Part shown: piece by piece, positions 1-64,000 of the stretch
Layout: every line of letters starts with the position of its first letter
How positions within the stretch are numbered: the stretch's first letter is position 1
Translations under genes and position numbers: made by a program
Notes under the pieces: model-generated
What the model saw: the letters and a program-made list of their open reading frames with translations, nothing else
What the model was told of the DNA's origin: nothing
Database searches by the model: none
Origin: Tolypothrix sp. PCC 7910
GTDB lineage: Bacteria > Cyanobacteriota > Cyanobacteriia > Cyanobacteriales > Nostocaceae
Length of the DNA: 64,000 nucleotides
Reading direction: 5' to 3'
NCBI RefSeq assembly: GCF_011769525.1
Contig: NZ_CP050440.1
Location: 1,799,501 to 1,863,500, forward strand

Positions 1-179
1 GCAGGTTACTTGACTCTTTTCTCAGTGTTCACAAGATAAATTATTTACTTTGAGCTTGATATTTATCTGTAAATAAACTCTTAAATGCATATTTTATTGT
101 TTAAAAGCTTTATTAATAAGCATAGTAAAACTTAAACTTGAAATTGCATGATAAATCAACAAGAATCAGAGATTTCGCT

Positions 180-497
180 TCAACGCCTCACGTCAAATCC
201 TCTTAAGCCTTCCGGTTCTTCGTAGTCAACTGCAACATTTTTGACAATAGCTGCTGGAGGGCCGTTATGACACCAACGCACCATCTCTTCTACTACTTCT
301 CGCACCCCTTCAAAAACTGCTTCCACTCGACTATCGGGAAGATTTCGCACCCAGCCAGTTAATCCCAACTGGCTTGCTGTATCTACTGTAGCGTAGCGAT
401 AGCCAACGCCTTGGACGCGACCAGAAACGAAAACATGAGCACGGATGAGTTTTGACAGTGGAGTAGAATTTTGCATTGACTGGTCAATGGTTGACAA
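180..497 (-). CDS. acyP: acylphosphatase
   Basis: Small cytosolic enzyme that hydrolyses acyl phosphates. The signature GRVQGVGYR (about residues 26-34) carries the phosphate-binding loop and catalytic Arg, and GWVRNLPDSRVEAVFEG follows with the catalytic Asn; both are typical of the family, as is the length of about 100 residues. The longest frame starts at a TTG (495-497). An ATG at 474-476 gives a 98-residue protein and is a reasonable alternative; neither has a strong Shine-Dalgarno. The gene stands alone, divergent from the next gene. The 179 bases beyond its stop are AT-rich and show nothing recognisable. The function call is firm; the physiological role is not evident from context. Confidence 0.93.
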   Translation of the reverse strand: MSTIDQSMQNSTPLSKLIRAHVFVSGRVQGVGYRYATVDTASQLGLTGWVRNLPDSRVEAVFEGVREVVEEMVRWCHNGPPAAIVKNVAVDYEEPEGLRGFDVRR

Positions 498-686
498 TTT
501 CTAATCTACCGAATTTTGGCTGATGACTTTATCCCAAAATGTAGACAGGCACAAAATCATCACTAGATTTGGCAGTTTACTGGATTATATAGTGATATAG
601 TGCTTTGCACTAGGAGTGCGATCGCATTCTTGATTCGCCACAATTACCAATTATTCAACGCGTCAACTTGGAAGTTCAACTCGCTT

Positions 687-1070
687 ATGTCTAATTTGCC
701 ACCACTCAATACAGATACTATTTGGGCAATTCTCAACGAAACCATTGATGATGCAACAGTCAACCAATTGGTATGGCATTACTTAGGTTATCGTTTCAAC
801 TCATCAACTGGAGAATGGGACAATAGCGAAGTCGCACCAGAATGGCGGGATGAGTACCCACAACCACCAGATTTCATTGACAGTCGCCCTGCCACAGTTA
901 AATTGACTCGTTCTATACCTAAAGAAAACAAACAAATTCTCAAGGAAAAGTTGGGTTTCAAAGGTTACAAAATTGGTGAATTTGGCCCTCGGCAAACTCG
1001 TAGGGCTACTGCTGCGAATTGGTTATATAGTTATATGAATCCTGTTAGCAGCAACTTAGAGTCAGTTTAA
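687..1070 (+). CDS. DUF1823 family conserved protein
   Basis: Conserved cyanobacterial protein of unknown function. It is rich in W, P and charged residues (for example APEWRDEYPQPPDFIDSRPA) and ends with a basic segment, GEFGPRQTRRATAANWL. I recognise it as DUF1823-like from memory. No signal peptide or membrane segment is visible. The open frame extends upstream to a GTG at 600, but the extra residues look non-native, so I place the start at ATG 687 (127 residues, beginning MSNLPPL). It is transcribed divergently from the acylphosphatase gene and followed by short tandem repeats. No function is proposed. Confidence 0.8.
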   Translation: MSNLPPLNTDTIWAILNETIDDATVNQLVWHYLGYRFNSSTGEWDNSEVAPEWRDEYPQPPDFIDSRPATVKLTRSIPKENKQILKEKLGFKGYKIGEFGPRQTRRATAANWLYSYMNPVSSNLESV

Positions 1071-1073
1071 AAA

Positions 1074-1107
1074 GAGTCAAGGGTCAAGGGTCAAGGGTCA
1101 AAAGTCT
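1074..1107. repeat. STRR heptamer repeat (GGTCAAG type)
   Basis: About three and a half copies of a GGTCAAG heptamer directly after the DUF1823 gene, of the kind scattered through Nostoc-type genomes. A degenerate copy of a common palindrome (ACAGACGCGATTGTTAGCGTCT, seen at 1130-1151) follows. The remainder up to 1369 is AT-rich with no gene; any promoter for the GH13 gene lies here but I could not place it. Confidence 0.75.
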
Positions 1108-1369
1108 GAATTTTGGAAATTTTGAGTACAGACGCGATTGTTAGCGTCTTTTTGACTCTTGACTACTTCTGCCAGAAAATATAATTATTGCCTAAATATT
1201 CAAATAATAAATTTAAAACTAATCTTCAATTTAATATGCAATAAATATTCAATTTATTCCCACAGATAGAGGAAATCATGAGTTAATTATTTCCCCTGGG
1301 CGATTGGCTAAATATAGGTGGAGATCAGAAAATACATTTACCAACATTTTCTACTCCTGATGCAATTAT

Positions 1370-3025
1370 ATGGCGAAAATTGAATTTAATCTGTTTGCAC
1401 CTTACAACAAAGGAGCAGCATTAATCGGTTCTTTTTCTAATTGGGAAGATATTCCAATGGAAAAAGGTGAAGATGGTTATTTCCGCACTTCTGTTGAATT
1501 AGAAGATGGCGTTTATCAATATAAATTTCGCGTCCAATCAAATTCATGGTTTCTAGAACCAGAACAATGGGTTGATGTTACAGACCCTTATGCAACTGAT
1601 ATTGATGAATTAAGTGGTCAAGATAACGGTATCGTTAAAATTAAAGATGGTGAAAGAATTGTTGATACCTACGTTTGGCAACATGATGATAAACATTTGC
1701 CTGCTGACCACGAATTAGTCATATATGAATTACATGTTGGTGACTTTTCCGGTGGAGAAGATGATCCCTATGCACGCGGAAAGTATAAACATGTTGTTGA
1801 AAAATTAGATTATTTGTGTGAATTAGGAATTAACGCTATTGAGTTGATGCCAGTTAAAGAATATCCTGGTGATTATAGTTGGGGTTATAACCCTCGTCAT
1901 TTCTTTGCACCAGAATCTAGTTATGGTGCGACAGAGGGATTAAAAAAATTAATTGATGAATGCCATGCTAGGGGTATTCGCGTCATTATGGATGGTATCT
2001 ATAACCATTCAGAAGCCTCTAGCCCATTAACTCAAATTGACCATGATTATTGGTATCACCATGCGCCTCGCGACCCTGATAATAGTTGGGGGCCTGAGTT
2101 TAACTATGAACATTATGATGAAAATTTAGAAACTTATCCTGCACGCAAATTTACTGGTGATACAGTAAGATATTGGATTGAAGAATATCATATAGATGGT
2201 ATTCGCTATGATGCAGCACGCCAAATTGCGAACTACGATTTTATGCACTGGATTGTGCAGGAAGCGAAAAACGCGGCTGGTTCCAAACCTTTCTATAATA
2301 TTGCCGAACACATTCCTGAAACTACCAGCATTACCAACGTTGATGGCCCTATGGATGGTTGCTGGCATGATAGTTTTTATCACACTGTAACTGCACATAT
2401 TTATGGCGACACCTTTGATTTAGAAAACCTCAAAGACGTGATTGATTGTAAGCGTCAAGGTTTTATGGGTGCTACCAATGTGGTAAATTATCTAACTAAC
2501 CATGACCATAACCACCTGATGGTGGACTTAGGCGATCGCAATATTTTTGATGAAGAAGCATTCAGACGAGTTAAATTAGGAGTTGCTATCCTATTTACTG
2601 CTGTTGGTGTACCTTTAATTTGGATGGGTGAAGAGTTTGGAGAGTATAAACCTAAGCAACCGGAATCCGCTAAAATCGACTGGACACTATTAGGTAATGA
2701 ACTAAATTCTAGTTTGTTTGATTACTATAAGGGCCTAGTTAATCTGCGGAAAAATAGTCATGCACTCTACACAGAAAATATCGATTTTATTCACGAAAAT
2801 CCAGAAGCCAAAGTACTAGCTTACAGCCGTTGGAATGACGAAGGTTCTCGTGTAGTAGTTGTGGCAAATTTCTCCGAAAACTTCCTCTCTGGTTATCATG
2901 TTCCTAATTTCCCCAATGGTGGTACATGGCACGAGTGGACAGCTAATTATGATGTGGAAGCTGGCGACGATGGTATCATCACTGATATCGGCCCCTATGA
3001 AGCTAAAGTCTTTGTTTGGCAGTAA
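1370..3025 (+). CDS. GH13 alpha-amylase family enzyme (paralogue 1)
   Basis: Glycoside hydrolase family 13 enzyme acting on alpha-glucans, presumably glycogen-derived. Residues 1-95 form an E-set/CBM48-like domain (LFAPYNKGAALIGSFSNW). The TIM barrel follows with all conserved regions: region I MDGIYNH (207-213), region II GIRYDAARQ with nucleophile D281, region III NIAEHIPE with acid/base E313, region IV TNHD with D379. Length 551. No signal peptide, so cytosolic. The exact specificity (amylase, debranching, branching or trehalohydrolase-like) cannot be settled from sequence alone. A close paralogue lies at 8375-10045, on the other side of the cyanophycin genes. A strong terminator follows at 3066-3094. 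Confidence 0.93.
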   Translation: MAKIEFNLFAPYNKGAALIGSFSNWEDIPMEKGEDGYFRTSVELEDGVYQYKFRVQSNSWFLEPEQWVDVTDPYATDIDELSGQDNGIVKIKDGERIVDTYVWQHDDKHLPADHELVIYELHVGDFSGGEDDPYARGKYKHVVEKLDYLCELGINAIELMPVKEYPGDYSWGYNPRHFFAPESSYGATEGLKKLIDECHARGIRVIMDGIYNHSEASSPLTQIDHDYWYHHAPRDPDNSWGPEFNYEHYDENLETYPARKFTGDTVRYWIEEYHIDGIRYDAARQIANYDFMHWIVQEAKNAAGSKPFYNIAEHIPETTSITNVDGPMDGCWHDSFYHTVTAHIYGDTFDLENLKDVIDCKRQGFMGATNVVNYLTNHDHNHLMVDLGDRNIFDEEAFRRVKLGVAILFTAVGVPLIWMGEEFGEYKPKQPESAKIDWTLLGNELNSSLFDYYKGLVNLRKNSHALYTENIDFIHENPEAKVLAYSRWNDEGSRVVVVANFSENFLSGYHVPNFPNGGTWHEWTANYDVEAGDDGIITDIGPYEAKVFVWQ

Positions 3026-3065
3026 TTGATTACACTGGTACTGAGAAAACGCTCCAAATCCTAAT

Positions 3066-3094
3066 AAAAGGGGGGAAATATTGCCCCCCTTTTT
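3066..3094 (+). terminator. rho-independent terminator of the GH13 gene
   Basis: Stem of AAAAGGGGGG (3066-3075) and CCCCCCTTTT (3084-3093) around an 8-nt loop, ending in a T tract, 41 bases after the amylase stop. It isolates the amylase from the DAHP synthase gene downstream. Confidence 0.9.
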
Positions 3095-3282
3095 CTTTAG
3101 GTTAATTACCTGAGTTATGAGTAGGATTTATTAGGTCTAATAAAATACACTTGAGTCAAAAATTATTCAGCTATAAGCCTTGGTAATTTGAGCGTTCTAT
3201 GATATTTTGGTGTATTTTTTGACTATAAATGTGTATAATTTTTAAGTCTCAATTTAGTAGCATAAATCACAATTTCCGCTCC

Positions 3283-4326
3283 ATGCACCATATATTATTC
3301 AACGCCAACATTGAGAACTCTCACGTCTTACTAACTCCTAACGAAGTAAAATCAAAATTACCATTAACTAAATCAGCCGAAGAAACTGTTGTGAAATATC
3401 GCGAAGAACTAGAACAAATTCTAGATTTTCAAGACAGAAGAAAATTTATAGTTGTGGGGCCTTGTTCGATTCATGACCCCAAAGCAGCATTAGAATATTC
3501 GCAACGATTAAAAAATTTAGCAGAAAAAGTTAAAGATAAACTATTACTAGTAATGCGGGTTTACTTTGAAAAACCCAGAACCACAGTAGGCTGGAAAGGA
3601 TTAATCAACGATCCCGAAATGGATGATTCTTTCCATGTAGAAAATGGTTTATTAATTGCGCGAGAATTGCTGCTACAAATTGCCGAATTAGGTTTACCAG
3701 CAGCTACAGAAGCACTTGACCCAATCATCCCTCAATATATTAGTGAACTCATAGCTTGGTCTGCGATTGGCGCACGTACCACTGAATCACAAACTCACCG
3801 AGAAATGGCAAGTGGACTTTCCATGCCTGTAGGTTTTAAAAATGGTACAGATGGTAATATCCAAGTAGCTTTAAATGCCTTACAATCTGCGAGAATGCCT
3901 CACAATTTCCTCGGCATTAATCAAGATGGACAAGTGAGTGTATTTCAAACTAGAGGAAACGCATACGGGCACGTGATTTTAAGGGGTGGAAATCAACCTA
4001 ACTTTGATGCAGCCAGCGTCAAAATTGTTGAAGAAAAGTTGAAAGAGGCGAAATTACCACCTAGAATTGTGATTGATTGTAGTCATGGTAATACTAATAA
4101 AGATTACAGATTACAATCTGCTGTTTTGGAAGATGTGATTCAACAAGTAGTTGATGGCAATACTTCAATTGTAGGTATGATGCTGGAATCGAATTTATTT
4201 GAAGGTAGTCAATCAGTAAATTGCCAGAAATCAGAATTAAAATATGGTGTTTCAGTAACAGATAAATGTATTGGCTGGGAGGAAACAGAAAGAGTTATTT
4301 TAGCAGCCTACGACAAGCTGAAATAG
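3283..4326 (+). CDS. aroG: DAHP synthase, class I-alpha (AroF/G/H type)
   Basis: 3-deoxy-7-phosphoheptulonate synthase, first step of the shikimate pathway (PEP plus erythrose 4-phosphate). It matches the E. coli AroF/G/H class: VVGPCSIHDPKAA, MRVYFEKPRTTVGWKGLIND, GARTTESQTHREMASGLS, PVGFKNGTDG, HVILRGG, IDCSHGN and CIGWEET are all present, with the metal and PEP ligands intact. The open frame allows an earlier ATG at 3229, but ATG 3283 (MHHILFNANIENSHVLL) gives 347 residues, the usual length, and I prefer it. Members of this class are usually feedback-regulated by aromatic amino acids through N-terminal residues; which one is not readable here. A class I-beta isoenzyme is at 11461. Confidence 0.95.
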   Translation: MHHILFNANIENSHVLLTPNEVKSKLPLTKSAEETVVKYREELEQILDFQDRRKFIVVGPCSIHDPKAALEYSQRLKNLAEKVKDKLLLVMRVYFEKPRTTVGWKGLINDPEMDDSFHVENGLLIARELLLQIAELGLPAATEALDPIIPQYISELIAWSAIGARTTESQTHREMASGLSMPVGFKNGTDGNIQVALNALQSARMPHNFLGINQDGQVSVFQTRGNAYGHVILRGGNQPNFDAASVKIVEEKLKEAKLPPRIVIDCSHGNTNKDYRLQSAVLEDVIQQVVDGNTSIVGMMLESNLFEGSQSVNCQKSELKYGVSVTDKCIGWEETERVILAAYDKLK

Positions 4327-4347
4327 TGATTAATCTGTAAATTGTCG

Positions 4348-4419
4348 GGTGCGTTAAGGCTTTTGCCTAACGCACCGCTAATTGAATTGAGACGGTGCGT
4401 TACACTTCGTTAACGCACC
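4348..4419. repeat. paired GGTGCGTTA palindromes (REP-like)
   Basis: Two hairpins sit between convergent genes. The first pairs GGTGCGTTAAGGC (4348-4360) with GCCTAACGCACC (4365-4376), with one bulged A. The second pairs GGTGCGTTA (4394-4402) with TAACGCACC (4411-4419). A related degenerate element lies at 37423-37455. They probably belong to a dispersed palindromic family and may also act as a bidirectional terminator for aroG and cphA2. Confidence 0.7.
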
Positions 4420-4434
4420 CTACATTGATGAAAC

Positions 4435-6345
4435 TTACAAAATTGTGCCGACTTCTTTCAAATAAACCCTTGTAAATGGTTCATCTTCGCCTAAGCTGTA
4501 ATCTTCAATTAACCCTTTACGACTAATTGAAATATTGTCTCCTTTTCTAATTACCACAGTAGAGCCTTCTAAGATATCCCGCGCTAACATCATTTCCGTC
4601 TCGTTGGGATTATCAAGAACAACTATGTTACTACCTTGGTAAAACATTCCATCCTCTTCTAAAATCTCAGCTTCATACTCAGCAATGAGTAAATCGAGTT
4701 TGGGATTACGTAACAAACTTTGAAGATTGCTGTTGTAATTTTTGCTTAAAATCTTTCTCGACCGATTCACAAAAAGCCCATCACGGCAAACAGCACCAAC
4801 TGTCCAATCAGGATGTTGTAAAAGAATATGGTCTATCGTTTCTTGCAACTCTTGAACTGAGATTTTATTAAAGGTAATAATCGGAATTCTTGCGTCTGTA
4901 CCTGACTCAAAAAATGTTCCTAAAATATGAGAAGGCACATCTACACTATCACCAACTGCTGGGTTTAAATGCATCAAAATACCAGGTGCGGCGTTGATTT
5001 CTAAGATAGCAAAATTACCATCCTTCCAAGATTCCGAGAGGCTTTTGGTAATCACATCAATACCCAAACAAGTTAATCGAAAGTGTTGGGCAATATCCTG
5101 TGCCAAAATAATGTTGTCATGGTGAAGGGTATGTGTGGCATTGATACTAATACCCCCAGCCGAGAGATTAGCTACTTTGCGAAGATAAACAGTGCGGTCT
5201 TTTTCAATCACGCTATCTAATGTTAAGCGCTGTTCTCTTAAGTACAATTCCATTGCTTCATCACGCTGGATTTTACTCATAGGAGAAGTTGGTGTATCCC
5301 AGCGCGCAGGTTTGCGGTTTTCTTCGCGAATTAACTCATCAATAGTAGAGTAACCATCACCAATAACTGAAGCGGGACGGCGTTCCGTAGCGGCGACAAA
5401 TTTGCCATTGACGCATAACAAACGAAAATCTGCGCCGGATATGCTTTTCTCTACAATGATCCTTGTAGATTGTTCTTCAGGAATCGCCGCCAGCGCCCTA
5501 CTATAAGCAGATTCTAGTTCTTCCAAGTCTTGGACTTCGGCTGTCACACCAATTCCTTTGTGTCCGACTACAGGCTTGACTGCAACTGGATAGCCAATTT
5601 CTCTGGCTACTGCTAAAGCGTCCTTTTCAGTAGTGACAATATCGCCTTCCGGTACAGGAAAACCCAAGGTTTTTAAGAAAGCCTTACAGTCGTCTTTGCG
5701 AGTAGTAAAATCAGAGTCTATATGGCTATCGCAATCAAAAGTTGTTGCGATTCCGCGGATATGTTTTTTGCCATAGCCATACTGCGTCAGCCCTTCTTCC
5801 CAAAGATAAAAACTAGGAATACCTTTTTCGTAAGCTGTTCGCAATAAGGCGTAAACTGTGGGGCCACCATAGACAGATTGTCTAAATCTATTTTGTAAGC
5901 GTGCTAACTCATCCTCAAACAGGAAATCTGCATCTCGGTTAATAGCTTCAAACCAATCCCAAACAAAGTAGACTACCCCTCTAGTTGTGCGTTCATGTAG
6001 GGATTGGATGGCGATATACACAGAATTGGAATTTGGTTGGACACTCCACCGGGTGAGGTGCAAACCCATCTCCAGTTTGCCCACTTCCGATAGAGTTTTG
6101 GCAAACAGATGGGCATAGGATTCATATTCTTGATTGGCTAAAGTGGGATAGCGATCGCTAATAATTGAAACTAAGTCCTCAATGGGTAGAGGTTTTCTAT
6201 ACTCGGTCAGCACAAAGTTGAATACTAGCGCCCCTACTTCTAAATAGGGGTTGGGGCCCATGTAATGCTTGAACTTGAAAATATCGAATACGTCGGTTTT
6301 TCTAGCATTGATGCGGACTGCATCGGTGCTTTTTTCTTGAAGCAT
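4435..6345 (-). CDS. cphA2: cyanophycin synthetase 2 (CphA2-type, lacks Mur-ligase P-loop)
   Basis: Homologue of cyanophycin synthetase, truncated at the C-terminus: 636 residues against roughly 870-900 for CphA1. The N-terminal domain (1-160) is followed by an ATP-grasp domain (about 217-480) with AVKPVVGHKGIGVTAEV, EKSISGADFRLLCV and the Mg-binding LEINAAPG (448-455). The remaining C-terminal part resembles the start of the Mur-ligase-like domain but has no glycine-rich P-loop of the GTNGKT kind. From literature knowledge, CphA2 enzymes of diazotrophic cyanobacteria polymerise beta-aspartyl-arginine dipeptide rather than free Asp and Arg; I infer the same here. Divergent from cphB, about 1 kb away, which makes that dipeptide. 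The start at 6345 is an ATG. Confidence 0.9.
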   Translation of the reverse strand: MLQEKSTDAVRINARKTDVFDIFKFKHYMGPNPYLEVGALVFNFVLTEYRKPLPIEDLVSIISDRYPTLANQEYESYAHLFAKTLSEVGKLEMGLHLTRWSVQPNSNSVYIAIQSLHERTTRGVVYFVWDWFEAINRDADFLFEDELARLQNRFRQSVYGGPTVYALLRTAYEKGIPSFYLWEEGLTQYGYGKKHIRGIATTFDCDSHIDSDFTTRKDDCKAFLKTLGFPVPEGDIVTTEKDALAVAREIGYPVAVKPVVGHKGIGVTAEVQDLEELESAYSRALAAIPEEQSTRIIVEKSISGADFRLLCVNGKFVAATERRPASVIGDGYSTIDELIREENRKPARWDTPTSPMSKIQRDEAMELYLREQRLTLDSVIEKDRTVYLRKVANLSAGGISINATHTLHHDNIILAQDIAQHFRLTCLGIDVITKSLSESWKDGNFAILEINAAPGILMHLNPAVGDSVDVPSHILGTFFESGTDARIPIITFNKISVQELQETIDHILLQHPDWTVGAVCRDGLFVNRSRKILSKNYNSNLQSLLRNPKLDLLIAEYEAEILEEDGMFYQGSNIVVLDNPNETEMMLARDILEGSTVVIRKGDNISISRKGLIEDYSLGEDEPFTRVYLKEVGTIL

Positions 6346-6597
6346 TGATAATAAACCTCTAGCTAAACACCCTGAAGTCCGGACGCTAAGTTGCGTTTAC
6401 CCAGACCCATCGATGATCGATTGATTTTTGCGTATTGCTGGGGAAGCGATCGCTTAACGACTGTTCAGAGTATAAAACTCAACCCTTACTGGCACAGCCT
6501 AACTCTACTGCGAGACTTTTTCAGCTATCCCAGGGTATAATCACAATTTTTCAATTTTTATTACTCAGTATGGAGTAGACAGAGAGTATTCAGGGCT

Positions 6598-6656
6598 GGG
6601 AGTCAAAAGTCCAGAGTCAAGGGTCAAAAATTGGACTTTGGACTTTTGACTCTGGA
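6598..6656. repeat. inverted repeat with STRR sequence upstream of cphA2
   Basis: AGTCAAAAGTCC (6601-6612) is repeated in inverse at GGACTTTTGACT (6640-6651), with GGGTCAAA-type repeat sequence between. It lies in the 457-base gap between cphA2 and the small gene at 6803. The gap also holds a HIP1-like site near 6450; no clear promoter was found. It looks like a repeat element rather than an operator. Confidence 0.6.
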
Positions 6657-6802
6657 CAAGCACTGCACGAAAAATATGACACTTGCGTAAGTCCTATATT
6701 TTTACTTTAAGTTCTCTATCATCAAAAATATAACCTTTGAAAGGTGCAAATTACTTTTAAATTTTATATATCTAGAATACGGATCGTCATAGACAGCAAA
6801 GT

Positions 6803-7006
6803 ATGAACAATACACAAATTTCTTTGAGAAATGAAGTTCGGCAACTTGCTGATGAAGCTTTTCACCAAAAGCTAATTTCTGGTCATGGAGATGGCCCAGA
6901 CAGCAACGAATATCAAATTGTCTACCAGGGTAAACCTCGACATCTACCACTAGAACAAGCACGTCTTTTCTTAGTTAACTTACTTTATCGGAGCCGCCTG
7001 TATTAG
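6803..7006 (+). CDS. small conserved-looking protein, unknown function
   Basis: A 67-residue soluble protein starting MNNTQISLRNEVRQLADEAF and containing EYQIVYQGKPRHLPLEQARLFLVNLLYRSRLY at its end. No signal peptide, membrane segment or recognisable motif. It sits alone between the divergent cphA2 and cphB genes, so a role related to cyanophycin is possible but only by position. The composition is ordinary for a coding gene, and the antisense frame at 6702-6962 looks like a shadow. No good Shine-Dalgarno precedes the ATG, so it could be a chance frame, although the balanced, amphipathic sequence argues for a real gene. Confidence 0.6.
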   Translation: MNNTQISLRNEVRQLADEAFHQKLISGHGDGPDSNEYQIVYQGKPRHLPLEQARLFLVNLLYRSRLY

Positions 7007-7110
7007 ATAACTCTAGATAGAGAAATCTAGTTTCATTTTTTCGTGCAATTCTTAGCAATTAACAAATACTCTGATGTTACTTAAATTCAAATAAGAAAAT
7101 AATTTTCTTA

Positions 7111-7135
7111 GCCTCTAGAACTAATCTCTAGAGGC
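7111..7135. terminator. hairpin downstream of the small gene
   Basis: GCCTCTAGA (7111-7119) pairs perfectly with TCTAGAGGC (7127-7135) around a 7-nt loop. No T tract follows, so termination is uncertain. The rest of 7007-7345 is AT-rich leader sequence before cphB with nothing else recognisable. Confidence 0.45.
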
Positions 7136-7345
7136 TGATATATATTGTGAAAAATATAAAATCAATATAATATTTTTCCAGAAAATATTAAGTTATATAG
7201 TCTATCTAGTTGTATAAAATATTTACAACTTAGGCTATTTAAGCTTGTCACTAATTTTAATTTATTAATCTACCAAATGGATGATTTGATATCTGTAATT
7301 GTCATGCTTTATTGAAAATACTTACAGAAAATTTTAGGTGAGATC

Positions 7346-8200
7346 ATGGTGACGACCGATATTAAACGGCAGTTGGTAATTATTGGTGGTGCTGAAGATA
7401 AAGAAGGTGATTGTCAAATTCTACGAGAGTTTCTACGACGTGCAGGCGGTACGAAAGCTCATATTGTCATCATGACAGCAGCAACAGAACTGCCTAGAGA
7501 AGTTGGAGAAAATTATATTAGAGTCTTTGAACGCTTAGGGGCAGAAAAAGTTCGGATAGTTGATACAGAAACTCGCGAAGATGCATCTTCATCAACAGCC
7601 TTGCAAGCAATTAATGATGCCACTGGGATATTTTTTACCGGAGGGGATCAAGCGCGCATCACTGGTATTCTTAAGGATACTGAAATTGATGAAGCTATTC
7701 ACAAGCGACTTGGTGAAGGTGTTGTGATAGCAGGTACAAGTGCTGGCGCAGCAGTAATGCCTGACACCATGATTGTAGAAGGTGATTCTGAAACCAATCC
7801 GCGAATTGAAATAGTTGATATTGGCCCTGGTATGGGTTTTTTACCAGGAGTAATTATCGATCAACATTTTTCACAACGTGGTCGTCTTGGACGCTTAATT
7901 TCTGCTTTGTTACAAGAACCCGCTGACTTAGGATTTGGTATTGATGAAAATACCGCTATGGTAGTTACTGATAACCAAATTGAAGTTGTGGGAGAAGGCG
8001 CGGTCACAATTGTTGATGAATCAGACGCAACACACAACAATATTGACGAAATTTTGAAGGATGAACCGTTGGCAATTTTTGGAGCCAAATTACATATTCT
8101 CCCACATGGCTATAAATTTGACCTAAAAACTCGCCAGCCTATTTTACAAAACGCCTCAATTGCAGATGCATCAGTACCAGTTGGTTCAGCAAATAGCTAA
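7346..8200 (+). CDS. cphB: cyanophycinase
   Basis: Serine-type exopeptidase (S51-like) that cleaves cyanophycin to beta-Asp-Arg dipeptides in the cytosol. The nucleophile elbow GTSAGA puts Ser at residue 132, His174 lies in IDQHF and Glu201 in GIDENTA. These positions coincide with the Ser132/His174/Glu201 triad I recall for the Synechocystis enzyme. The 284-residue length is normal for the intracellular form, and no signal peptide is present. The ATG is preceded by AGGTGAG at about 6 bases. Divergent from cphA2, which can reuse the released dipeptide. No isoaspartyl dipeptidase gene is in the window, so completion of degradation must be encoded elsewhere. Confidence 0.97.
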   Translation: MVTTDIKRQLVIIGGAEDKEGDCQILREFLRRAGGTKAHIVIMTAATELPREVGENYIRVFERLGAEKVRIVDTETREDASSSTALQAINDATGIFFTGGDQARITGILKDTEIDEAIHKRLGEGVVIAGTSAGAAVMPDTMIVEGDSETNPRIEIVDIGPGMGFLPGVIIDQHFSQRGRLGRLISALLQEPADLGFGIDENTAMVVTDNQIEVVGEGAVTIVDESDATHNNIDEILKDEPLAIFGAKLHILPHGYKFDLKTRQPILQNASIADASVPVGSANS

Positions 8201-8264
8201 CTTTTATGAGATGCCAATAAATTAACTAAAGAATAAATATCCTTTAGTAATGTTTATCTTCTGT

Positions 8265-8327
8265 AAATCCCCCAACTATCTTGAAGAACAGGAAACAATA
8301 TCCTGATTCTCAAGCAGTTAGGGGATT
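8265..8327 (+). promoter_or_regulatory. stable two-part hairpin between cphB and the second GH13 gene
   Basis: An outer stem (AATCCCC near 8266 with GGGGATT at 8321-8327) encloses a long imperfect inner stem (CTTGAAGAACAGGA at 8280-8293 with TCCTGATTCTCAAG at 8301-8314, about 12 of 14 pairs). It lies about 47 bases before the GH13 start. It could be the cphB terminator or a leader structure of the downstream gene; a T-rich stretch follows at 8336-8342. Confidence 0.5.
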
Positions 8328-8374
8328 AATTACATTGTTTTTGGGGTCACTCTCCAACATATTATGAGGTAAAA

Positions 8375-10045
8375 ATGTCTGCTGTAATTGAATTTAAATT
8401 GTTCGCACCCCGTAACAATCAAGCCTCATTAATAGGTTCTTTTTCTGATTGGCAAGAAACGCCAATGAAAAAAGGCAAAGATGGTTATTTTTCTACTCAA
8501 TTAAATTTAGAAGATGGTATTTATCAATATAAGTTTCGCGTACAAACCAAAAGTCCTAATTTTTCTGCCGATGAATGGGTAGAAGTAATTGACCCCTACG
8601 CTACTGATGTTAATGAGCAAGAAAAAGTAGGCATATTACAAATTAAAGATGGCAAACGTATAGTAGATACTTACGTTTGGCAACATGATGATATTCCTCT
8701 GCCAGAAAATCAGGCATTAGTTATATATGAAATGCACATTGCTGATTTTACTGGTGGTGAAGTTGATAGTAACAAAAGAGGAAAATATCTAGATGCTATT
8801 GAAAAGCTAGATTATCTGCGTGATTTAGGAATCAATGCAGTTGAATTAATGCCTGTGAATGAGTATCCAGGCGATTATAGCTGGGGCTACAAAGTCCGGC
8901 ACTTTTTTGCCACAGAATCTAGCTATGGTTCAACAGCCGATTTAAAACGGTTCATTGATGAGTGTCATAGTAGAGGTATGCGGGTTTTCATGGATGGAAT
9001 TTATAACCATACTGATGAAGAATGCCCGTTAATGCTGATAGATAGAAACTACTGGTACTACGAACACATGCATTATCCAGAAGACCCGGATAATTACTGG
9101 GGCCCAGAGTTTAACTATGACAACTATGATGAAAAATTAGACGTTAAACCTGCTTGGCAATATGTCGGAGATGTGGTGCGTTTTTGGGTTCAAGAATATC
9201 ATATTGATGGCATTCGTTTTGATGCAGTTCGCCAATTGGCGAACTTTGAATTTCTACACTGGCTGGCCCAACAAGCAAAAAAGAATACTGCACCTAAACC
9301 GTTTTATAATATTGCAGAACATATTCCTGATACCAGCAAAGTCACAACACCAGAGGGGCCACTTGATGCTTGCTGGCATGAAAGTTTTCACTACTTTATA
9401 GTTCCCCATGTGTGTGGTGAAAAATTTGAATTAGATCATCTCAAGCAGGTTTTAGATCCAAGTCAGCAGGGTTATAAAACTGGTAGAAATGTCATAAATT
9501 ATTTGGCAACTCACGATCGCGAACATTTATTCAGAGAATTAGGTAACCGAGGTATCTTTGACGAAGCTGCATTTACAAGGGCTAAATTAGCAGCGGCGCT
9601 GTTAATGACAGCAATGGGTATACCAATGCTGTGGATGGGTGAAGAGTTTGGCGAACACAAGCGAAAAAGCGAAAGTGTGACTCAGCCTAAGAAAATAGCT
9701 TGGAATTTGTTACAAAAGGACGAAAATCGTGATTTATGGCAATATTACCAACAACTCATCACCCTACGGAAACATAATTTAGCGCTGCAAAGTGACAACA
9801 TAAAGTTTTTCCATGAAGATGCAGACGCAAAACTTCTAGCATATGTCCGTTGGCATCACCAAGGTTCTAAAGTTGTGGTTGTGGTAAATTTCAACGAGCA
9901 GAAGATTACCAATTATTGCATTGCCAACTTCCCAAACGCTGAACATTGGCAAGATTGGTTTACTCACGCTGAGGTAGAAGTGGGTCAAGATGGTTTGGTG
10001 ACAAACCTACAACCCTACACAGCTAAGATATATATTAACCAGTAG
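8375..10045 (+). CDS. GH13 alpha-amylase family enzyme (paralogue 2)
   Basis: Second GH13 enzyme, 556 residues, clearly paralogous to the gene at 1370 along its whole length. The N-terminal E-set/CBM48-like domain is followed by the barrel with region I MDGIYNH (206-212), region II GIRFDAVRQ with nucleophile D283, region III NIAEHIPD with E315, and region IV ATHD with D381. All catalytic acids are present; region IV has Thr where the paralogue has the usual Asn (ATHD against TNHD). Cytosolic, no signal peptide. The ATG has GAGGT just upstream (8366-8370). Substrate specificity cannot be told apart from paralogue 1 by reading. Confidence 0.93.
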   Translation: MSAVIEFKLFAPRNNQASLIGSFSDWQETPMKKGKDGYFSTQLNLEDGIYQYKFRVQTKSPNFSADEWVEVIDPYATDVNEQEKVGILQIKDGKRIVDTYVWQHDDIPLPENQALVIYEMHIADFTGGEVDSNKRGKYLDAIEKLDYLRDLGINAVELMPVNEYPGDYSWGYKVRHFFATESSYGSTADLKRFIDECHSRGMRVFMDGIYNHTDEECPLMLIDRNYWYYEHMHYPEDPDNYWGPEFNYDNYDEKLDVKPAWQYVGDVVRFWVQEYHIDGIRFDAVRQLANFEFLHWLAQQAKKNTAPKPFYNIAEHIPDTSKVTTPEGPLDACWHESFHYFIVPHVCGEKFELDHLKQVLDPSQQGYKTGRNVINYLATHDREHLFRELGNRGIFDEAAFTRAKLAAALLMTAMGIPMLWMGEEFGEHKRKSESVTQPKKIAWNLLQKDENRDLWQYYQQLITLRKHNLALQSDNIKFFHEDADAKLLAYVRWHHQGSKVVVVVNFNEQKITNYCIANFPNAEHWQDWFTHAEVEVGQDGLVTNLQPYTAKIYINQ

Positions 10046-10292
10046 TGGGAAAACTGCTGAGGTGAAACTGCCGCGTACTGAGTTAAAATACCCGCCACAA
10101 TGAGACAGAAATCTACCAACTACAGGAGAACGGATTAATATCTCTCTTCTCCAACCCCTAGGGCTTGTTGTCCAGTTAGTTGTTCCTGACTCAGAACTAA
10201 CCCCAGTAAAGTTGATTCACCCCACAGCTTGAGGGCTGTGATATTATTAGAGACTGCTGCATAAATTTAGAAAACTAGAAATTACATCGATC

Positions 10293-10562
10293 ATGGCTCT
10301 GACGCAACAGCGCAAACAAGAACTCATTTCGAGCTATCAAGTTCACGAAACCGATACCGGCTCTGCCGATGTCCAAATTGCTATGCTTACTGAGCGCATT
10401 AACCGCCTCAGCGAACATTTGCAAGCAAATAAAAAAGACCACTCTTCTCGCAGAGGATTGTTGAAGTTGATTGGTCATCGTAAGCGTCTGCTTTCCTATG
10501 TACAAGCGGAAAGCCGGGAAAAATATCAAGCTTTAATTGCTCGTCTGGGAATTCGTGGTTAA
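10293..10562 (+). CDS. rpsO: 30S ribosomal protein S15
   Basis: 89 residues, the exact family length. It contains the S15 signature: [21 protein letters not shown], then [21 protein letters not shown], which binds 16S rRNA in the central domain. It begins at ATG 10293 and is followed 11 bases later by the PAM68 gene, suggesting co-transcription. The 247 bases upstream hold a short hairpin (CACAGC 10223-10228 with GCTGTG 10235-10240). S15 often autoregulates through its leader, but I see no recognisable S15-binding fold here. Confidence 0.98.
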
Positions 10563-10573
10563 GGATACCGCTT

Positions 10574-11044
10574 ATGTCTGCTGAAGAATCGGAACGTAGC
10601 CGCTTACCTTTTGAACCGAATAAAAAGAACCCAAAACCAGCCAAAGCTAAGAGTCAACCACCAATAAAGCCAAAAGCGTCTCAGGGAGAGACAAGCAAGC
10701 AGCCGCCTTTTAACAAAGAGGAAATGGCAATCCCAAAAGTTGTTAGCCAGCGAATGATTCGACGAGTAGCCGCTTTCTGCGGTATACCTACGGCTTTGGG
10801 AATTTCTACTCTGGTAGCCAGCTATTTGCTGACTATCTATACCGATATCAAACTGCCTCCCATTGCTGTGTTATTGGTAAACATGGGATTGTTTGGTATA
10901 GGGGTATTAGGGATAACCTATGGTGTACTCTCTGCCTCTTGGGATGAAGACAGAGTAGGCAGTTGGCTGGGTATTGGAGAGTTCGGCACCAATTGGGGAC
11001 GCATGGTGGCAGTTTGGCGCGAAACTCGGCAAAATAAGGTTTGA
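10574..11044 (+). CDS. pam68: PAM68-family photosystem II assembly protein
   Basis: 156 residues: a basic, Pro/Lys-rich soluble N-terminus (1-60), then two transmembrane segments (about 72-92 and 97-118) and the conserved tail SASWDEDRVGSWLGIGEFGTNWGRM. This matches the PAM68 (DUF3464) family, which helps early photosystem II assembly in the thylakoid membrane of plants and cyanobacteria. It starts 11 bases after rpsO, a linkage I recall from other cyanobacteria, so it is probably expressed from the rpsO transcript. A hairpin at 11101-11128 could end the operon. Confidence 0.88.
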   Translation: MSAEESERSRLPFEPNKKNPKPAKAKSQPPIKPKASQGETSKQPPFNKEEMAIPKVVSQRMIRRVAAFCGIPTALGISTLVASYLLTIYTDIKLPPIAVLLVNMGLFGIGVLGITYGVLSASWDEDRVGSWLGIGEFGTNWGRMVAVWRETRQNKV

Positions 11045-11100
11045 TATTTTAGCGCTCAGGTATCAGGAAACTGTAATGTTGGGTAAATTTTATAGTGGAT

Positions 11101-11128
11101 GTTGAAGTTGAGATTAAGTAACTTCAAC
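11101..11128 (+). terminator. probable terminator of rpsO-pam68
   Basis: GTTGAAGTT (11101-11109) pairs with AACTTCAAC (11120-11128) around a 10-nt loop; a T8 run lies 24 bases further on. A wider inverted pair, TAGCGCTCAG (11050-11059) and CTGAGCGCTA (11185-11194), surrounds it and may mark a palindromic element. The rest of 11045-11460 has no gene. Confidence 0.5.
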
Positions 11129-11460
11129 ATTACTAATTAAAAATTTATGATTTTTTTTAACCCCAATATTCAGTCACAGAAGCACTGAGCGCTATATTTT
11201 TTATATTAAGTATTTTGTGATGTGCTTAACCATTAAATATCAAAAGGTTATGCCCCTAAGAGTATGTTTATACAAAACTATATAAGTAGGATGTATTACA
11301 GCAAAGAAAAAGCTGGGAATCTATAGTAAATATAAATTCTGCTGTAACGCATCTTATTTAACAGGAATCGTTTACATCGCATTTGTATCAATTCTATAAA
11401 CTGAGTTTAATCACTCAAGATTTTGTTAACAAACAACTCAAGTCATTAGGGAATTTAATC

Positions 11461-12519
11461 ATGATTGTCGTAATGAAAGTTGGTTCCCCAGAAGCAGAAA
11501 TCAATCGCATTAACGATGAATTAACTAGCTGGGGACTGACTCCAGAAAAAATTGTTGGTAAGCACAAAGTAGTTATTGGGTTAGTTGGTGAGACTGCTGA
11601 CTTAGACCCCTTGCAAATTCAGGAAGTTAGCCCTTGGATTGAGCAAGTTTTGCGCGTAGAGTTACCTTATAAACGTGCTAGTCGTCAATATCGTCATGGG
11701 GAAGCTTCTGAAGTTGTCGTAAATACTCCCGATGGGCCAGTAGTATTCGGCGAACATCACCCGGTAATAGTGGTTGCTGGCCCCTGCTCCGTAGAAAATG
11801 AAGACATGATTATTGAGACAGCCCAGCGTGTTAAAGCTTCTGGAGCCAAGTTTTTGCGCGGTGGTGCATACAAACCCCGCACTTCACCTTATGCTTTCCA
11901 AGGACACGGCGAGAGTGCTTTGGAATTATTGGCAAAGGCTAGAGAAGTTAGCGGTTTAGGCGTAATTACAGAAGTAATGGACGCTGCTGACCTGGATAAA
12001 ATCGCAGAAGTTGCCGATATGATCCAGGTAGGCGCAAGAAATATGCAGAATTTTTCCCTACTCAAAAAAGTAGGAGCGCAATCGAAACCTGTGCTATTAA
12101 AGCGCGGTATGGCAGCTACTATTGAAGATTGGTTAATGGCTGCTGAGTATGTTTTGGCGGCGGGGAATCCGAATGTAGTTTTATGTGAACGCGGAATTCG
12201 CACTTTTGACCGCCAGTACACTCGCAATACCCTGGATTTATCGGTAGTACCAGTTTTACGGAAGCTAACTCACCTACCAATTATGATTGACCCGAGTCAT
12301 GGTACAGGTTGGTCTGAGTTTGTTCCTTCTATGGCAATGGCCGCGATCGCAGCTGGATCTGATTCTCTGATGATTGAGGTTCACCCCAACCCGAAAAAAG
12401 CTATGTCAGATGGGCCGCAATCTCTCACACCAGATGCTTTCGACCACTTGATGCAAGAATTAGGCGTTATTGGTAAGGCTGTAGGACGCTGGGAGTCTGC
12501 GGCGGTTGCGTTGGCGTAG
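11461..12519 (+). CDS. aroF: DAHP synthase, class I-beta
   Basis: Second 3-deoxy-7-phosphoheptulonate synthase, of the beta subfamily. Residues 1-75 form the ferredoxin-like N-terminal domain (MIVVMKVGSPEAEINRIN) used for Tyr/Phe feedback in Thermotoga-type enzymes. The barrel carries VVAGPCSVENEDM, FLRGGAYKPRTSPYAFQG, QVGARNMQNFSLL, LLKRGMAATIEDWL, CERGIRTFD and MIDPSHGTGW, so metal and substrate ligands are in place. The frame is open to a TTG at 11383, but ATG 11461 matches the domain start (352 residues). It is unrelated in sequence class to the enzyme at 3283, so the organism has two differently regulated entries to the shikimate pathway. Confidence 0.95.
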   Translation: MIVVMKVGSPEAEINRINDELTSWGLTPEKIVGKHKVVIGLVGETADLDPLQIQEVSPWIEQVLRVELPYKRASRQYRHGEASEVVVNTPDGPVVFGEHHPVIVVAGPCSVENEDMIIETAQRVKASGAKFLRGGAYKPRTSPYAFQGHGESALELLAKAREVSGLGVITEVMDAADLDKIAEVADMIQVGARNMQNFSLLKKVGAQSKPVLLKRGMAATIEDWLMAAEYVLAAGNPNVVLCERGIRTFDRQYTRNTLDLSVVPVLRKLTHLPIMIDPSHGTGWSEFVPSMAMAAIAAGSDSLMIEVHPNPKKAMSDGPQSLTPDAFDHLMQELGVIGKAVGRWESAAVALA

Positions 12520-12521
12520 TG

Positions 12522-12571
12522 GGTGGGGATTGGGGACTGGGGATTAGGGACTGGGGACTGGGTAATGGGGG
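12522..12571. repeat. STRR repeat (GGGGACT type)
   Basis: Six or so degenerate GGGGACT/GGGGATT heptamers between the convergent aroF and PadR genes, followed by TGACCCTTGACCCTTAACC (12592-12610), a second heptamer type. Confidence 0.75.
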
Positions 12572-12618
12572 AGAAATAAATAATTACCGTTTGACCCTTG
12601 ACCCTTAACCAATTTCAC

Positions 12619-13245
12619 TTATTTTTCCGCTAAAATCGCGTAAATTTCGCGTTTTGCGTTTTCTAAAAGTTCACGTACTCGCTTAATTCGCTCTACATTA
12701 CCGCTGCGCGCAACTTGCACCACAGCACCCGCTAGTTCTGTGGCTGCATTTCGCAGCTCTATAAACTCTTGAGGTTTACCTGACATAAAGCTTTTGAACA
12801 CATCCCAGGGAGAATCTGAGGTTTCCTGTTGGGTACGTTCTGCTAAGAGTTGTCTGCCCTCATCTGTAATTGTATAAATTCGCTTACCGCCTTCTTGTGA
12901 ACTCCGCAAATACCCACCTTCTTCGAGCATTTGGAGTGTGGGATAAACTGAGCCTGGGCTGAGTTTGCGAAACCCTCCATAGCGGCTTTCCATCTCTTTA
13001 ATCAGGTCGTAACCATGACTAGGATGCTCTGTTAACAATTCCAGCAGGATGAATTTAATATCACCTCGACGAGTTCGGTATTCTTCTTTCCAAGCACCGC
13101 CAAACATTTCATTGCCAAAGTGCTGCTCGTGATGTCTACCGTGATGCTTGCGATGGTGGAAACACGAACTCACAAGGCTGAGGTCATCGTCGCTGGCTCC
13201 AGCCCATGCATGTACTGGAAAACGGGAACGAAAGTGTCTAAACAT
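12619..13245 (-). CDS. PadR-family transcriptional regulator with His-rich N-terminus
   Basis: 208-residue PadR-like repressor. The winged helix covers about residues 60-140: RRGDIKFILLELLTEHPSHGYDLIKEMESRYGG, then SPGSVYPTLQMLEEGGYLRS and KRIYTITDEGRQLL. A C-terminal helical segment would serve dimerisation. The N-terminus is unusual: residues 30-42 hold seven His (HHRKHHGRHHEQH), which could bind metal. The longest frame starts at a TTG (13263); I chose ATG 13243-13245. Perfect CGATATATCG palindromes lie 33-62 bases upstream and suggest autoregulation. Targets are unknown; PadR proteins commonly respond to phenolics or drugs. Confidence 0.9.
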   Translation of the reverse strand: MFRHFRSRFPVHAWAGASDDDLSLVSSCFHHRKHHGRHHEQHFGNEMFGGAWKEEYRTRRGDIKFILLELLTEHPSHGYDLIKEMESRYGGFRKLSPGSVYPTLQMLEEGGYLRSSQEGGKRIYTITDEGRQLLAERTQQETSDSPWDVFKSFMSGKPQEFIELRNAATELAGAVVQVARSGNVERIKRVRELLENAKREIYAILAEK

Positions 13246-13277
13246 AAATAAATTTCCAATCAACTTTCTCTACTATA

Positions 13278-13307
13278 CGATATATCGGAATATATCGCGA
13301 TATATCG
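13278..13307 (-). promoter_or_regulatory. double palindrome, probable PadR operator
   Basis: Two identical 10-bp palindromes CGATATATCG (13278-13287 and 13298-13307), 20 bp apart centre to centre, with a third palindrome TATATCGCGATATA (13291-13304) overlapping the second. The spacing of two helical turns suits binding of two dimers on the same face. The position just upstream of the PadR start fits autorepression. Confidence 0.7.
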
Positions 13308-13414
13308 GAATAGAATTTTGTTGATTTTTGATTGTCTGCAGGGTCTATTAGAGAAAATTAGAATAAAAGGCAAATAATATGAGTAAATCCTAGATAAATA
13401 ATCTAAAAACTCAA

Positions 13415-13948
13415 TTAAGAACTTTTAATAGCTTCAATAGCTGTTTTAAGCCAATTTATGTAAGTTTTCTCCCGTTGAGTAACTAGGTCTAGAACCAGCC
13501 GTTGCATAATTTGTTCACGGTTTGCACAATCTTCTAGCTCTGGTAGTTGAATATTGCCACAGTCAGCTAGTTTTTTGCTGCGTGCAGCTAGCTGCTGTTC
13601 TAGCAATTTAATAATGGCGGGATTTGGTAATTGTGCAGCGAAAAATAATTGCACTAGAAACGGTTCTCGTACTGTTGGTACAGGCTGATGACATTGTAGC
13701 CACCTGAGTAATTCGGCTTTTCCCTCTTCCGTTAAAGAATATACCTTGCGGTTAGGGCGATCGCTCTGAATCTCAACACAACAACTAGTCCAACCCTGCT
13801 CAACTAATTTATCGAGGGTTCTGTAAATCTGTGCCTGATCTGCGGGCCACAAGTGAGCAACGCATTGATCGAAGCAAGTGTTTTTGAGGTCGTAACCTGT
13901 CATTTCTTGTTGCTCAAGCAGTCCTAAAATTGTGTGTGCTAGTGACAT
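13415..13948 (-). CDS. PadR-family transcriptional regulator (AphA/VirR-like C-terminus)
   Basis: 177 residues. The N-terminal winged helix begins SLAHTILGLLEQQEMTGYDLK and continues with ADQAQIYRTLDKLVEQGW and RPNRKVYSLTEEGKAELLRWL, the PadR hallmark. The C-terminal half (about 95-177) is an AphA-like helical region with EPFLVQLFFAAQLPN. The start ATG at 13946-13948 is clear. It lies head-to-tail behind the other PadR gene but has its own 150-bp upstream region, and it is divergent from the pirin gene, a possible target. An inverted repeat at 13978-14040 may be its operator. Confidence 0.9.
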   Translation of the reverse strand: MSLAHTILGLLEQQEMTGYDLKNTCFDQCVAHLWPADQAQIYRTLDKLVEQGWTSCCVEIQSDRPNRKVYSLTEEGKAELLRWLQCHQPVPTVREPFLVQLFFAAQLPNPAIIKLLEQQLAARSKKLADCGNIQLPELEDCANREQIMQRLVLDLVTQREKTYINWLKTAIEAIKSS

Positions 13949-13977
13949 GGACGGTTTTCCGAAGATTAAGTAGAGAA

Positions 13978-14040
13978 AGCTCTATATGTGACTTTTTATA
14001 TAATCTTATGCTAATATAAGACTAATCATATATAAGAGCT
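13978..14040. promoter_or_regulatory. nested inverted repeats upstream of the second PadR gene
   Basis: The outer pair is AGCTCT (13978-13983) and AGAGCT (14035-14040). The inner pair is TCTTAT (14004-14009) and ATAAGA (14016-14021). They lie 30-92 bases before the PadR start, within the region shared with the divergent pirin gene, so an operator is plausible. The rest of the gap to 14417 holds a few ATGGGGCATGGG-like repeats (14241-14259) and no gene. Confidence 0.45.
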
Positions 14041-14417
14041 ATAAAGATACTATTTCTGCTTCACCCAGTTACTAAGAAAAAACCACACAGGCACAGAACA
14101 AAAATAAGGGTGCGCGTAGGTAAAAAATATGGAAACTTGGTTTTAGCCTGAACATAGATTTTATTACCTAACTTAAATCAATTCTCCAAACTTCGGCAAC
14201 ACATTGAAACTTACAAAGGCAGATAAAATCTAGCTTAAAAATGGGCATGGGGCATGGGAAAGACAAATTTTCTGGCTTGGTTGTGCCAAAAGCTGGCGTG
14301 AATGGCTGATTTGATTAATTACAGATTAAGAACTGGTATTAGAAATAGTTTCATATCTTGCGAGTAAAGACGAAGGCGATAGAAAAGTGGGGACATAACA
14401 TCCCAAGGAGGAGAGGA

Positions 14418-15311
14418 ATGACAACTCAAATAGGAACGATGCGAACAGTCGCAGGAACCATCAACAGTGTGCAAACCCTAGAGGGTGAAGGAATGCTCGT
14501 GCGTCGCCCATTTCCTAAAGCTACCTTTGGTGATTTTGATCCCTTTCTCCTCCTAGATGAATTTGGCCCGGTTGATGTGGAACCTGGTGCAGCTAAAGGA
14601 GCGCCAGATCATCCCCACAGAGGCTTTGAGACAGTCACTTATATTTTGGAAGGCAGTTTTGAACACAAAGATTCTCAAGGAAACGCCGGCAAACTTCATG
14701 CGGGTGATGTGCAGTGGATGACAGCCGGATCTGGCGTTGTGCATTCAGAAATGCCAGAGCGAGAACTGGCGCGTAATGGTGGACGGGTTCATGGGTTGCA
14801 ACTGTGGGTGAATCTACCTCAGCGAGACAAAATGATCAAGCCACGCTATCAGGAAATTCCAGCAGAACGAATTCCCACATCTCAAACAGATGATGGTTTA
14901 GTGAGTGTCAAAGTCATAGCTGGAGAAGCACTAGGAGCGAAATCTAGCATCCAAACGCAAACTCCGATTATGTATCTACATTTCACAATTCAACCAGGAG
15001 CGATCGCAATTCAACCTGTGCCAAAACCATACAATGCTTTTATATATGTACTTGATGGTGAAGGCTTGTTTGGTGCAGAAAAGGAACGTGCGGGAGAGGG
15101 GCAAATGGTACTGTTCGCACAAGACGGTCAAGAAGTGGTGATTGCTAATCCCGCAAACGCAAATTCAGCATTAGATGTGCTGCTGATTGCTGGTGTACCG
15201 CTCAACGAACCAGTGGTTCGCTACGGCCCATTTGTCATGAATACTCAAGCTGAAATTATTCAAGCAATTGAAGATTATCGTAACGGGAGGATGGGTTCAA
15301 TTGACTTCTAA
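14418..15311 (+). CDS. pirin family protein (cupin, quercetinase-like)
   Basis: Bicupin pirin of 297 residues. Metal ligands of the N-terminal cupin are present: DHPHRGFE gives H65 and H67, and SGVVHSEMPE gives H109 and E111. The second cupin (about 170-290) lacks such ligands, as usual. Pirins can act as quercetin 2,3-dioxygenases or redox-sensing cofactors; the cellular role is unknown here. The frame extends to a TTG at 14358, but ATG 14418 follows a strong ribosome-binding site, AAGGAGGAG (14405-14413), which decides the start. Its stop overlaps the start of the next gene. Confidence 0.93.
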   Translation: MTTQIGTMRTVAGTINSVQTLEGEGMLVRRPFPKATFGDFDPFLLLDEFGPVDVEPGAAKGAPDHPHRGFETVTYILEGSFEHKDSQGNAGKLHAGDVQWMTAGSGVVHSEMPERELARNGGRVHGLQLWVNLPQRDKMIKPRYQEIPAERIPTSQTDDGLVSVKVIAGEALGAKSSIQTQTPIMYLHFTIQPGAIAIQPVPKPYNAFIYVLDGEGLFGAEKERAGEGQMVLFAQDGQEVVIANPANANSALDVLLIAGVPLNEPVVRYGPFVMNTQAEIIQAIEDYRNGRMGSIDF

Positions 15312-15711
15312 CACACTTTTACAAAGAATAAATCAACAGCAATTTTTACGTAATTTGCGAAACAAACTCCTCACTCTGCACTCCTGTTTGCTGCAGATAG
15401 AACGCATCGCTTACGAACAGGTACGTGGAAGAGTAACTAGTGCGGAACTTCTGCGATTGGTTATCAGTGATGAACAATTTGCTTGGTTACATCGCATTTC
15501 TGAGATGGTTGTGCAAATCGATGAAATGCTAGCAGCCGATGAACCTCTAGCGCTGGAAGATATCCAAAATCTGATTACCCAGGCCCGTAATCTGATTGTA
15601 CCGTCCGAGGAAGGTAGTGTTTTTGCCAAAAAGTATTATGCTGCTCTCCAAAGTGAACCCAGTGTTGTCATGGCACATTCAGACTTATTACAGCTATTAG
15701 CATCTAAATAA
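15301..15711 (+). CDS. unknown protein translationally coupled to pirin
   Basis: 136-residue soluble, helix-rich protein of unknown function, containing LLTLHSCLLQIERIAYEQV and ISEMVVQIDEMLAADEPL. I do not recognise a family. The longest frame begins at 15268 inside the pirin gene, but a TTG at 15301 lies about 9 bases after GGGAGG (15286-15291) and only overlaps the pirin stop by 11 bases, so I take that as the start. The overlap argues for coupled translation and a linked function. A perfect terminator follows at 15828-15866. Confidence 0.75.
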   Translation: MTSNTLLQRINQQQFLRNLRNKLLTLHSCLLQIERIAYEQVRGRVTSAELLRLVISDEQFAWLHRISEMVVQIDEMLAADEPLALEDIQNLITQARNLIVPSEEGSVFAKKYYAALQSEPSVVMAHSDLLQLLASK

Positions 15712-15817
15712 TACCAATTCGTAATTTGTAATACCCTGCGGGAAGCCGCTACGCGTCTACGTAATTCGTAATTACGAAACTGCAACAGAATCTCGACTGA
15801 TTGTAGAGAATTGGTAT
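15711..15817. mobile_element. MITE-like palindromic element, 107 bp
   Basis: Bounded by a perfect 10-bp terminal inverted repeat, ATACCAATTC (15711-15720) and GAATTGGTAT (15808-15817). The interior holds TGCGGGAAGCCGCTACGCG, a sequence type I associate with Nostoc dispersed repeats, and GTAATTCGTAATTACGAA. The left end overlaps the last base of the upstream stop codon. The termini match those of the larger elements at 27334 and 28659. Confidence 0.65.
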
Positions 15818-15827
15818 CAGTGAAGAA

Positions 15828-15866
15828 AAAAGACCCGCCCTTATTTAAATTAAGGGCGGGTCTTTT
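15828..15866. terminator. strong bidirectional terminator
   Basis: AAAAGACCCGCCCTTA (15828-15843) and TAAGGGCGGGTCTTTT (15851-15866) form a perfect 16-bp stem with a 7-nt loop, flanked by A and T tracts. It serves both the pirin operon and the convergent lipoprotein gene. From 15867 to 16048 there are only TTTTCCC/TTAACCC-type repeats. Confidence 0.93.
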
Positions 15867-16048
15867 ATTTCTTCAGTTTGGTTAAACTTTTCGCCAAGGA
15901 GAAACGGTGAAATTAACGTCAATACTACTCGGTTAAGCGTTTTTAACCCAAAAATGGTTTTGGGTAAAAGGTAAAAGGTTAAGGGTTAAAGGTTTTTTCT
16001 TTCCCTTTCCCCATTCCCCTTTTTCCCCTTAACCAACAAGTATTGAAA

Positions 16049-16933
16049 TTAACGCCGTCTACCACCACCAAAAGCCGGTGCGCGACGAGAACGACCACCA
16101 CTACCGAAACTACTTCCGCTAGGATTACTTCTAGGAGATCTAGAACTATTAGAAGGTCTGAGTTGACTACCACCAAAACCAGAACCGCTAGGACGGCTAT
16201 TTGTTGTAGTACGGCTTGGTGTGCTGCGTACTGTTGAGCCGCTAGGATATGTTCTTCTAATTGTCCCTGTACTGCGGAAAACTGTACGATTTCTCACTGC
16301 TGCGGGTGGTTCATTGTAGCGACTGCGGTAGCTAGAAACCGCTTGGTCATAGTTGCTACCGTATCCACCGTAGCCTCTTAAAACTTGCCCTGGTTGATAA
16401 ACAGGAGGTACATAGTACTGAGGTCTAAACAATAGACTACCAATTGCCTGACCTGCAAGATTACCAGCCACTGCGCCAGCAAAAGGTGTCCAGAAGCTAT
16501 TTTCTTGGCGGACTACAACAGTTTCTTGCCGTCCTGTTTGGGGATTAGTTTGTTGTTGGGTAACGTTATGCACGTACTCAATTCTAAAGTCTTCTGTTAA
16601 GTAGAGGCTGGGCTGGCCATTTTCCACTTTCAGAAAACTTTTTTTGCCTTCTTTAATTTCTTCATCTGTCAGCCGTGCCATTTGCAAATTCTCGGTGACA
16701 AATGTTGGTGGTTTACTGTTAATTAAAAACAGCGTGTACTCGCCAGTACCATCATCATAGGTTGCTTGTTGTACTTGATACTGCCCATCACTCAGCTTGG
16801 TAGCCGTAGAGGTTTGGCTAACATTCCTTGCTGGTGGTGTAGTTTCGTTTGAACTGCCGCAAGCAACAGATGTCAAACATAAACTCATGGCTAATACCAC
16901 GACTGTAAATCTACGCAGTATGTTCATGATCAT
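16049..16933 (-). CDS. putative lipoprotein with Ser/Arg/Gly-rich tail
   Basis: 294-residue secreted protein of unknown function. The N-terminus MIMNILRRFTVVVLAMSLCL is a signal peptide, with a lipobox at LTSVAC, so the mature protein starts at about Cys25. A globular part (about 40-150, YQVQQATYDDGTGEYTLFL) is followed by a glycine-rich hydrophobic stretch (FAGAVAGNLAGQAIGSLLF) and a low-complexity tail of Ser, Arg, Pro and Gly (about 215-294) ending RRAPAFGGGRRR. The tail's base charge suggests binding to an acidic surface polymer; this is speculation. ATG codons at 16933 and 16927 are equally possible starts. Confidence 0.8.
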   Translation of the reverse strand: MIMNILRRFTVVVLAMSLCLTSVACGSSNETTPPARNVSQTSTATKLSDGQYQVQQATYDDGTGEYTLFLINSKPPTFVTENLQMARLTDEEIKEGKKSFLKVENGQPSLYLTEDFRIEYVHNVTQQQTNPQTGRQETVVVRQENSFWTPFAGAVAGNLAGQAIGSLLFRPQYYVPPVYQPGQVLRGYGGYGSNYDQAVSSYRSRYNEPPAAVRNRTVFRSTGTIRRTYPSGSTVRSTPSRTTTNSRPSGSGFGGSQLRPSNSSRSPRSNPSGSSFGSGGRSRRAPAFGGGRRR

Positions 16934-17007
16934 TGCGCTAAATATCCTATCTTTGAGCTTAACAATTTCCCCCTACTAGTAGTAAGTACGGACTACCCAA
17001 CAAGGGG

Positions 17008-17083
17008 ATTGGGGAGATGAGGGAGATGAGGGAGATGAGGGAGAATTACCATTACCAATTACCAATTACCCATTACCCAATAA
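17008..17083. repeat. GAGGGAGAT and TTACCAA tandem repeats
   Basis: Four copies of the 9-mer GAGGGAGAT/GAGGGAGAA (17016-17046), then about five TTACCAA/TTACCCA heptamers (17048-17083), between two minus-strand genes. Confidence 0.75.
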
Positions 17084-17109
17084 CAAATGACAAACACCAA
17101 AATTGCTGC

Positions 17110-17703
17110 TTACAAAGGAATTAATTCTGGATAATATTGCACCAGCTGATCGTTAGTGAGTTCATCACCTAACTGTGCTGGAGAAAAATGTACTTGAACT
17201 GCCTGGAGTTTATTTTGGTAGTGCAAATTAATTAAAGCTTTTAAACCTTCTTTCAATGCTTGAACATTGGACAAGTCAGTTTCTAATTGTGGGATTTCTC
17301 CTGTAAAAGCTACTGTAATCATCACAATAATGTTGCGTGTTACAGGTATAGATAAAGGGTCATTAAATCCAGAATCAGAACTTAAATCTAATTCAGCCCC
17401 GTATCTGGCAGCCGAGTCACTAAATAGTTCATTTACATAATCTCCGGCTTCACCTTCATTCCAAAATACATCACCTTCATTAGCAGCAGAAAGCCAGTAT
17501 TCATCATAGCGTAATAGATTTTCACATATTTCTACTAAGCCTTCTCCTAAAACTTGTAAGTCACCATCTGCGTCAATTGCTTCTCTAGCAGCACGATTGA
17601 ACACCCCTAAAATTGGTGCTACTTCTGACCCATTTAAATGTAAAAATAGACGACAGACAACATAGCGAGTCCGTCCAATCATTCTATTAAAAGTATCACG
17701 CAT
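17110..17703 (-). CDS. DUF1517-like protein
   Basis: 197-residue acidic soluble protein. It resembles the DUF1517 family: the middle LQVLGEGLVEICENLLRYDEYWLSA, the IIVMITVAFTG strand, and the characteristic ending AVQVHFSPAQLGDELTNDQLVQYYPELIPL. Usual members are longer with an N-terminal membrane anchor, which is missing here. No catalytic motif is visible and no function is proposed. It begins with ATG at 17703, 57 bases after the pentapeptide gene on the same strand, so the two may be co-transcribed. Confidence 0.65.
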   Translation of the reverse strand: MRDTFNRMIGRTRYVVCRLFLHLNGSEVAPILGVFNRAAREAIDADGDLQVLGEGLVEICENLLRYDEYWLSAANEGDVFWNEGEAGDYVNELFSDSAARYGAELDLSSDSGFNDPLSIPVTRNIIVMITVAFTGEIPQLETDLSNVQALKEGLKALINLHYQNKLQAVQVHFSPAQLGDELTNDQLVQYYPELIPL

Positions 17704-17760
17704 TTTTAGCCTCCACAGATTTATCAGTTAAAAAGTAAACAGTTATTTGACTGATAATTT

Positions 17761-19326
17761 TTAGTGTTCAATGTAATGAAAACTTTTAACAAAATCTATA
17801 ACCATATTTAACGCAGGCAATATATTTTGAGCAGCTTCATTGGACATCTTATCAAAAAATGTAGCATTACCATCTGACTGATTAATAAATCGTTTACCGA
17901 AGTAAGGATGGTCATGCAAAATCAGAGTTTGGGCACTAGAATTTGTTAATATTGTCTGGGTTGGAGTTTTAAAAAAGTTAAGTTTTGCAGCTAACTCCAG
18001 AATTTTTTGCATTTCTCTAATTTTTTGGGACTCATTTTTAGCTTCCGCGATCGCAGCCCTTAATTGCCTCACCCGATGGGATGTGTTTAGCCCCTGCTGA
18101 GATAGATCTTCGCTTTTGATCATGTCTACCAAGTTGTCAATATTTTTTTGGGTAGCGATCGCATCCTGAAATGGCAAAATCGCAATATAAGCAATAGGTA
18201 ATAATTCTTCGTCCCGATCTACTCGGAATGTAAACACCGTGCGGCGACGACCAATATCTGTAGCCGGGGGTAGTTTCAGCCTACGGTATTGGCGAGAAAT
18301 TTGGTAATAAGCACCAGCTAAGGCAAAGTTAGCTTCATGTTCTAAGGCAGCATCAACGATAATCCGAATAGTTGGCGAAGTTTCATTAAAAAAGTCGCCT
18401 GGGTCTTCAGAGCTGAACTTTTGGATAATAGAGCGATCGCCTGCGGCGGAGAGGTCAACCCATTCACAAATTATCCCTTCGGTTTTTAAGCCAAACCGGG
18501 AAGTGGAATAAAGTTTCGCTCCAGTCAAAGTTGCGCCGGTTAAGTCGGCTCCTATCCATTCCGCTTTAATTAATTTTGCCTGGGTTAAATTGGCGTGTAC
18601 TAAGCTGGTATTTGTTAAATTAGCATTGCTAAAATCTGCCCCCATCAAGTTGGCACCACTTAATTTAGCACCGCTTAAGTCTGCCCAACTGAGGTTAGCG
18701 CCGCTTAAATCTGCCCATCGAAGATTCGCGCCGCTTAAATCTGCTCCACTGAGGTTTGCACGGTTGAGATTTGCTTGTTTGAGTTCAGCTTCTCGCAAAT
18801 TTGCGCCGCTAAGATCTGCACGCACCAAATCGCTGGACTGGAAATTGGCCATTTCTAAGTTGGCTCCCCTAAAACAAGCGCCTCGGAAACTAGCTTCGCT
18901 TAAGTTGGCACAACGGAGATTTGCTTTTCGCAAAGTCGCTTCTCTGAGGTCGGCGCTTTTGAGGTTAGCTTCAAACAGATCAGCGCTACTGAGGTCTGCA
19001 CGAATCAACTCAGCGCGAACTAATGAAGCTCCTTGAAGTTGGGCATGATTCAGGTTGGCTCGAATTAAATTAGCAACATTCAGATTAGCTTTATTTAAGA
19101 TAGCTCTAGTGAGGTTAACGCCACTTAATCTTGCGACATTCAAAGTAGCATTGCTTAAGTTAGCTTGGCTGAGATTTGCACCACTTAAATTAACTACACT
19201 CAAGTTGGCTTTACTAAGATTTATACCACTGAGCTTGACACCACTTAAGTTAGCTTCCGCAAGGTCAACACCAGTAAAATCCAACACTCCAGCAGCGTAC
19301 TTTTGCAGTAATTCTTCTATATTCAT
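17761..19326 (-). CDS. pentapeptide-repeat protein with C-terminal domain
   Basis: 521 residues. From about residue 15 to 280 there are some fifty A(N/D)LSX pentapeptides (AEANLSGVKLSGINLSKANL and so on), which fold into a right-handed quadrilateral beta-helix. A C-terminal region of about 230 residues (RIIVDAALEHEANFALAGAY; YRRLKLPPATDIGRRRTVFTF) has no family I recognise. The frame runs upstream to a TTG at 19392, but ATG 19326 (MNIEELLQKYAAGVLDFTGV) is preceded by AGGGG and is the natural start. Role unknown. The strong codon periodicity creates long antisense open frames, which are not genes. Confidence 0.9.
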   Translation of the reverse strand: MNIEELLQKYAAGVLDFTGVDLAEANLSGVKLSGINLSKANLSVVNLSGANLSQANLSNATLNVARLSGVNLTRAILNKANLNVANLIRANLNHAQLQGASLVRAELIRADLSSADLFEANLKSADLREATLRKANLRCANLSEASFRGACFRGANLEMANFQSSDLVRADLSGANLREAELKQANLNRANLSGADLSGANLRWADLSGANLSWADLSGAKLSGANLMGADFSNANLTNTSLVHANLTQAKLIKAEWIGADLTGATLTGAKLYSTSRFGLKTEGIICEWVDLSAAGDRSIIQKFSSEDPGDFFNETSPTIRIIVDAALEHEANFALAGAYYQISRQYRRLKLPPATDIGRRRTVFTFRVDRDEELLPIAYIAILPFQDAIATQKNIDNLVDMIKSEDLSQQGLNTSHRVRQLRAAIAEAKNESQKIREMQKILELAAKLNFFKTPTQTILTNSSAQTLILHDHPYFGKRFINQSDGNATFFDKMSNEAAQNILPALNMVIDFVKSFHYIEH

Positions 19327-19408
19327 AAATGCTACCCCTGAGATGCCAACTTTAATAGTGGGTAAAGAATGGAGAAAATATTGAACAGACAAACTAACAA
19401 AATCAAAA

Positions 19409-20248
19409 ATGAAAATTGGGATTTTAGGACTCGGACTAATTGGTGGATCTTTGGGCTTTGATTTGCGATCGCAAGGTCATGATGTTTTAGGAGTTAGTCG
19501 GCGTGAATCAACTTGTCAAAAGGCAATTGCTCTGGGTAGCGTTGATCGGGCCTCGGTGGATCTGAGTCTCTTGGCTACGGCAGACATTGTATTTATTTGT
19601 ACACCTATAGCTCTTATTGTTCCCCAAATTCAGCAGTTAATTGAGCATCTGTCTGGGGCTACAATAATCACTGATGTTGGTTCTGTCAAAGCCCCGATTG
19701 TCAATGCGATCGCGCCTCTGTGGGAAAATTTTGTGGGCGGTCACCCGATGGCGGGAACAGCAGATAGCGGTATTGAAGCAGCACAAAGGAATTTATTTGT
19801 TGATCGCCCTTATGTACTGACACCAACCAATACCACACCACCCCAAGCAACTGCGGTAGTAGAAGAAATTGTGCGATCGCTTGGGTCTAAAATCTACCAT
19901 TGTCAGCCAGAACAACATGACCGCGCTGTCAGCTGGATTTCTCATTTACCTGTAATGGTCAGCGCTTCACTAATTGCAGCTTGTATGGGTGAAACCGACC
20001 CCGCAGTTTTACAACTAGCGCAAAATTTAGCTAGTTCCGGTTTTCGCGATACTAGCCGTGTCGGTGGTGGGAATCCTGAGTTAGGCGTAATGATGGCGCA
20101 GTTCAATCAGCAAGGGTTGCTAAGTTCACTACAACAATATCGCCATCAGCTTGATGAAGTCATTCATTTAATTGAGCAGGAAAATTGGACAGCCTTAGAG
20201 ACAAAGTTGCAGTCAACTCAAAAAGCGCGACCAGGATTTGTGGAATAG
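19409..20248 (+). CDS. tyrA: arogenate/prephenate dehydrogenase
   Basis: Last committed step to tyrosine. GLGLIGGS (7-14) is the nucleotide-binding loop. S30-R31-R32 after the second strand is the NADP-preferring signature found in the Synechocystis arogenate dehydrogenase, and H112 in GGHPMAGTADSG matches its catalytic His. The 279-residue length fits cyanobacterial TyrA, with no ACT domain. I therefore favour NADP-dependent arogenate dehydrogenase. It is divergent from the pentapeptide gene with about 80 bp between. Two DAHP synthases of the same pathway are in the window but not adjacent. Confidence 0.95.
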   Translation: MKIGILGLGLIGGSLGFDLRSQGHDVLGVSRRESTCQKAIALGSVDRASVDLSLLATADIVFICTPIALIVPQIQQLIEHLSGATIITDVGSVKAPIVNAIAPLWENFVGGHPMAGTADSGIEAAQRNLFVDRPYVLTPTNTTPPQATAVVEEIVRSLGSKIYHCQPEQHDRAVSWISHLPVMVSASLIAACMGETDPAVLQLAQNLASSGFRDTSRVGGGNPELGVMMAQFNQQGLLSSLQQYRHQLDEVIHLIEQENWTALETKLQSTQKARPGFVE

Positions 20249-20359
20249 ATAGCTAAGAGGAAAGCAGGGCTGGAAACTCTTGACTGCTGGGGAATTTGAG
20301 AATTTTGATCCCTGCTTCTTGAGTCACATTTTTGACCTTTACATAAGTAAAACTAATCA

Positions 20360-20419
20360 CTTGTATTACTTTTATACAAGAATTAGTACTTGATTAACTT
20401 TTGTAAATGAGTGTAAAGT
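20360..20419 (+). promoter_or_regulatory. psbA promoter region
   Basis: A -35-like TTGATT (20390-20395) and -10-like TAAAGT (20414-20419) are 18 bp apart, about 60 bases before the ATG. Directly upstream is a perfect inverted repeat, CTTGTAT (20360-20366) and ATACAAG (20374-20380), a candidate regulator site. The box assignment is by eye only. Confidence 0.5.
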
Positions 20420-20480
20420 TAGTTTACAGACAAACACAAACTTGTCTGATTCATAAATCACTAATCGCATTCATAAAACA

Positions 20481-21563
20481 ATGACAGCAACCTTACAACA
20501 GCGCCAAAGCGCTAACGTATGGGATCGCTTCTGCGAGTGGATTACCAGCACCAATAACCGTCTATACATCGGTTGGTTCGGTGTCCTCATGATCCCAACC
20601 CTACTAGCTGCTACAGCCTGCTTCGTAATCGCCTTCATCGCTGCTCCTCCAGTAGACATCGATGGTATCCGTGAACCTGTTGCAGGTTCTTTAATCTACG
20701 GAAACAACATCATCTCTGGTGCAGTTGTTCCTTCTTCTAACGCTATCGGTTTGCACTTCTACCCAATTTGGGAAGCAGCTTCCTTAGATGAGTGGTTGTA
20801 CAACGGCGGCCCTTACCAATTGGTAATTTTCCACTTCTTAATCGGGGTATTCTGCTACCTCGGTCGTGAGTGGGAATTGTCTTACCGCTTGGGTATGCGT
20901 CCTTGGATCTGCCTAGCATTCTCTGCACCAGTAGCAGCAGCAACCGCAGTATTCTTGATCTACCCCATTGGTCAAGGTTCCTTCTCTGATGGTATGCCTT
21001 TGGGTATCTCTGGTACCTTCAACTTCATGATCGTGTTCCAAGCTGAGCACAACATCCTCATGCACCCCTTCCACATGTTAGGTGTGGCTGGTGTATTCGG
21101 CGGTTCCTTGTTCTCCGCAATGCACGGTTCTCTTGTAACCTCCTCCTTGGTTCGTGAAACCACCGAGAACGAATCTCAAAACTACGGTTACAAGTTCGGT
21201 CAAGAGGAAGAAACCTACAACATCGTAGCTGCACACGGTTACTTTGGTCGTCTAATCTTCCAATACGCATCCTTCAACAACAGCCGTTCTCTGCACTTCT
21301 TCTTGGCTGCATGGCCTGTAATCGGTATCTGGTTTACCGCGTTGGGCGTAAGCACAATGGCGTTCAACTTGAACGGTTTCAACTTCAACCAATCTGTGAT
21401 TGATTCCACAGGTCGTGTAGTTAACACCTGGGCTGATATCATCAACCGCGCTAACTTGGGTATGGAAGTCATGCACGAGCGTAACGCTCACAACTTCCCT
21501 CTAGATTTGGCTGCTGGTGAAGTTGCTCCTGTTGCACTAACTGCTCCTGCAATCAACGGCTAA
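20481..21563 (+). CDS. psbA: photosystem II D1 protein (Glu130 form)
   Basis: D1 reaction-centre protein of photosystem II, 360 residues, five transmembrane helices. All key residues fall at standard numbers: Tyr161 (TyrZ), Asp170, Glu189, His190, His198, His215, Ser264, His272, His332, Glu333, His337, Asp342 and Ala344 of the Mn cluster and quinone/chlorophyll sites. Residues 345-360 are the extension removed by CtpA. Position 130 is Glu, the D1:2 type associated with high light in cyanobacteria, not Gln. The gene is monocistronic, with a strong terminator at 21600. Codon choice is markedly biased to C-ending codons, as in highly expressed genes. Confidence 0.99.
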
Positions 21564-21599
21564 TCTTTTGAGACAAAAGTTATAGCTTCTCTGTGAATT

Positions 21600-21632
21600 A
21601 AAAAGCACCCTCCCAATTGGGAGGGTGCTTTT
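21600..21632 (+). terminator. psbA terminator
   Basis: AAAAGCACCCTCCC (21601-21614) pairs with GGGAGGGTGCTTTT (21619-21632) over an AATT loop, 37 bases after the stop codon. The perfect stem and T tract also work in the reverse direction for the minus-strand caspase gene. Confidence 0.95.
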
Positions 21633-21695
21633 AATTTCTATAAATACACGGGTAGAGGCGAACGGCCGGAAGGCGCTTACAATTAGCCTTTTTTA

Positions 21696-23558
21696 CTATA
21701 AAGCTTTCCACACATCTATTTTTCCAAATGACGTAATTACTACAGTTTTACGATCATCACTAATTCTTAAGTCATTATATTGATATTGATACTGCGGAGA
21801 ACTTATTGGTGAACTTATTGGTTGTCTACTATTCATATCCCAAAGTCGAATTACAGACAATCCAGTGCCAATTACAGTTTTCATATCAGGGCTGATTTTT
21901 ACTGAGTAAAAAAAGAAGCCAGAATCATCATTCAGATTACCTATCAGTTTTCCTGTTGATAAATTCCATATTTTGATAGTTTTATCAAAACTACTACTTA
22001 CTAGAGTTTTTCCGTCACGACTAATAGCTACTGATAAAACTACACCAGAATGATGAGTTAAAGTACTGATTAATTGCCCAGTTTCTAAATTCCAAATCTT
22101 GATGGTGTTATTTTCACAAGCACTAACTAGGGTTTTACCATCATAACTAATTGTTGTTGACCAACCACAACGACCACTGATAGTTCGTATTGATGTTCCT
22201 GTAATCAGATTCCAATTTCTAATATTACCGTCTCTAAACCCTATAGCTAAAGTTTTGCCATCTGGACTGATAGTTGTTGAAGTAATTTCTATTTTAGGAA
22301 GAGTTAAAGTATGTAGTAGTTTACCTGTTTGTAAACCCCAAATTTGGACTTTTGTCGGATATGTTTCTACTAAAATTTGTTCATTAGAACTCAGATAATA
22401 GTATGCTTTTGAGTTATAAGAAAAAGTATTAACCTTCTTTCCAGTAGTTAGATCCCAAATCTCTAATACTTTATCTTTGTTAGTAGCTAAAATTTGACCA
22501 TCAGAGCTAATGCCTATTAACTCAGTATTGTTAAAAGAGTAAGCTAAAGAAATTTTATCTAGAGGGTAAGGGATCAGCTTACTTAGGAAATCAGGTGGAC
22601 GGTTAGCTGTAGCTACCACAGGAGGATTTGTAGGAGGTGTAGCTGGTTTTGGTGCTGTAACAGGAGGATTGGGGGTAGTAATTGGCTGTGTTATTGGTGT
22701 AGGAGGAGTATCAGTAGCAGTAGAAACTGGGTTGAAGAAAAATTCATCGGTTAAAGAAGAAGAATCCCAAGGTTGTTGCTTTCCCTTTGTTGCTTTCAGT
22801 ACTTCGTTACGGACTTTTTTAAATAAATTTTCTATCGGAAGATTTGGTGTTTTGAGATGCTTTAAGAGGTAAGAAGTAAAAGTACCATTTCTACCTTCTC
22901 CATCTGCTGCTACACTTCCGGGTGCTGTCGCAAAAGCAATATATGAACTTGAAAAAGCTTCTATGGGAGCTAAACCTTTACTATTAGTAGTTCTGTACCA
23001 TCTGCGGCTGAAGGGGTTATCACGACAGGCATCTAAAATAATAATACCTGTTGTCCCTGTCTTTCCCATTGCGTTTTGCACTTTACCTACTGGTAGAGTT
23101 TCGTAAACTACATCTTTTTCGGCAGCAAGTTGTGCATTAATAGGTATTAAATAATTTTCTCCATTTACTTGCACTCCGTGGCCAGCGTAAAAAAATACGC
23201 CTACAGTTCCTTGGGAGAGTTTTGCACTAAATCTATCTAGTGCAGTATCCATTTGTTTTTGGTTACCATCTATAACTTTAATTACTTCAAAACCCAGTTC
23301 TCCTAATGTTTTAGCTACATCTTCAGCATCATTTCCAGGATTAGCTAATGCGATAGTTGCTTGATAATTGCTATTACCAATAACTAGTGCTACTCGTTTT
23401 TGGTTTGTAACTGCTAATAAATTTGGAGCAGGCGAGAAGGGTTGAGATTTTGCTTGCTGGCTGGCGAGAAAAGGTATTAATAAAGTTAATGATATTGCGG
23501 TAAAAAATCCTAAGGTGAAAATTGCTCTCAGAGATTGTCTAGGGGAGCGTGGAGTCAT
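21696..23558 (-). CDS. caspase-like (C14/metacaspase-type) protease fused to WD40 repeats
   Basis: 620 residues. An N-terminal hydrophobic segment (about 11-33) could be a signal peptide or anchor. The caspase fold (about 52-275) shows RVALVIGNSNY, the catalytic His127 in FFYAGHGVQ and Cys178 in IILDACRDNPF, so the dyad is intact. A Pro/Thr-rich linker (about 278-320) leads to degenerate WD40 repeats (about 340-620), for example GKTLVSSSFDKTIKIWNLSTG. Such proteins are plentiful in filamentous cyanobacteria and may act in stress or cell-death-like proteolysis, but substrates are unknown. WD40 units suggest a scaffold or sensor role. It is divergent from the PrsW-like gene. Confidence 0.92.
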   Translation of the reverse strand: MTPRSPRQSLRAIFTLGFFTAISLTLLIPFLASQQAKSQPFSPAPNLLAVTNQKRVALVIGNSNYQATIALANPGNDAEDVAKTLGELGFEVIKVIDGNQKQMDTALDRFSAKLSQGTVGVFFYAGHGVQVNGENYLIPINAQLAAEKDVVYETLPVGKVQNAMGKTGTTGIIILDACRDNPFSRRWYRTTNSKGLAPIEAFSSSYIAFATAPGSVAADGEGRNGTFTSYLLKHLKTPNLPIENLFKKVRNEVLKATKGKQQPWDSSSLTDEFFFNPVSTATDTPPTPITQPITTPNPPVTAPKPATPPTNPPVVATANRPPDFLSKLIPYPLDKISLAYSFNNTELIGISSDGQILATNKDKVLEIWDLTTGKKVNTFSYNSKAYYYLSSNEQILVETYPTKVQIWGLQTGKLLHTLTLPKIEITSTTISPDGKTLAIGFRDGNIRNWNLITGTSIRTISGRCGWSTTISYDGKTLVSACENNTIKIWNLETGQLISTLTHHSGVVLSVAISRDGKTLVSSSFDKTIKIWNLSTGKLIGNLNDDSGFFFYSVKISPDMKTVIGTGLSVIRLWDMNSRQPISSPISSPQYQYQYNDLRISDDRKTVVITSFGKIDVWKAL

Positions 23559-23868
23559 AAATCAATTAAATATAACTATGTATTAAAAATTTTATAGTAA
23601 GACAGTAAAATTACTTTTAAAGATTAGGCGTAAGCCAAATATTTAGATTTTGTAGTGATTTTAAGTCTAATTGTTTACTAACCCGGCTTCTAGTTGCCGC
23701 CGCTACACAGACAAAATTCGCCTTGCATGGGTTACAAACCTTAATTGTTAGTCAGTCCACGCCTTAATTTTTCGTTATTATTTTGGCAATAGAAATTTTA
23801 GGCTATGCTGGCGGTAGAAAGGCTATGTATGTTTTATGACGCAAGAAATCATAAATTACTGAAACATT
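23559..23868. other. intergenic region between divergent caspase and PrsW-like genes
   Basis: 310 bases, AT-rich. Contains CGGCTTCTAGTTGCCGCCG near 23685-23703, a weak inverted repeat, and no open frame or clear promoter that I can support. Both flanking genes must be controlled from here. Confidence 0.5.
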
Positions 23869-25209
23869 ATGGAACAGTCAGATCCTAGAGAATTGGCTCG
23901 CCTGGGAAATTTAGAGGCGATCGCAACCTTACTCAACCGCGCACTGCAAACACAAGGAGTTACTGCTAAAGTTAACCTCGCGGATAGCTGTTTGCAAATA
24001 TTACTGCAATCTCAAAGGATTGCCAATCAACAAGTTTCAGTAACTTTGATTGAGCGAGAGTTGAAACTGCTAAATGCAGATTTTGCGAAAACAGTTAGAA
24101 TCTATGGACGCGCCGCAGGTAGTGAAATTCCCGCTTGGACTCAAGAATTTGCTTTGCAGCCAACAGCAACAACTAATAAAATAGATACTGTTGTGCGGTC
24201 GCCAATTACTAATAATCAAATACTATCCAAACCTAGCATTAGTTCACCTCGCTTCAACACTGATTTTCTGCACCACCACATCGATACCCTAGAGTTTGTG
24301 CAAACACTGCGGACTTTTCGCTTTTCTGCGGTTGTTCCTTATCGCGAAGCACTCAGTCCAGCTTTGTATGGCCACACAAGTGTAAAACTTCTGCTATTTT
24401 TCGGCTTATTTCCCTTAGCTGTCAGCTTTATTTTCAACCGCACAGGTTTACACGTAGGACTAGAAAAAACGGCTTGGGTGTTGGGTGTCTACTACGCTTC
24501 CATTTGGGGAGTTGTTCTGCAAAATTTGATTAGACCAAGACATTTCTATTGGCGTGAAATCTTAAAATGCATTGCTTTTACAGTTTTTGTAGGTATACCA
24601 CTTTTACTATTTATTCAAAAATTTCCTTTATTTAGTTTTCTCTATGCTGCGACAGATTGGGGATTAATTCCCCGATTAATTGGCTTTATTTTAGGTGTAG
24701 GTATTTTAGAAGAAGTATGTAAAGCATTACCAATTTATCTATTATTTTTACGTTCTGGTAAATTGAACGATCCACTGACATTAGCATTTTATGGCACTAT
24801 GTCGGGACTGGGATTTGCAATCTCCGAAGGCGTTGTTTACTCTGCGGTTTATGCTTTCGGATTAGTGCAAGGTGAAATAGATATTAGCGCTTATGTTTTA
24901 ACTAATACGATTAGATTTGTCTGTCTACCCTTATTTCATGCTATCTGGGCAGGAATTACTGGTTATTTTCTAGGATTAGCAGCAATTAACCCTTCGCGCC
25001 AAGGTGCGATTATTGCCATTGGCATTGCGATCGCAGCTGTATTACATGGTCTTTATGATACATTTGCTGGCGGTCTTTTAGGTCTTGCTGTCATGGCATT
25101 TTCGATTTTATTGTTTGTTGCTTATCTTCAGCATAGTCAACAAATGATTGAGGATTTACGCCAGGAAGAATTAAAGAAAAGCAATCAGGAACCTCAGAGT
25201 AATTCGTAA
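23869..25209 (+). CDS. PrsW family intramembrane protease-like protein
   Basis: 446 residues. A soluble N-terminal part (1-165) is followed by about eight transmembrane segments. The PrsW/M82 signature residues are present: EEVCK (E281, E282, K285), GLGFAISEG (E320), LFHAIWAG (H357) and VLHGLYDTF (H393). In Bacillus, PrsW cleaves the anti-sigma factor RsiW; the cyanobacterial substrate is unknown. The long cytosolic N-terminus (LARLGNLEAIATLLNRAL; ERELKLLNADFAKTVRIYG) is extra relative to the minimal family and may regulate or recruit. It begins with ATG 23869 and is convergent with the carotenoid oxygenase gene. Confidence 0.88.
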   Translation: MEQSDPRELARLGNLEAIATLLNRALQTQGVTAKVNLADSCLQILLQSQRIANQQVSVTLIERELKLLNADFAKTVRIYGRAAGSEIPAWTQEFALQPTATTNKIDTVVRSPITNNQILSKPSISSPRFNTDFLHHHIDTLEFVQTLRTFRFSAVVPYREALSPALYGHTSVKLLLFFGLFPLAVSFIFNRTGLHVGLEKTAWVLGVYYASIWGVVLQNLIRPRHFYWREILKCIAFTVFVGIPLLLFIQKFPLFSFLYAATDWGLIPRLIGFILGVGILEEVCKALPIYLLFLRSGKLNDPLTLAFYGTMSGLGFAISEGVVYSAVYAFGLVQGEIDISAYVLTNTIRFVCLPLFHAIWAGITGYFLGLAAINPSRQGAIIAIGIAIAAVLHGLYDTFAGGLLGLAVMAFSILLFVAYLQHSQQMIEDLRQEELKKSNQEPQSNS

Positions 25210-25230
25210 TACACGACGGTATTACGAATT
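25201..25230. terminator. hairpin between convergent genes
   Basis: AATTCGTAATA (25201-25211) and TATTACGAATT (25220-25230) pair perfectly over an 8-nt loop. The stem includes the PrsW stop codon. No T run follows, so it may be a repeat remnant of the TTACGAA type rather than a classic terminator. Confidence 0.45.
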
Positions 25231-25235
25231 ACGAA

Positions 25236-26648
25236 TTAGTAATTAACCACTAATTGTTCTTCAGAAATCCAAGTACCATGAAATCCATAAGGTACATGTT
25301 GAGGAATAATGACCCGCGCTACAGGTTCACCTGTGATATCTTGAGCATTCACTACAATTAATTCAGAAGTTTCTGAGCTTTCATCGTAAACGAAAGTAAT
25401 TAGCCAGCCATCATCCTCAGTAGTTGCTCCCGGACGTGGTGCAAATACAGATTCACTACCATAGCGTCCCTTGCCAAATTGATAGGTTTGAGATTTCCCA
25501 TTGCTGAAGTCGTATTTAATTACGCCTTCAAATAGAGGTACAGGAGTATTCGCTAACTTAGCAGTGTAGCCATAGCGCGTTTGTCGCCCCAAAAAGTTTT
25601 CATTGACGCGGGGAAATTCCGCCGCGACATCATCTAATTGTTGTTCGCGCAGTGTTCCGGTTTTGAGGTTAAACCGCCATTGATGCAAGCGGGGAATATC
25701 TCCATCGGAATCTGATCGGCTATCTGGAGAGCCTAAAACAGTAGTAGAACTTATGCGACAACCTATCAGTACTACTTCGTCGCCTTCTTCATAAGCATTT
25801 AGAGTATGGAAAACGTAGCAAGGAGAACTTTCAAACCAGCGGATATTACTATTATCGCCAGAACGTGGAACAATGCCAAAACGACTAGGGCGATCGCTCT
25901 CAAACATCAGCATCGGTTCCCCACGATATAATCTTTCAGCGCTGAATGTTAGTGGTAAATCCATGAAAATTGTATAGTTTTCCGTGATGGCAAAATCATG
26001 CATCATCACTGGCACTGGTATTTCAATAGGTACTGTTGTTAACAACTCTCCGGCGGCGGAAACTCTGCTGTATTGCAGATATGGTGGCGCGGCGGAGTAG
26101 CCAAAAAACATCATCTCGCCTGTAACTGGATCTACCTTGGGATGAGCTGTGAAAGCAGAAACCAGCTTACCGTTATAGGTATACTCGCCAATTGTGTTTA
26201 GCTCAGGTAGAGTAATGCTGTGAGGTACACTACCTTCATTTAGCGCCAAAAACTTTCCTGCGTGCCAAATTAAAGCAGTATTACCAGTATTTTTATATGG
26301 GCCATAGGGATTATCCATCTGAGGTGGTTCCATAAACCCCGACCAAATAGCCTTTCCTGCTTCGTTTTCAATTTTCCATCCCCTGGTTTGCACATAGCGG
26401 TTGCGATAAGTAGCTTTACCCTCGCTAATATGCACACCATGTAACATTCCATCACCATCAAACCAATGGTACTTACCAATAGGCGGCCATTGGGGATTAG
26501 GCCCATTGCGGACAAACATCCCTACTAACTCTGGCGGTAATTGACCAATAACTTGCAAGCTATCTGTGGTAATTTCTTGACGCACTGGTGCAAAATTACC
26601 ATCCAGATACGGATCAACTGCTGGCGTGGAAATTGTGTGAGTTGTCAT
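25236..26648 (-). CDS. carotenoid oxygenase (RPE65/CCD family)
   Basis: Non-haem iron dioxygenase that cleaves carotenoids or apocarotenoids. The four iron-binding His are present in the expected order: FTAHPKVDP (H169), MMHDFAIT (H217), VFHTLNAY (H281) and GFHGTW (H457). The length, 470 residues from ATG 26648, is right for the family. An upstream in-frame ATG at 26672 would add eight residues encoded over a HIP1 site; I prefer 26648 (MTTHTISTPAVDPYLDGNFA). No signal peptide. The exact substrate cannot be inferred. Gene standing alone, STRR repeats upstream. Confidence 0.95.
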   Translation of the reverse strand: MTTHTISTPAVDPYLDGNFAPVRQEITTDSLQVIGQLPPELVGMFVRNGPNPQWPPIGKYHWFDGDGMLHGVHISEGKATYRNRYVQTRGWKIENEAGKAIWSGFMEPPQMDNPYGPYKNTGNTALIWHAGKFLALNEGSVPHSITLPELNTIGEYTYNGKLVSAFTAHPKVDPVTGEMMFFGYSAAPPYLQYSRVSAAGELLTTVPIEIPVPVMMHDFAITENYTIFMDLPLTFSAERLYRGEPMLMFESDRPSRFGIVPRSGDNSNIRWFESSPCYVFHTLNAYEEGDEVVLIGCRISSTTVLGSPDSRSDSDGDIPRLHQWRFNLKTGTLREQQLDDVAAEFPRVNENFLGRQTRYGYTAKLANTPVPLFEGVIKYDFSNGKSQTYQFGKGRYGSESVFAPRPGATTEDDGWLITFVYDESSETSELIVVNAQDITGEPVARVIIPQHVPYGFHGTWISEEQLVVNY

Positions 26649-26750
26649 AAAAAGCAAATGCGATCGCGGCATTGTGTCTTATTTATTTTAGCGATCGCAT
26701 TAGCGGGAGTAGGGGAGCAGAGGGGGATGAGGAAGAAATAACAAATTTCA

Positions 26751-26787
26751 ATTACCCATTACCCATTACCCATTACCCATTACCCAA
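26751..26787. repeat. STRR repeat (ATTACCC type)
   Basis: Five tandem ATTACCC heptamers between the carotenoid oxygenase gene and the small gene at 26914, followed by CACCATGCCCC. Confidence 0.85.
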
Positions 26788-26913
26788 TCACCATGCCCCA
26801 TTCATTGATAGAGTTAACTTAGCGATCGCTACCCTAGTCTTTCAAAGTTGTAATATTTACGTTCTCTGACATGAGAATACCCTTAAATGGAATATAAGTA
26901 CTGGAAAAATCTC

Positions 26914-27285
26914 ATGGCTGACCTGAATGGTACTTGGCTAGGAACGTACTGGCAACAAGGAGTGCCTAGCCGCTTTGAAGCAGTCTTTGTTCAAAGTGGC
27001 AATGCTCTCACTGGCTCAATTTTAGATGACAATTACTTAGGAGAAGCCCAAATCCGTGGTGAGGTCAATGGGCGTAGTATTAGCTTTACCAAGCGTTATT
27101 TAATCACCTCCCCTGCACCAATTCAATACATTGGCACTCTCTCGGAAAATGAAGATTATATCCAGGGACAATGGAATATTGGTCGTCGTTTCTCTGGCCC
27201 CTGGGAAGCGCGACGCAGCGGCGATAATCTTATGGCTGAGTTAAACACTCGTATTCAAAAGCAGATTCCCCAGGCGACAGGGTGA
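26914..27285 (+). CDS. small protein of unknown function
   Basis: 123 residues from ATG 26914 (MADLNGTWLGTYWQQGVPSR); the frame also has an ATG at 26887. The sequence alternates short beta-strand-like segments (FEAVFVQSGNALTGSILDD; AQIRGEVNGRSISFTKRYL; YIGTLSENEDYIQGQWNIG), suggesting a small beta-barrel of lipocalin or avidin-like size. No signal peptide. I do not recognise a named family. The 3' end is followed at once by repeats and the MITE-like element at 27334. No function is proposed. Confidence 0.8.
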   Translation: MADLNGTWLGTYWQQGVPSRFEAVFVQSGNALTGSILDDNYLGEAQIRGEVNGRSISFTKRYLITSPAPIQYIGTLSENEDYIQGQWNIGRRFSGPWEARRSGDNLMAELNTRIQKQIPQATG

Positions 27286-27333
27286 GGGGGGAAAGGTAGG
27301 GGGCAAGGGGAAATAAGAAACACCGAACACTTA

Positions 27334-27942
27334 ATACCAATTTGAAAAAAGAATGCGACAGATTGTAGGGGTACGGCAGAATTCATTCTCGGGGACAAAG
27401 CCAAAGTCTACTTTAGTAGACTCAACTCAAGATTTTGATGATATTTAGTCATCTTGAGATGACTTTGACTATTAGCAAGGAACTTCAGTTACTTGCGTTA
27501 ACTGGGTTTTGCGTTAAGTTGACACAGGTGGGCATTGGCTTGCTCTTACAATTATCTGTAACTCACCAACTTGCAATCTGCTGTATACAATAACATTGCC
27601 TGCATAGGCGATCGCTTAAACTTTAACCCTTAATGCTCAAACTTTAACCCTTAATGCTCAAACTTTAACCCTTAATGTTCAAACTTTAACCCTTAATGTT
27701 CAAACTTTAACCCTTAATGTTCAAACTTTAACCCTTAATGCTCAAGGTTTAACCCTTAATGTTGTAAGAAAACTAAAGTAGAATCAAAATTTTAGTCATC
27801 GTGAGATGACTTTTTCTATGAGACTAGGAATTCATTCCTAGTCGGGCTATGGGTTTCGCATTAAGTTGATACAGTTGGGCAGTGCCTTGCCTTCTAGAAT
27901 ATTATTGATGTGATGTGTCGCCAACATTACTTGATTTGGTAT
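27334..27942. mobile_element. composite MITE-like palindromic element, 609 bp
   Basis: Ends are ATACCAATTT (27334-27343) and GATTTGGTAT (27933-27942), inverted copies sharing the outer ATACCAA. Inside are consecutive hairpins (AGTCTACTTTAGTAGACT; AGTCATCTTGAGATGACT; a second AGTCATCGTGAGATGACT; GACTAGGAATTCATTCCTAGTC, at 27823-27844) and a 21-bp minisatellite at 27618-27764. No transposase gene. The left end shares AAGAATGCGACAGAT with the element at 28659. The two lie on either side of the histidine phosphatase gene. Confidence 0.7.
27618..27764. repeat. minisatellite, 7 x 21 bp
   Basis: Seven contiguous units of AAACTTTAACCCTTAATG plus three variable bases (CTC, TTC or TTG), with no spacers: 27618, 27639, 27660, 27681, 27702, 27723 and 27744. 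The last unit has AAGGTTT in place of AAACTTT. The 21-bp period is two helical turns. It is followed directly by the second hairpin set of the enclosing element. Confidence 0.95.
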
Positions 27943-27979
27943 CAGACCAAAGGCCAAACACCAAAAAAGGAAAAATATT

Positions 27980-28618
27980 TTGAGCTTAACTCTTTATTTT
28001 CTCCGTCATGGACAAACGGAATGCAGCCGAAATAATGCTTTTTGCGGTTCGATAGACTCTGAACTCACGCCAGAAGGTTTGGCAATGGCTAAGGCTTTTG
28101 CAACTGCATATAGTTCTATCCCTTGGAAAGCAGTTTTTTCTAGTCCGATGCGGCGTACTGTGTTGACAGCAGCACCGCTGTGTGAATTGCTAGATATCCA
28201 ACCAGAACTGCGGGATGGTTTAAAGGAAATTAATTATGGCAAGTGGGAAGGAAAACCACCAGAAGTTATTAGCCGAGAATTTCACGATGATTATCTGCGT
28301 TGGTCAGCAGATCCTGCATGGTATGCGCCAACTGGCGGAGAAATGGCAATTACTATAGCTCATCGTGCTATCCAGGTAATTGAAGAGATCAAACACCTTT
28401 ATCAAAGCGGTAATGTTTTAGTAGTTTCTCACAAGGCAACCATCAGAATAATTCTGTGCAGCTTATTAGGTATTGATGTGGGACGCTTCCGGTATCGTAT
28501 TGGTTGCCCAGTTGCTTCTGTAAGTGTTGTAGAATTTAGCTCTCATGGCCCACTGTTGCGTTCTTTGGCAGACCGGACTCATTTAGATGAGCATTTACGG
28601 AATTTACCAGGAACTTGA
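27980..28618 (+). CDS. histidine phosphatase family protein (phosphoglycerate mutase-like)
   Basis: 212 residues. LRHGQTECSRN near the N-terminus gives the phospho-acceptor His and Arg, FSSPMRRTVLTA the second Arg, GKWEGKPPE the acidic residue, and VVSHKATIRIIL the second catalytic His, so it is a likely active phosphatase. The specific substrate (sugar phosphate, cobalamin intermediate or other) is not clear. The start is a TTG at 27980 with an AAAAGGA stretch about 9 bases upstream; no ATG is available nearby. MITE-like elements flank it on both sides, at 38 and 41 bases. Confidence 0.88.
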   Translation: MSLTLYFLRHGQTECSRNNAFCGSIDSELTPEGLAMAKAFATAYSSIPWKAVFSSPMRRTVLTAAPLCELLDIQPELRDGLKEINYGKWEGKPPEVISREFHDDYLRWSADPAWYAPTGGEMAITIAHRAIQVIEEIKHLYQSGNVLVVSHKATIRIILCSLLGIDVGRFRYRIGCPVASVSVVEFSSHGPLLRSLADRTHLDEHLRNLPGT

Positions 28619-28658
28619 GTCTTGGCTGAATCAATTTACTGAATTTCTGGGATTTTTT

Positions 28659-28971
28659 ATACCAATTTAAAAAAAGAATGCGACAGATGGTAGGGGCATG
28701 GCAATGCCCACCTGTGTCAACTTAACGCAAAACCCAGTTACCGCAAGGAACTGAAGTTCCTTGCTAATAGTCAAAGTCATCTCAAGATGACTAAATATTC
28801 TCAAAATCTTGAGTCTACTTCAGTAGACTTTGGCTTTGGCCCTGAGAATTCATTCTCAGGCGGACAGCAAAGCTAAGACAGAGACTATTTTTAGCTTAAG
28901 TTGACACCAATGGGCATTGCCATGCCCTCTAGAATATATTGATGTACCGCAAACACTATTTAAATTGGTAT
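28659..28971. mobile_element. MITE-like palindromic element, 313 bp
   Basis: Perfect 13-bp terminal inverted repeats: ATACCAATTTAAA (28659-28671) and TTTAAATTGGTAT (28959-28971). The interior is a chain of hairpins: CAAGGAACTGAAGTTCCTTG (28745-28764), AGTCATCTCAAGATGACT (28775-28792), AGTCTACTTCAGTAGACT (28812-28829) and CTGAGAATTCATTCTCAG (28842-28859). The order is the reverse of that in the element at 27334. No coding capacity. Confidence 0.8.
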
Positions 28972-29030
28972 TACAACATTGGTCATCAAAATTACAACAT
29001 TACAACCAGCTGATTATTTGAGGTGCTGGG

Positions 29031-29063
29031 AGATACCCGACTTCTTCAAGAAATCGGGTATCT
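29031..29063. repeat. dispersed-type hairpin, AGATACCCGA
   Basis: AGATACCCGA (29031-29040) and TCGGGTATCT (29054-29063) pair perfectly. The loop CTTCTTCAAGAAA is itself partly self-complementary. I recall this palindrome as frequent in Nostoc genomes. The rest of 28972-29192 has no supported gene. Confidence 0.75.
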
Positions 29064-29192
29064 GTGTCAACCTAACCCATCCTGAACTTGCCAAATTGCC
29101 TCACACACCTCACCCGTCGCCTTATTTTTTCAAATTCCTAAGGTTTTATTTCCAACTGTTTTCTCTTCTCTGTTCCCTGTTCCAGTCTCATA

Positions 29193-32100
29193 CTAATTAC
29201 GAACTAATAACAACGGAACTTGTCTAATTTCCTGATGAGAATTGCTCACAATTGCAGCTAACAAAGTTTGAAAATGTTCGCTTATGCGAATAATGGTTTC
29301 GCTGTCAAATAAGTCGCTGTTATACTCCCAAATACCTTTAAGTCCACTGGCTGTTTCCGACATGAGTAGGCTTAAGTCTAACTTAGCAGTCATTTTTTCT
29401 ATTTCAATGGGAGTAACACTCAAACCTGGAATTTCCCAAACGAAGGGACTCGATTCTAATTTGAACATGACTTGTACTAAAGGATTTTGATTGCGAGAAC
29501 TTTCTGGTTGTAAGGTTTTGACAATTTGCTCAAAGGGAACATCTTGGTGAGCATAAGCAGCTAATGTTACTTGCTGTACATGAGTTAAAAGTTCGCTAAA
29601 AGTGGGATTTTCTTGAATATGTATCCGTAGCACTAAGAGGTTGCCAAAAAAGCCGATAATAGATTCAGTATCTTGGTGGCGGTTAGCAATAGGAGTACCA
29701 ATTAAAATATCTTCTTGCTCGCTGTAGCGAAATAATAAGACAGCTAAGACTGTTAATAGAGTTGTAGATAGGGTGACACCTGATTGCTGACTTAAGGTTT
29801 TTAATTGTCGGCTTAGTTGATGATCGATTTCAATCTTGAGACTGCTACCTTTGATTTTTTGTAAGGGTTTTCTTGGTCTATCTGTAGGTAATTCTAGTAC
29901 TGCCTTAACACCAGATAACTGGCGATTCCAGTAGTTTATTTGTTTTTGTAAAACTTTGGTGCTTAAAGATTTCCACTGCCAAAGAGTATAGTCTACATAC
30001 TGGATGGGTAAATCTGGTAAAGGAGAAGGCTGACCTGTACAGAAAGCTGGATACAAAATAGACAATTCTTGTAGGAGGATTCTGATTGACCAGCGATCGC
30101 ACACAATAGTATGAGTACTCAATAATAATACGTATTCTTCAGAAGCTAATTGCAACAGCTTGACACGAATCAGGGAATCGCTAGCTAAATTAAAAGGTAT
30201 ATGGGCCTCTATTTTGGCTAGTCGGTACATTTCGTTCTCTGGTTCTGGCGAACTCTGCAAGTTGATCACAGGTAAGGTGAGAGTGGCTGTAGGATTAATT
30301 ACCTGTACGCTCAAACCTTTAACTACCTGAAAGTTAGTTCGCAAGCTAGCGTGACGCTGCAAAATTTCGCCTAGGCTGCACTCTAAAGCATTAATATCTA
30401 AATTACCGACAATCCTGGCAGCAAAAGACATATTGTAAGTAGCGCTTTTACCTACCATTTGGTCGAGTAACCACAGCCTTGCTTGAGCAAAGGAAAGGGG
30501 AAACTCGGTTTGATGTTGCAAAGCCGGGTCTATAGTCGGTACTATTTCTCCTAACTCTGTTTGGCGATAGCTGGTAATGAAATTTTCTAGTTCCGCTACT
30601 GTGGGTGCTGCAAACAAACACCGCAGAGGTAAGTCTAACTGATAAGCTTGTCGCAACCTATAAATTACCTGAATTGCTAATAAAGAATTTCCGCCTAAAG
30701 CAAAGAAGTTATCGTGAATGCCAATCTCTTCTAAATTCAGAACTGTGGTGATGATATCTGCAATCACAGCTTCCGTAGGCGTGCGTGGTGGAATAAATTT
30801 ATTTTCTGATTCCACTAAATAAAGATGTGGTTTAGGTAACGCCTGACGGTTGAGTTTACCCTCCCCTGTTAGGGGAATGTGCTTGAGAATTACATAGGTT
30901 GTTGGCACCATGTACTCTGGTAGTTGTTGCTGTAAAAATCTACGCAGTGCTGTAGATTTTAAACTCGAGTTTGTTGGTTTTCTGGTTTGGGAATTTGGAA
31001 CAATATAAGCAACTAAATAGGGATTGTCTGATTCGTTTTGGTTAACTGTGACTACCGCTTGCTGTACTTTGGGATGTTGACTCAAAACAGTTTCGATTTC
31101 TTCTAATTCAATCCGCAAACTGCCAATTTTCACTTGCTGGTCAATTTTTCCCATAACCTCAATGTTGCCATCTGGGAGATAACGGGCGAGGTCGCCTGTT
31201 TTGTACAAGCGTGTTTCTGGGTGAAATGGATTGGTGATAAAAGCGGTTGCAGTCAAATCTGGTTGATGAAAGTAACCCTGTGCTAGTCCATCACCACCAA
31301 TGTAGAGTTCGCCTGGTACCCCCATAGGTAAAGGCTGTAATTCTCTATCAAGTATATAAACTTGTGTATTAGCAATAGGGCGACCAATGGAAACCGCTGT
31401 ATCAATAGGAGATGTTTCTGTGATGTGGTAACAACAGGTAAAAGTGGTATTTTCTGTTGGGCCATAAGCATTAATTAGCTTTAATTCTGGAGCTGCTTGC
31501 AGAAGTTTTTTGACATGGAAAACAGATAAAACATCGCCCCCAGTGAATAGTTGCTTTAACTGCTTTAAATCTGCTATTTGCTCATCCACCATTGAGCCAA
31601 ATAACCCAGATGATAGCCACAAAGTTGTTACTTGATGCTCTCGAATTGCTGTCCCTAAATCTGCATTAGCAGATTTGTCAGGAGGGAGAATAATTAAACG
31701 CGCTCCATTCAGTAAACTACCCCAAATTTCTAATGTGGCCGCATCAAAGGTGATGGGAGCTAATTGCAGAAAAACATCTTCTGGGATGAATTGGGCATAG
31801 TTATTATTTTTAACTAAACGTACTACGCCACGATGAATGATGCTGACACCTTTAGGTTCTTCACCCGTGAATGTGTACATCAAATACGCTAAGTTTGCTG
31901 ATGTAACCGTTACTGAGGGGTTTTCTTGGCTGTGTTCAGCAATGAGATTCCAGTGTTGATCCAAACAAATTGTATGGATTGGATTGATAGAGAGTGATTC
32001 CCGCAAACGTGTTTGGGTGAGCAATACGGATAGTTGTGTTTCTGCTAAGACATACTCTATCTGCTCTTGGGGAAAGTTGGGATCTATGGGTACATAAACA

Positions 32101-33914
32101 CCACCAGCTTTGAGAATCCCTAACAGTCCGATAATCATTTCTAGGGAACGTTCTACACAAATTCCCACCAATACTTCTTTTCCTACACCCAGGGATTGCA
32201 AGTAATGGGCTAGTTGATTAGCTTTTTGATTTAATTCTTGATAGGTGAGTTTTTGCTCTGCAAATACCAACGCTACTGCATTTGGTGTCAGTTCTACTTG
32301 CTCTGCGAATAGCTGATGAATGCTCTTTTGAGGATATTCTGTAGAGGTGTTGTTCCACTCTACTAATAACTGATGGCGTTCTGCTGTTGTTAACAGAGGT
32401 AATTCCCCTAGAGTTTGGTCTGGATTGCTAATAATTCCCTCAAGTAAAGTTTGGTAATGCCTTTGCATTTTAGCGATCGCTTCCCCATTAAATAAGTCGC
32501 TGCTATATTCCCAAACTAGGTAAAATTCGTGATTTACTTGCGTTAGCTTGCAGTTAATGTCAAATATACTGCCTCGTTGTGAGCCTAGCTCTGGCAAAAT
32601 CTCCATTTCTAACTCTGGTGTACTTTGGAGGCGATGTTTATACCAACTAAAGCAGGCAGAAACCACAGGGAAACGACTGCGATCGCGTTTAATTTTTAAT
32701 TTTTCCACCAACAAAGAAAAAGGAGCGTCTTGATGTTTAAGGGCTCCTGAGACTATTTCTTTTAACTGGTTCAGCAATTTCCTGAAGGTGAGTTGCGGCG
32801 CAAGACAACCCCGCAAGACTGCTATATTACTTAAATAACCAATAATTTGATGAAACTCTCTGCTAGCTGATCTACCCGTCATTGCAGTTCCTAGCAGAAT
32901 TTCTTCTTGACCTGTATAACGGTAAAGCAGCACAAAGAATGCTGCTTGCATAATTATATAAAGTGAAATTCTTTCGGATTTTTGCAGCCGCTTCAGTTGA
33001 GCAATCAATTCTGTATCTAACTTGAAAATGGCTGTTTTTCCCTGATAACTCTGCACTGGAGGACGAGGCTTATCAGTAGGTAAATTTAAAATTGGCAATT
33101 CTCCTTCTAGTTGTTTTTGCCAGTATTGCCAAAGTTGTTCTTGGTCAGTTTCTAACAATTTCTTGGACTGGCGGCTAACATAATCTGTATATTGGTAGCT
33201 AAGAGAATGCAAATTATCAGAAAATGTGGCTTCATTGTTAATTTCTGCAGCGTAAAAAAGTTGTAATTCCTGTAACAACAAGTCCAAAGACCACATATCA
33301 CCTGCAATCTGGTGCATAAGCACTAACTGCACATTTCCCTGGGCTGTATTGGTAAATAGCCTTACCCGTAACACCGGGCCAGATTGCAACTTAAAAGGAC
33401 GATCTGTTTCTTGATAAATTTGGGCGTTTAAATCTTCTTGACTCCAAGCAGAAGCATCTATCACCTCTAGGTCAACCTTTTTCTGCTGGTGTATCTGTTG
33501 TACTGGTTGACCGTTGCGAATAGTATAAGTGGTGCGGAGAATAGCATAGCGATCGCTAATTTTTTGCCATGCTCTTTGCCATGCTTCAATATTTAAATCA
33601 GACTTAATTCTCACTGTCTGAAATATATTGTAAGCAACGCTTTCTGGTGCCATTTGATAAAGAAACCACAAAGCTTGCTGACCATGAGATAGCGCACAGT
33701 ACGATGAATAGGATGTAGAGCCTTCTGACGGACGCACAAGATAACTAAAAGATGGGTTGAGGGCTGCTAGTATTTCTGCTTCTTGCGATCGCAGTTGTGT
33801 TAACAGAGTAGGGCTAAGAATCTCCTTATTGCTATAGCGTAGGCTGTGGCCCTCAGTCCACAACTTGACGTTCAGACTCCGCAGCTCTAGCAACAACTCA
33901 TCAACTGTTTTCAT
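29193..33914 (-). CDS. orphan nonribosomal peptide synthetase, docking-C-A-PCP-C
   Basis: 1573 residues. Domains: TubC-like N-terminal docking (1-55), condensation 1 (about 70-500), adenylation (about 530-1025), peptidyl carrier (about 1040-1115, Ser1077 in LGGNSLLA), condensation 2 (about 1135-1573). No thioesterase. Oddities: the HHxxxDG motif reads HQIAGDM (H201-Q202) in C1 and HTIVCDR (H1268-T1269) in C2, so both lack the second, catalytic His. The A3 loop reads TFTGEEPKG instead of TSGSTGxPKG. A5 (NAYGPTE), A7 (YKTGDLARY), A10 (Lys1020) and the PCP are intact. My hand-derived specificity code is D-A-L-W-F-G-A-T-F-K, suggesting a small hydrophobic residue, low confidence. No partner synthetase, MbtH or tailoring gene is nearby. 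GAGGA precedes the ATG. Confidence 0.93.
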   Translation of the reverse strand: MKTVDELLLELRSLNVKLWTEGHSLRYSNKEILSPTLLTQLRSQEAEILAALNPSFSYLVRPSEGSTSYSSYCALSHGQQALWFLYQMAPESVAYNIFQTVRIKSDLNIEAWQRAWQKISDRYAILRTTYTIRNGQPVQQIHQQKKVDLEVIDASAWSQEDLNAQIYQETDRPFKLQSGPVLRVRLFTNTAQGNVQLVLMHQIAGDMWSLDLLLQELQLFYAAEINNEATFSDNLHSLSYQYTDYVSRQSKKLLETDQEQLWQYWQKQLEGELPILNLPTDKPRPPVQSYQGKTAIFKLDTELIAQLKRLQKSERISLYIIMQAAFFVLLYRYTGQEEILLGTAMTGRSASREFHQIIGYLSNIAVLRGCLAPQLTFRKLLNQLKEIVSGALKHQDAPFSLLVEKLKIKRDRSRFPVVSACFSWYKHRLQSTPELEMEILPELGSQRGSIFDINCKLTQVNHEFYLVWEYSSDLFNGEAIAKMQRHYQTLLEGIISNPDQTLGELPLLTTAERHQLLVEWNNTSTEYPQKSIHQLFAEQVELTPNAVALVFAEQKLTYQELNQKANQLAHYLQSLGVGKEVLVGICVERSLEMIIGLLGILKAGGVYVPIDPNFPQEQIEYVLAETQLSVLLTQTRLRESLSINPIHTICLDQHWNLIAEHSQENPSVTVTSANLAYLMYTFTGEEPKGVSIIHRGVVRLVKNNNYAQFIPEDVFLQLAPITFDAATLEIWGSLLNGARLIILPPDKSANADLGTAIREHQVTTLWLSSGLFGSMVDEQIADLKQLKQLFTGGDVLSVFHVKKLLQAAPELKLINAYGPTENTTFTCCYHITETSPIDTAVSIGRPIANTQVYILDRELQPLPMGVPGELYIGGDGLAQGYFHQPDLTATAFITNPFHPETRLYKTGDLARYLPDGNIEVMGKIDQQVKIGSLRIELEEIETVLSQHPKVQQAVVTVNQNESDNPYLVAYIVPNSQTRKPTNSSLKSTALRRFLQQQLPEYMVPTTYVILKHIPLTGEGKLNRQALPKPHLYLVESENKFIPPRTPTEAVIADIITTVLNLEEIGIHDNFFALGGNSLLAIQVIYRLRQAYQLDLPLRCLFAAPTVAELENFITSYRQTELGEIVPTIDPALQHQTEFPLSFAQARLWLLDQMVGKSATYNMSFAARIVGNLDINALECSLGEILQRHASLRTNFQVVKGLSVQVINPTATLTLPVINLQSSPEPENEMYRLAKIEAHIPFNLASDSLIRVKLLQLASEEYVLLLSTHTIVCDRWSIRILLQELSILYPAFCTGQPSPLPDLPIQYVDYTLWQWKSLSTKVLQKQINYWNRQLSGVKAVLELPTDRPRKPLQKIKGSSLKIEIDHQLSRQLKTLSQQSGVTLSTTLLTVLAVLLFRYSEQEDILIGTPIANRHQDTESIIGFFGNLLVLRIHIQENPTFSELLTHVQQVTLAAYAHQDVPFEQIVKTLQPESSRNQNPLVQVMFKLESSPFVWEIPGLSVTPIEIEKMTAKLDLSLLMSETASGLKGIWEYNSDLFDSETIIRISEHFQTLLAAIVSNSHQEIRQVPLLLVRN

Positions 33915-34036
33915 TAGTAGAATTTTCCTCTAAGCAATCTATAGGGTTTAAAAAATACTCGGCTAATACGCACTTAAGTTGTACATAAACTCGTGAAATT
34001 TGTCACTTATTATTTGTATTTCCCAATTGGAATTTA

Positions 34037-34048
34037 CACTTATAAGTG
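34037..34048. promoter_or_regulatory. palindrome upstream of the NRPS gene
   Basis: CACTTATAAGTG is a perfect 12-bp palindrome 123 bases before the NRPS start, with a half-site TCACTTAT at 34003-34010; it might bind a regulator. The rest of 33915-34380, shared with the divergent TPR gene, is AT-rich without a gene or clear promoter boxes. Confidence 0.4.
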
Positions 34049-34380
34049 ATTACTTGCTTGACGATAAAATGTAGTGTTTAAGAGCATTTACTGATTAATA
34101 GCTACTAAAATTAAGTTTTTAATAATACAAAAATTATTATATATATCCGAAAAACTGCTTAGGCAACACTATAAAAACCAATTTCCAGAAAATCTACAGT
34201 ACAAGTACTAGTATTTTGCCGAAAACAGGGCAATTTTCAGTGATATTACTTAAAATAGTTCTAAACAAGCCAATTTTCTCTATTTTGAGAAGTTGCAATT
34301 AGTTACAGACAGAATAATTGTGGGTAATCTAAAAACAGATAAAGTCGGAAAATTTTTATATTATTTTTATTTTCTGCCCA

Positions 34381-34791
34381 ATGGATAACAACGATCAAAC
34401 ATTCAGCCAACCAGAGGTAATTCAACCATTGCAGGTAGAAATACCTTTACAATCAAAAGCCGTCAGCTTATATGTTCAGCAAGCCTACAATCATTTTGCC
34501 CAGGGAGATGTAGAAGGAGCGATCGCGGATTTCAATATAGCCCTCTGTATTCATCCCAACAGCGCCGAACTTTATATTGCAAGAGGTAATTTTCGTAAAC
34601 ATAAATTAGGCGATCGCCTCGGTGCGATCGAAGATTACACACAAGCCATATTTATTAATCCGGATAACGCTTTCTTTTATTTTTGTCGCAGTCAAACCTA
34701 CCAAGAATTAGGTAATCAACAAAAAGCAATTGAAGATTACAATATAGGGTTAACACTTGCTCCAGAAGGGACTATGTGTTGTTTAATTTAG
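34381..34791 (+). CDS. TPR-repeat protein
   Basis: 136 residues with about three tetratricopeptide units: SLYVQQAYNHFAQGDVEGAI (about 30-62), AELYIARGNFRKHKLGDRLGAIEDY (about 64-98) and AFFYFCRSQTYQELGNQQKAIEDY (about 99-130). No signal peptide. TPR units mediate protein contacts; the partner is unknown. It starts with ATG 34381 and is divergent from the NRPS gene, but nothing else ties the two. Confidence 0.88.
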   Translation: MDNNDQTFSQPEVIQPLQVEIPLQSKAVSLYVQQAYNHFAQGDVEGAIADFNIALCIHPNSAELYIARGNFRKHKLGDRLGAIEDYTQAIFINPDNAFFYFCRSQTYQELGNQQKAIEDYNIGLTLAPEGTMCCLI

Positions 34792-34846
34792 CGCATGGGG
34801 CATAGGGCATTGGTAATGGGTATTTGTCCCCCTGCTCTCTGCGTTC

Positions 34847-35509
34847 TCATCTCCCTCGTCCCCAGTCCCCAGTCCCCAGTCCCCAGTCCTTATTACTTAA
34901 TTTTTCGTAATCGCTGGGTGTATCAATATCGATATCGCCTAAGTTAAAAGGGATAGAGAATACTTGATTAAGGTTGTTCTGAATCACTTTTTTTGCACCG
35001 GAATTACCTGGTAGAGTAGCGAGTTCTGTAAAAAATTGGTGACTAAATAAAGCAGGTACGCCTAATGTTCCTGCATATTCGCAAGCAATGATTGGTTTTT
35101 GGGTTGTATGGTATGCATCAACCAGTTGATTAATAACTTCTGGTGAGAGAAATGGTTGATCGCAAAGTACAATCACTACTGCTGTAATTTTTTGATTCAG
35201 ACTATGCAAGAAATTCATCCCAGTCTTAATAGAACTACCCATACCAAAAGCCCAATCTAAATTCTCAACAATAGTAACGGGGAGTTCATTAATTTGGGGG
35301 CGAATTTGTTCTGCATAAGCCCCAAGTACTACCACTACAGGTTCACAAACTGAAGCGATCGCAATTTCTGTAATGTATTGCGCCAAGCTGCGTCCTTGAT
35401 ACAATAAAAGCTGTTTAGGTGTTCCCATCCGCGTAGATGCACCCGCAGCCAAAATCATAATTGCTATTTTTGCTTGTTCCGTTTCTATTTTCTGATTAAT
35501 AGATTCCAT
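34847..35509 (-). CDS. MobA-like nucleotidyltransferase (MocA/CTP:molybdopterin type)
   Basis: About 220 residues. IMILAAGASTRMGTPKQLLLYQG is the NTP-binding signature of the MobA-like NTP_transf_3 family; VVVVLGAYAEQI, GMGSSIKTGM, VVIVLCDQPFLSPEVI and GNSGAKKVI follow as in molybdenum-cofactor cytidylyltransferases. Likely reaction: attaching a nucleotide to molybdopterin, though no molybdoenzyme gene is adjacent. Start options are ATG 35509 (chosen, MESINQKIETEQAKIAIM), ATG 35557 and a TTG at 35578. The C-terminal GLGTGDWGRGR is encoded by STRR heptamers and is unlikely to be functional. Confidence 0.85.
   Translation of the reverse strand: MESINQKIETEQAKIAIMILAAGASTRMGTPKQLLLYQGRSLAQYITEIAIASVCEPVVVVLGAYAEQIRPQINELPVTIVENLDWAFGMGSSIKTGMNFLHSLNQKITAVVIVLCDQPFLSPEVINQLVDAYHTTQKPIIACEYAGTLGVPALFSHQFFTELATLPGNSGAKKVIQNNLNQVFSIPFNLGDIDIDTPSDYEKLSNKDWGLGTGDWGRGR
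34856..34889. repeat. STRR repeat (CCCCAGT type) inside a gene end
   Basis: Four or more tandem CCCCAGT heptamers. They encode, on the minus strand, the last residues (GLGTGDWGRGR) of the nucleotidyltransferase gene, which therefore ends within repeat DNA. Confidence 0.85.
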
Positions 35510-35606
35510 ATAATTGATCGGCGTGAATCGGCGGTTAATTATTACAGTATTAACCATATTGTTATTGTAATTTTCCAATTACCTATTACCTATTACCCAT
35601 TACCAA

Positions 35607-37241
35607 TTAAAAAGGCGTTTCCGTCTTCAAATGCAGAGTTTCTTTTAACTGTGGATGTTGAAAGTAAATTTCTCTTGCATGGAGATATAACCTAGTAAAT
35701 TCTGCACTCAATCCATAAAGTGAATCTCCTAAAATTGGCGTACCAAGTCCTTGAATATCAGCAGCATGAACCCTTAATTGATGGGTGCGTCCTGTTGGCG
35801 GTTTAAATTCCACACGCGTATAGTTTCCCTCTCTAGCTATTACTTGAAAATGGGTAATGCTGGGTTTACCATATTCCCAATTAACTTGCTGATAAGGGCG
35901 ATGATTGGGATTTCCCCAGAGTGGTAATTCAATTACACCTGCGTCAACATTCACAATTCCTGAAAGTAAAGCTTCATAAATCTTGTGAACTTGCTGTTGC
36001 TGAAATTGGATACTGAGTTGGCGATAAGTTTGGCGATCGCGTGCTAGCAGTAAAATACCAGATGTGTCTCGATCAAGTCGATGTACTGTGTTGAGTGACA
36101 TTCCATCAGGTAATACATTTCGCAAACGACTGAGAACGCTGTCTTGGGTATCAAGATAACGTCCGGGAACTGATAATAATCCGGGGGGTTTATTTACAGC
36201 AATTAACCATTCATCTTCGTAAATAATCGCTAGCTTTTCCGCCATTTCTGGAAATCCCGACAGCAAAAATCCCATCAAAGGTTGACAGCGTTCTGTACAA
36301 GCAGGGTAGAATTTGCCAGGAATTTTTTCACCATCAGTTGACGCAGAACCCCACCAAAATTCTGCCATTGCTAAAGGTTTAAGACGATGCATTGCTGCAT
36401 ATTGCAGTAACTTAGGCGCACAACAGTCACCTGTACCGGTGGGTAATCCTTCTGGCATTAATTGTTGTAGCGATCGCGATTTTCCATAAAAATTGATTAA
36501 GGTGTAAGCTGCGTGCATCTGTGCTTGCAATTGCCGAGAAAGTTGTTTACGCTGTTGTTTCAATTCCTGTATCCGCATATCTGCTGCTGCAATTAACTGC
36601 TTTAGCGGCTGTAAAACTTCATTTTGCTGGCGTTTGAGTAATTTTCGCTCAATTCCCTGCTGACGGCTTTCTTCGTCCAGTTCTTTCAAAGCGATAGTAA
36701 GTGCTTCGCCTGTCAGCGTTTCGCAGATTAGCTGGCGTTTTTCTTGGCGTTGATGTTTGCGATCGCGGTGGCGATCGTTCATGGCTTGTAACTGCTGTAC
36801 AAACTCACGAGATAAACTTTCATATTGCTGTCTTTCGGGGATTTGCTGTAAAGTAATCAGTTCTTGCTTGATAGCTTCCAATTGCGCCAAAGTTCTAGCT
36901 TCATCTACAGCTACTTCTTCTCTCCCTGGTATTGGTGGAACCCAACCCTCAACTACACTGCAACTATGCAGCAACCCAGAGAAAGCCTTAATTACTCGCT
37001 GTTCGCCAGTTGGGAGTTCAACCTGCAAAACACCATACATCTTTCCTTCTAGAGAATAGCGCTCATCACTTGCTAATTGTTGCATTAAACCTTGGGCGAT
37101 CGCTTCTATTAAAGGGGTGCGAGGTAGTCTCAGCAAATTACCACTTTGCGGACAATATCCTTCATAGTAATATTCGGCTAATGCGTTATTGGCTGCACAA
37201 TTAGAGTTAATAAAATCTGTAAGCGGATGTAGAAATACCAT
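35607..37241 (-). CDS. RluA-family pseudouridine synthase with coiled-coil N-terminus
   Basis: 544 residues. The catalytic domain (about 335-544) has NKPPGLLSVPGR, HRLDRDTSGILLLAR with catalytic Asp390, and PPTGRTHQLRVHAA, typical of RluA/RluC/TruC enzymes that modify rRNA or tRNA. Residues 1-100 carry a cysteine-containing N-terminal domain (YYYEGYCPQSGNLLRLP) and residues 110-245 a long coiled coil rich in Gln, Glu and Arg. RluA proteins are normally 220-330 residues, so the first 300 residues are a large extension, of a type I recall in some bacteria (RluA-like, roughly 550 residues). Target RNA unknown. ATG at 37239-37241. Confidence 0.93.
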   Translation of the reverse strand: MVFLHPLTDFINSNCAANNALAEYYYEGYCPQSGNLLRLPRTPLIEAIAQGLMQQLASDERYSLEGKMYGVLQVELPTGEQRVIKAFSGLLHSCSVVEGWVPPIPGREEVAVDEARTLAQLEAIKQELITLQQIPERQQYESLSREFVQQLQAMNDRHRDRKHQRQEKRQLICETLTGEALTIALKELDEESRQQGIERKLLKRQQNEVLQPLKQLIAAADMRIQELKQQRKQLSRQLQAQMHAAYTLINFYGKSRSLQQLMPEGLPTGTGDCCAPKLLQYAAMHRLKPLAMAEFWWGSASTDGEKIPGKFYPACTERCQPLMGFLLSGFPEMAEKLAIIYEDEWLIAVNKPPGLLSVPGRYLDTQDSVLSRLRNVLPDGMSLNTVHRLDRDTSGILLLARDRQTYRQLSIQFQQQQVHKIYEALLSGIVNVDAGVIELPLWGNPNHRPYQQVNWEYGKPSITHFQVIAREGNYTRVEFKPPTGRTHQLRVHAADIQGLGTPILGDSLYGLSAEFTRLYLHAREIYFQHPQLKETLHLKTETPF

Positions 37242-37422
37242 AGAAGGGCATTGCTGAATCAGGGGATGAATTGATGTATTGAAATCTTAAACTCCTTATT
37301 CTCTCTGCGTCTTTGTGCCTCTGCGTGATATAAATCATCCTGCAATTATGCAACACCCGTAAAAGGTGTTACGGCAAACTTATCTCAATATTAAAATTTA
37401 AAGGGTACCTTGAATTGTTGGT

Positions 37423-37455
37423 GGTGCGTTGCGCTGCGCGACAACACACCCTACA
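37423..37455. repeat. GGTGCGTT-type palindromic repeat
   Basis: GGTGCGTTGCGCTGCGCG followed by ACAACACACCCTAC is a degenerate member of the hairpin family seen at 4348-4419. It lies just after the stop of the Uma2 gene on the minus strand. The rest of 37242-37464 has no gene. Confidence 0.55.
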
Positions 37456-37464
37456 TTTTTGATA

Positions 37465-38016
37465 TTAATTGCTAACAATATAATCCACTGCAACAGCTAT
37501 ATCAGAAAATGCTATTGGATAAATCGTCCCGCCTGTTAATGTGGATTTAGAAGCGTACTCTCCATCTTGAGGATCTCGAAAGACTATAAGCTGTCTTTTT
37601 CTGAGGTTAACTACCCAGTATTCAGGGATTTCAGCTTCGGCGTAGACTTTGCTTTTAATTTCCAAATCTTTTTCTAAAGTGGAATCAGAGTATTCAATCA
37701 ACCAAAAAATATTTTCTGGATAAGGATGATGATTGAGATATTCACGCCCTAAACGTTGCACAATTGCAATATCTGGTTCAGGTTCAGAGTTATTCGGAAG
37801 TGTAATTGGTTTAGCTGGACGAATTGTAGCGCGTTCCCCCAAAATTCGAGAGAGATATTCCCCAGCTTCCGTACTGAAATAAGGATGGGGTTCGCCTTCC
37901 GGTGACATCTCTATAATCTCTCCTTTTAATAGTTCCACACGCCGATCATCTAGGATACCGGCTGCAATCATGCGATGGTATTCATCTATTGTCCACTTTG
38001 CTGTTGTGACAACCAT
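37465..38016 (-). CDS. Uma2 family (DUF820) putative endonuclease
   Basis: 183 residues. The PD-(D/E)XK-like DUF820/Uma2 fold is indicated by WTIDEYHRMIAAGIL, RVELLKGEIIEMSPEGEPH, EPDIAIVQ, ENIFWLIEYSDSTLEKDLEIKSKVYAEAEIPEYWVVN and KRQLIVFRDP. The acidic and Lys residues of the presumed active site (EPD; E...K in LIEYSDSTLEKDLEIK) are kept. The family is greatly expanded in filamentous cyanobacteria and its biological role is not established. Single gene, ATG start at 38014-38016, not obviously in an operon. Confidence 0.92.
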   Translation of the reverse strand: MVVTTAKWTIDEYHRMIAAGILDDRRVELLKGEIIEMSPEGEPHPYFSTEAGEYLSRILGERATIRPAKPITLPNNSEPEPDIAIVQRLGREYLNHHPYPENIFWLIEYSDSTLEKDLEIKSKVYAEAEIPEYWVVNLRKRQLIVFRDPQDGEYASKSTLTGGTIYPIAFSDIAVAVDYIVSN

Positions 38017-38066
38017 AGCGATCGCTTTTTTATCGCGCTTATAATTTCACATCGTACACTCAAACT

Positions 38067-38708
38067 TTAAATTGATTGCGGTTTTTTGCCAATCAACAGG
38101 GCGAGTTCTAGCCACTTCCAGTAACAATCTACATCTGTAAAGCCAATATTTCGCAGCCAATTGAGTTGAGTTTCTACGTCCAAAAGTTTATTAGATGGGT
38201 CTTCAGTTTCTATCGTAAAACCAATAGAGTGTAAAAAATGTTCGTGCAATACTTGTGTGGGTGAGGCAACATGTTCTAAATTGCAGAAAATCCCGCCAGG
38301 TTCCAATATCTGAAAAATTTCTGTATATAGGGAACACTTGCGATCGTGAGTTACGTGGTGGATAGCAAAGCTAGAAACTACCGCATCAAAAGTACCTAAT
38401 TCTGGCAAGGGATAATCTAAGTTATGGGATATTACCTGTACTGTTGTATCCCCAGAAAAACGATTTTTGACCGCTTCTAACATAGTTGCAGAGAAATCAA
38501 CTGCGATACTTTCAGCTTGGGGACGGTCAATTTTCAGTAATGCTAATAAGCGACCATCTCCAGTACCTAAATCAAGAATGCGCTTCACAGTCTTAGGTAC
38601 TTGTTCCAGCAAAACTGCTTCACCCTCAGTCCGATGGGGTATTGAATCAGCCTTTGCCAAATAGCTTAAAGCATGGTCAGCAGAAGTCCACAGGTTAATT
38701 TGATTCAT
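38067..38708 (-). CDS. class I SAM-dependent methyltransferase
   Basis: 213 residues. Motif I is VKRILDLGTGDGRLLALL (about 40-57), followed by AESIAVDFSATMLEAVKNRF, FDAVVSSFAIHHVTHDRKCSLY (motif II region) and LEPGGIFCNLEHVASPT, all characteristic of class I methyltransferases. The substrate is not recognisable. GTG at 38711 directly precedes ATG 38708; I take the ATG. Not linked to the neighbouring genes in any obvious pathway. Confidence 0.93.
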   Translation of the reverse strand: MNQINLWTSADHALSYLAKADSIPHRTEGEAVLLEQVPKTVKRILDLGTGDGRLLALLKIDRPQAESIAVDFSATMLEAVKNRFSGDTTVQVISHNLDYPLPELGTFDAVVSSFAIHHVTHDRKCSLYTEIFQILEPGGIFCNLEHVASPTQVLHEHFLHSIGFTIETEDPSNKLLDVETQLNWLRNIGFTDVDCYWKWLELALLIGKKPQSI

Positions 38709-38854
38709 CACAGAACACTGCTCTTAGCGATCGCATTTTGTAATTTCTAGTCAGAGCAATTCTACATCTTTTACATTAAGGTTCGCTTCAAACAGAAAAG
38801 TTTAAATTCACCCTTTCCCCTTTTCCCCTTAACTTTTCTCCAAAACCAATTTTT

Positions 38855-41800
38855 TCACTTCTTCACCGCACAGCTAGAAGAATTTAACCAAGAAGCCGCT
38901 GTCTTGGGTGTCTGAGAAACTAGGGTCACATCACCTTTATCGTTAAATACCCACCCAGTAGCCGGCATAACTAATACAGCTTTCTGTTGTGGTGGCTTGG
39001 CTGTTGTATTATAGCTGGGATTGCTTGTATTTAATGAATTCGCAGTTAGGCGAATATCTTCCCAGACAGTATTAGCACTAAGTAATTCGTCAGGTTTTGG
39101 AGGTAAACCACCACGTCCGACATCGGTAAATTGACCCGCTGTTTTTTCATCTCCCGCACCACAATTTTGAGCAATTTGCTGAGAAGGATCGTTGGCGTTG
39201 GTGGGTAGAGAAACAATTCCTTTGCTAGGGTCAATATCTGGAGAACTGATACTGATGACACCGTTTAACTGTGGGTCAGTTTGGGAAATTGCTGTAATAT
39301 CGTTAGTTTGCAGATATTGGGAGTCAAGTTTTGCTGGGTCTGTGGTTCCTAACTTCTGTTCAAGTTCTTGTCGGGTGAGGGTTGCTAATCCAATCACGCC
39401 TTTAGCGTCGATTTCGATAGTACCACCGCTACCAGAGAAAGCATTTGCCGCAATATCATTATTTTCCAAAGATGGAGAGACAATAAAGCCATTATTGGAA
39501 TTAAGTTTAATTGCAATCGCACCACCATCACCACCCGCACCTTGACGGCCTGCGGTAGTAGATATCAAACTTTGACGGCGAAATAACAGTAAATCTTGCA
39601 AGTTGAGTGCAATACTACCGCCTTGACCGCTATTTGTATCAGCAGTAATCTTTGCTTGATTATCAAGAGTTAAGCGATCGGCTGTAATGCTAAGACTACC
39701 GGCTACTCCTGAACCTTGACTATCCACAGAAATTCTCGCACTATCTTTAATTGTCACTTGCCTCGGGTCAATATTAATCGTACCGCCTTGGCCAGTGGAG
39801 TCAATTTCAGTATTTGCAAATAATCCACTATATTGATTAATTGAACCTAGAATACGTTTAGCTTCTTGCTCATTATTGGGTTGTACAAAATCGTAATTAT
39901 CTTTAATATTACTGAATATTGCTATTAGTTGTTTCAGTCGTTCTTGGTATTTAAAGTCTTGTCCTGCAATTGTAATATTATCTGTAGCATTAATTTTAAT
40001 ATTACCTGCTGCTCCACTTCTATAGGCATTAGTCAGAATTTGTCCGCCGCCTGTTATTTCCAGATTATTGACATTAACGCTAATATCTCCACCGTTACCG
40101 CTACTTTTAGAGGGTGCGCTTAAAACTCCGCCATCGCTAATACTCAATGTGCCAGTATGAATAGCAATATTTCCTCCAGCACCAGCATTAGTTACTGTAC
40201 TTTCAGTATTTACAAATAATCCACTAGAAAATTTATTTATCAGTGCATAGCCTGATATATTTACAGAAGCTGCAGCTGGGTTTTGCTCATTCCAAGGATT
40301 AATATTAATGTTGCCACCTTTACCACTAGAACGCGTATCAGCATTAAATCTTGAACCCTCTGTTAAGGAAAGAGACTGAGTTTTAATATTAATATTACCT
40401 GCATTGCCACTACCAAATGTTTGAGCATCGATTCTGGATGTATTACTTAAAGATAATAACTGAGCAGTAATTTCAAGATTACCTGCATTACCACTACCAA
40501 ATGTTTCCGCCTGAATCAGTGATTCATTACTAAAAGCAATAGACTGAGCTGTGATATTGACATTACCTGCTTTTCCCGTACCATAAGTTCTAGCATTTAA
40601 AATAGAACTATCAGTAAAAGATATTGCTTTATCTACTGTAATCAAAAAATTTCCACTATGTCCTGAACCAAAAGTACTAGCATTTAAATAAGAATTGTTT
40701 GTTACCGATAAAGAATCAGCACGGATATTGATATCACCACCACCACCTTTTCCTGTTAGATTTGGTTTTGAGGGATCTGAAGTAAGTTGATTGCTACCAG
40801 TGTTAATACTACTTTGAGCAAGCGAGACTGAACCACCAGTTGCGTTAACAGTTACACTCCCTGCTTTTCCAGTTCCTAGAGTATCAGCCAACAGAGAACT
40901 TTGGTTAGAAAGAGAGACTGAGCGAGCCTTAATATCAATATATCCTCCACCCCCATCTCCATAAGTAGCACTTTCTAAATTACTGCTACTAAGAGATAAT
41001 TCTCCCAGTGTTCTAATTATGATATTGCCTGCATCCTTAGTAAATATTTCTTGTTGATTATTACCTTCCACTAGGTTGCTAGTAGTTAAGAAAGAGTGGT
41101 CAAATGTGACTTTTTGAGGAATAAGTGAGCTATCTTTCGTTAAGCCAATATAGATATTTCCCAAATAACCATTACTAAAAATTCCTTTGATTTCGTTGGC
41201 CGGATTAAAAGTAGAACTGTTAAGAATAGAAACCTCATTATGGGCACCAATTATAATATCTCCGGCATAGCCTAAACCAAAGTTAGTAGTACTTATCCTG
41301 GCTTGGTTTAAAAATACCGAATCCTTAGTGGCTTCAATATAGATAGCAGAATGTGAATCAAGATTATTATTGTTACTTTCGCTAGTAATATTACTATTGT
41401 CAACCGAAAATGTATTACCAGCAATTAATTTAATAGTTCCTGCTACTCCCAAGCCATTATTGTCTGCTTGAATTTGTGCGCGATCGCTTAAGGATATATT
41501 ACCCCCTGTTTTCACTTCTATAGTTCCGCCATCACCACTAGTATTAGCTTCCGTTAAAGCGAAAATACCGCTATTGTTACTCTTTCCTACACCAGAAATT
41601 AAAACATCTCCAGCAATATTCAATTTGATATTCCCTCCCTGTCCAGTCAGAATATAATTACCTGAACCTCTTTCCAGTTTGCTAGCTATAGATGCACCAT
41701 TGGTCAAATCTAAGGAAGCTGCTTGAATATCAATTGTGCCTGCCTTTTTATTCTCACCAAAGAAAGAAACATTACTCGCTATTCCCGTTCCTGGACTATC

Positions 41801-43735
41801 TTGTGGTCGCACACGGAAACCATCTAAACTAATTTTGCCAGTAGCTCGAATTGTAATATCGCCCGCCCGTTTATCTATCCCAGAACCAAAATTATTTGCT
41901 AAAATTTCGGCACCATCTTTCATAGTTAGCGAGTTTGTCGAAATATTAATATCACCACCATTACCTTTAGAATGCCGAAACTCTGCTAATGTAAAAATGG
42001 CGCTGGGAGTTGGTAGTTGATTTTGATCCGAATATGGATCTAGACGATTACCATTACCAGTAAGAGAAAGAATATCTCGCACATTAACATTAATATTCCC
42101 TGCATCTCCACTTCCATAGGAAATACTCCTCAATTGAGCGCCATTTTTAAGAAAAACAGATTGAGCCTTAACAGTAATATCACCTGCTTTGCCAATATCA
42201 GATGATTCACTTCTCACAAAGACATCATCTAAGGAGAGTGTGCCTCTTGCCAGCAGACTAATGTTACCGCCATCTTCAATAAAAGAACTAGTATCAATAT
42301 TCCCGTAAGTTGTAATATCACCTCGCGAATCAATAGTCACATCGCCAAAGGCATCAATTGACCCAGTAATAATTTTGCCAGGTAAATTATTAGGTGCGTA
42401 CTGATTAGTTAACAGAATTTTGCCATTTATAGGTTCCAATTCTGGAGAATAATTGACATTTTTAATGCTATTAATATTGATATCTGCGCTGGTGCTAGTT
42501 GCATTAGTGTTGACGTTACCAATTAGCTCTAAAATTGGATTTGGTGTCAGCCCGGGAGTAGCAAAAGCAGTAGTTCCAGCACGAATATCTAATGTTGGTT
42601 CCGTTGCCCCCTGAATAGACACAACATTTGTGCCATTAGGCAAAGTAGTTGATAGCGGGACATCTTCTGTAATTGAGTTTTCTGGTTCAGTTGTGTCTGC
42701 ACCTGTAATGAAAATACTGTCAATATTTACAGAACCGCCTGCGAAGATGTGCAAGGATGCTCCTTCATAGCTGTCGAAACTCACATCTCCACTAGCCCGG
42801 ATAATTGGATCGTTAGGGCTGGAAAGCTTACCTAGACTACTATCTAATTTCTCAATCCGAAAATTGCCCCTACTCCAATAATGAGCATCGCCTCCTACAG
42901 TATTTGCACTCCGCAGCACCATATCACCGCCAGCAAACAAGCCACTATCAGGGTGATTCAAGGCGAAAATATCAATATTCTGATTACCTTGTATTAGTAA
43001 CTTTCCACCCGCAGCCACAATCAAAGGATTAGCAGTGGTATCTTGCAGTTTGACAGTATCTTGTGCTTGTAGTGTTAAATCTTTACCTGCTTGTAGCCTA
43101 CCTTGTAAGTCGAGATTACCAGCTATCAGGCTTAGGTTTTGCCCTGTAGTTAAATTACCAGTGTTGCTAATACTTGCAGGGTGATTCGCTCCAAATTGCA
43201 ATCCCGGACGAATACTCACCGTCAGCAGTGGCGCGGCTTCTGGATTTGTAGCGCTGAACTTCAAGCCGTTGTCAAACACAAAGCTATTGGCTGTTGTCGC
43301 CAGGAAAGAACCAGCGACATCCAAGCGAGCATTGGGGCCAAAAATAATACCATTGGGATTGAGTAAAAACAGATTTGCTCTGCCATCTACACCCAAAGTG
43401 CCAAATATGTTGGAGCGATCGCTACCTGTGACACGAGTCCAAATATTTTCAATACCAGCAGGATTGGCAAAGTATATTCTTTGACTATCGCCAACATTAA
43501 ATTGCAAAAAACTCTGGAATAAATTGACACCTCTAGTGGCTCCGCCTTCAATCAAAGTTGCAGGTAAACCCTGAACGTTGGCATTTGGTTTGAGCGTTGC
43601 ACTTTCTCCACCTAATGTCCCATCCGGGATAATTTGAGCGCGTGCAGAACCAATCCATGCGATAAATACACCACAGATTGCTAATAAATTTAGCAACCTC
43701 AATTGCCATAATTGTTGGCGAGGAGATGAAAGCAT
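38855..43735 (-). CDS. two-partner-secretion exoprotein (filamentous haemagglutinin N-terminal domain)
   Basis: 1626 residues. A signal peptide (1-33, ending ARA) is followed by a TPS domain (about 34-270) with ANPAGIENIWTRVTG, LNPNGIIFGPNARLDV and SFLATTANSF, the module recognised by a TpsB/Omp85 transporter. The rest is a long series of Gly/Ser/Asn-rich beta-helix repeats (units like GSGNAGNINIKTQSLSLTEG), then a conserved tail (LNGVISISSPDIDPSKGIVSLP; two Cys near 1545 and 1623). It would be exported to the cell surface as an adhesin-like fibre. The TpsB partner is not in the window. The DUF928 gene just upstream is a typical neighbour. Codon use is normal. Confidence 0.94.
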   Translation of the reverse strand: MLSSPRQQLWQLRLLNLLAICGVFIAWIGSARAQIIPDGTLGGESATLKPNANVQGLPATLIEGGATRGVNLFQSFLQFNVGDSQRIYFANPAGIENIWTRVTGSDRSNIFGTLGVDGRANLFLLNPNGIIFGPNARLDVAGSFLATTANSFVFDNGLKFSATNPEAAPLLTVSIRPGLQFGANHPASISNTGNLTTGQNLSLIAGNLDLQGRLQAGKDLTLQAQDTVKLQDTTANPLIVAAGGKLLIQGNQNIDIFALNHPDSGLFAGGDMVLRSANTVGGDAHYWSRGNFRIEKLDSSLGKLSSPNDPIIRASGDVSFDSYEGASLHIFAGGSVNIDSIFITGADTTEPENSITEDVPLSTTLPNGTNVVSIQGATEPTLDIRAGTTAFATPGLTPNPILELIGNVNTNATSTSADININSIKNVNYSPELEPINGKILLTNQYAPNNLPGKIITGSIDAFGDVTIDSRGDITTYGNIDTSSFIEDGGNISLLARGTLSLDDVFVRSESSDIGKAGDITVKAQSVFLKNGAQLRSISYGSGDAGNINVNVRDILSLTGNGNRLDPYSDQNQLPTPSAIFTLAEFRHSKGNGGDINISTNSLTMKDGAEILANNFGSGIDKRAGDITIRATGKISLDGFRVRPQDSPGTGIASNVSFFGENKKAGTIDIQAASLDLTNGASIASKLERGSGNYILTGQGGNIKLNIAGDVLISGVGKSNNSGIFALTEANTSGDGGTIEVKTGGNISLSDRAQIQADNNGLGVAGTIKLIAGNTFSVDNSNITSESNNNNLDSHSAIYIEATKDSVFLNQARISTTNFGLGYAGDIIIGAHNEVSILNSSTFNPANEIKGIFSNGYLGNIYIGLTKDSSLIPQKVTFDHSFLTTSNLVEGNNQQEIFTKDAGNIIIRTLGELSLSSSNLESATYGDGGGGYIDIKARSVSLSNQSSLLADTLGTGKAGSVTVNATGGSVSLAQSSINTGSNQLTSDPSKPNLTGKGGGGDINIRADSLSVTNNSYLNASTFGSGHSGNFLITVDKAISFTDSSILNARTYGTGKAGNVNITAQSIAFSNESLIQAETFGSGNAGNLEITAQLLSLSNTSRIDAQTFGSGNAGNINIKTQSLSLTEGSRFNADTRSSGKGGNININPWNEQNPAAASVNISGYALINKFSSGLFVNTESTVTNAGAGGNIAIHTGTLSISDGGVLSAPSKSSGNGGDISVNVNNLEITGGGQILTNAYRSGAAGNIKINATDNITIAGQDFKYQERLKQLIAIFSNIKDNYDFVQPNNEQEAKRILGSINQYSGLFANTEIDSTGQGGTINIDPRQVTIKDSARISVDSQGSGVAGSLSITADRLTLDNQAKITADTNSGQGGSIALNLQDLLLFRRQSLISTTAGRQGAGGDGGAIAIKLNSNNGFIVSPSLENNDIAANAFSGSGGTIEIDAKGVIGLATLTRQELEQKLGTTDPAKLDSQYLQTNDITAISQTDPQLNGVISISSPDIDPSKGIVSLPTNANDPSQQIAQNCGAGDEKTAGQFTDVGRGGLPPKPDELLSANTVWEDIRLTANSLNTSNPSYNTTAKPPQQKAVLVMPATGWVFNDKGDVTLVSQTPKTAASWLNSSSCAVKK

Positions 43736-43857
43736 ATCAGTAGTGCCCTGGGAGTTTCCCCTGATTTATACAAATCTCTGCAGAAATTTAAGTATTTTTT
43801 TGGATAAAAATTATCCAATATTTTACTCATCTCCCAAGGCAAATGGCGAGGTTATGG

Positions 43858-44075
43858 TTTAGGGAATGGGTAATGGGTAAATGGGTAATGGGTAAATGGG
43901 TAATGGGTTTTGGTAATTTCCCCTTGTCCCTTCATTCCCTTATCCCTTCATCTCCCTCATTCCCAGCCCCCAATCCCCAGTCCCCATTACCCCTTATCCC
44001 CAGAGGGGGCCCCGAGTTCCCCAGTCCCCTTCTCACCTTGTCCCCCCTGCTCCCTGTGTTCCCCCATTACCCATT
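43858..44075. repeat. dense STRR repeat block
   Basis: GGGTAATGGGTAAAT-type units (43865-43913), then C-rich units (CCCCAGT, CCCCTTGTC, CCCCATTACC) to about 44075. The block enters the 3' end of the DUF928 gene and encodes its last residues. A G/C palindrome, CCCAGAGGGGGCCCCG, lies at 44000-44015. Confidence 0.8.
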
Positions 44076-44998
44076 GTTCCCTGTTGAGTAGTAGGTGGTA
44101 ATAAAGGCTGATCTGCTAATGCGTCCAGCTTCACGGATTTCAACAAATCTGACCAATATTGCTTAATTTGCGGGTCATTTGGGCTTTGGCGGCGTAAATC
44201 AGCCAAAATGCTGAGGGCGTTCTCCCAAAATCCAGCAGTTGCATAGAGAACTGCACGATCTAAAGGTGTTGGTGTCTCTTTTACTTGTGCAGCAACGTTT
44301 TCATCTTCCATGAGCTGAATTTTGCCTTCCAAATAAAAGTCGCGATCGCGGCTGTTGGGATCGCAAATCATCGAAAAAGCCCAAGTATATTCTTTGCCAG
44401 CTTTCAAAGGTGGTTGATTGGCTTTGAGGGTAATCCCAACAATTCCCGCTTGATCAAAAGCTTTGAAATTCTCCTTATATAACGGATCGAGGTTATCGTC
44501 CTCCCGTAGTACAAATTCTAGTTCCGTGACTGTTTTTGAGGCTTTAGGAATAGAGAAGAAGAATGTGGGACGCTCTTCTGTGGTGTATTGAGTGTCTCTA
44601 TTGCTTGGGATCAAAGGAATTACCACTTCTCCACGCTGGAAGCAAGCTCCCCTTGATGCGGCTGAACCTACTCTATTAGGTTTTCCTGGTACAAAGCTAA
44701 TCAAAGTCCTGCGACCTTGAATATATCCTGTAACATTTCTAATTGCCGTAGTAGCATATATATCTCCGGGACGTAGTTGCGCTGCTTGCTGAAAATATCC
44801 CAAAGCTCTGCGATAGTTTCTGCGCTTAGTTTCTGTATAGCCTAACCTCATATATTGGTTGTAGCCTGTTGTCACTTGCGCTACTTGATAAACTGGCTCT
44901 ACTGCGAAAATTTTGCTCGTGCTGACAGCCCCAAAAGGTAGGCATACTAAAAGAGCAAACAGATAACTTTTCCACAATTTACGTTTCATAATCTTCAT
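44033..44998 (-). CDS. DUF928 secreted protein with TPR-like N-terminus
   Basis: 321 residues. Signal peptide MKIMKRKLWKSYLFALLVCL to about residue 32, then a TPR-like unit (YMRLGYTETKRRNYRRALGYFQQAAQ) and the DUF928 region (ACFQRGEVVIPLIPSN; TEERPTFFFSIPKASKTVTELEF; LKAGKEYTWAFSMICDPNSR). Function unknown; DUF928 proteins commonly neighbour haemagglutinin-like genes in cyanobacteria, as here with the gene ending at 43735, so a role in cell-surface adhesin export is a guess. The last residues (GTMGNGGTQGAGGTR) are encoded by STRR repeats. Confidence 0.85.
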   Translation of the reverse strand: MKIMKRKLWKSYLFALLVCLPFGAVSTSKIFAVEPVYQVAQVTTGYNQYMRLGYTETKRRNYRRALGYFQQAAQLRPGDIYATTAIRNVTGYIQGRRTLISFVPGKPNRVGSAASRGACFQRGEVVIPLIPSNRDTQYTTEERPTFFFSIPKASKTVTELEFVLREDDNLDPLYKENFKAFDQAGIVGITLKANQPPLKAGKEYTWAFSMICDPNSRDRDFYLEGKIQLMEDENVAAQVKETPTPLDRAVLYATAGFWENALSILADLRRQSPNDPQIKQYWSDLLKSVKLDALADQPLLPPTTQQGTMGNGGTQGAGGTR

Positions 44999-45450
44999 TC
45001 TGTTGGTACCACTCTTCTACGGTGGGCATACAGCCAAAGCCTTGTTTTATAGTAATTTCCCGAACAACAATCTTAATAAATTAAAAAATTTAGCCTCAAC
45101 ACGCTTGTGTATTTATATTGGCTGCGAGATAGATACTTGTCTCAGACAAGATATGGTAATTACTAGTTCCCATTTTTGATATTGAAATATTTTGTCTAGT
45201 CAGTGATTAACCTTTTATCATTTGTAGTTTCTCACAAATGATTTACTACTGCTATACAAGTAAACCATACAAACACAACAACATACCTGAGGGGGGCTTT
45301 GACAAATACCAATGCTGAATGCCCAATACGCTTATTTTCCCTCTAGACATTTATATGATAAATCAACCATGAAGGCATGAAAATCTCTTTTCCCGCTCAA
45401 AAGCCAAAACTATTTTTCAGGTAGAGCGTTCACTACTAAATTAAAAAATA
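44999..45450. other. intergenic region with two hairpins
   Basis: 452 bases without a gene. CTTGTCT (45137-45143) pairs with AGACAAG (45144-45150, after one C shift), and ATCATTTGT (45217-45225) pairs perfectly with ACAAATGAT (45234-45242). The second is a candidate terminator or small-RNA element; the upstream part holds the promoter of the DUF928 gene. Confidence 0.5.
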
Positions 45451-46644
45451 TTATATTCCTTTAAATCCCATATGAGTTTCTACTTCTTGTTCTGCTGGAG
45501 TAGAACTCATCTTCCTAGATGCAAATCTGCGAGAACTATGGCGTAAATTACCAATTTGGCTCAGAAATATCCCTACTAAAATCAAGCTACCACCAATATA
45601 TTGAGCCATTGTAGGGGCTTCATTTAATATCAAAAAAGCAGCAACGATACCTACAATTGGTGTAAATGAGCCGATTAATGATGCTGTAGACACTGTAGAA
45701 TCTCTTAAGCCTTTGAGCCAAAATGACTGGCCTAGCACTACAATAACGGCACCATAAACTAACATCCATTGCCACAGAAATGGCGAGAACACATCGATAA
45801 AATGCTCTCTACCATAAAGTATTAAAGCTATCAGGAAAAAGATGACAGTTCCTAAAGAAGTGCGAAAAATACTATAAATTCCTAACGGAATCTGAGAGAG
45901 ATATTTTTTACCAATAATTGTAGAAACAGCTACAGCGATAGATCCAATTCCTGCCAATACTTCCCCTAGTCCTAAATTCAAAACCCCCATACTCATCATG
46001 GGGACGCTGGGAGGCTGCAGGAGAATTGTTAGACTAACGCCAACAAATGCTGCGATCGCACCTAAAATTTCCCACCTATTTACTCGTTCTCGCAACAACC
46101 AGACTGATAAAGCTAGGGTTAATGGGGGTTCCAAGCGTCCGATCAAAATCACATTGTTAACGCCTGTAATTGCTAAAGCTTGGAAAATTAAGCCAGGGGC
46201 CAGCGCTCCTGATAAAATCGCGACAACGGTAAGGCTGAACCAATCTCTTTTCGATAGTTGCTGCAAAGTCGTTTTATTCCACTGTCGCCAGTAAATAGCG
46301 CTCAAGACTATCAACGCGCAAAGGTTACCGACAAATAAAACATTACACAGCGAGATAGGATTGCGATCGCCTATCAAGTTATTGGCACCAATTTCTGTGA
46401 GCTTACGAGTAATTGCACTAGATGCACCAAAGATGAGGATTGCTAACCAGAGATATATTTGCCCTGGAATTCTTTGGTGCGAACGATTTCGTCTTTTTAC
46501 TCTAGTCACAATAACACCACTGTATACAATCAGCTTTTGCTTAAAAATACTGTAAGCCACTTGTGAATTTAACATCCCATAACTCTCTGAAAAAATGCTG
46601 AGAATTAACTGAAATTTCTCAAGGGATAAATTCATCAAAATCAT
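45451..46644 (-). CDS. EamA/DMT-superfamily transporter
   Basis: Up to 397 residues, about ten transmembrane helices forming two EamA repeats (first about 65-210: IYLWLAILIFGASSAITRKL ... ILGAIAAFVGVSLTILLQP; second about 225-370 ending YIGGSLILVGIFLSQIG). Such proteins export metabolites or amino acids; the substrate is unknown. The first 50 residues before the first helix look non-native, so the real start may be ATG 46575 (MLNSQVAYS) or a GTG further in. The C-terminal tail is cytosolic and polar. A divergent exported-protein gene starts 79 bases away. Confidence 0.88.
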   Translation of the reverse strand: MILMNLSLEKFQLILSIFSESYGMLNSQVAYSIFKQKLIVYSGVIVTRVKRRNRSHQRIPGQIYLWLAILIFGASSAITRKLTEIGANNLIGDRNPISLCNVLFVGNLCALIVLSAIYWRQWNKTTLQQLSKRDWFSLTVVAILSGALAPGLIFQALAITGVNNVILIGRLEPPLTLALSVWLLRERVNRWEILGAIAAFVGVSLTILLQPPSVPMMSMGVLNLGLGEVLAGIGSIAVAVSTIIGKKYLSQIPLGIYSIFRTSLGTVIFFLIALILYGREHFIDVFSPFLWQWMLVYGAVIVVLGQSFWLKGLRDSTVSTASLIGSFTPIVGIVAAFLILNEAPTMAQYIGGSLILVGIFLSQIGNLRHSSRRFASRKMSSTPAEQEVETHMGFKGI

Positions 46645-46722
46645 GGTTGAGTTTCAGTTCAGCTTCAGCGCTAACAGCGATAGTTTGGTTGTTCCAGAAA
46701 ATTCCAAGTTTAGGAGTCAAAA

Positions 46723-47100
46723 ATGAAACTCGCTACCATGCTCACCAGCGTTGCCTTAATCGGTTGTTTTACAATTTGGGATGCTCCCCTCAAAGCTATT
46801 AATCCCTCACTATTTCAAGCTTCAGCCGCAGAAGCAAAGGACGCTACAGGATTAACTGCTCAACAAAAAATAGAATTCCTCGCAAAAAACAAGGGTCAGT
46901 TTGGTAGTGGTGACGCTTTGCGACGTTACTTTTTTGGCGACTTAGAGCCAATTGCAGTACAGCCAGGTGGTGCAGGTATGGTAGTTAACTTGTACAACAA
47001 AGCCAATAATGTCACCATTGCTTACTGTGCAACCTACGATGTGGTTGTTGCAATCAAGAAAGGCAAGATTGCTAAGTTTGAATCCAACGAAGTTAAATAA
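46723..47100 (+). CDS. small exported protein, unknown function
   Basis: 125 residues with a signal peptide (MKLATMLTSVALIGCFTIWD...; cleavage probably after ASAAEA near 37, or earlier). The mature part is TGLTAQQKIEFLAKNKGQFGSGDALRRYFFGDLEPIAV followed by MVVNLYNKANNVTIAYCATYDVVVAIKKGKIAKF. I recognise no family. It starts with ATG 46723, preceded by AGGAG at 46711-46715. The region to 47439 downstream contains GAGTGCT repeats (47101-47118) and a palindrome at 47295. Confidence 0.8.
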   Translation: MKLATMLTSVALIGCFTIWDAPLKAINPSLFQASAAEAKDATGLTAQQKIEFLAKNKGQFGSGDALRRYFFGDLEPIAVQPGGAGMVVNLYNKANNVTIAYCATYDVVVAIKKGKIAKFESNEVK

Positions 47101-47294
47101 TGAGTGCTGAGTGCTGAGTAGTTAAGTTGTTCTCTTACTCGTTACTCAGCAATGCTAAGTTCTAATTCTTCTTCATGTCTTGAGTTTGAAGCCTACCGAA
47201 ATAGTGCTTCAAGCTGAAACAAAGCAGCTTCAAACCCTTTCCTATTAATACTTTCAGATAGACATTACACCTCACAAAAATCTTGTTCTTTTCG

Positions 47295-47320
47295 ATGACA
47301 GGCGTAGGTACGCCTGTCAT
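47295..47320. terminator. 12-bp palindrome downstream of the exported-protein gene
   Basis: ATGACAGGCGTA (47295-47306) and TACGCCTGTCAT (47309-47320) are perfectly complementary with two bases between. No T run follows, so this could be a repeat rather than a terminator. Confidence 0.5.
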
Positions 47321-47377
47321 TACCTTATTGATAAGCTGCTTTTATAGATAGTATTTACAATTATTTGTCAAGCAGTA

Positions 47378-47406
47378 TTGACTATTTGTAACAGAATAGT
47401 TATATT
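47378..47406 (+). promoter_or_regulatory. sigma-70-type promoter of psb34
   Basis: TTGACT (47378-47383), 17 bp, TATATT (47401-47406): a near-consensus promoter whose start point near 47413 gives a short leader before psb34. TTTACAAT at 47354-47361 could be a light-response half-site, but I cannot support a full HLR1 element. Confidence 0.7.
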
Positions 47407-47439
47407 TATTTACATAAATTAATGAATAAGAAAAAAACT

Positions 47440-47610
47440 ATGTACACAACTGTTAATGAAGACGGCGTTCTCAACAACTACGCAACTGAACCCCAAATGT
47501 ACTACGCTGATTACCCTGCAATTTGGGAACAACGCAAATATGTTATACAAAGCGTTTTTGCTACATTGCTTGTCACTACTCTGGTGTTGGTTGGCTTGAG
47601 TGTTAGCTAG
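47440..47610 (+). CDS. psb34: Psb34, photosystem II assembly / light-harvesting-like protein
   Basis: 56 residues from ATG 47440: MYTTVNEDGVLNNYATEPQM, then an aromatic hinge YYADYPAIWEQRKYVIQ and one transmembrane helix (SVFATLLVTTLVLVGLSVS). This is the ssl1498/Psb34 family of one-helix proteins, related to HLIPs, that bind CP47-containing photosystem II assembly intermediates. The frame also opens at ATG 47422 (six more Lys-rich residues), which leaves an unusually short leader from the predicted promoter. A perfect terminator follows at 47657, then the tandem repeat array. Confidence 0.9.
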   Translation: MYTTVNEDGVLNNYATEPQMYYADYPAIWEQRKYVIQSVFATLLVTTLVLVGLSVS

Positions 47611-47656
47611 AATTTTTTAAATTTGGTATCAGTTCGTTATTCGAGCTTCTCCTTTT

Positions 47657-47685
47657 AACCCCGGTTAGTGCCACCGGGGTTTTTT
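47657..47685 (+). terminator. psb34 terminator
   Basis: AACCCCGGT (47657-47665) and ACCGGGGTT (47673-47681) with a 7-nt loop, then a T run. Its 3' half (GGGGTTTTTTGTGAGC) is also the start of the tandem repeat unit that follows. Confidence 0.93.
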
Positions 47686-48170
47686 GTGAGCAATTAACCA
47701 TACATAATCAGAAACCCAGCCTTAATGACTGGGTTTTTGCTGGGGTATATCCCCGTGCTTTCGGTATAAAGTTTACATATAAGTTGCTTGTCTGAGAATT
47801 ACTACAACATTGAATTTGTCGATTCCTGAAAAAGTCCTGGGGTTTTTTGTGAGCAATTAACCATACATAATCAGAAACCCAGCCTTAATGACTGGGTTTT
47901 TGCTGGGGTATATCCCCGTGCTTTCGGTATAAAGTTTACATATAAGTTGCTTGTCTGAGAATTACTACAGCATGAGATTTCCCGATTCCAGAGAACTTGC
48001 CACCGAAATTTTTGATGACTTAGCAACCTATATATAATCAAAAACCCAGCCTTGATGACTGGGTTGTTGTTGGGGTATGTCCCCGTGCTTTCGGTATAAA
48101 GTTTACATATAAGTTGCTTGTCTGAGAATTACTACAACATTAGATTTCCCGATTCCAGAAAAAGTAAAAC
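47676..48170 (+). ncRNA. three tandem copies of a structured 163-167-bp repeat, candidate small-RNA array
   Basis: Copies begin near 47676, 47839 and 48006; aligned anchors AAACCCAGCC are at 47712, 47875 and 48042. Copies 1 and 2 are nearly identical over more than 130 bp; copy 3 differs mainly in loop bases. Each holds a terminator-like hairpin (AAACCCAG ... CTGGGTTT plus T's in copies 1 and 2), a small stem GGGGTATATCCCC (GGGGTATGTCCCC in copy 3), then TTTACA - 16 bp - GAGAAT, a possible promoter (47772-47777 and 47794-47799 in copy 1). Read this way, a transcript starting in one copy ends at the hairpin of the next, about 95 nt. No open frame is shared. The RNA assignment is inference; the repeat is certain. 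Confidence 0.55.
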
Positions 48171-48257
48171 CAATTTGAAAAACAATCCAACAAAGACATA
48201 AAGAGGGGTATACACAATACCGTATAGATAAAACAAATTGATTGACGTTTAAAGCCT

Positions 48258-48285
48258 GTAGAGACGCGATCAATCGCGTCTCTAC
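48258..48285. repeat. dispersed-type hairpin GTAGAGACGCGAT
   Basis: GTAGAGACGCGAT (48258-48270) and ATCGCGTCTCTAC (48273-48285), perfect 13-bp stem with a 2-nt loop; I recall this palindrome as common in Nostoc intergenic DNA. The surroundings (48171-48562) contain GGGGTATAC-like sequence and the upstream region of the next gene, nothing else supported. Confidence 0.85.
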
Positions 48286-48562
48286 TCCACAGATTGATCG
48301 TGTATCTACAACCCCAAAATCATGACGAAAAATTCTTAACTGAACCGTATTGGGACTACACAGCTTTGTAAACCTAAAGATGATTAATGTGTTATCAATA
48401 TTTTTCTTAATTTGTATAAATTAATTACTCTTAAATTTTGGTGAGTAATCAATCCATACTCAATCAAGAATTGTATTGATTTGAGCGCTGGTACCTCTGT
48501 ATGTTCATATACTGAGAGTGTTCCCCAATTAGCGTGCAGAATGCACATTTGGAGGTTCCAAA

Positions 48563-48763
48563 ATGGATCACACATACGAGGTATTGGTAGATATTAAAGA
48601 ATTTGCTGACCTAGCAAACAATACCTTTCAACGCGGGACAACAAGGTACGAAATCGACGCTCCTTCCAGAGAAAAAGCTGACGGTATGGCATTCCAAAAG
48701 GCCAGAAGCGAGCATCCCAGAGGCACTGAATACGATATTAGGGTAACCAGACTACTCAGGTAA
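48563..48763 (+). CDS. small soluble protein, unknown function
   Basis: 66 residues: MDHTYEVLVDIKEFADLANN, then TRYEIDAPSREKADGMAFQKARSEHPRGTEYDIRVTRLLR. The pattern beta-alpha-beta with a basic end suggests a compact RNA- or DNA-associated or ribosome-like small domain, but I recognise no family. It has a strong ribosome-binding site, GGAGG (48550-48554), 8 bases before the ATG and a terminator at 48840, so it is a real, independently transcribed gene. Confidence 0.8.
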   Translation: MDHTYEVLVDIKEFADLANNTFQRGTTRYEIDAPSREKADGMAFQKARSEHPRGTEYDIRVTRLLR

Positions 48764-48839
48764 AGCGAACATTAGGCTATACTTCCCAGAATCGGCATTC
48801 CTTTACTGTGAGTTTGAAGTAATTTATATAGATATCAAT

Positions 48840-48881
48840 AGCGGTGTCGAGTGCTATCTGCTCAGCTCGACACCGCTAAAT
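48840..48881 (+). terminator. terminator of the 66-residue gene
   Basis: AGCGGTGTCGAG (48840-48851) and CTCGACACCGCT (48866-48877), 12 perfect pairs with a 14-nt loop, followed by AAATTTT. The remainder to 49127 shows nothing else. Confidence 0.85.
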
Positions 48882-49127
48882 TTTGGTTAAACTTCGTGCA
48901 ACTTGAGAACTAGAGTTTTTCGCAAGAAAGCAGCGCTAAAATTCCAAAGCTTAAAAATATATAATTAAATCCATATCTGCCCAATAGAGTTTACCAGCTA
49001 CAGAAACTAACGCTTCATAAGGTAGAGTACACATATCAGTTGGTAATCTCTAAGGCTTCAAGCAGCCATAGAAAACTTACTGGATAAAGTTTTTAGGTTG
49101 CCGAATGGTTGTTGCAAGGAGAATCTC

Positions 49128-49499
49128 TTGAGAATATTTTTATTTATCCTGCTGTTGGCGATCACTTTATTTAGATTTACATTCATTCTGCCAGCATTAG
49201 CTGCCGAAACATCCAATGGCGCGAAAATCTTTGATGCTAATTGTTCTTCTTGCCATATCGGTGGCGGTAATATCCTAATTAGCCACAAAACCTTGCAAAA
49301 GGAGGCATTATCAAGTTATCTGGAGAATTACGACCAAGACCCCATTAAAGCAATTATCCACCAGGTACAAAACGGCAAAAATGCCATGCCTCCCTTTAAA
49401 AATAAGTTAAGCACTCAGGAGATTTTAGAGGTAGCTGCTTACGTTTTCCAGAAAGCGGAAACAGGTTGGCAAAGTACCTCCTCTGCTGCTACACCTTAA
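49128..49499 (+). CDS. petJ: cytochrome c6-like protein
   Basis: Soluble c-type cytochrome of the thylakoid lumen or periplasm. Signal peptide MRIFLFILLLAITLFRFTFI ... ALA, then NGAKIFDANCSSCHIGGGN with the haem-binding CSSCH, and GKNAMPPFKNKLSTQEILEVAAYVF with the axial Met. About 90 mature residues, the normal size of cytochrome c6, which carries electrons from cytochrome b6f to photosystem I. It differs from the main PetJ type (ILISHKTLQKEALSSYLEN) and may be a c6B/c6C-like paralogue. The frame opens at TTG 49098, but TTG 49128 lies 7 bases after AAGGAG (49116-49121) and gives a clean signal peptide. Confidence 0.88.
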   Translation: MRIFLFILLLAITLFRFTFILPALAAETSNGAKIFDANCSSCHIGGGNILISHKTLQKEALSSYLENYDQDPIKAIIHQVQNGKNAMPPFKNKLSTQEILEVAAYVFQKAETGWQSTSSAATP

Positions 49500-49562
49500 T
49501 ATCGGTTAATGGGAAAAGGGAAAGCCTAGATTCAAATATTTTCCTCTTTCTCAGCCCAAATA

Positions 49563-49616
49563 AATGTGGATTGTCAAGACGTTGTATCTAGCATCTTAAC
49601 AATCCACATTCATTTT
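49563..49616 (+). terminator. hairpin after the cytochrome gene
   Basis: AATGTGGATTGT (49563-49574) and ACAATCCACATT (49599-49610) pair perfectly over a 24-nt loop, then CATTTTT. GGTTAAAGGGTAAGGG-type repeats occupy 49678-49700. Confidence 0.7.
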
Positions 49617-49738
49617 TGGCTTTTGTCTCCAATCCCAGAAAGCTGACGATAGTACTCGTTTGCTGTATTGGGAAAAAGGTTAAAGGGTAAGGGTTAAAGG
49701 TTTTTTACTTTTCCCATTCTCCTTTACCCCTTAACCTT

Positions 49739-51394
49739 TTATTTGTCTTGATTAGAGGTTTCTCTTTCTTGTCTGAGTTCACGCAACTGTTGTACTAGCT
49801 TTTTGCCAGATTCCACAACAGCCGCAGGCTGATTGCTGTTAGTAGCAGGTGCTGCTAGTGGTTGAGTAGTAGTGGCTGGTGTATGTGCAGGTGCAGCTAA
49901 GGGTTTAACAGTAGCACCTGGTGCTGACTGAAGTTTATTAATTAATGAATCTGATGATGGTTTAACACTGGTAGCAGATGTAGGTGTCTGCTGGTTGTTA
50001 TTAACTGTTGGCAATGTTAATGGTTTGGTATTGGTTACTGGTATCGGCTTCAGCTGATTACTATTAACAGCTGGCAAGTTTAAAGGTTTAACAGTAGCGC
50101 CTGGTGCAGATGTCGGTTGGTTATTGTTAACAGCCGGCAGGTTTAAGGGTTTAACAGTTGCACCAGGTGTTGGTGTTGGTTGATTGCTATTAACTAATGG
50201 CAGATTTAAAGGTTTGATAGTCGCAGCAGAACCAGGTGCAGGCTTTTGAGTATCTCCTGTAGCGGCGTTGCTATTATTTTTAAACTCTAAGCTAAAAGGG
50301 TAATGAGCGATCTGCTTATCTCCCTTGGGTGGATTTGTCTTAAAATACTCCATTGCTTCTACTCGCAAAGCTGGAGTTACTGACTGTCCTTCAAATTGAA
50401 TATCTAAGACTTTGCCATCAGGATCTACTACTAATCGCCCTAATACAATACCTTGAACGTCAGTGTTATCTGTAGTAACTGTGTCACGAATCACAGTTTT
50501 TTCTACAGCATTTGGGTATTGTTTCTGAACAGCAGCTCTAAGACTTTCGTAAGATTTAATCTGCGCGATCGCCAGTTCTGTTCCTGGTGTAAGTGCTTGA
50601 TTAGATAGATTGGGTGTAGATCCCAATTGTCCTTGGGGTATGGCTTGTCCGGATATTGTTAAATTATCACCCGCCTGCGGTGTATTACCAATTGCAGCTA
50701 CTAGCTGTTGGTTGTCCCCAGATGGCAATTGATTACTGCTAGGCTGAGGATTTGCTGCCACATCAGCTATGGGAGTTGGGTTACCGTCCACAGGTAGCGG
50801 CGCTGGTGCGTTTGGTAATCCAGCAGGTAGTCTACCCTCTGGTAATACTGGCAACTTGCTCACAGGTAAAGGCTTGGCTTCACCTAAGGTGATATCTCTG
50901 TTATTAAAACGTGGAACTGAAGAGAATTTACTATTGCCATTAAAACCCGAGGTATCAAAGCGGAAATTACTTTGAGAATAATTGCGTAAAGGCTGCCTTT
51001 TTGGTAGTGCCGCAATTGAGTAGTTACCAGCCGATGACGGGATCGGTGGCATAACGAACTGGCTAGGTGATGGTGGTGGTGGTAATGGTGGTAAACTCGA
51101 TTGGGAATCCAGATTGAGTGGAGTAACAGGGGATTGTGATAGTAAAACTGGAGATTGGGGATTAATTGGTGTTTGACCTGGAATTTGCGGTAGCCGACTT
51201 TGGTCAGCTTGGCTCAATTCCATGACTCCAACAGTTTTTGATGATGCTGTTTCTTTCGGTTTATTGGAGTCTACAGGTACTAATGGCACAATCAAGGCGA
51301 TCGCACCGTGGATGCCAACAGAAGCTATTGCTGCTATTCCAGTTGGTTGGCTTAAGATTTCCGGTAGATTTTTTAACAGGGAGACGTAAGACAT
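49739..51394 (-). CDS. TonB-like protein with proline-rich repeats
   Basis: 551 residues. One transmembrane helix near residues 18-40 (GIAAIASVGIHGAIALIVPLV), a long Pro/Gln/Ser-rich periplasmic stretch, and a TonB C-terminal-like domain at about 285-375 (IVLGRLVVDPDGKVLDIQFEG; ALRVEAMEYFKTNPPKGD). After it come six or so degenerate repeats of about 22 residues (ATVKPLNLPAVNNNQPTSAPG), unusual for TonB because the domain is normally C-terminal. A role in energising outer-membrane transport is possible; no ExbB/ExbD or receptor genes are in the window. ATG at 51392-51394; divergent from the lipase gene. Confidence 0.78.
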   Translation of the reverse strand: MSYVSLLKNLPEILSQPTGIAAIASVGIHGAIALIVPLVPVDSNKPKETASSKTVGVMELSQADQSRLPQIPGQTPINPQSPVLLSQSPVTPLNLDSQSSLPPLPPPPSPSQFVMPPIPSSAGNYSIAALPKRQPLRNYSQSNFRFDTSGFNGNSKFSSVPRFNNRDITLGEAKPLPVSKLPVLPEGRLPAGLPNAPAPLPVDGNPTPIADVAANPQPSSNQLPSGDNQQLVAAIGNTPQAGDNLTISGQAIPQGQLGSTPNLSNQALTPGTELAIAQIKSYESLRAAVQKQYPNAVEKTVIRDTVTTDNTDVQGIVLGRLVVDPDGKVLDIQFEGQSVTPALRVEAMEYFKTNPPKGDKQIAHYPFSLEFKNNSNAATGDTQKPAPGSAATIKPLNLPLVNSNQPTPTPGATVKPLNLPAVNNNQPTSAPGATVKPLNLPAVNSNQLKPIPVTNTKPLTLPTVNNNQQTPTSATSVKPSSDSLINKLQSAPGATVKPLAAPAHTPATTTQPLAAPATNSNQPAAVVESGKKLVQQLRELRQERETSNQDK

Positions 51395-51679
51395 GGCTAT
51401 TCTCGTTCACTCAGCTCAATTGCAGTTGCAGATCAATAAATTATTTTTCAGGCTCTAAATTTTTCTTCCGGCTCTATAGCAAAATATTTAAATGTGTCCC
51501 TTACAAAATCATAGCTTTCTAACCTGGGACTAAAACAGCCAGATTGGCATTTTTTTCAGCGAAGTTTAATTTTTGTGCAATCAGGTAACATTTTACTTGA
51601 AAGTGGCACTTGCTGACGCGACCATGAAAAAATCCTGATGTTGCTCGCTAAGATCTGGTAACTGTTAAAATCATTACTC

Positions 51680-52375
51680 ATGGCTTTACCTACAGTTATT
51701 TTACCTGGCTATCTAGAAAGTGCGATCGCTTACCGCCAACTAGAACAATCTCTACAGCAGTTGGGTTTTCCTACAGTGACAGTGCCATTACGGCGGCGAG
51801 ACTGGATTGCCATGTTTGGTGGTAGATCAGTAACACCAATTGTGAAAATATTGGATCGCACGGTAAAGCAAACATTACAGCAATATCAAGCTTCTCAAGT
51901 TAACTTAATAGGTCATTCAGCAGGCGGTTGGCTATCTCGAATTTATTTAGGAGAAAAGCCTTATTTGGGACGTGGTGAAGTCCAATCTTCAATCTGGAAT
52001 GCTCACTTAATAACTGCTACGCTCATTACTTTGGGTACACCTCATATTAGCCAAGAGCGTTGGACACGCTGGAATTTAGATTTTGTCAAAAATAATTACC
52101 CTGGAGCTTTTTACCAAAATGTTCGTTACGTTTGTGTAGCTGGTAAAACTATTTTTGGAGAAAGGCGGCCCGGTAGTTGGTTAGCTTACAGCAGTTATCA
52201 ATTAACCTGTGGCACAGGTAACACTTGGGGAGATGGGATCACACCGATAGCAGCGGCCCATCTCGATGGTGCTGAAAATCTTGTGGTTGAAGGCGTGAGG
52301 CATTCTCCGAGAAGCCCTGGTATTTGGTATGGCTCACCAGAAATACTACAAACTTGGGCACAGTATTTGGCTTAA
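51680..52375 (+). CDS. alpha/beta hydrolase, lipase/PGAP1-like
   Basis: 231 residues. The nucleophile elbow is LIGHSAGGWLSR (Ser near residue 81), preceded by VILPGYLESAIAYRQL with the oxyanion-hole segment. Probable acid and His are Asp in TWGDGITPIAAAHLDGA and His in VEGVRHSPRS. This resembles lipase class 2/PGAP1-type hydrolases of cyanobacteria and plants. No signal peptide, so cytosolic or membrane-associated. The substrate is probably a lipid ester, not proven. ATG 51680. Confidence 0.88.
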   Translation: MALPTVILPGYLESAIAYRQLEQSLQQLGFPTVTVPLRRRDWIAMFGGRSVTPIVKILDRTVKQTLQQYQASQVNLIGHSAGGWLSRIYLGEKPYLGRGEVQSSIWNAHLITATLITLGTPHISQERWTRWNLDFVKNNYPGAFYQNVRYVCVAGKTIFGERRPGSWLAYSSYQLTCGTGNTWGDGITPIAAAHLDGAENLVVEGVRHSPRSPGIWYGSPEILQTWAQYLA

Positions 52376-52453
52376 ATATCTCTAGAGATACAAATAAATT
52401 AATTTTTCTTAGTTAAACTGTAATAAAAATACACATTTTTTATTACATAAGAG

Positions 52454-53107
52454 ATGTCAGCTATGCAAATCACCTTGTCAGATAGAATTTTGCGGCGACT
52501 GGCGACAATATTATCCGTCGCGATGCTTACATTGTGCGTGATTGACCTCTCAACTGGAGTTTTACTTTCCTTCTATTACGAACCTACAGCCGGTGGTGCT
52601 TATCGGTCATTAAAAATGATTGATACCATAGTGCCTTACGGTTGGTTATTTCACAAAACCCACGACCTTTCTGGTAATGCCATGATTGGAGTTGGTTTAA
52701 TTCAAGTTGTTGTGATGTTTTTAGGGCGACAATTCCGCAAGAGTTGGCTAACTGCGTGGATTAGCGGCATTTTGTTTACTTTGAGTGCGATCGCTCTCGA
52801 TTGGACTGCTATGCTCCTAGACTGGACTCAGGAAGGATACTGGCGTTTTAGTATTGAGTTAGGCACCATCGAAGCCATTCCGTTTATTGGTGGCGAGTTG
52901 CGAAATATCCTGACTGGTGGTGGTGCAATTAGTACAATCACTGTGCAACACCTTTACGCCTTAAACAGCTATATTATTTCCCCCATCGCTCTACTGCTGG
53001 CTATAGTGCATTTAGCTGCTTTATTGTGGCAAGAGCGAGAAATGTATGCCGATGAAACTGCTGAGAATACTTTTCAAGCACCAGACGCTTCACTAGTAGA
53101 AAGTTGA
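52454..53107 (+). CDS. cytochrome b6-like (N-terminal cytochrome b) protein with reduced haem ligands
   Basis: 217 residues, four transmembrane helices. It aligns along its length with PetB: FYYEPTAGGAYRSLKMID, GWLFHKTHDLSGNAM, GYWRFSIELGTIEAIPFIGG, LYALNSYIISPIALLLAIVH. Of the four haem b ligands of PetB, His70 (H86 in PetB) and His186 (H202) remain, while the partners are Gln84 (H100) and Asn171 (H187). Each haem would thus lose one ligand, unless the nearby His67 or His166 substitute. It is not the main b6; a membrane redox or structural role is possible. Start ATG 52454, with ATG 52463 also possible. Its 3' end overlaps the convergent antiporter gene by 34 bp. Confidence 0.82.
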   Translation: MSAMQITLSDRILRRLATILSVAMLTLCVIDLSTGVLLSFYYEPTAGGAYRSLKMIDTIVPYGWLFHKTHDLSGNAMIGVGLIQVVVMFLGRQFRKSWLTAWISGILFTLSAIALDWTAMLLDWTQEGYWRFSIELGTIEAIPFIGGELRNILTGGGAISTITVQHLYALNSYIISPIALLLAIVHLAALLWQEREMYADETAENTFQAPDASLVES

Positions 53108-54993
53108 GCCAATTTTGCCAGAGGAACCTCTTCCACCTCCGGTAATTTCTCCAATGCTAGAGGAGTAGATTGACTTGCACCAGATAAGCGTTTTAAAAGA
53201 TTTGGTCTGGGGTCATGTAAAAGGTAGATAATGCGATCGCCTATTTCCCATTCTTGGTTAACTGGCATTACCTGTAAGCGTTGCTCTCGTTCTACCAATA
53301 ACGGTATCAATACTCCAGTCCGAATCTTTTCTTGGATGTGATCATGTTGACTAGTAAATTCCAATTCATTGAGTGTAGTTGTTCCCAACTTCACCTGTCC
53401 CTTATTCAAGTATTCATTCCAAGTTTTGATCGCCAAGTCCGAAACAAAAGCTTGATGTACTTTACTACTAGCAGAAGTACTAGCTTGCGGATCGCGGGGA
53501 AATACTGCTAACACACGCGGCGGATTAAACTCTTCAGCAGCCCGTTGCGCCAAGACAAAATTTACCTCACCATTACTCGTCATCGCCAAAAAAGTACCCA
53601 TAGAGGCTAATCCTGCCTCTTCTAAAACCGCAGTATCTAGGGCACTACTAGCAATCAATCGCAAATTTTGGGCTTCTGCTTGGGCAAAGCAATCTGGGTC
53701 TGTATCAATCATCACTACATTCTCACCCCGTTCTTGGAAGAAGCGGGCAATCAACAGACTCAAAGGATTACAACCCACAATTACAGCACCAGTGGCTTCT
53801 TTTGAGGTGATTTGCAGCCATTTAGCAATCTGTCCGGCTGTGAGTCCTTGGCAGACAACCGTCATGATAATTGTCAAGAAAACCAGGGCTTTAATGGCAT
53901 CACCACCGTTGATCCCCTTCTGTGTCAAGGAAATGGCAAATAAAGAAGCAACCGAAGCCGCCACAATTCCTCTCGGTGCTACCCAGCTTAAAAACAATTT
54001 CTGCCGCCAATTCAGGTCACTATTCCAGGTACACAAGAGAATATTAATTGGTCTGACCACAAACATCAGTACCAAAACCGTGAATAAACTACCCCAACCC
54101 AAAGCAAACACACTGGCAATAGACAAGTCAGCCGCGAGTAAAATAAACAGCACAGAAACGCTGAGAATTGTCAGTTGACCTTTAAAATGTCGCAAAAACC
54201 TTTCTTCTGGTACTGATGAATTAGCAAATACTGCACCCGCCACCACCGTAGTCATGACTCCCGACTCACTGCGGATTGTCTGCGCTAAGGTAAATAGTCC
54301 CCACAGTATTGCCAGTACCACCAAATTTTTCAGTTCAAAGGAAAGAAAATTGGCGCGTTTGAAAATCAAGCTCATCAAATAACCACCAGCTGCGCCAATT
54401 GCGCCCCCAATACTCAGACGCATCAGCAAGCCGGTAATGGCATGAATGGGGTCTACATCGCCATTTAAAATCGTATCCAGTACCACGAAAGCCAAAATAG
54501 CCCCCACAGGGTCAATTAATACCCCTTCGCCTTCTAGAAGCGTTGCTATTTGGCGATCGACATTAATTTGTTTCAGTAGGGGATTAATCACCGTTGGGCC
54601 TGTCACCACGATAATCGAAGCGTAGAGAAAGGCAATACTCCAAGGAAACTCACCCAACCAGTGAGCCGCCATACTACCACCCAGCAGCGTGATCAGTGTT
54701 CCCAAGGTGACGAGCAATTGCAGGCTAACTGAAACTCTCCCCAACTCGCGCAAATCTAGGTTGAGTCCCCCTTCAAACAGAATTATTGCCGTTGCTAGAG
54801 CCACAATCACTTCCAACCCAGTGCCTAGCAAATGGGGATGCAACAGCCCAATCCCATCAGACCCCAGAAAAATGCCCAACAACAGCAACAAAACAATGCT
54901 AGGTACCCGAAGATAGGCAGCCAGCACTTGGGCGCTAATACCTGCAAAAACAGCAGTCACCATCTGTAAGGTGATGTCAAAAGATGCTTCCAT
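53074..54993 (-). CDS. CPA1-type cation/proton antiporter with C-terminal RCK_N domain
   Basis: 639 residues. About twelve membrane helices (1-400) with AIILFEGGLNLDLREL and DPVGAILAFVVLDTILNG (the conserved acidic pair region), as in NhaP/CPA1 antiporters, then a TrkA-N/RCK Rossmann domain (about 405-520, GAVIVGCNPLSLLIARFFQERG; VVMIDTDPD) whose glycine motif is degenerate, and a TrkA-C-like end (to about 600). Expected to exchange Na+ or K+ for H+ at the plasma or thylakoid membrane. Convergent overlap with the cytochrome b-like gene suggests a compact junction without a terminator. Confidence 0.93.
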   Translation of the reverse strand: MEASFDITLQMVTAVFAGISAQVLAAYLRVPSIVLLLLLGIFLGSDGIGLLHPHLLGTGLEVIVALATAIILFEGGLNLDLRELGRVSVSLQLLVTLGTLITLLGGSMAAHWLGEFPWSIAFLYASIIVVTGPTVINPLLKQINVDRQIATLLEGEGVLIDPVGAILAFVVLDTILNGDVDPIHAITGLLMRLSIGGAIGAAGGYLMSLIFKRANFLSFELKNLVVLAILWGLFTLAQTIRSESGVMTTVVAGAVFANSSVPEERFLRHFKGQLTILSVSVLFILLAADLSIASVFALGWGSLFTVLVLMFVVRPINILLCTWNSDLNWRQKLFLSWVAPRGIVAASVASLFAISLTQKGINGGDAIKALVFLTIIMTVVCQGLTAGQIAKWLQITSKEATGAVIVGCNPLSLLIARFFQERGENVVMIDTDPDCFAQAEAQNLRLIASSALDTAVLEEAGLASMGTFLAMTSNGEVNFVLAQRAAEEFNPPRVLAVFPRDPQASTSASSKVHQAFVSDLAIKTWNEYLNKGQVKLGTTTLNELEFTSQHDHIQEKIRTGVLIPLLVEREQRLQVMPVNQEWEIGDRIIYLLHDPRPNLLKRLSGASQSTPLALEKLPEVEEVPLAKLAQLSTSEASGA

Positions 54994-55150
54994 GTTGTAG
55001 ATTTTGAGAGATATATATCAAAATCTTTTGTAAAGAAGAGTAAATATTACCTCTAAAGGGTACAACATCGCACCATTTTCCCCTTGAGAAATTCCATTTT
55101 TTTTTCATACTTAGTTTCTTATATTACTCCATTTCTGATTGGTTGCCAAA

Positions 55151-55262
55151 AGGGGCATTGGGCATTGGTAATTGGTAATTGGTAATTGGTAATTGGTAAT
55201 GGGAATTTCTCCCTTTGTCCCCTTGTCCCCAGTCCCCCAACCCCCAACCCCCAACCCCCAAC
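55151..55262. repeat. STRR repeats (GGTAATT and CCCCCAA types)
   Basis: Five GGTAATT heptamers (55163-55200) then CCCCTTGT/CCCCAGT and four CCCCCAA units (55234-55262), upstream of the tRNA. The other part of 54994-55362 holds the antiporter upstream region, AT-rich and without a gene. Confidence 0.85.
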
Positions 55263-55362
55263 TTAACTAAAAGAAATTTTTTTGCCAAAACTGTTGACAG
55301 CATCTGAAAAATTAGTTAATTTATAAAAGGTCTGAGTCCGAAGCGCTCACAGCGCCTAATGC

Positions 55363-55435
55363 GCCCCCATCGTCTAGAGGCCTAGGACACCTCCCTTTCA
55401 CGGAGGTAACGGGGATTCGAATTCCCCTGGGGGTA
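55363..55435 (+). tRNA. trnE-UUC: tRNA-Glu (TTC)
   Basis: 73-nt tRNA. Acceptor stem GCCCCCA (55363-55369) pairs with TGGGGGT (55428-55434), discriminator A55435, no encoded CCA. The anticodon stem CCTCC/GGAGG holds the loop CTTTCAC with anticodon TTC at 55397-55399, and the T arm GGGGATTCGAATTCCCC is perfect. Besides translation, tRNA-Glu is the donor for haem and chlorophyll synthesis. Confidence 0.98.
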
Positions 55436-55490
55436 TTGAAAAGAAAACTCAACTGGAAAAAGTTGATTTTCGTTCATCCGCTAAAATAGA

Positions 55491-55530
55491 AAACCTATCT
55501 TGTAATGATGTGAATCAAGATAGGTTTTTT
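55491..55530 (+). terminator. terminator of tRNA-Glu
   Basis: AAACCTATCTT (55491-55501) and AAGATAGGTTT (55517-55527) with a 15-nt loop and T run, 56 bases after the tRNA. Confidence 0.9.
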
Positions 55531-55544
55531 ATTTTTTAGTAGAT

Positions 55545-56135
55545 TTAATTGCTTAACTGTTGTACTCGTTGGTAAACAGCTAAAAGATTTGATTGCAGAT
55601 CCTTGCTGAGGCGATTCTCAATGATTGTTACTGGCATTGTGAGTTTCGGCCAAACTTCAATTGTGTAGCAAAGATTGGTACCCATCACATCACCACAGGG
55701 ATAAGGTTCTAAGCGCCAACTACCAGAAAAGCCTTTAAAATCTCCTTCTACCATGCGGAAGTTAATTTCTTTGGGGAAATATTCTTCCAAGTCCAAAACA
55801 ACACGCGCACAAAAGTTGAAGTTGAGTAAGCGCTGTGAACCTACTTGTTCTAGGCGAATCCCACCTTCAGGATGCTCTAAGCGCCGACTTTTCGCCAGGT
55901 TGGGAATGAAGTCAACTAATGCTTCATAATCCGTTAGCACTTTCCAGATTTTTTCGATTGGTTGGGGTATCTGGATTTTGGCGGTGATTTGTCGTTGTCG
56001 TTCGGCGATTTTTGCAATTTGGATATCTACAGATGGTTCAACACCTGTACTCACAGCCAAATTTGGTTCTTGGTTGGTTTCGTCACTAGTGGCGTTGAAG
56101 TTAACGCCGACTGTCGTGTTAGGTTGTTCAGTCAC
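55545..56135 (-). CDS. SRPBCC family protein (COQ10/polyketide cyclase-like)
   Basis: 196 residues. An acidic N-terminal segment (1-40) precedes a START/SRPBCC fold: RQITAKIQIPQPIEKIWKVLTDYEALVDFIPNL, then SRRLEHPEGGIRLEQVG, and FKGFSGSWRLEPYP. Such domains bind hydrophobic ligands (quinones, lipids, pigments). It begins with GTG at 56133-56135 and its first bases overlap the stop of the upstream sensor gene by 8 bp, so translation is coupled. Members are common in cyanobacteria; the ligand is not known. The pairing with a histidine-kinase-like gene hints at ligand sensing, but this is inference. Confidence 0.88.
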   Translation of the reverse strand: MTEQPNTTVGVNFNATSDETNQEPNLAVSTGVEPSVDIQIAKIAERQRQITAKIQIPQPIEKIWKVLTDYEALVDFIPNLAKSRRLEHPEGGIRLEQVGSQRLLNFNFCARVVLDLEEYFPKEINFRMVEGDFKGFSGSWRLEPYPCGDVMGTNLCYTIEVWPKLTMPVTIIENRLSKDLQSNLLAVYQRVQQLSN

Positions 56136-58191
56136 TTTCCGAATATGTTTTGCTTTCGTCAGAAAACTGGGGCAACGTAAAGGTAAAGCAAATTTTACTC
56201 AGATCGGAATCTGCAATTTGCGTACTCTCAACACTAATTGTCCCATTTAAATGCTGCACTAGGGACTTGGCGAGAGCCAAACCCAAACCAGTCCCAGGAG
56301 TCCAGCGTCCTTTACCGCGACGGAATTTGTCGAAGATATAAGTCGCTTCTTGCTGAGAAATCCCGCGGCCGATATTAGTCACCTTAATAATAACTTGATC
56401 CACCGATTGATTAACTTGGTGAGTGGCTTCTAAATCGACAATGCTTTCAGTCTCTGAATATTTACAAGCATTAGTTAATAACTCTTGTAAGATGCGGTCA
56501 AAACTTTCAATTTCAGTTTGTAGTTTTAATGACTGCTCTGGTAAGTCTAGGTTAATACTTAATCCTTTATCTGTCAGCTTTGTGGCAAAAGAGGCTGCTA
56601 AATCTTGAATGCGTCTATTTAAATCAATACTTTCAAATTGTGGTGTTGCTTGTTGCGACTCTAGCTTTTGCAGTGTCAGTAAGTCATTAATGAGATTAAT
56701 TTCTTTAGTACATTCCTGCTCTAAAATATCGAAATATCTATTTTGGCGATCCGGTGTTATACCTGGCAAACGTAGATTGCGAATTGACATCAGCATATTT
56801 GTCAGCGGATAGCGTAGGCGATCGCTCATATTGCTCAAAAATTCATCTTTGAGTTCATTGAGTTCTCGCAACTGCTCTACATATTGCCTGGTTCGTTCGT
56901 GCAATTTGGCTTGTAGTTCTAAGCTACTTTGGAGTTTGGCTGTGCGCTCATCTACCAAATTTTGCACTTGTCGCAATGTCTGTGACTGGATAATGGCATT
57001 GCTTACTTGAGCGCATACCATTTCTACCAGATTTAATTCTGCTGATTGCCAATTGCGAGCTACTGTTTGTTGTAGAACTAAAAAGCCTAATATTTTGCCT
57101 TGACTTTCTAATGGCATTAACAGCACTGCGGGAAACTGCTCTACAGCAAACAATGGCGCAACTGCCAAAATTTCTGTTTGTTCTGTATAGTCATCAATTA
57201 CTACTGGTTTGCCAAAGTCTATAAATACCCGCTGGCATAAACCACAGTCGGAAATAGCAAAGGATTGGTCTTGTAAGCTATCTAATGCACTACTAGACCC
57301 ATTTTGGCTATCTCGAGTCCATTGTCTTACTACAGTAGCTTTGGCATTGGGAATTTGCTTTTTAGACCGAGTTCTAAATAAAGGATCTGTATATTTTAAT
57401 GTAATAAACAAACCCCTATCTGCTTGGAGAGATTCAGCAGTAGAAGCGATCGCCAACTGGAGCATTTGATTTAACTCCAAGTTGCTGCGACTGAGTATAG
57501 TTAATTGCTTGATTAAGTTTTGGTGTTGGTGACTCTGTTGTAAATGCTGCTGTTGAGTCGCTATTAGTTGTGCTTGGGCTACTTGTGAAAAAGCGATCGC
57601 GCAAACAGACTCTATACCTTTGAGTAATTGCTGTTCTGACTTAGTCCAATCATGAGATTGAAACTTAATCAGGCTAATTACCCCGTTGTTTTTCCCCTGA
57701 AAGCGCGTAGGAATTGCCAAAACAGCTTTAATTGGGAGTGGCAAAGATTGGCAACCAAGTTCGAGACTTTGTTGAATTGTCGAAATATCCTCAATATTTA
57801 ATGGTTCAGCCGCACATTGAACTACATTGAGTTCCATGAGCAATTGTTCCATCGAAAATACTTCGTTTGATTGCGGCAAACCTAAATATTCCTCATGGCA
57901 CCAATTACCGCTAGTTACTTCACTGGATGCCTCGCTCATTACTGTAATCAAGCAACAATCTACCTGAAAAGCTACTCCGAGTAACTTGGCCAATTCTTGC
58001 AGCATTAAAACCGTCGCTGGTGTGGTAGCGACAATTTGATTAATTTGTTGTGACAACTGGTGGGTTGTTTCTTGCGGATGCTGCATCAGCTTGACTGGGT
58101 ATGATTGTAGTCGATCTACGTCATCTGGGCACTGTGGCGGCGATGATAAACGCTTTTTCATTCCTGGCACGCTCTTGGATAACGACCCCAT
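56128..58191 (-). CDS. GAF-domain sensor, histidine kinase-like, phosphoacceptor His replaced
   Basis: 687 residues from ATG 58191 (GTG at 58200 also in frame). Two GAF-like domains (about 55-205 and 235-400), a coiled coil (about 405-450), a HisKA-like region and a HATPase domain (about 540-680). The H-box reads FLSNMSDRLRYPL where SHELRTPL is expected, so the acceptor His is Asp (about residue 457). The N box LQELLTNACKYSE and G2 box GTGLGLALAKSL are good; the G1 box VTNIGRGI has Asn for Asp. It is thus likely a pseudokinase or a sensor that does not autophosphorylate conventionally. No transmembrane segment, cytosolic. Overlaps the SRPBCC gene by 8 bp, one operon. Confidence 0.9.
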   Translation of the reverse strand: MGSLSKSVPGMKKRLSSPPQCPDDVDRLQSYPVKLMQHPQETTHQLSQQINQIVATTPATVLMLQELAKLLGVAFQVDCCLITVMSEASSEVTSGNWCHEEYLGLPQSNEVFSMEQLLMELNVVQCAAEPLNIEDISTIQQSLELGCQSLPLPIKAVLAIPTRFQGKNNGVISLIKFQSHDWTKSEQQLLKGIESVCAIAFSQVAQAQLIATQQQHLQQSHQHQNLIKQLTILSRSNLELNQMLQLAIASTAESLQADRGLFITLKYTDPLFRTRSKKQIPNAKATVVRQWTRDSQNGSSSALDSLQDQSFAISDCGLCQRVFIDFGKPVVIDDYTEQTEILAVAPLFAVEQFPAVLLMPLESQGKILGFLVLQQTVARNWQSAELNLVEMVCAQVSNAIIQSQTLRQVQNLVDERTAKLQSSLELQAKLHERTRQYVEQLRELNELKDEFLSNMSDRLRYPLTNMLMSIRNLRLPGITPDRQNRYFDILEQECTKEINLINDLLTLQKLESQQATPQFESIDLNRRIQDLAASFATKLTDKGLSINLDLPEQSLKLQTEIESFDRILQELLTNACKYSETESIVDLEATHQVNQSVDQVIIKVTNIGRGISQQEATYIFDKFRRGKGRWTPGTGLGLALAKSLVQHLNGTISVESTQIADSDLSKICFTFTLPQFSDESKTYSESD

Positions 58192-59096
58192 GTTTTGCAC
58201 CCAACCTCTTGGCTTAATTCTTCACCCTTAGTTTTTTAGTGCACCCTGACGAATTGCAAATCTTTTGTAAAGACTTTCTCTCACCTGTTATAGCCCTTTT
58301 CTATTTCAGATGACCAAGTTTTTGGTATATTAAACGAATTTTTACACAAGTAACGAGAATACCTAGGATATACTAAAATCCCTTTGTTAGAGAAGGTCTA
58401 ACGGTTTGGGGTTAAGTTAATTTACTAACTTTGAGATAGGATATCCTGTCTGTAACTATACATAAACCGTAATTTCTCTGGAATTGAGGCAAAAAGTCAA
58501 CCTTGTACTCAGTGGTATTACTGAGTACAATTCGGGGAAAAAATTATATTTTTTTCTCAAACTCATGACTCAGCGAGCTAACCAATTGATTCGGTCTAGC
58601 TGTCAGTATAATTACGATTTAGGAAAAGCCTGAGCAATAATTTTGATAGCTTCTGCATAACAGCATTGTGCTGTATCTACGTATTGTTGCTTAACTCCTA
58701 TGGTCGATAATCCTATATTTAATATGCTGATGATTTCTATCTGTCAAGTGATGTGAAACCCCCTGTGACTCAAGTGTTGTTTATATTGAGTTGCACTCAG
58801 ATAGCACATATCTAAAAGTCGATGTGACTATTGTAGAGTCTGATTTTTGGCTTTGTAGTTCTCTAATTTATCGCCGCTAATACTGGCTCTGATCACTGGC
58901 GAAATCAATAACGAGTGAAAGAGAGCAATCTGTATCAATATAGATGAATTTTTCTATGAAAATTGATAACTATATAATTAATTTAAAATAATTATTTATA
59001 GAATGATAGCCTCTGTATCATTTTAGATTCCGCTTCACAATGAATGCAGCCTAGTTGCCCGGATGAGTAACTAGGCTGCATTCCGGTAATAAAAAG
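58192..59096. other. 905-bp region without a supported gene
   Basis: AT-rich. Hairpins: GTTAGA/TCTAAC (58386-58391 and 58397-58402) and a perfect 10-bp stem TTGTACTCAG (58503-58512) / CTGAGTACAA (58521-58530) followed by an A/T-rich tract with T8 about 20 bases on. The first hundred bases are the promoter region of the sensor gene. No open frame longer than about 60 codons has coding character. A small RNA ending at the 58503 stem is possible but unsupported. Confidence 0.5.
59042..59083 (-). terminator. 15-bp hairpin after the RHH-like gene
   Basis: GAATGCAGCCTAGTT (59042-59056) and AACTAGGCTGCATTC (59069-59083) are perfectly complementary around a 12-nt loop, 13 bases beyond the stop of the minus-strand gene. 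The T run is missing, so it may act as a stability element. Confidence 0.75.
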
Positions 59097-59432
59097 CTAT
59101 CCAGCCAAACTCTCGATACTCAGAGGTACCATATCGCCATTTCTGGTGAATCCTAAAAGCATCGGTTGTTGTGGCTGAATGATTTGACCTGTTAGTACAC
59201 AACGTTCTTCTTGTTGAGCTGTGGCTGCTATGCTCGCTCGAATATCAGTCTTTGAAAATCGCGGTTTCCACTCACCTGATTTTTGCTGCACATAATTCCA
59301 GAGGATATCGCGAATGAGAGCTTGATATCCTTGATTGCCAGCGATATCTTTCAGTTTATCTTTAAGTTCCCGTTCTAAACGGATGCTGGTAACTTCCATA
59401 TCGGTGGTTGGGGTGCGAGCGATTGTATGCAT
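59097..59432 (-). CDS. ribbon-helix-helix-like conserved protein
   Basis: 111 residues. MEVTSIRLERELKDKLKDIAGNQGYQALIRDILWNYVQQ (about residues 12-50) reads like a ribbon-helix-helix DNA-binding fold. The C-terminal part (FSKTDIRASIAATAQQEERCVLTGQIIQPQQPMLLGFTRNGD) includes a single-Cys VLTGQ stretch of unknown role. Conserved-looking in cyanobacteria but no named function known to me. Strong hairpin downstream, ATG at 59430-59432. No toxin gene adjoins it, so it is not an obvious antitoxin. Confidence 0.75.
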   Translation of the reverse strand: MHTIARTPTTDMEVTSIRLERELKDKLKDIAGNQGYQALIRDILWNYVQQKSGEWKPRFSKTDIRASIAATAQQEERCVLTGQIIQPQQPMLLGFTRNGDMVPLSIESLAG

Positions 59433-59777
59433 GACTTTTTCTCCTTCAAGGTATAGACAGGATAGTAATACAAGTGTAGTATGTTTAAAGGAATGTTCAA
59501 TAGGTGAAATTTTTCTGTGAAATCCATTTTCCCCATCTCTACTTCTTTAGGTGCTACCAACTGCCGAGCCAGTCTGGAATCAGCATCTTTGGGAGTGGAG
59601 TATCTTTTTATGGGTAATGGTGGCCAACATCAGCAAATCACAGAGAGTATTTATGATTTTAGAAATATCAGCATTGATGTGCTGAATGCAAAACCACAAC
59701 CAGGCGTAAGAAGCGGGAGGTACAGGTAGAGCAATACTGTACCAATAAAGACCAGAAGATTTAGAGGTCAATTTCCC

Positions 59778-59814
59778 ACCCCCGCTTCAGCTAAAGAAGA
59801 AGCGGGGGTTTTTT
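59778..59814 (+). terminator. strong plus-strand terminator without an assigned gene
   Basis: ACCCCCGCTTC (59778-59788) and GAAGCGGGGGT (59799-59809) around a 10-nt loop, then T6. It has the orientation of the plus strand, but between 59433 and 59777 I find no convincing plus-strand gene. It may end a small RNA, be a relic of a mobile-element end, or simply insulate the HNH gene. Confidence 0.85.
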
Positions 59815-59830
59815 AATAAGGAGTAAAGCT

Positions 59831-60196
59831 GTGACAAGCGTGATGCTAGTGTTAGAGCCATCAAGAGTGGTCTTTTCTCCAAATTACTTGCCACGATTTT
59901 GGATGAAGAGAGTTAAGTTACAAAACCGCCCATCAGGAGCATTGTTGCGGCGAAGCTATCATAGTTGCCAAGATTACGGTAGGAACAAACCTTTCACACT
60001 AAAACGCGTAATTTGGCGATCGCACGGCGGCCATTACAAATGGAATAACCTAGTCATAGCTTGTAAAAAATCTCACCCTTATAAAGGGAATTGCACCCCG
60101 AGGATGCATCTGCGTAATCAACCGAAGCCACCAGGCTATCAGGCGATTTCTATTGCCCAAGAGTTCTGGATAAATATGCAAGCCAACCTGGAATAG
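59831..60196 (+). CDS. degenerate HNH-endonuclease-like protein
   Basis: 121 residues. The start VMLVLEPSRVVFSPNYLP and the end PPGYQAISIAQEFW match a family of cyanobacterial HNH nucleases of about 165 residues that I recall, but about 45-50 residues after NYLP are missing and the HNH core is eroded: CQDYGRNKPFTLKRVIWRSHGG has Tyr for the second Cys and Lys-Arg for the Asp-His pair, and ACKKSHPYKGN has lost the second Cys pair. Nuclease activity is therefore unlikely. The frame is intact. GTG 59831 is favoured by AAGGAG at 59818-59823. The alr0857-type gene starts 16 bases after, probably in one transcript. Confidence 0.75.
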   Translation: MTSVMLVLEPSRVVFSPNYLPRFWMKRVKLQNRPSGALLRRSYHSCQDYGRNKPFTLKRVIWRSHGGHYKWNNLVIACKKSHPYKGNCTPRMHLRNQPKPPGYQAISIAQEFWINMQANLE

Positions 60197-60212
60197 CAGG
60201 AGAGCAGAAGGA

Positions 60213-60602
60213 ATGTTGAAATTAACTTACACTGAAAGGAGTTTTCACTTAGAGTGCCTCAGCTTATCGCTTGAGGAGTGGGTAGCACAACGAGTAGTAT
60301 TGGCAATGCGAGTTGGTCAATCTCTCCATGTTGAACCCAGCACTGCTTCCTTTTTGCTACCTGCGGATTTACCAGGTTTAGAAATGCTGGAGGCGGCGAT
60401 CAAACGCCATGATACCGAAATTATGGCTTTATCTCGCTGTGATGCGGAATATATGGAAGTGACACTGCGGGGTTCTTGGTTGTCTGATGGTACACAAGAA
60501 GCAGTAGGTGTATTTGTCACCACTATGAGCGATCGCACTGAGTTCTTCTTGCATAAAATTTGGCAAGAAGCCCAAGCTTGTGCGTCGGCTTTGAGTGAGT
60601 AG
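60213..60602 (+). CDS. alr0857-family conserved protein
   Basis: 129 residues: MLKLTYTERSFHLECLSLSLEEWVAQRVVLAMRVGQSLHVEP, then ASFLLPADLPGLEMLEAAI and FVTTMSDRTEFFLHKIWQEAQACASAL. I recognise it as the alr0857-type family of cyanobacteria, function unknown. No signal peptide or membrane segment. ATG 60213 follows AGGAG (60198-60202). It follows the degenerate HNH gene closely and is followed by a long repeat block. Confidence 0.85.
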   Translation: MLKLTYTERSFHLECLSLSLEEWVAQRVVLAMRVGQSLHVEPSTASFLLPADLPGLEMLEAAIKRHDTEIMALSRCDAEYMEVTLRGSWLSDGTQEAVGVFVTTMSDRTEFFLHKIWQEAQACASALSE

Positions 60603-60750
60603 GGGTTGGGGATTGGGGACTGGGGACTGGGGACTGGGGATTGGGGACTGGGGACAAGGGGAAAGGGGACTGGGAACAAGGGGAAAGGGGAAAGGGGAAC
60701 AAACACCCATTACCCATTACCCCATGCCCAATGCCCAATGCCCCATGCCC
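60603..60750. repeat. STRR block (GGGGACT, GGGGAAA, ATTACCC, TGCCCA types)
   Basis: 148 bases of heptamer/octamer repeats: about eight GGGGACT/GGGGATT units, GGGGAAA units, then ATTACCC and GCCCAAT units. Open frames over it in every reading frame are artefacts. Confidence 0.9.
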
Positions 60751-60751
60751 A

Positions 60752-61627
60752 TCACCTTTGCATTTCCAATAGTTCGGGAACTGTGACAAATCGGTAGCCT
60801 TGCTTTTTGAGTCCGCTAATGATTTCGGGCAAGGCTTCTACTGTTCTTTTGCGATCGCCTCCGCCGTCGTGCATCAATACTATAGATCCGGGTTTGGCAT
60901 CTCTTAAGACATTTTTGATGAATACTTCATATTTAGCACGCGGATCGGTATCGGCGGAAGTTTGCGACCACATGACTACTGCGGATTTTTGGCTTTTGGC
61001 GTAAGCTGCTAGTCCGTTGTTTAACACGCCTCCGGGGGGACGAAACAGACTAGTTTTTACTCCTGTGGTTTTGTAGATGAGTTCATTTGTGCGCTCAATT
61101 TCACTTTTGGCTGTGGCTGCATCCATGCGGCGATACCAATGATGCCAAGTATGATTACCAATGGCGTGTCCTTGGGCTACTACTTGTTTCGCAATTTCGG
61201 GATTGGCTTGTAAAGCTTGTCCTACCCAAAAGAATGTGGCTTTGACATTATTTTGCTTGAGAATATCCAGCATTTGTAATGTAGTTTTGGGCCAAGGGCC
61301 ATCATCAATGCTCAAGGCAATAACTTTCTCGTTATTGTTAGGTTGAACATGATACACAGTTTGTCCCTGAAACTTTTCTGGAACGCTAAAAGTGAGGTTT
61401 TCTACTTTAGCTGGTGACTGTGATTGTGGTTTATCTTCGCTAGTTGTCTTTTGTTGCGGAACTTGTACAGCGTGAAGTTGACTAGTTAGCTGCTTGGTGT
61501 TGGATTGTGGAGAAATACTTGCTGGGGTAAAACTGCAAGCTGTTACTGAAAATGCGATTGCCACTCCACTAATTATCTTTTGTCGCTGGTATTGATTGTG
61601 TGTCACATCAGGGGGCCAAAAACTCAC
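60752..61627 (-). CDS. polysaccharide deacetylase (NodB-like), probable lipoprotein
   Basis: 291 residues. Carbohydrate esterase family 4: ALSIDDGPWPKTTLQMLDIL (Asp pair), ATFFWVGQAL, GHAIGNHTWHHWYRRM (metal His pair), TSLFRPPGGVLN and GSIVLMHDGGGDRKRT. The metal and catalytic residues are in place, so it probably deacetylates peptidoglycan or chitin-like polymers at the cell surface. The N-terminal hydrophobic segment QKIISGVAIAFSVTACSF holds a lipobox (SVTAC), so it is likely a lipoprotein. The start is GTG 61627; another GTG at 61606 would remove seven residues. Confidence 0.93.
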   Translation of the reverse strand: MSFWPPDVTHNQYQRQKIISGVAIAFSVTACSFTPASISPQSNTKQLTSQLHAVQVPQQKTTSEDKPQSQSPAKVENLTFSVPEKFQGQTVYHVQPNNNEKVIALSIDDGPWPKTTLQMLDILKQNNVKATFFWVGQALQANPEIAKQVVAQGHAIGNHTWHHWYRRMDAATAKSEIERTNELIYKTTGVKTSLFRPPGGVLNNGLAAYAKSQKSAVVMWSQTSADTDPRAKYEVFIKNVLRDAKPGSIVLMHDGGGDRKRTVEALPEIISGLKKQGYRFVTVPELLEMQR

Positions 61628-61671
61628 ACCATCATAAGCGGCAAGTTTTACTTTGTAATGAAGTTGATGAG

Positions 61672-61923
61672 TTAATAGTGTGTGGAGAAGCTCATTTTTT
61701 CTAAAGCAACATCTTCTTCACAGAGATAGGAAAACTCAATTCCCATCAAGTCTAGAATTTTGAGTAATTCTGCTGGTTCTAGCTGCATAACTTCCGCAGC
61801 TTTTTTTAAGCTAATTACTTTAGCAGTTAAAGCACCGAGTAAAAAAAGAAAGTTTTTTTTCTGTTCTATATTTTGAAATAACTGAATTTCAGAGGCGATC
61901 GCTTGAGTCAGTTCTTGATTCAT
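61672..61923 (-). CDS. UPF0175-like small protein (antitoxin-like)
   Basis: 83 residues, acidic. The core LLGALTAKVISLKKAAEVMQLEPAELLKILDLMGIEFSYLCEEDVALE has the 'S-L-x-K-A-A-x-x-x-x-L' helix pattern of UPF0175/HTH antitoxin-like proteins. A PIN toxin with its own antitoxin is 150 bp upstream. No toxin gene directly adjoins this one, so a solitary antitoxin or regulator is possible. ATG 61923. Confidence 0.65.
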   Translation of the reverse strand: MNQELTQAIASEIQLFQNIEQKKNFLFLLGALTAKVISLKKAAEVMQLEPAELLKILDLMGIEFSYLCEEDVALEKMSFSTHY

Positions 61924-62069
61924 CGGTAAGTTTGTACTAATTCATTGTGAATCTGATTATTCTACAATTCAACTAGAGCGATCGCCCTGTGAACATAAGT
62001 GGGTGAGTAAAATCTGCATTACTTCTTGTAAATTCTCTTGTTCATTAATAATTTTAATTTTCATAGTGT

Positions 62070-62665
<596 letters not shown>

Positions 62666-62815
62666 TCAAATTCTTTGCTAGTTTTTGATGAATCGGGTTT
62701 AGGCTTTGTTGATGATGAAGCACCCTATCAAAATTATTCCACCTCAGAATGATCAAACCCAACAACATTTTTCAAGTACCATGAAAAGGATAATACAAAA
62801 TCGCTCTTAGCATAA

Positions 62816-63106
62816 GATCATTCCACCTCAGAACAGGAGAATTCGAGCCAAAAGGTAGAGCGATCGCCTTCCGAACACCATCATTCCACCTGCGAACAGG
62901 AAACTTCGAGTAAAAAGGTAGAGCGATCGCCTTCCGAACACCATCATTTCACCTCAGAACATGAAACTTAGAGCAAAAAGGTAGAGCGATCGCCCTCAAA
63001 ACACCATCATTCCACTTTAAAACAGGAAACTTCAAGTAAAAAGGTGGAGCGATCGGCTTCAGAACACCATCATTCCCCTTCAGAACAAGGAACATCGAGC
63101 TTGAAA
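62816..63106. repeat. 63-bp minisatellite with HIP1 in each unit
   Basis: Four and a half tandem units of exactly 63 bp; anchors TCATTCC/TCATTTC at 62818, 62881, 62944, 63007 and 63070. The first three units contain GCGATCGC, the fourth GCGATCGG. In the plus frame the unit would encode HHSTxEQETSSKKVERSPSE, but a TAA precedes unit 1 and unit 3 contains TAG, so it is not translated as a whole. A related fragment lies at 62736-62750. Degenerate 30-33-bp repeats with ACTTGAAACAAGAACATT-like sequence continue to 63238. Confidence 0.9.
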
Positions 63107-63293
63107 CTAAAACGTTGTCACTTGAAACAAGAACATTCTTACTTGAAATGGAAATGTTCTCGTTTGAGACAGGAACATTTTCACTTAGAACATGAAACTT
63201 CTAGTTCAGAACACGAAAGTTCAAGATTGAAACGTTAAGTTGAAATTTGGGCGTAGCTTTAGCCTACCTCAGGTATCGCGTATTTAAAATTTA

Positions 63294-64000
63294 TTATTGT
63301 GATTCTTGGTCTGAGTTTAAAATATCAAGCAAATACGCTAAATACTCCTCACCGTTATCCGAAAGTAGTTGTTGCTCTAAGTTTGAAAGCTCACGCAGAT
63401 GCGCTAAACTGTCACGACAAGCAACAGTAGTAGGATGATTCACCCCTAACTGTCGCTCAAAAATATCTAAAGCTTGAATGTACAAAGGTTCGGCTTTACT
63501 GAACCTCGCTACAGAACGGTAGACTTCTGCTAGGTTACTGAGGCATGTAGCAAAATTGGGATTTTCTTCTCCCAGTAGTTGTCGGTAGATTTCCAAAGCT
63601 TTAATGTACGCGCTTTCTGCTTCGATGTATCTGTCTTGAGATTTGTAAAGTCCTGCTAAGTTACTGAGGCATGTAGCAACATCGGGATGTTCTTCTCCCA
63701 GTAGTTTACGCAATATTGCCAAAGCTTTGATATACAAGGGTTCTGCCTCGCTGTATCTGCCTTGAGAACTGTAGAGTAATCCTAGATTGTTGAGGCTAGT
63801 GGCGAAATAGGGATGTTCTTCTCCTAGTAGTTGGCGGCAGATTGCCAAAGCTTTGATATATAAGGGTTCTGCTTCGCTGTATCTGCCTTGAGAACTGTAG
63901 AGTAATCCTAGATTGTTGAGGCTAGTGGCGAAATAGGGATGTTCTTCTCCTAGTAGTTTACGCCAGAGCGCCACAGCTTCCATCAAAAGGGATTCTGCTT
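63294..64000 (-). CDS. TPR (kinesin light chain-like) protein, 5' end beyond the window
   Basis: Partial: the frame is open to the end of the window, and only the C-terminal 235 residues are seen. It contains five 42-residue TPR units of the kinesin light chain type, each with LLGEEHPYFATSLNNLGLLYSSQGRYSEAEPLYIKAL-like sequence, then a tail (HLRELSNLEQQLLSDNGEEYLAYLLDILNSDQESQ). Two units (63721-63846 and 63847-63972) are almost identical in DNA, suggesting recent duplication. Such repeats are often fused to NB-ARC or CHAT domains, which may lie outside. Confidence 0.88.
   Translation of the reverse strand, partial: AESLLMEAVALWRKLLGEEHPYFATSLNNLGLLYSSQGRYSEAEPLYIKALAICRQLLGEEHPYFATSLNNLGLLYSSQGRYSEAEPLYIKALAILRKLLGEEHPDVATCLSNLAGLYKSQDRYIEAESAYIKALEIYRQLLGEENPNFATCLSNLAEVYRSVARFSKAEPLYIQALDIFERQLGVNHPTTVACRDSLAHLRELSNLEQQLLSDNGEEYLAYLLDILNSDQESQ

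Follow-up and report, generated by a model that had tools for sequence, protein, structure and literature searches.

What kind of element forms the three structured repeats that stand in tandem behind psb34 in Tolypothrix sp. PCC 7910? The window, by which we mean the whole stretch of 64,000 nucleotides that was analysed, had previously been interpreted from its letters alone. That sequence-only reading proposed an array of small-RNA (sRNA) genes in the style of NsiR1, transcribed from the plus strand, in which a TTTACA-16-GAGAAT box pair in each unit fires into the terminator of the next unit and yields transcripts of ~95 nt. Unit anatomy and conservation make an sRNA array in the NsiR1 style the most likely interpretation. 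However, the genes appear to lie on the opposite strand: judged from sequence and comparison, we put the probability that the array consists of three tandem copies of a minus-strand sRNA gene at about 0.85. The anatomy of the units, the promoter spacing, the strand bias of the wobble pairs, the family-wide homology and the tail-to-tail arrangement with psb34 and PsrR1 were all read from sequence or comparison, whereas the transcription of the units and the exact start and end of their RNAs are predictions.

The array begins 65 bases after the psb34 stop (Table 1). Repeat comparison confirmed the tandem arrangement with its near-identical first two copies, which occupy 47676-47832 and 47839-47995 (95% to copy 1) and are followed by a third at 48006-48162 (82% to copy 1), with copy-to-copy spacings of 163 and 167. 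Each copy has a AAACCCAG...CTGGGTTT hairpin and a second stem, GGGGTATATCCCC, which reads GGGGTATGTCCCC in copy 3, so that the hairpin and stem attributed to every unit are indeed present in all three. The eight differences between copies 1 and 2 all fall within 47807-47830, a stretch that runs from the −10 box to slightly beyond the −35 box of the minus-strand promoter described below. On the minus-strand reading they lie exclusively upstream of the −10 box, and the encoded RNAs are therefore identical. Copies 1 and 3 differ at 28 positions, and the earlier description of copy 3 as differing mainly in loops holds for some of these but not for most: 18 are in the left flank (47676-47703), outside the conserved unit, and the other 10 affect the terminator (its tail and loop), the linker, the small hairpin (its loop) and the promoter (its spacer and −35 box).

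Table 1. Features at the psb34-proximal array, in window coordinates.
Feature	Position	Strand	Basis
psb34 (ssl1498 family, photosystem II assembly protein)	47422..47610	+	NCBIfam NF033486, 91.5 bits, cut-off 45
PsrR1 sRNA in psb34 3' region	47608..47684	+	Rfam RF02701, 42.3 bits, gathering 42
Tandem array, three 157-nt direct copies	47676..48162	.	repeat comparison
sRNA gene copy 1, predicted 85-nt RNA	47709..47793	-	fold z −2.59; homologues
Copy 1 putative −10 element TGTAGT	47801..47806	-	alignment of homologous units
Copy 1 putative −35 element TCAGGA, one mismatch to DIF1 TCCGGA	47824..47829	-	17 nt from −10
sRNA gene copy 2, predicted 85-nt RNA, same as copy 1 RNA	47872..47956	-	fold z −2.59
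Copy 2 putative −10 element TGTAGT	47964..47969	-	motif position
Copy 2 putative −35 element TCTGGA	47987..47992	-	motif position
sRNA gene copy 3, predicted 85-nt RNA	48039..48123	-	fold z −3.62
Copy 3 putative −10 element TGTAGT	48131..48136	-	motif position
Copy 3 putative −35 element TCTGGA	48154..48159	-	motif position

psb34 lies to the left of the predicted sRNA genes and is convergent with them. The stretch behind it had been called a terminator; a terminator is present there, but the stretch itself also matches PsrR1, which had been missed. As had been noticed, the array shares its first bases with this terminator: it starts inside it, the left edge of repeat copy 1 being the terminator tail of PsrR1. 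The tail is repeated in copy 2, so the latest duplication seems to have carried a piece of it along. PsrR1 (also SyR1, RF02701) is a family separate from the array units and is their tail-to-tail neighbour, both here and at related units in other genera. Plasmids of Fischerella NIES-4106 and Nostoc MS1, among other loci, show the same psb34-PsrR1 pairing; given this recurrence, PsrR1 may derive from the psb34 3' end in the window's family.

Read on the minus strand, each unit presents, in order, a T-rich stretch, a TCCGGA-type hexamer, 17 nt, TGTAGT, 7 nt, and then ~85 nt leading to a GC stem with a T-run. The predicted RNA starts with an unstructured 5' part of ~35–40 nt and continues through a small GGGG-CCCC hairpin to a Rho-independent terminator. 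On this strand promoter, RNA and terminator all fall within each unit, and single units elsewhere also hold all parts. Each unit would thus use its own promoter, with a DIF1-like −35 element, a 17-nt spacer, TGTAGT and 7 nt to the start, to produce an RNA of ~85 nt that stops at its own terminator. The 5' part of the RNA would base-pair with mRNAs, and the tandem copies, two of which specify the same RNA, would raise the dose or diversify the promoters. Two TATAA-like blocks inside the predicted RNA (for example, 47764-47784 on the minus strand) are among its most conserved positions, and could belong to another promoter giving a shorter RNA. A protein-coding reading was rejected, as no ORF common to the units was seen by eye in the ORF lists, and a putative third hairpin in the start region, GTTG...CAAC, was likewise discarded because it is broken in many aligned units, again as judged by eye.

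The unit is neither peculiar to this locus nor a chance repeat. Within the window's family, a first covariance model, built from 12 units, matched 163 of the 217 genomes searched. These represent 38 of 56 genera and have between 1 and 16 matches each, about 150 of them having 1–5. The 54 family genomes with no match to this model imply that the unit is not a core heterocyst gene. Model R2, a minus-strand covariance model of 55 units picked for diversity, matched 9 of 388 genomes in a class-wide sample, all within the window's family, while at least 15 further family genomes in that sample gave no R2 match; searches over more than 40 genomes were run with stricter filters, at which weak matches are lost. 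In the host genome R2 finds 10 strong copies, including the three of the window, and the next match has an E value of 0.08. Five of them form a second array (C1:624851-625928) upstream of an ABC gene that is proV-like by its best NCBIfam match, though below the cut-off; the hexamer is TGCGGA in four of these units and TCCGGA in the one nearest the gene. Two separate copies reside on a 78.7-kb contig, and plasmids of Fischerella, Scytonema and Calothrix also carry copies.

The family is tandem in the window and single at most other loci examined; of 20 further loci, 18 contain a single unit on the unit's strand. Behind psb34-PsrR1 in the window's genus, the array has 5 units in the genome G002, 6 in Nostoc carneum NIES-2107 and, with other sequence between the units, 4 in Nostoc linckia FACHB-104. 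Calothrix membranacea FACHB-236 retains a 74-bp array stub at psb34 and has three units ~33 kb away in reversed orientation (C1:121800-154987), an apparent inversion with a break inside the array. The remaining three genomes of the genus have 1, 2 and 4 matches genome-wide, at the array locus or elsewhere. Copy number would change through unit-unit recombination, as the range of 3 to 6 copies among relatives suggests. Separately, arrays of four or five similar units were noted in G002, N. linckia FACHB-104, C. membranacea FACHB-236 and N. carneum NIES-2107.

The neighbours of the unit differ between lineages. Among 87 named unit loci, ftsH lies within 2 kb in at least 22, always convergent and 48–215 nt away, and psb34 lies within 2 kb in at least 8, always encoded opposite to the unit, with 5 pairs convergent and 3 divergent; these counts are lower bounds because the stretches had fixed borders. 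In Fischerella muscicola PCC 7414, Nostoc 106C, Nostoc T09 and a second N. linckia locus, PsrR1 separates psb34 from the unit; three other stretches with psb34 linkage (L143, L155 and L221) gave no PsrR1 match. The tail-to-tail pairing with psb34-PsrR1 therefore reaches beyond the window's genus. The ftsH-linked cases, Nostoc or Desmonostoc by name, probably represent one event. Other known RNAs occur nearby at a few loci: Cyano-1 (RF01701) ~130 nt upstream of the unit and on the same strand in Nostoc 106C (L219 4230-4305) and T09 (L225 3723-3798), and CyVA-1 (RF02965; L052 2542-2619) at a distance of about 0.9 kb from a unit with PsrR1 in its vicinity as well.

Conservation within the unit was analyzed using 85 distinct units, obtained from the 111 rows of two alignments (one of the window and 46 loci, the other of 20 further loci, chosen among those fetched) by removing duplicates, seven weak or opposite-strand matches and rows shorter than 115 nt. 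Since the units are related, counts over them are not independent of one another. The spacer between the −35 and −10 boxes is 17 nt long in 83 of the 85 (16 and 18 nt in one each), and the hexamer equals TCCGGA in 19, differs from it once in 63 and twice in 3. In information content the two boxes rank with the highest parts of the unit and the spacer with the lowest, and a fixed spacing around a variable sequence is promoter-like and unlike a plain repeat. The stem of the terminator points to the transcribed strand: its cells in the 85 units comprise 567 Watson-Crick pairs, 83 pairs that are G-U when the minus strand is read but not the plus, 17 for which the reverse holds, and 13 others. A further 79 units gave 563, 50, 10 and 9, respectively, which are rough counts from a stem located by a letter-limited pattern that skipped 2 units. 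The small hairpin is close to neutral, with 6 versus 3 wobble cells for minus versus plus. RNAalifold predicted 13 pairs from 55 minus-strand sequences, 7 of them with changes on both sides.

The promoter also predicts the RNA. A pattern confined to the region from the −35 box to about the RNA start, which matches only 37 of the 85 known units, hit 106 stretches in a scan of named genomes, 92 of them cyanobacterial (including Nostoc, Desmonostoc, Calothrix, Scytonema, Fischerella, Mastigocoleus, Rivularia and Westiellopsis). The 14 from elsewhere are taken as chance, with about 7 expected at even base composition. When R2 was run on 100 of these stretches, a same-strand match overlapping the pattern was obtained in 87 of 88 cyanobacterial ones and in none of 12 others. 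The test is not fully independent because R2 partly covers the promoter itself, but the 0 of 12 result indicates that the promoter part alone is insufficient for a match.

A footprint of constraint can be seen at the ftsH locus. In the genus that includes Nostoc punctiforme NIES-2108, a unit is tail-to-tail with ftsH (FtsH by TIGR01241). A query joining the ftsH 3' end and the unit gave some match in all 53 genomes of this genus. The match is in one piece in 32 genomes, and in 9 it is split into two that lie within about 1.1 kb of each other on the same contig; among the matches listed for the remaining 12 there is no ftsH-unit link, and some of these genomes clearly carry units elsewhere. The ftsH-linked alignment has 31 rows, namely the reference and 30 loci, with one genome in twice. 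Variability, defined as one minus the share of the commonest letter and averaged over columns, is 0.011 in the −35 block, 0.083 in the spacer and 0.025 from the −10 box to the start. Within the RNA it is 0.045 in the 5' part, 0.022 in the small hairpin, 0.024 and 0.056 in the terminator arms and 0.124 in the loop, and in the surroundings 0.376 over the leftmost 150 bases and 0.164 beyond the terminator. The ftsH coding region was left out, as its value is inflated by sequences that end early at the right edge. Conservation in this set extends leftwards from the −35 box over about 30 AT-rich bases; across genera, the sequences left of the hexamer have little but a T-run in common.

How closely do the units resemble NsiR1? 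NsiR1 is a heterocyst-specific sRNA of Nostoc/Anabaena, with 12 tandem copies upstream of hetF and antisense to it. Its tandem genes each have a DIF1 promoter (PMC9045159, PMC8406250). In the host genome the array taken as NsiR1 lies at C1:5539.2-5540.8 kb, upstream of a CHAT-domain gene taken as hetF, and has 12 TCCGGA sites 124–139 nt apart with one gap of 244. At the level of sequence, both systems have tandem sRNA genes with a promoter and a terminator each, identical and diverged copies in one array, and a TCCGGA-type −35 element followed by a 17-nt spacer. They differ in RNA length (about 85 nt versus about 60 nt for NsiR1) and in locus: NsiR1 is beside hetF, whereas the window array adjoins psb34-PsrR1 and the second array the proV-like ABC gene. 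Homology to NsiR1 was rejected, as R2 does not report the host NsiR1 array even at E ≤ 1. Over the 13-nt region after the spacer, which is AT-rich in the NsiR1 promoters, the two consensus sequences agree at 7 of 13 positions, a score also reached at two other offsets.

The DIF1 (DIF+) class is defined by TCCGGA near −35 with one mismatch allowed (PMC6133370); 82 of the 85 units have such a hexamer, all three window copies with one mismatch. The same source describes a minimal synthetic DIF promoter consisting of the hexamer and 17 bp, which is also the spacing of the units, and in patS the hexamer is 35 bp upstream of the start (PMC7377430), the same distance as to the predicted start of the unit RNA. 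By sequence the units thus match the −35 part of the DIF1 class, and the assignment is confined to that part. The chances that DIF1 control actually operates on the units appear about even. If it does, the DIF1-like box would regulate them, possibly with heterocyst-specific or nitrogen-stress expression as the outcome.

Three other explanations have to be set against this minus-strand gene. The plus-strand array, with TTTACA-16-GAGAAT driving an RNA of ~95 nt that ends at the AAACCCAG hairpin of the next unit, now seems highly improbable, although every window copy has the boxes on the plus strand, T's also follow the hairpin on its plus-strand 3' side, and the two strands fold equally well (plus-strand z −2.65). 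Indeed, the hairpin is nearly symmetrical and could also end plus-strand transcripts. However, TTTACA is present in only 18 of the 85 homologous units, and a sequence within two mismatches of TTGACA in 20; the distance between the plus-strand boxes is not constant, at 16 nt in 52 units, 15 nt in 26 and another length in 7; and the wobble pairs indicate the minus strand. At the single-unit loci (18 of 20) a plus-strand RNA would be left without a terminator. The plus-strand promoter model was rejected on conservation, and the transcripts predicted here are minus-strand RNAs of ~85 nt. Somewhat less improbable, but still very unlikely, is a dispersed intergenic repeat that is not transcribed, such as a mobile or MITE-like element, or else a cassette that terminates transcription in both directions. 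Lineage-specific neighbours, plasmid copies, tandem growth and up to 16 matches per genome would fit such an element, but the copy number is low in most matching genomes, the ends of the unit are not mutually inverted repeats (by eye in the alignment, against a MITE), the unit stays beside ftsH across the 32 and 9 linked genomes of the 53, and constraint there is limited to the RNA, the stems and the promoter boxes, together with ~30 bases on the left side of the boxes. The sequence-only reading had itself named a dispersed repeat without promoter conservation as the outcome that would count against it; the unit is dispersed, but its promoter is conserved, on the other strand.

The third explanation overlaps with the main one and is the most serious of the three, although we still consider it less probable than its negation: a minus-strand sRNA under a housekeeping or other regulator rather than DIF1, perhaps with a later start and an RNA of about 50 nt. 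The −10 sequence, TGTAGT, is far from TATAAT, which speaks against the promoter as drawn, and the −10 region is only loosely like that of NsiR1; the start may follow the two conserved TATAA-like blocks; exact TCCGGA occurs in only 19 of the 85 units; and a quarter or so of the family genomes (54 of 217) yield no match. Against it stands the fixed 17-nt spacing, which equals that of the host NsiR1 promoters and of the published synthetic DIF promoter (PMC6133370). Left of the hexamer, moreover, little beyond the T-run is common across genera, although the AT-rich bases are conserved in the ftsH-linked set.

Under the minus-strand reading the units also had to be compared with known RNAs. No family of Rfam release 15 reaches its gathering score on the units themselves, in the window or at the loci examined, and Cyano-1, CyVA-1 and other known Rfam RNAs were rejected as identities on this basis. 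At E ≤ 1, STnc430 alone touches unit 1, with a sub-threshold, chance-level score. Yfr1, Yfr2, Cyano-1 and CyVA-1 are likewise short intergenic RNAs with hairpins; Yfr1 and Yfr2 were presumably included in the Rfam library that was used. Many sRNAs, among them NsiR8 and NsiR9, have been predicted for Nostoc PCC 7120 (Brenes-Alvarez 2016, PMC4734099). Compared by description, the units resemble those limited to heterocystous strains, some of which are HetR-dependent. PCC 7120 is not among the 106 pattern stretches, a weak negative given that the pattern finds only 37 of 85 known units. In the literature consulted we found no description of the unit, a member of which may nevertheless have been detected earlier among the PCC 7120 sRNAs.

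The sRNA gene is apparently unnamed; it occurs in three quarters of the family genomes searched and has no match in Rfam release 15. If transcribed, the array would be a second kind of tandem sRNA array with DIF1-like promoters in heterocyst-forming cyanobacteria, besides NsiR1. Because its copy number ranges from three to six at a single locus within a genus, nature supplies a graded set in which sRNA dosage could be studied. Should the DIF1-like promoter work, the RNA would be a candidate for connecting cell differentiation to the photosystem II genes that it faces. A fuller picture, which we regard as speculative and on balance improbable, is that of a family-wide sRNA under DIF1-type control, facing psb34-PsrR1 or ftsH, which lowers photosynthesis-related expression in differentiating cells and whose tandem copies tune the dose.

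Immediately to the right of the array, at 48257-48310, there are inverted repeats around GTAGAGACGCGAT, which we take to resemble a common dispersed palindromic repeat of cyanobacteria.
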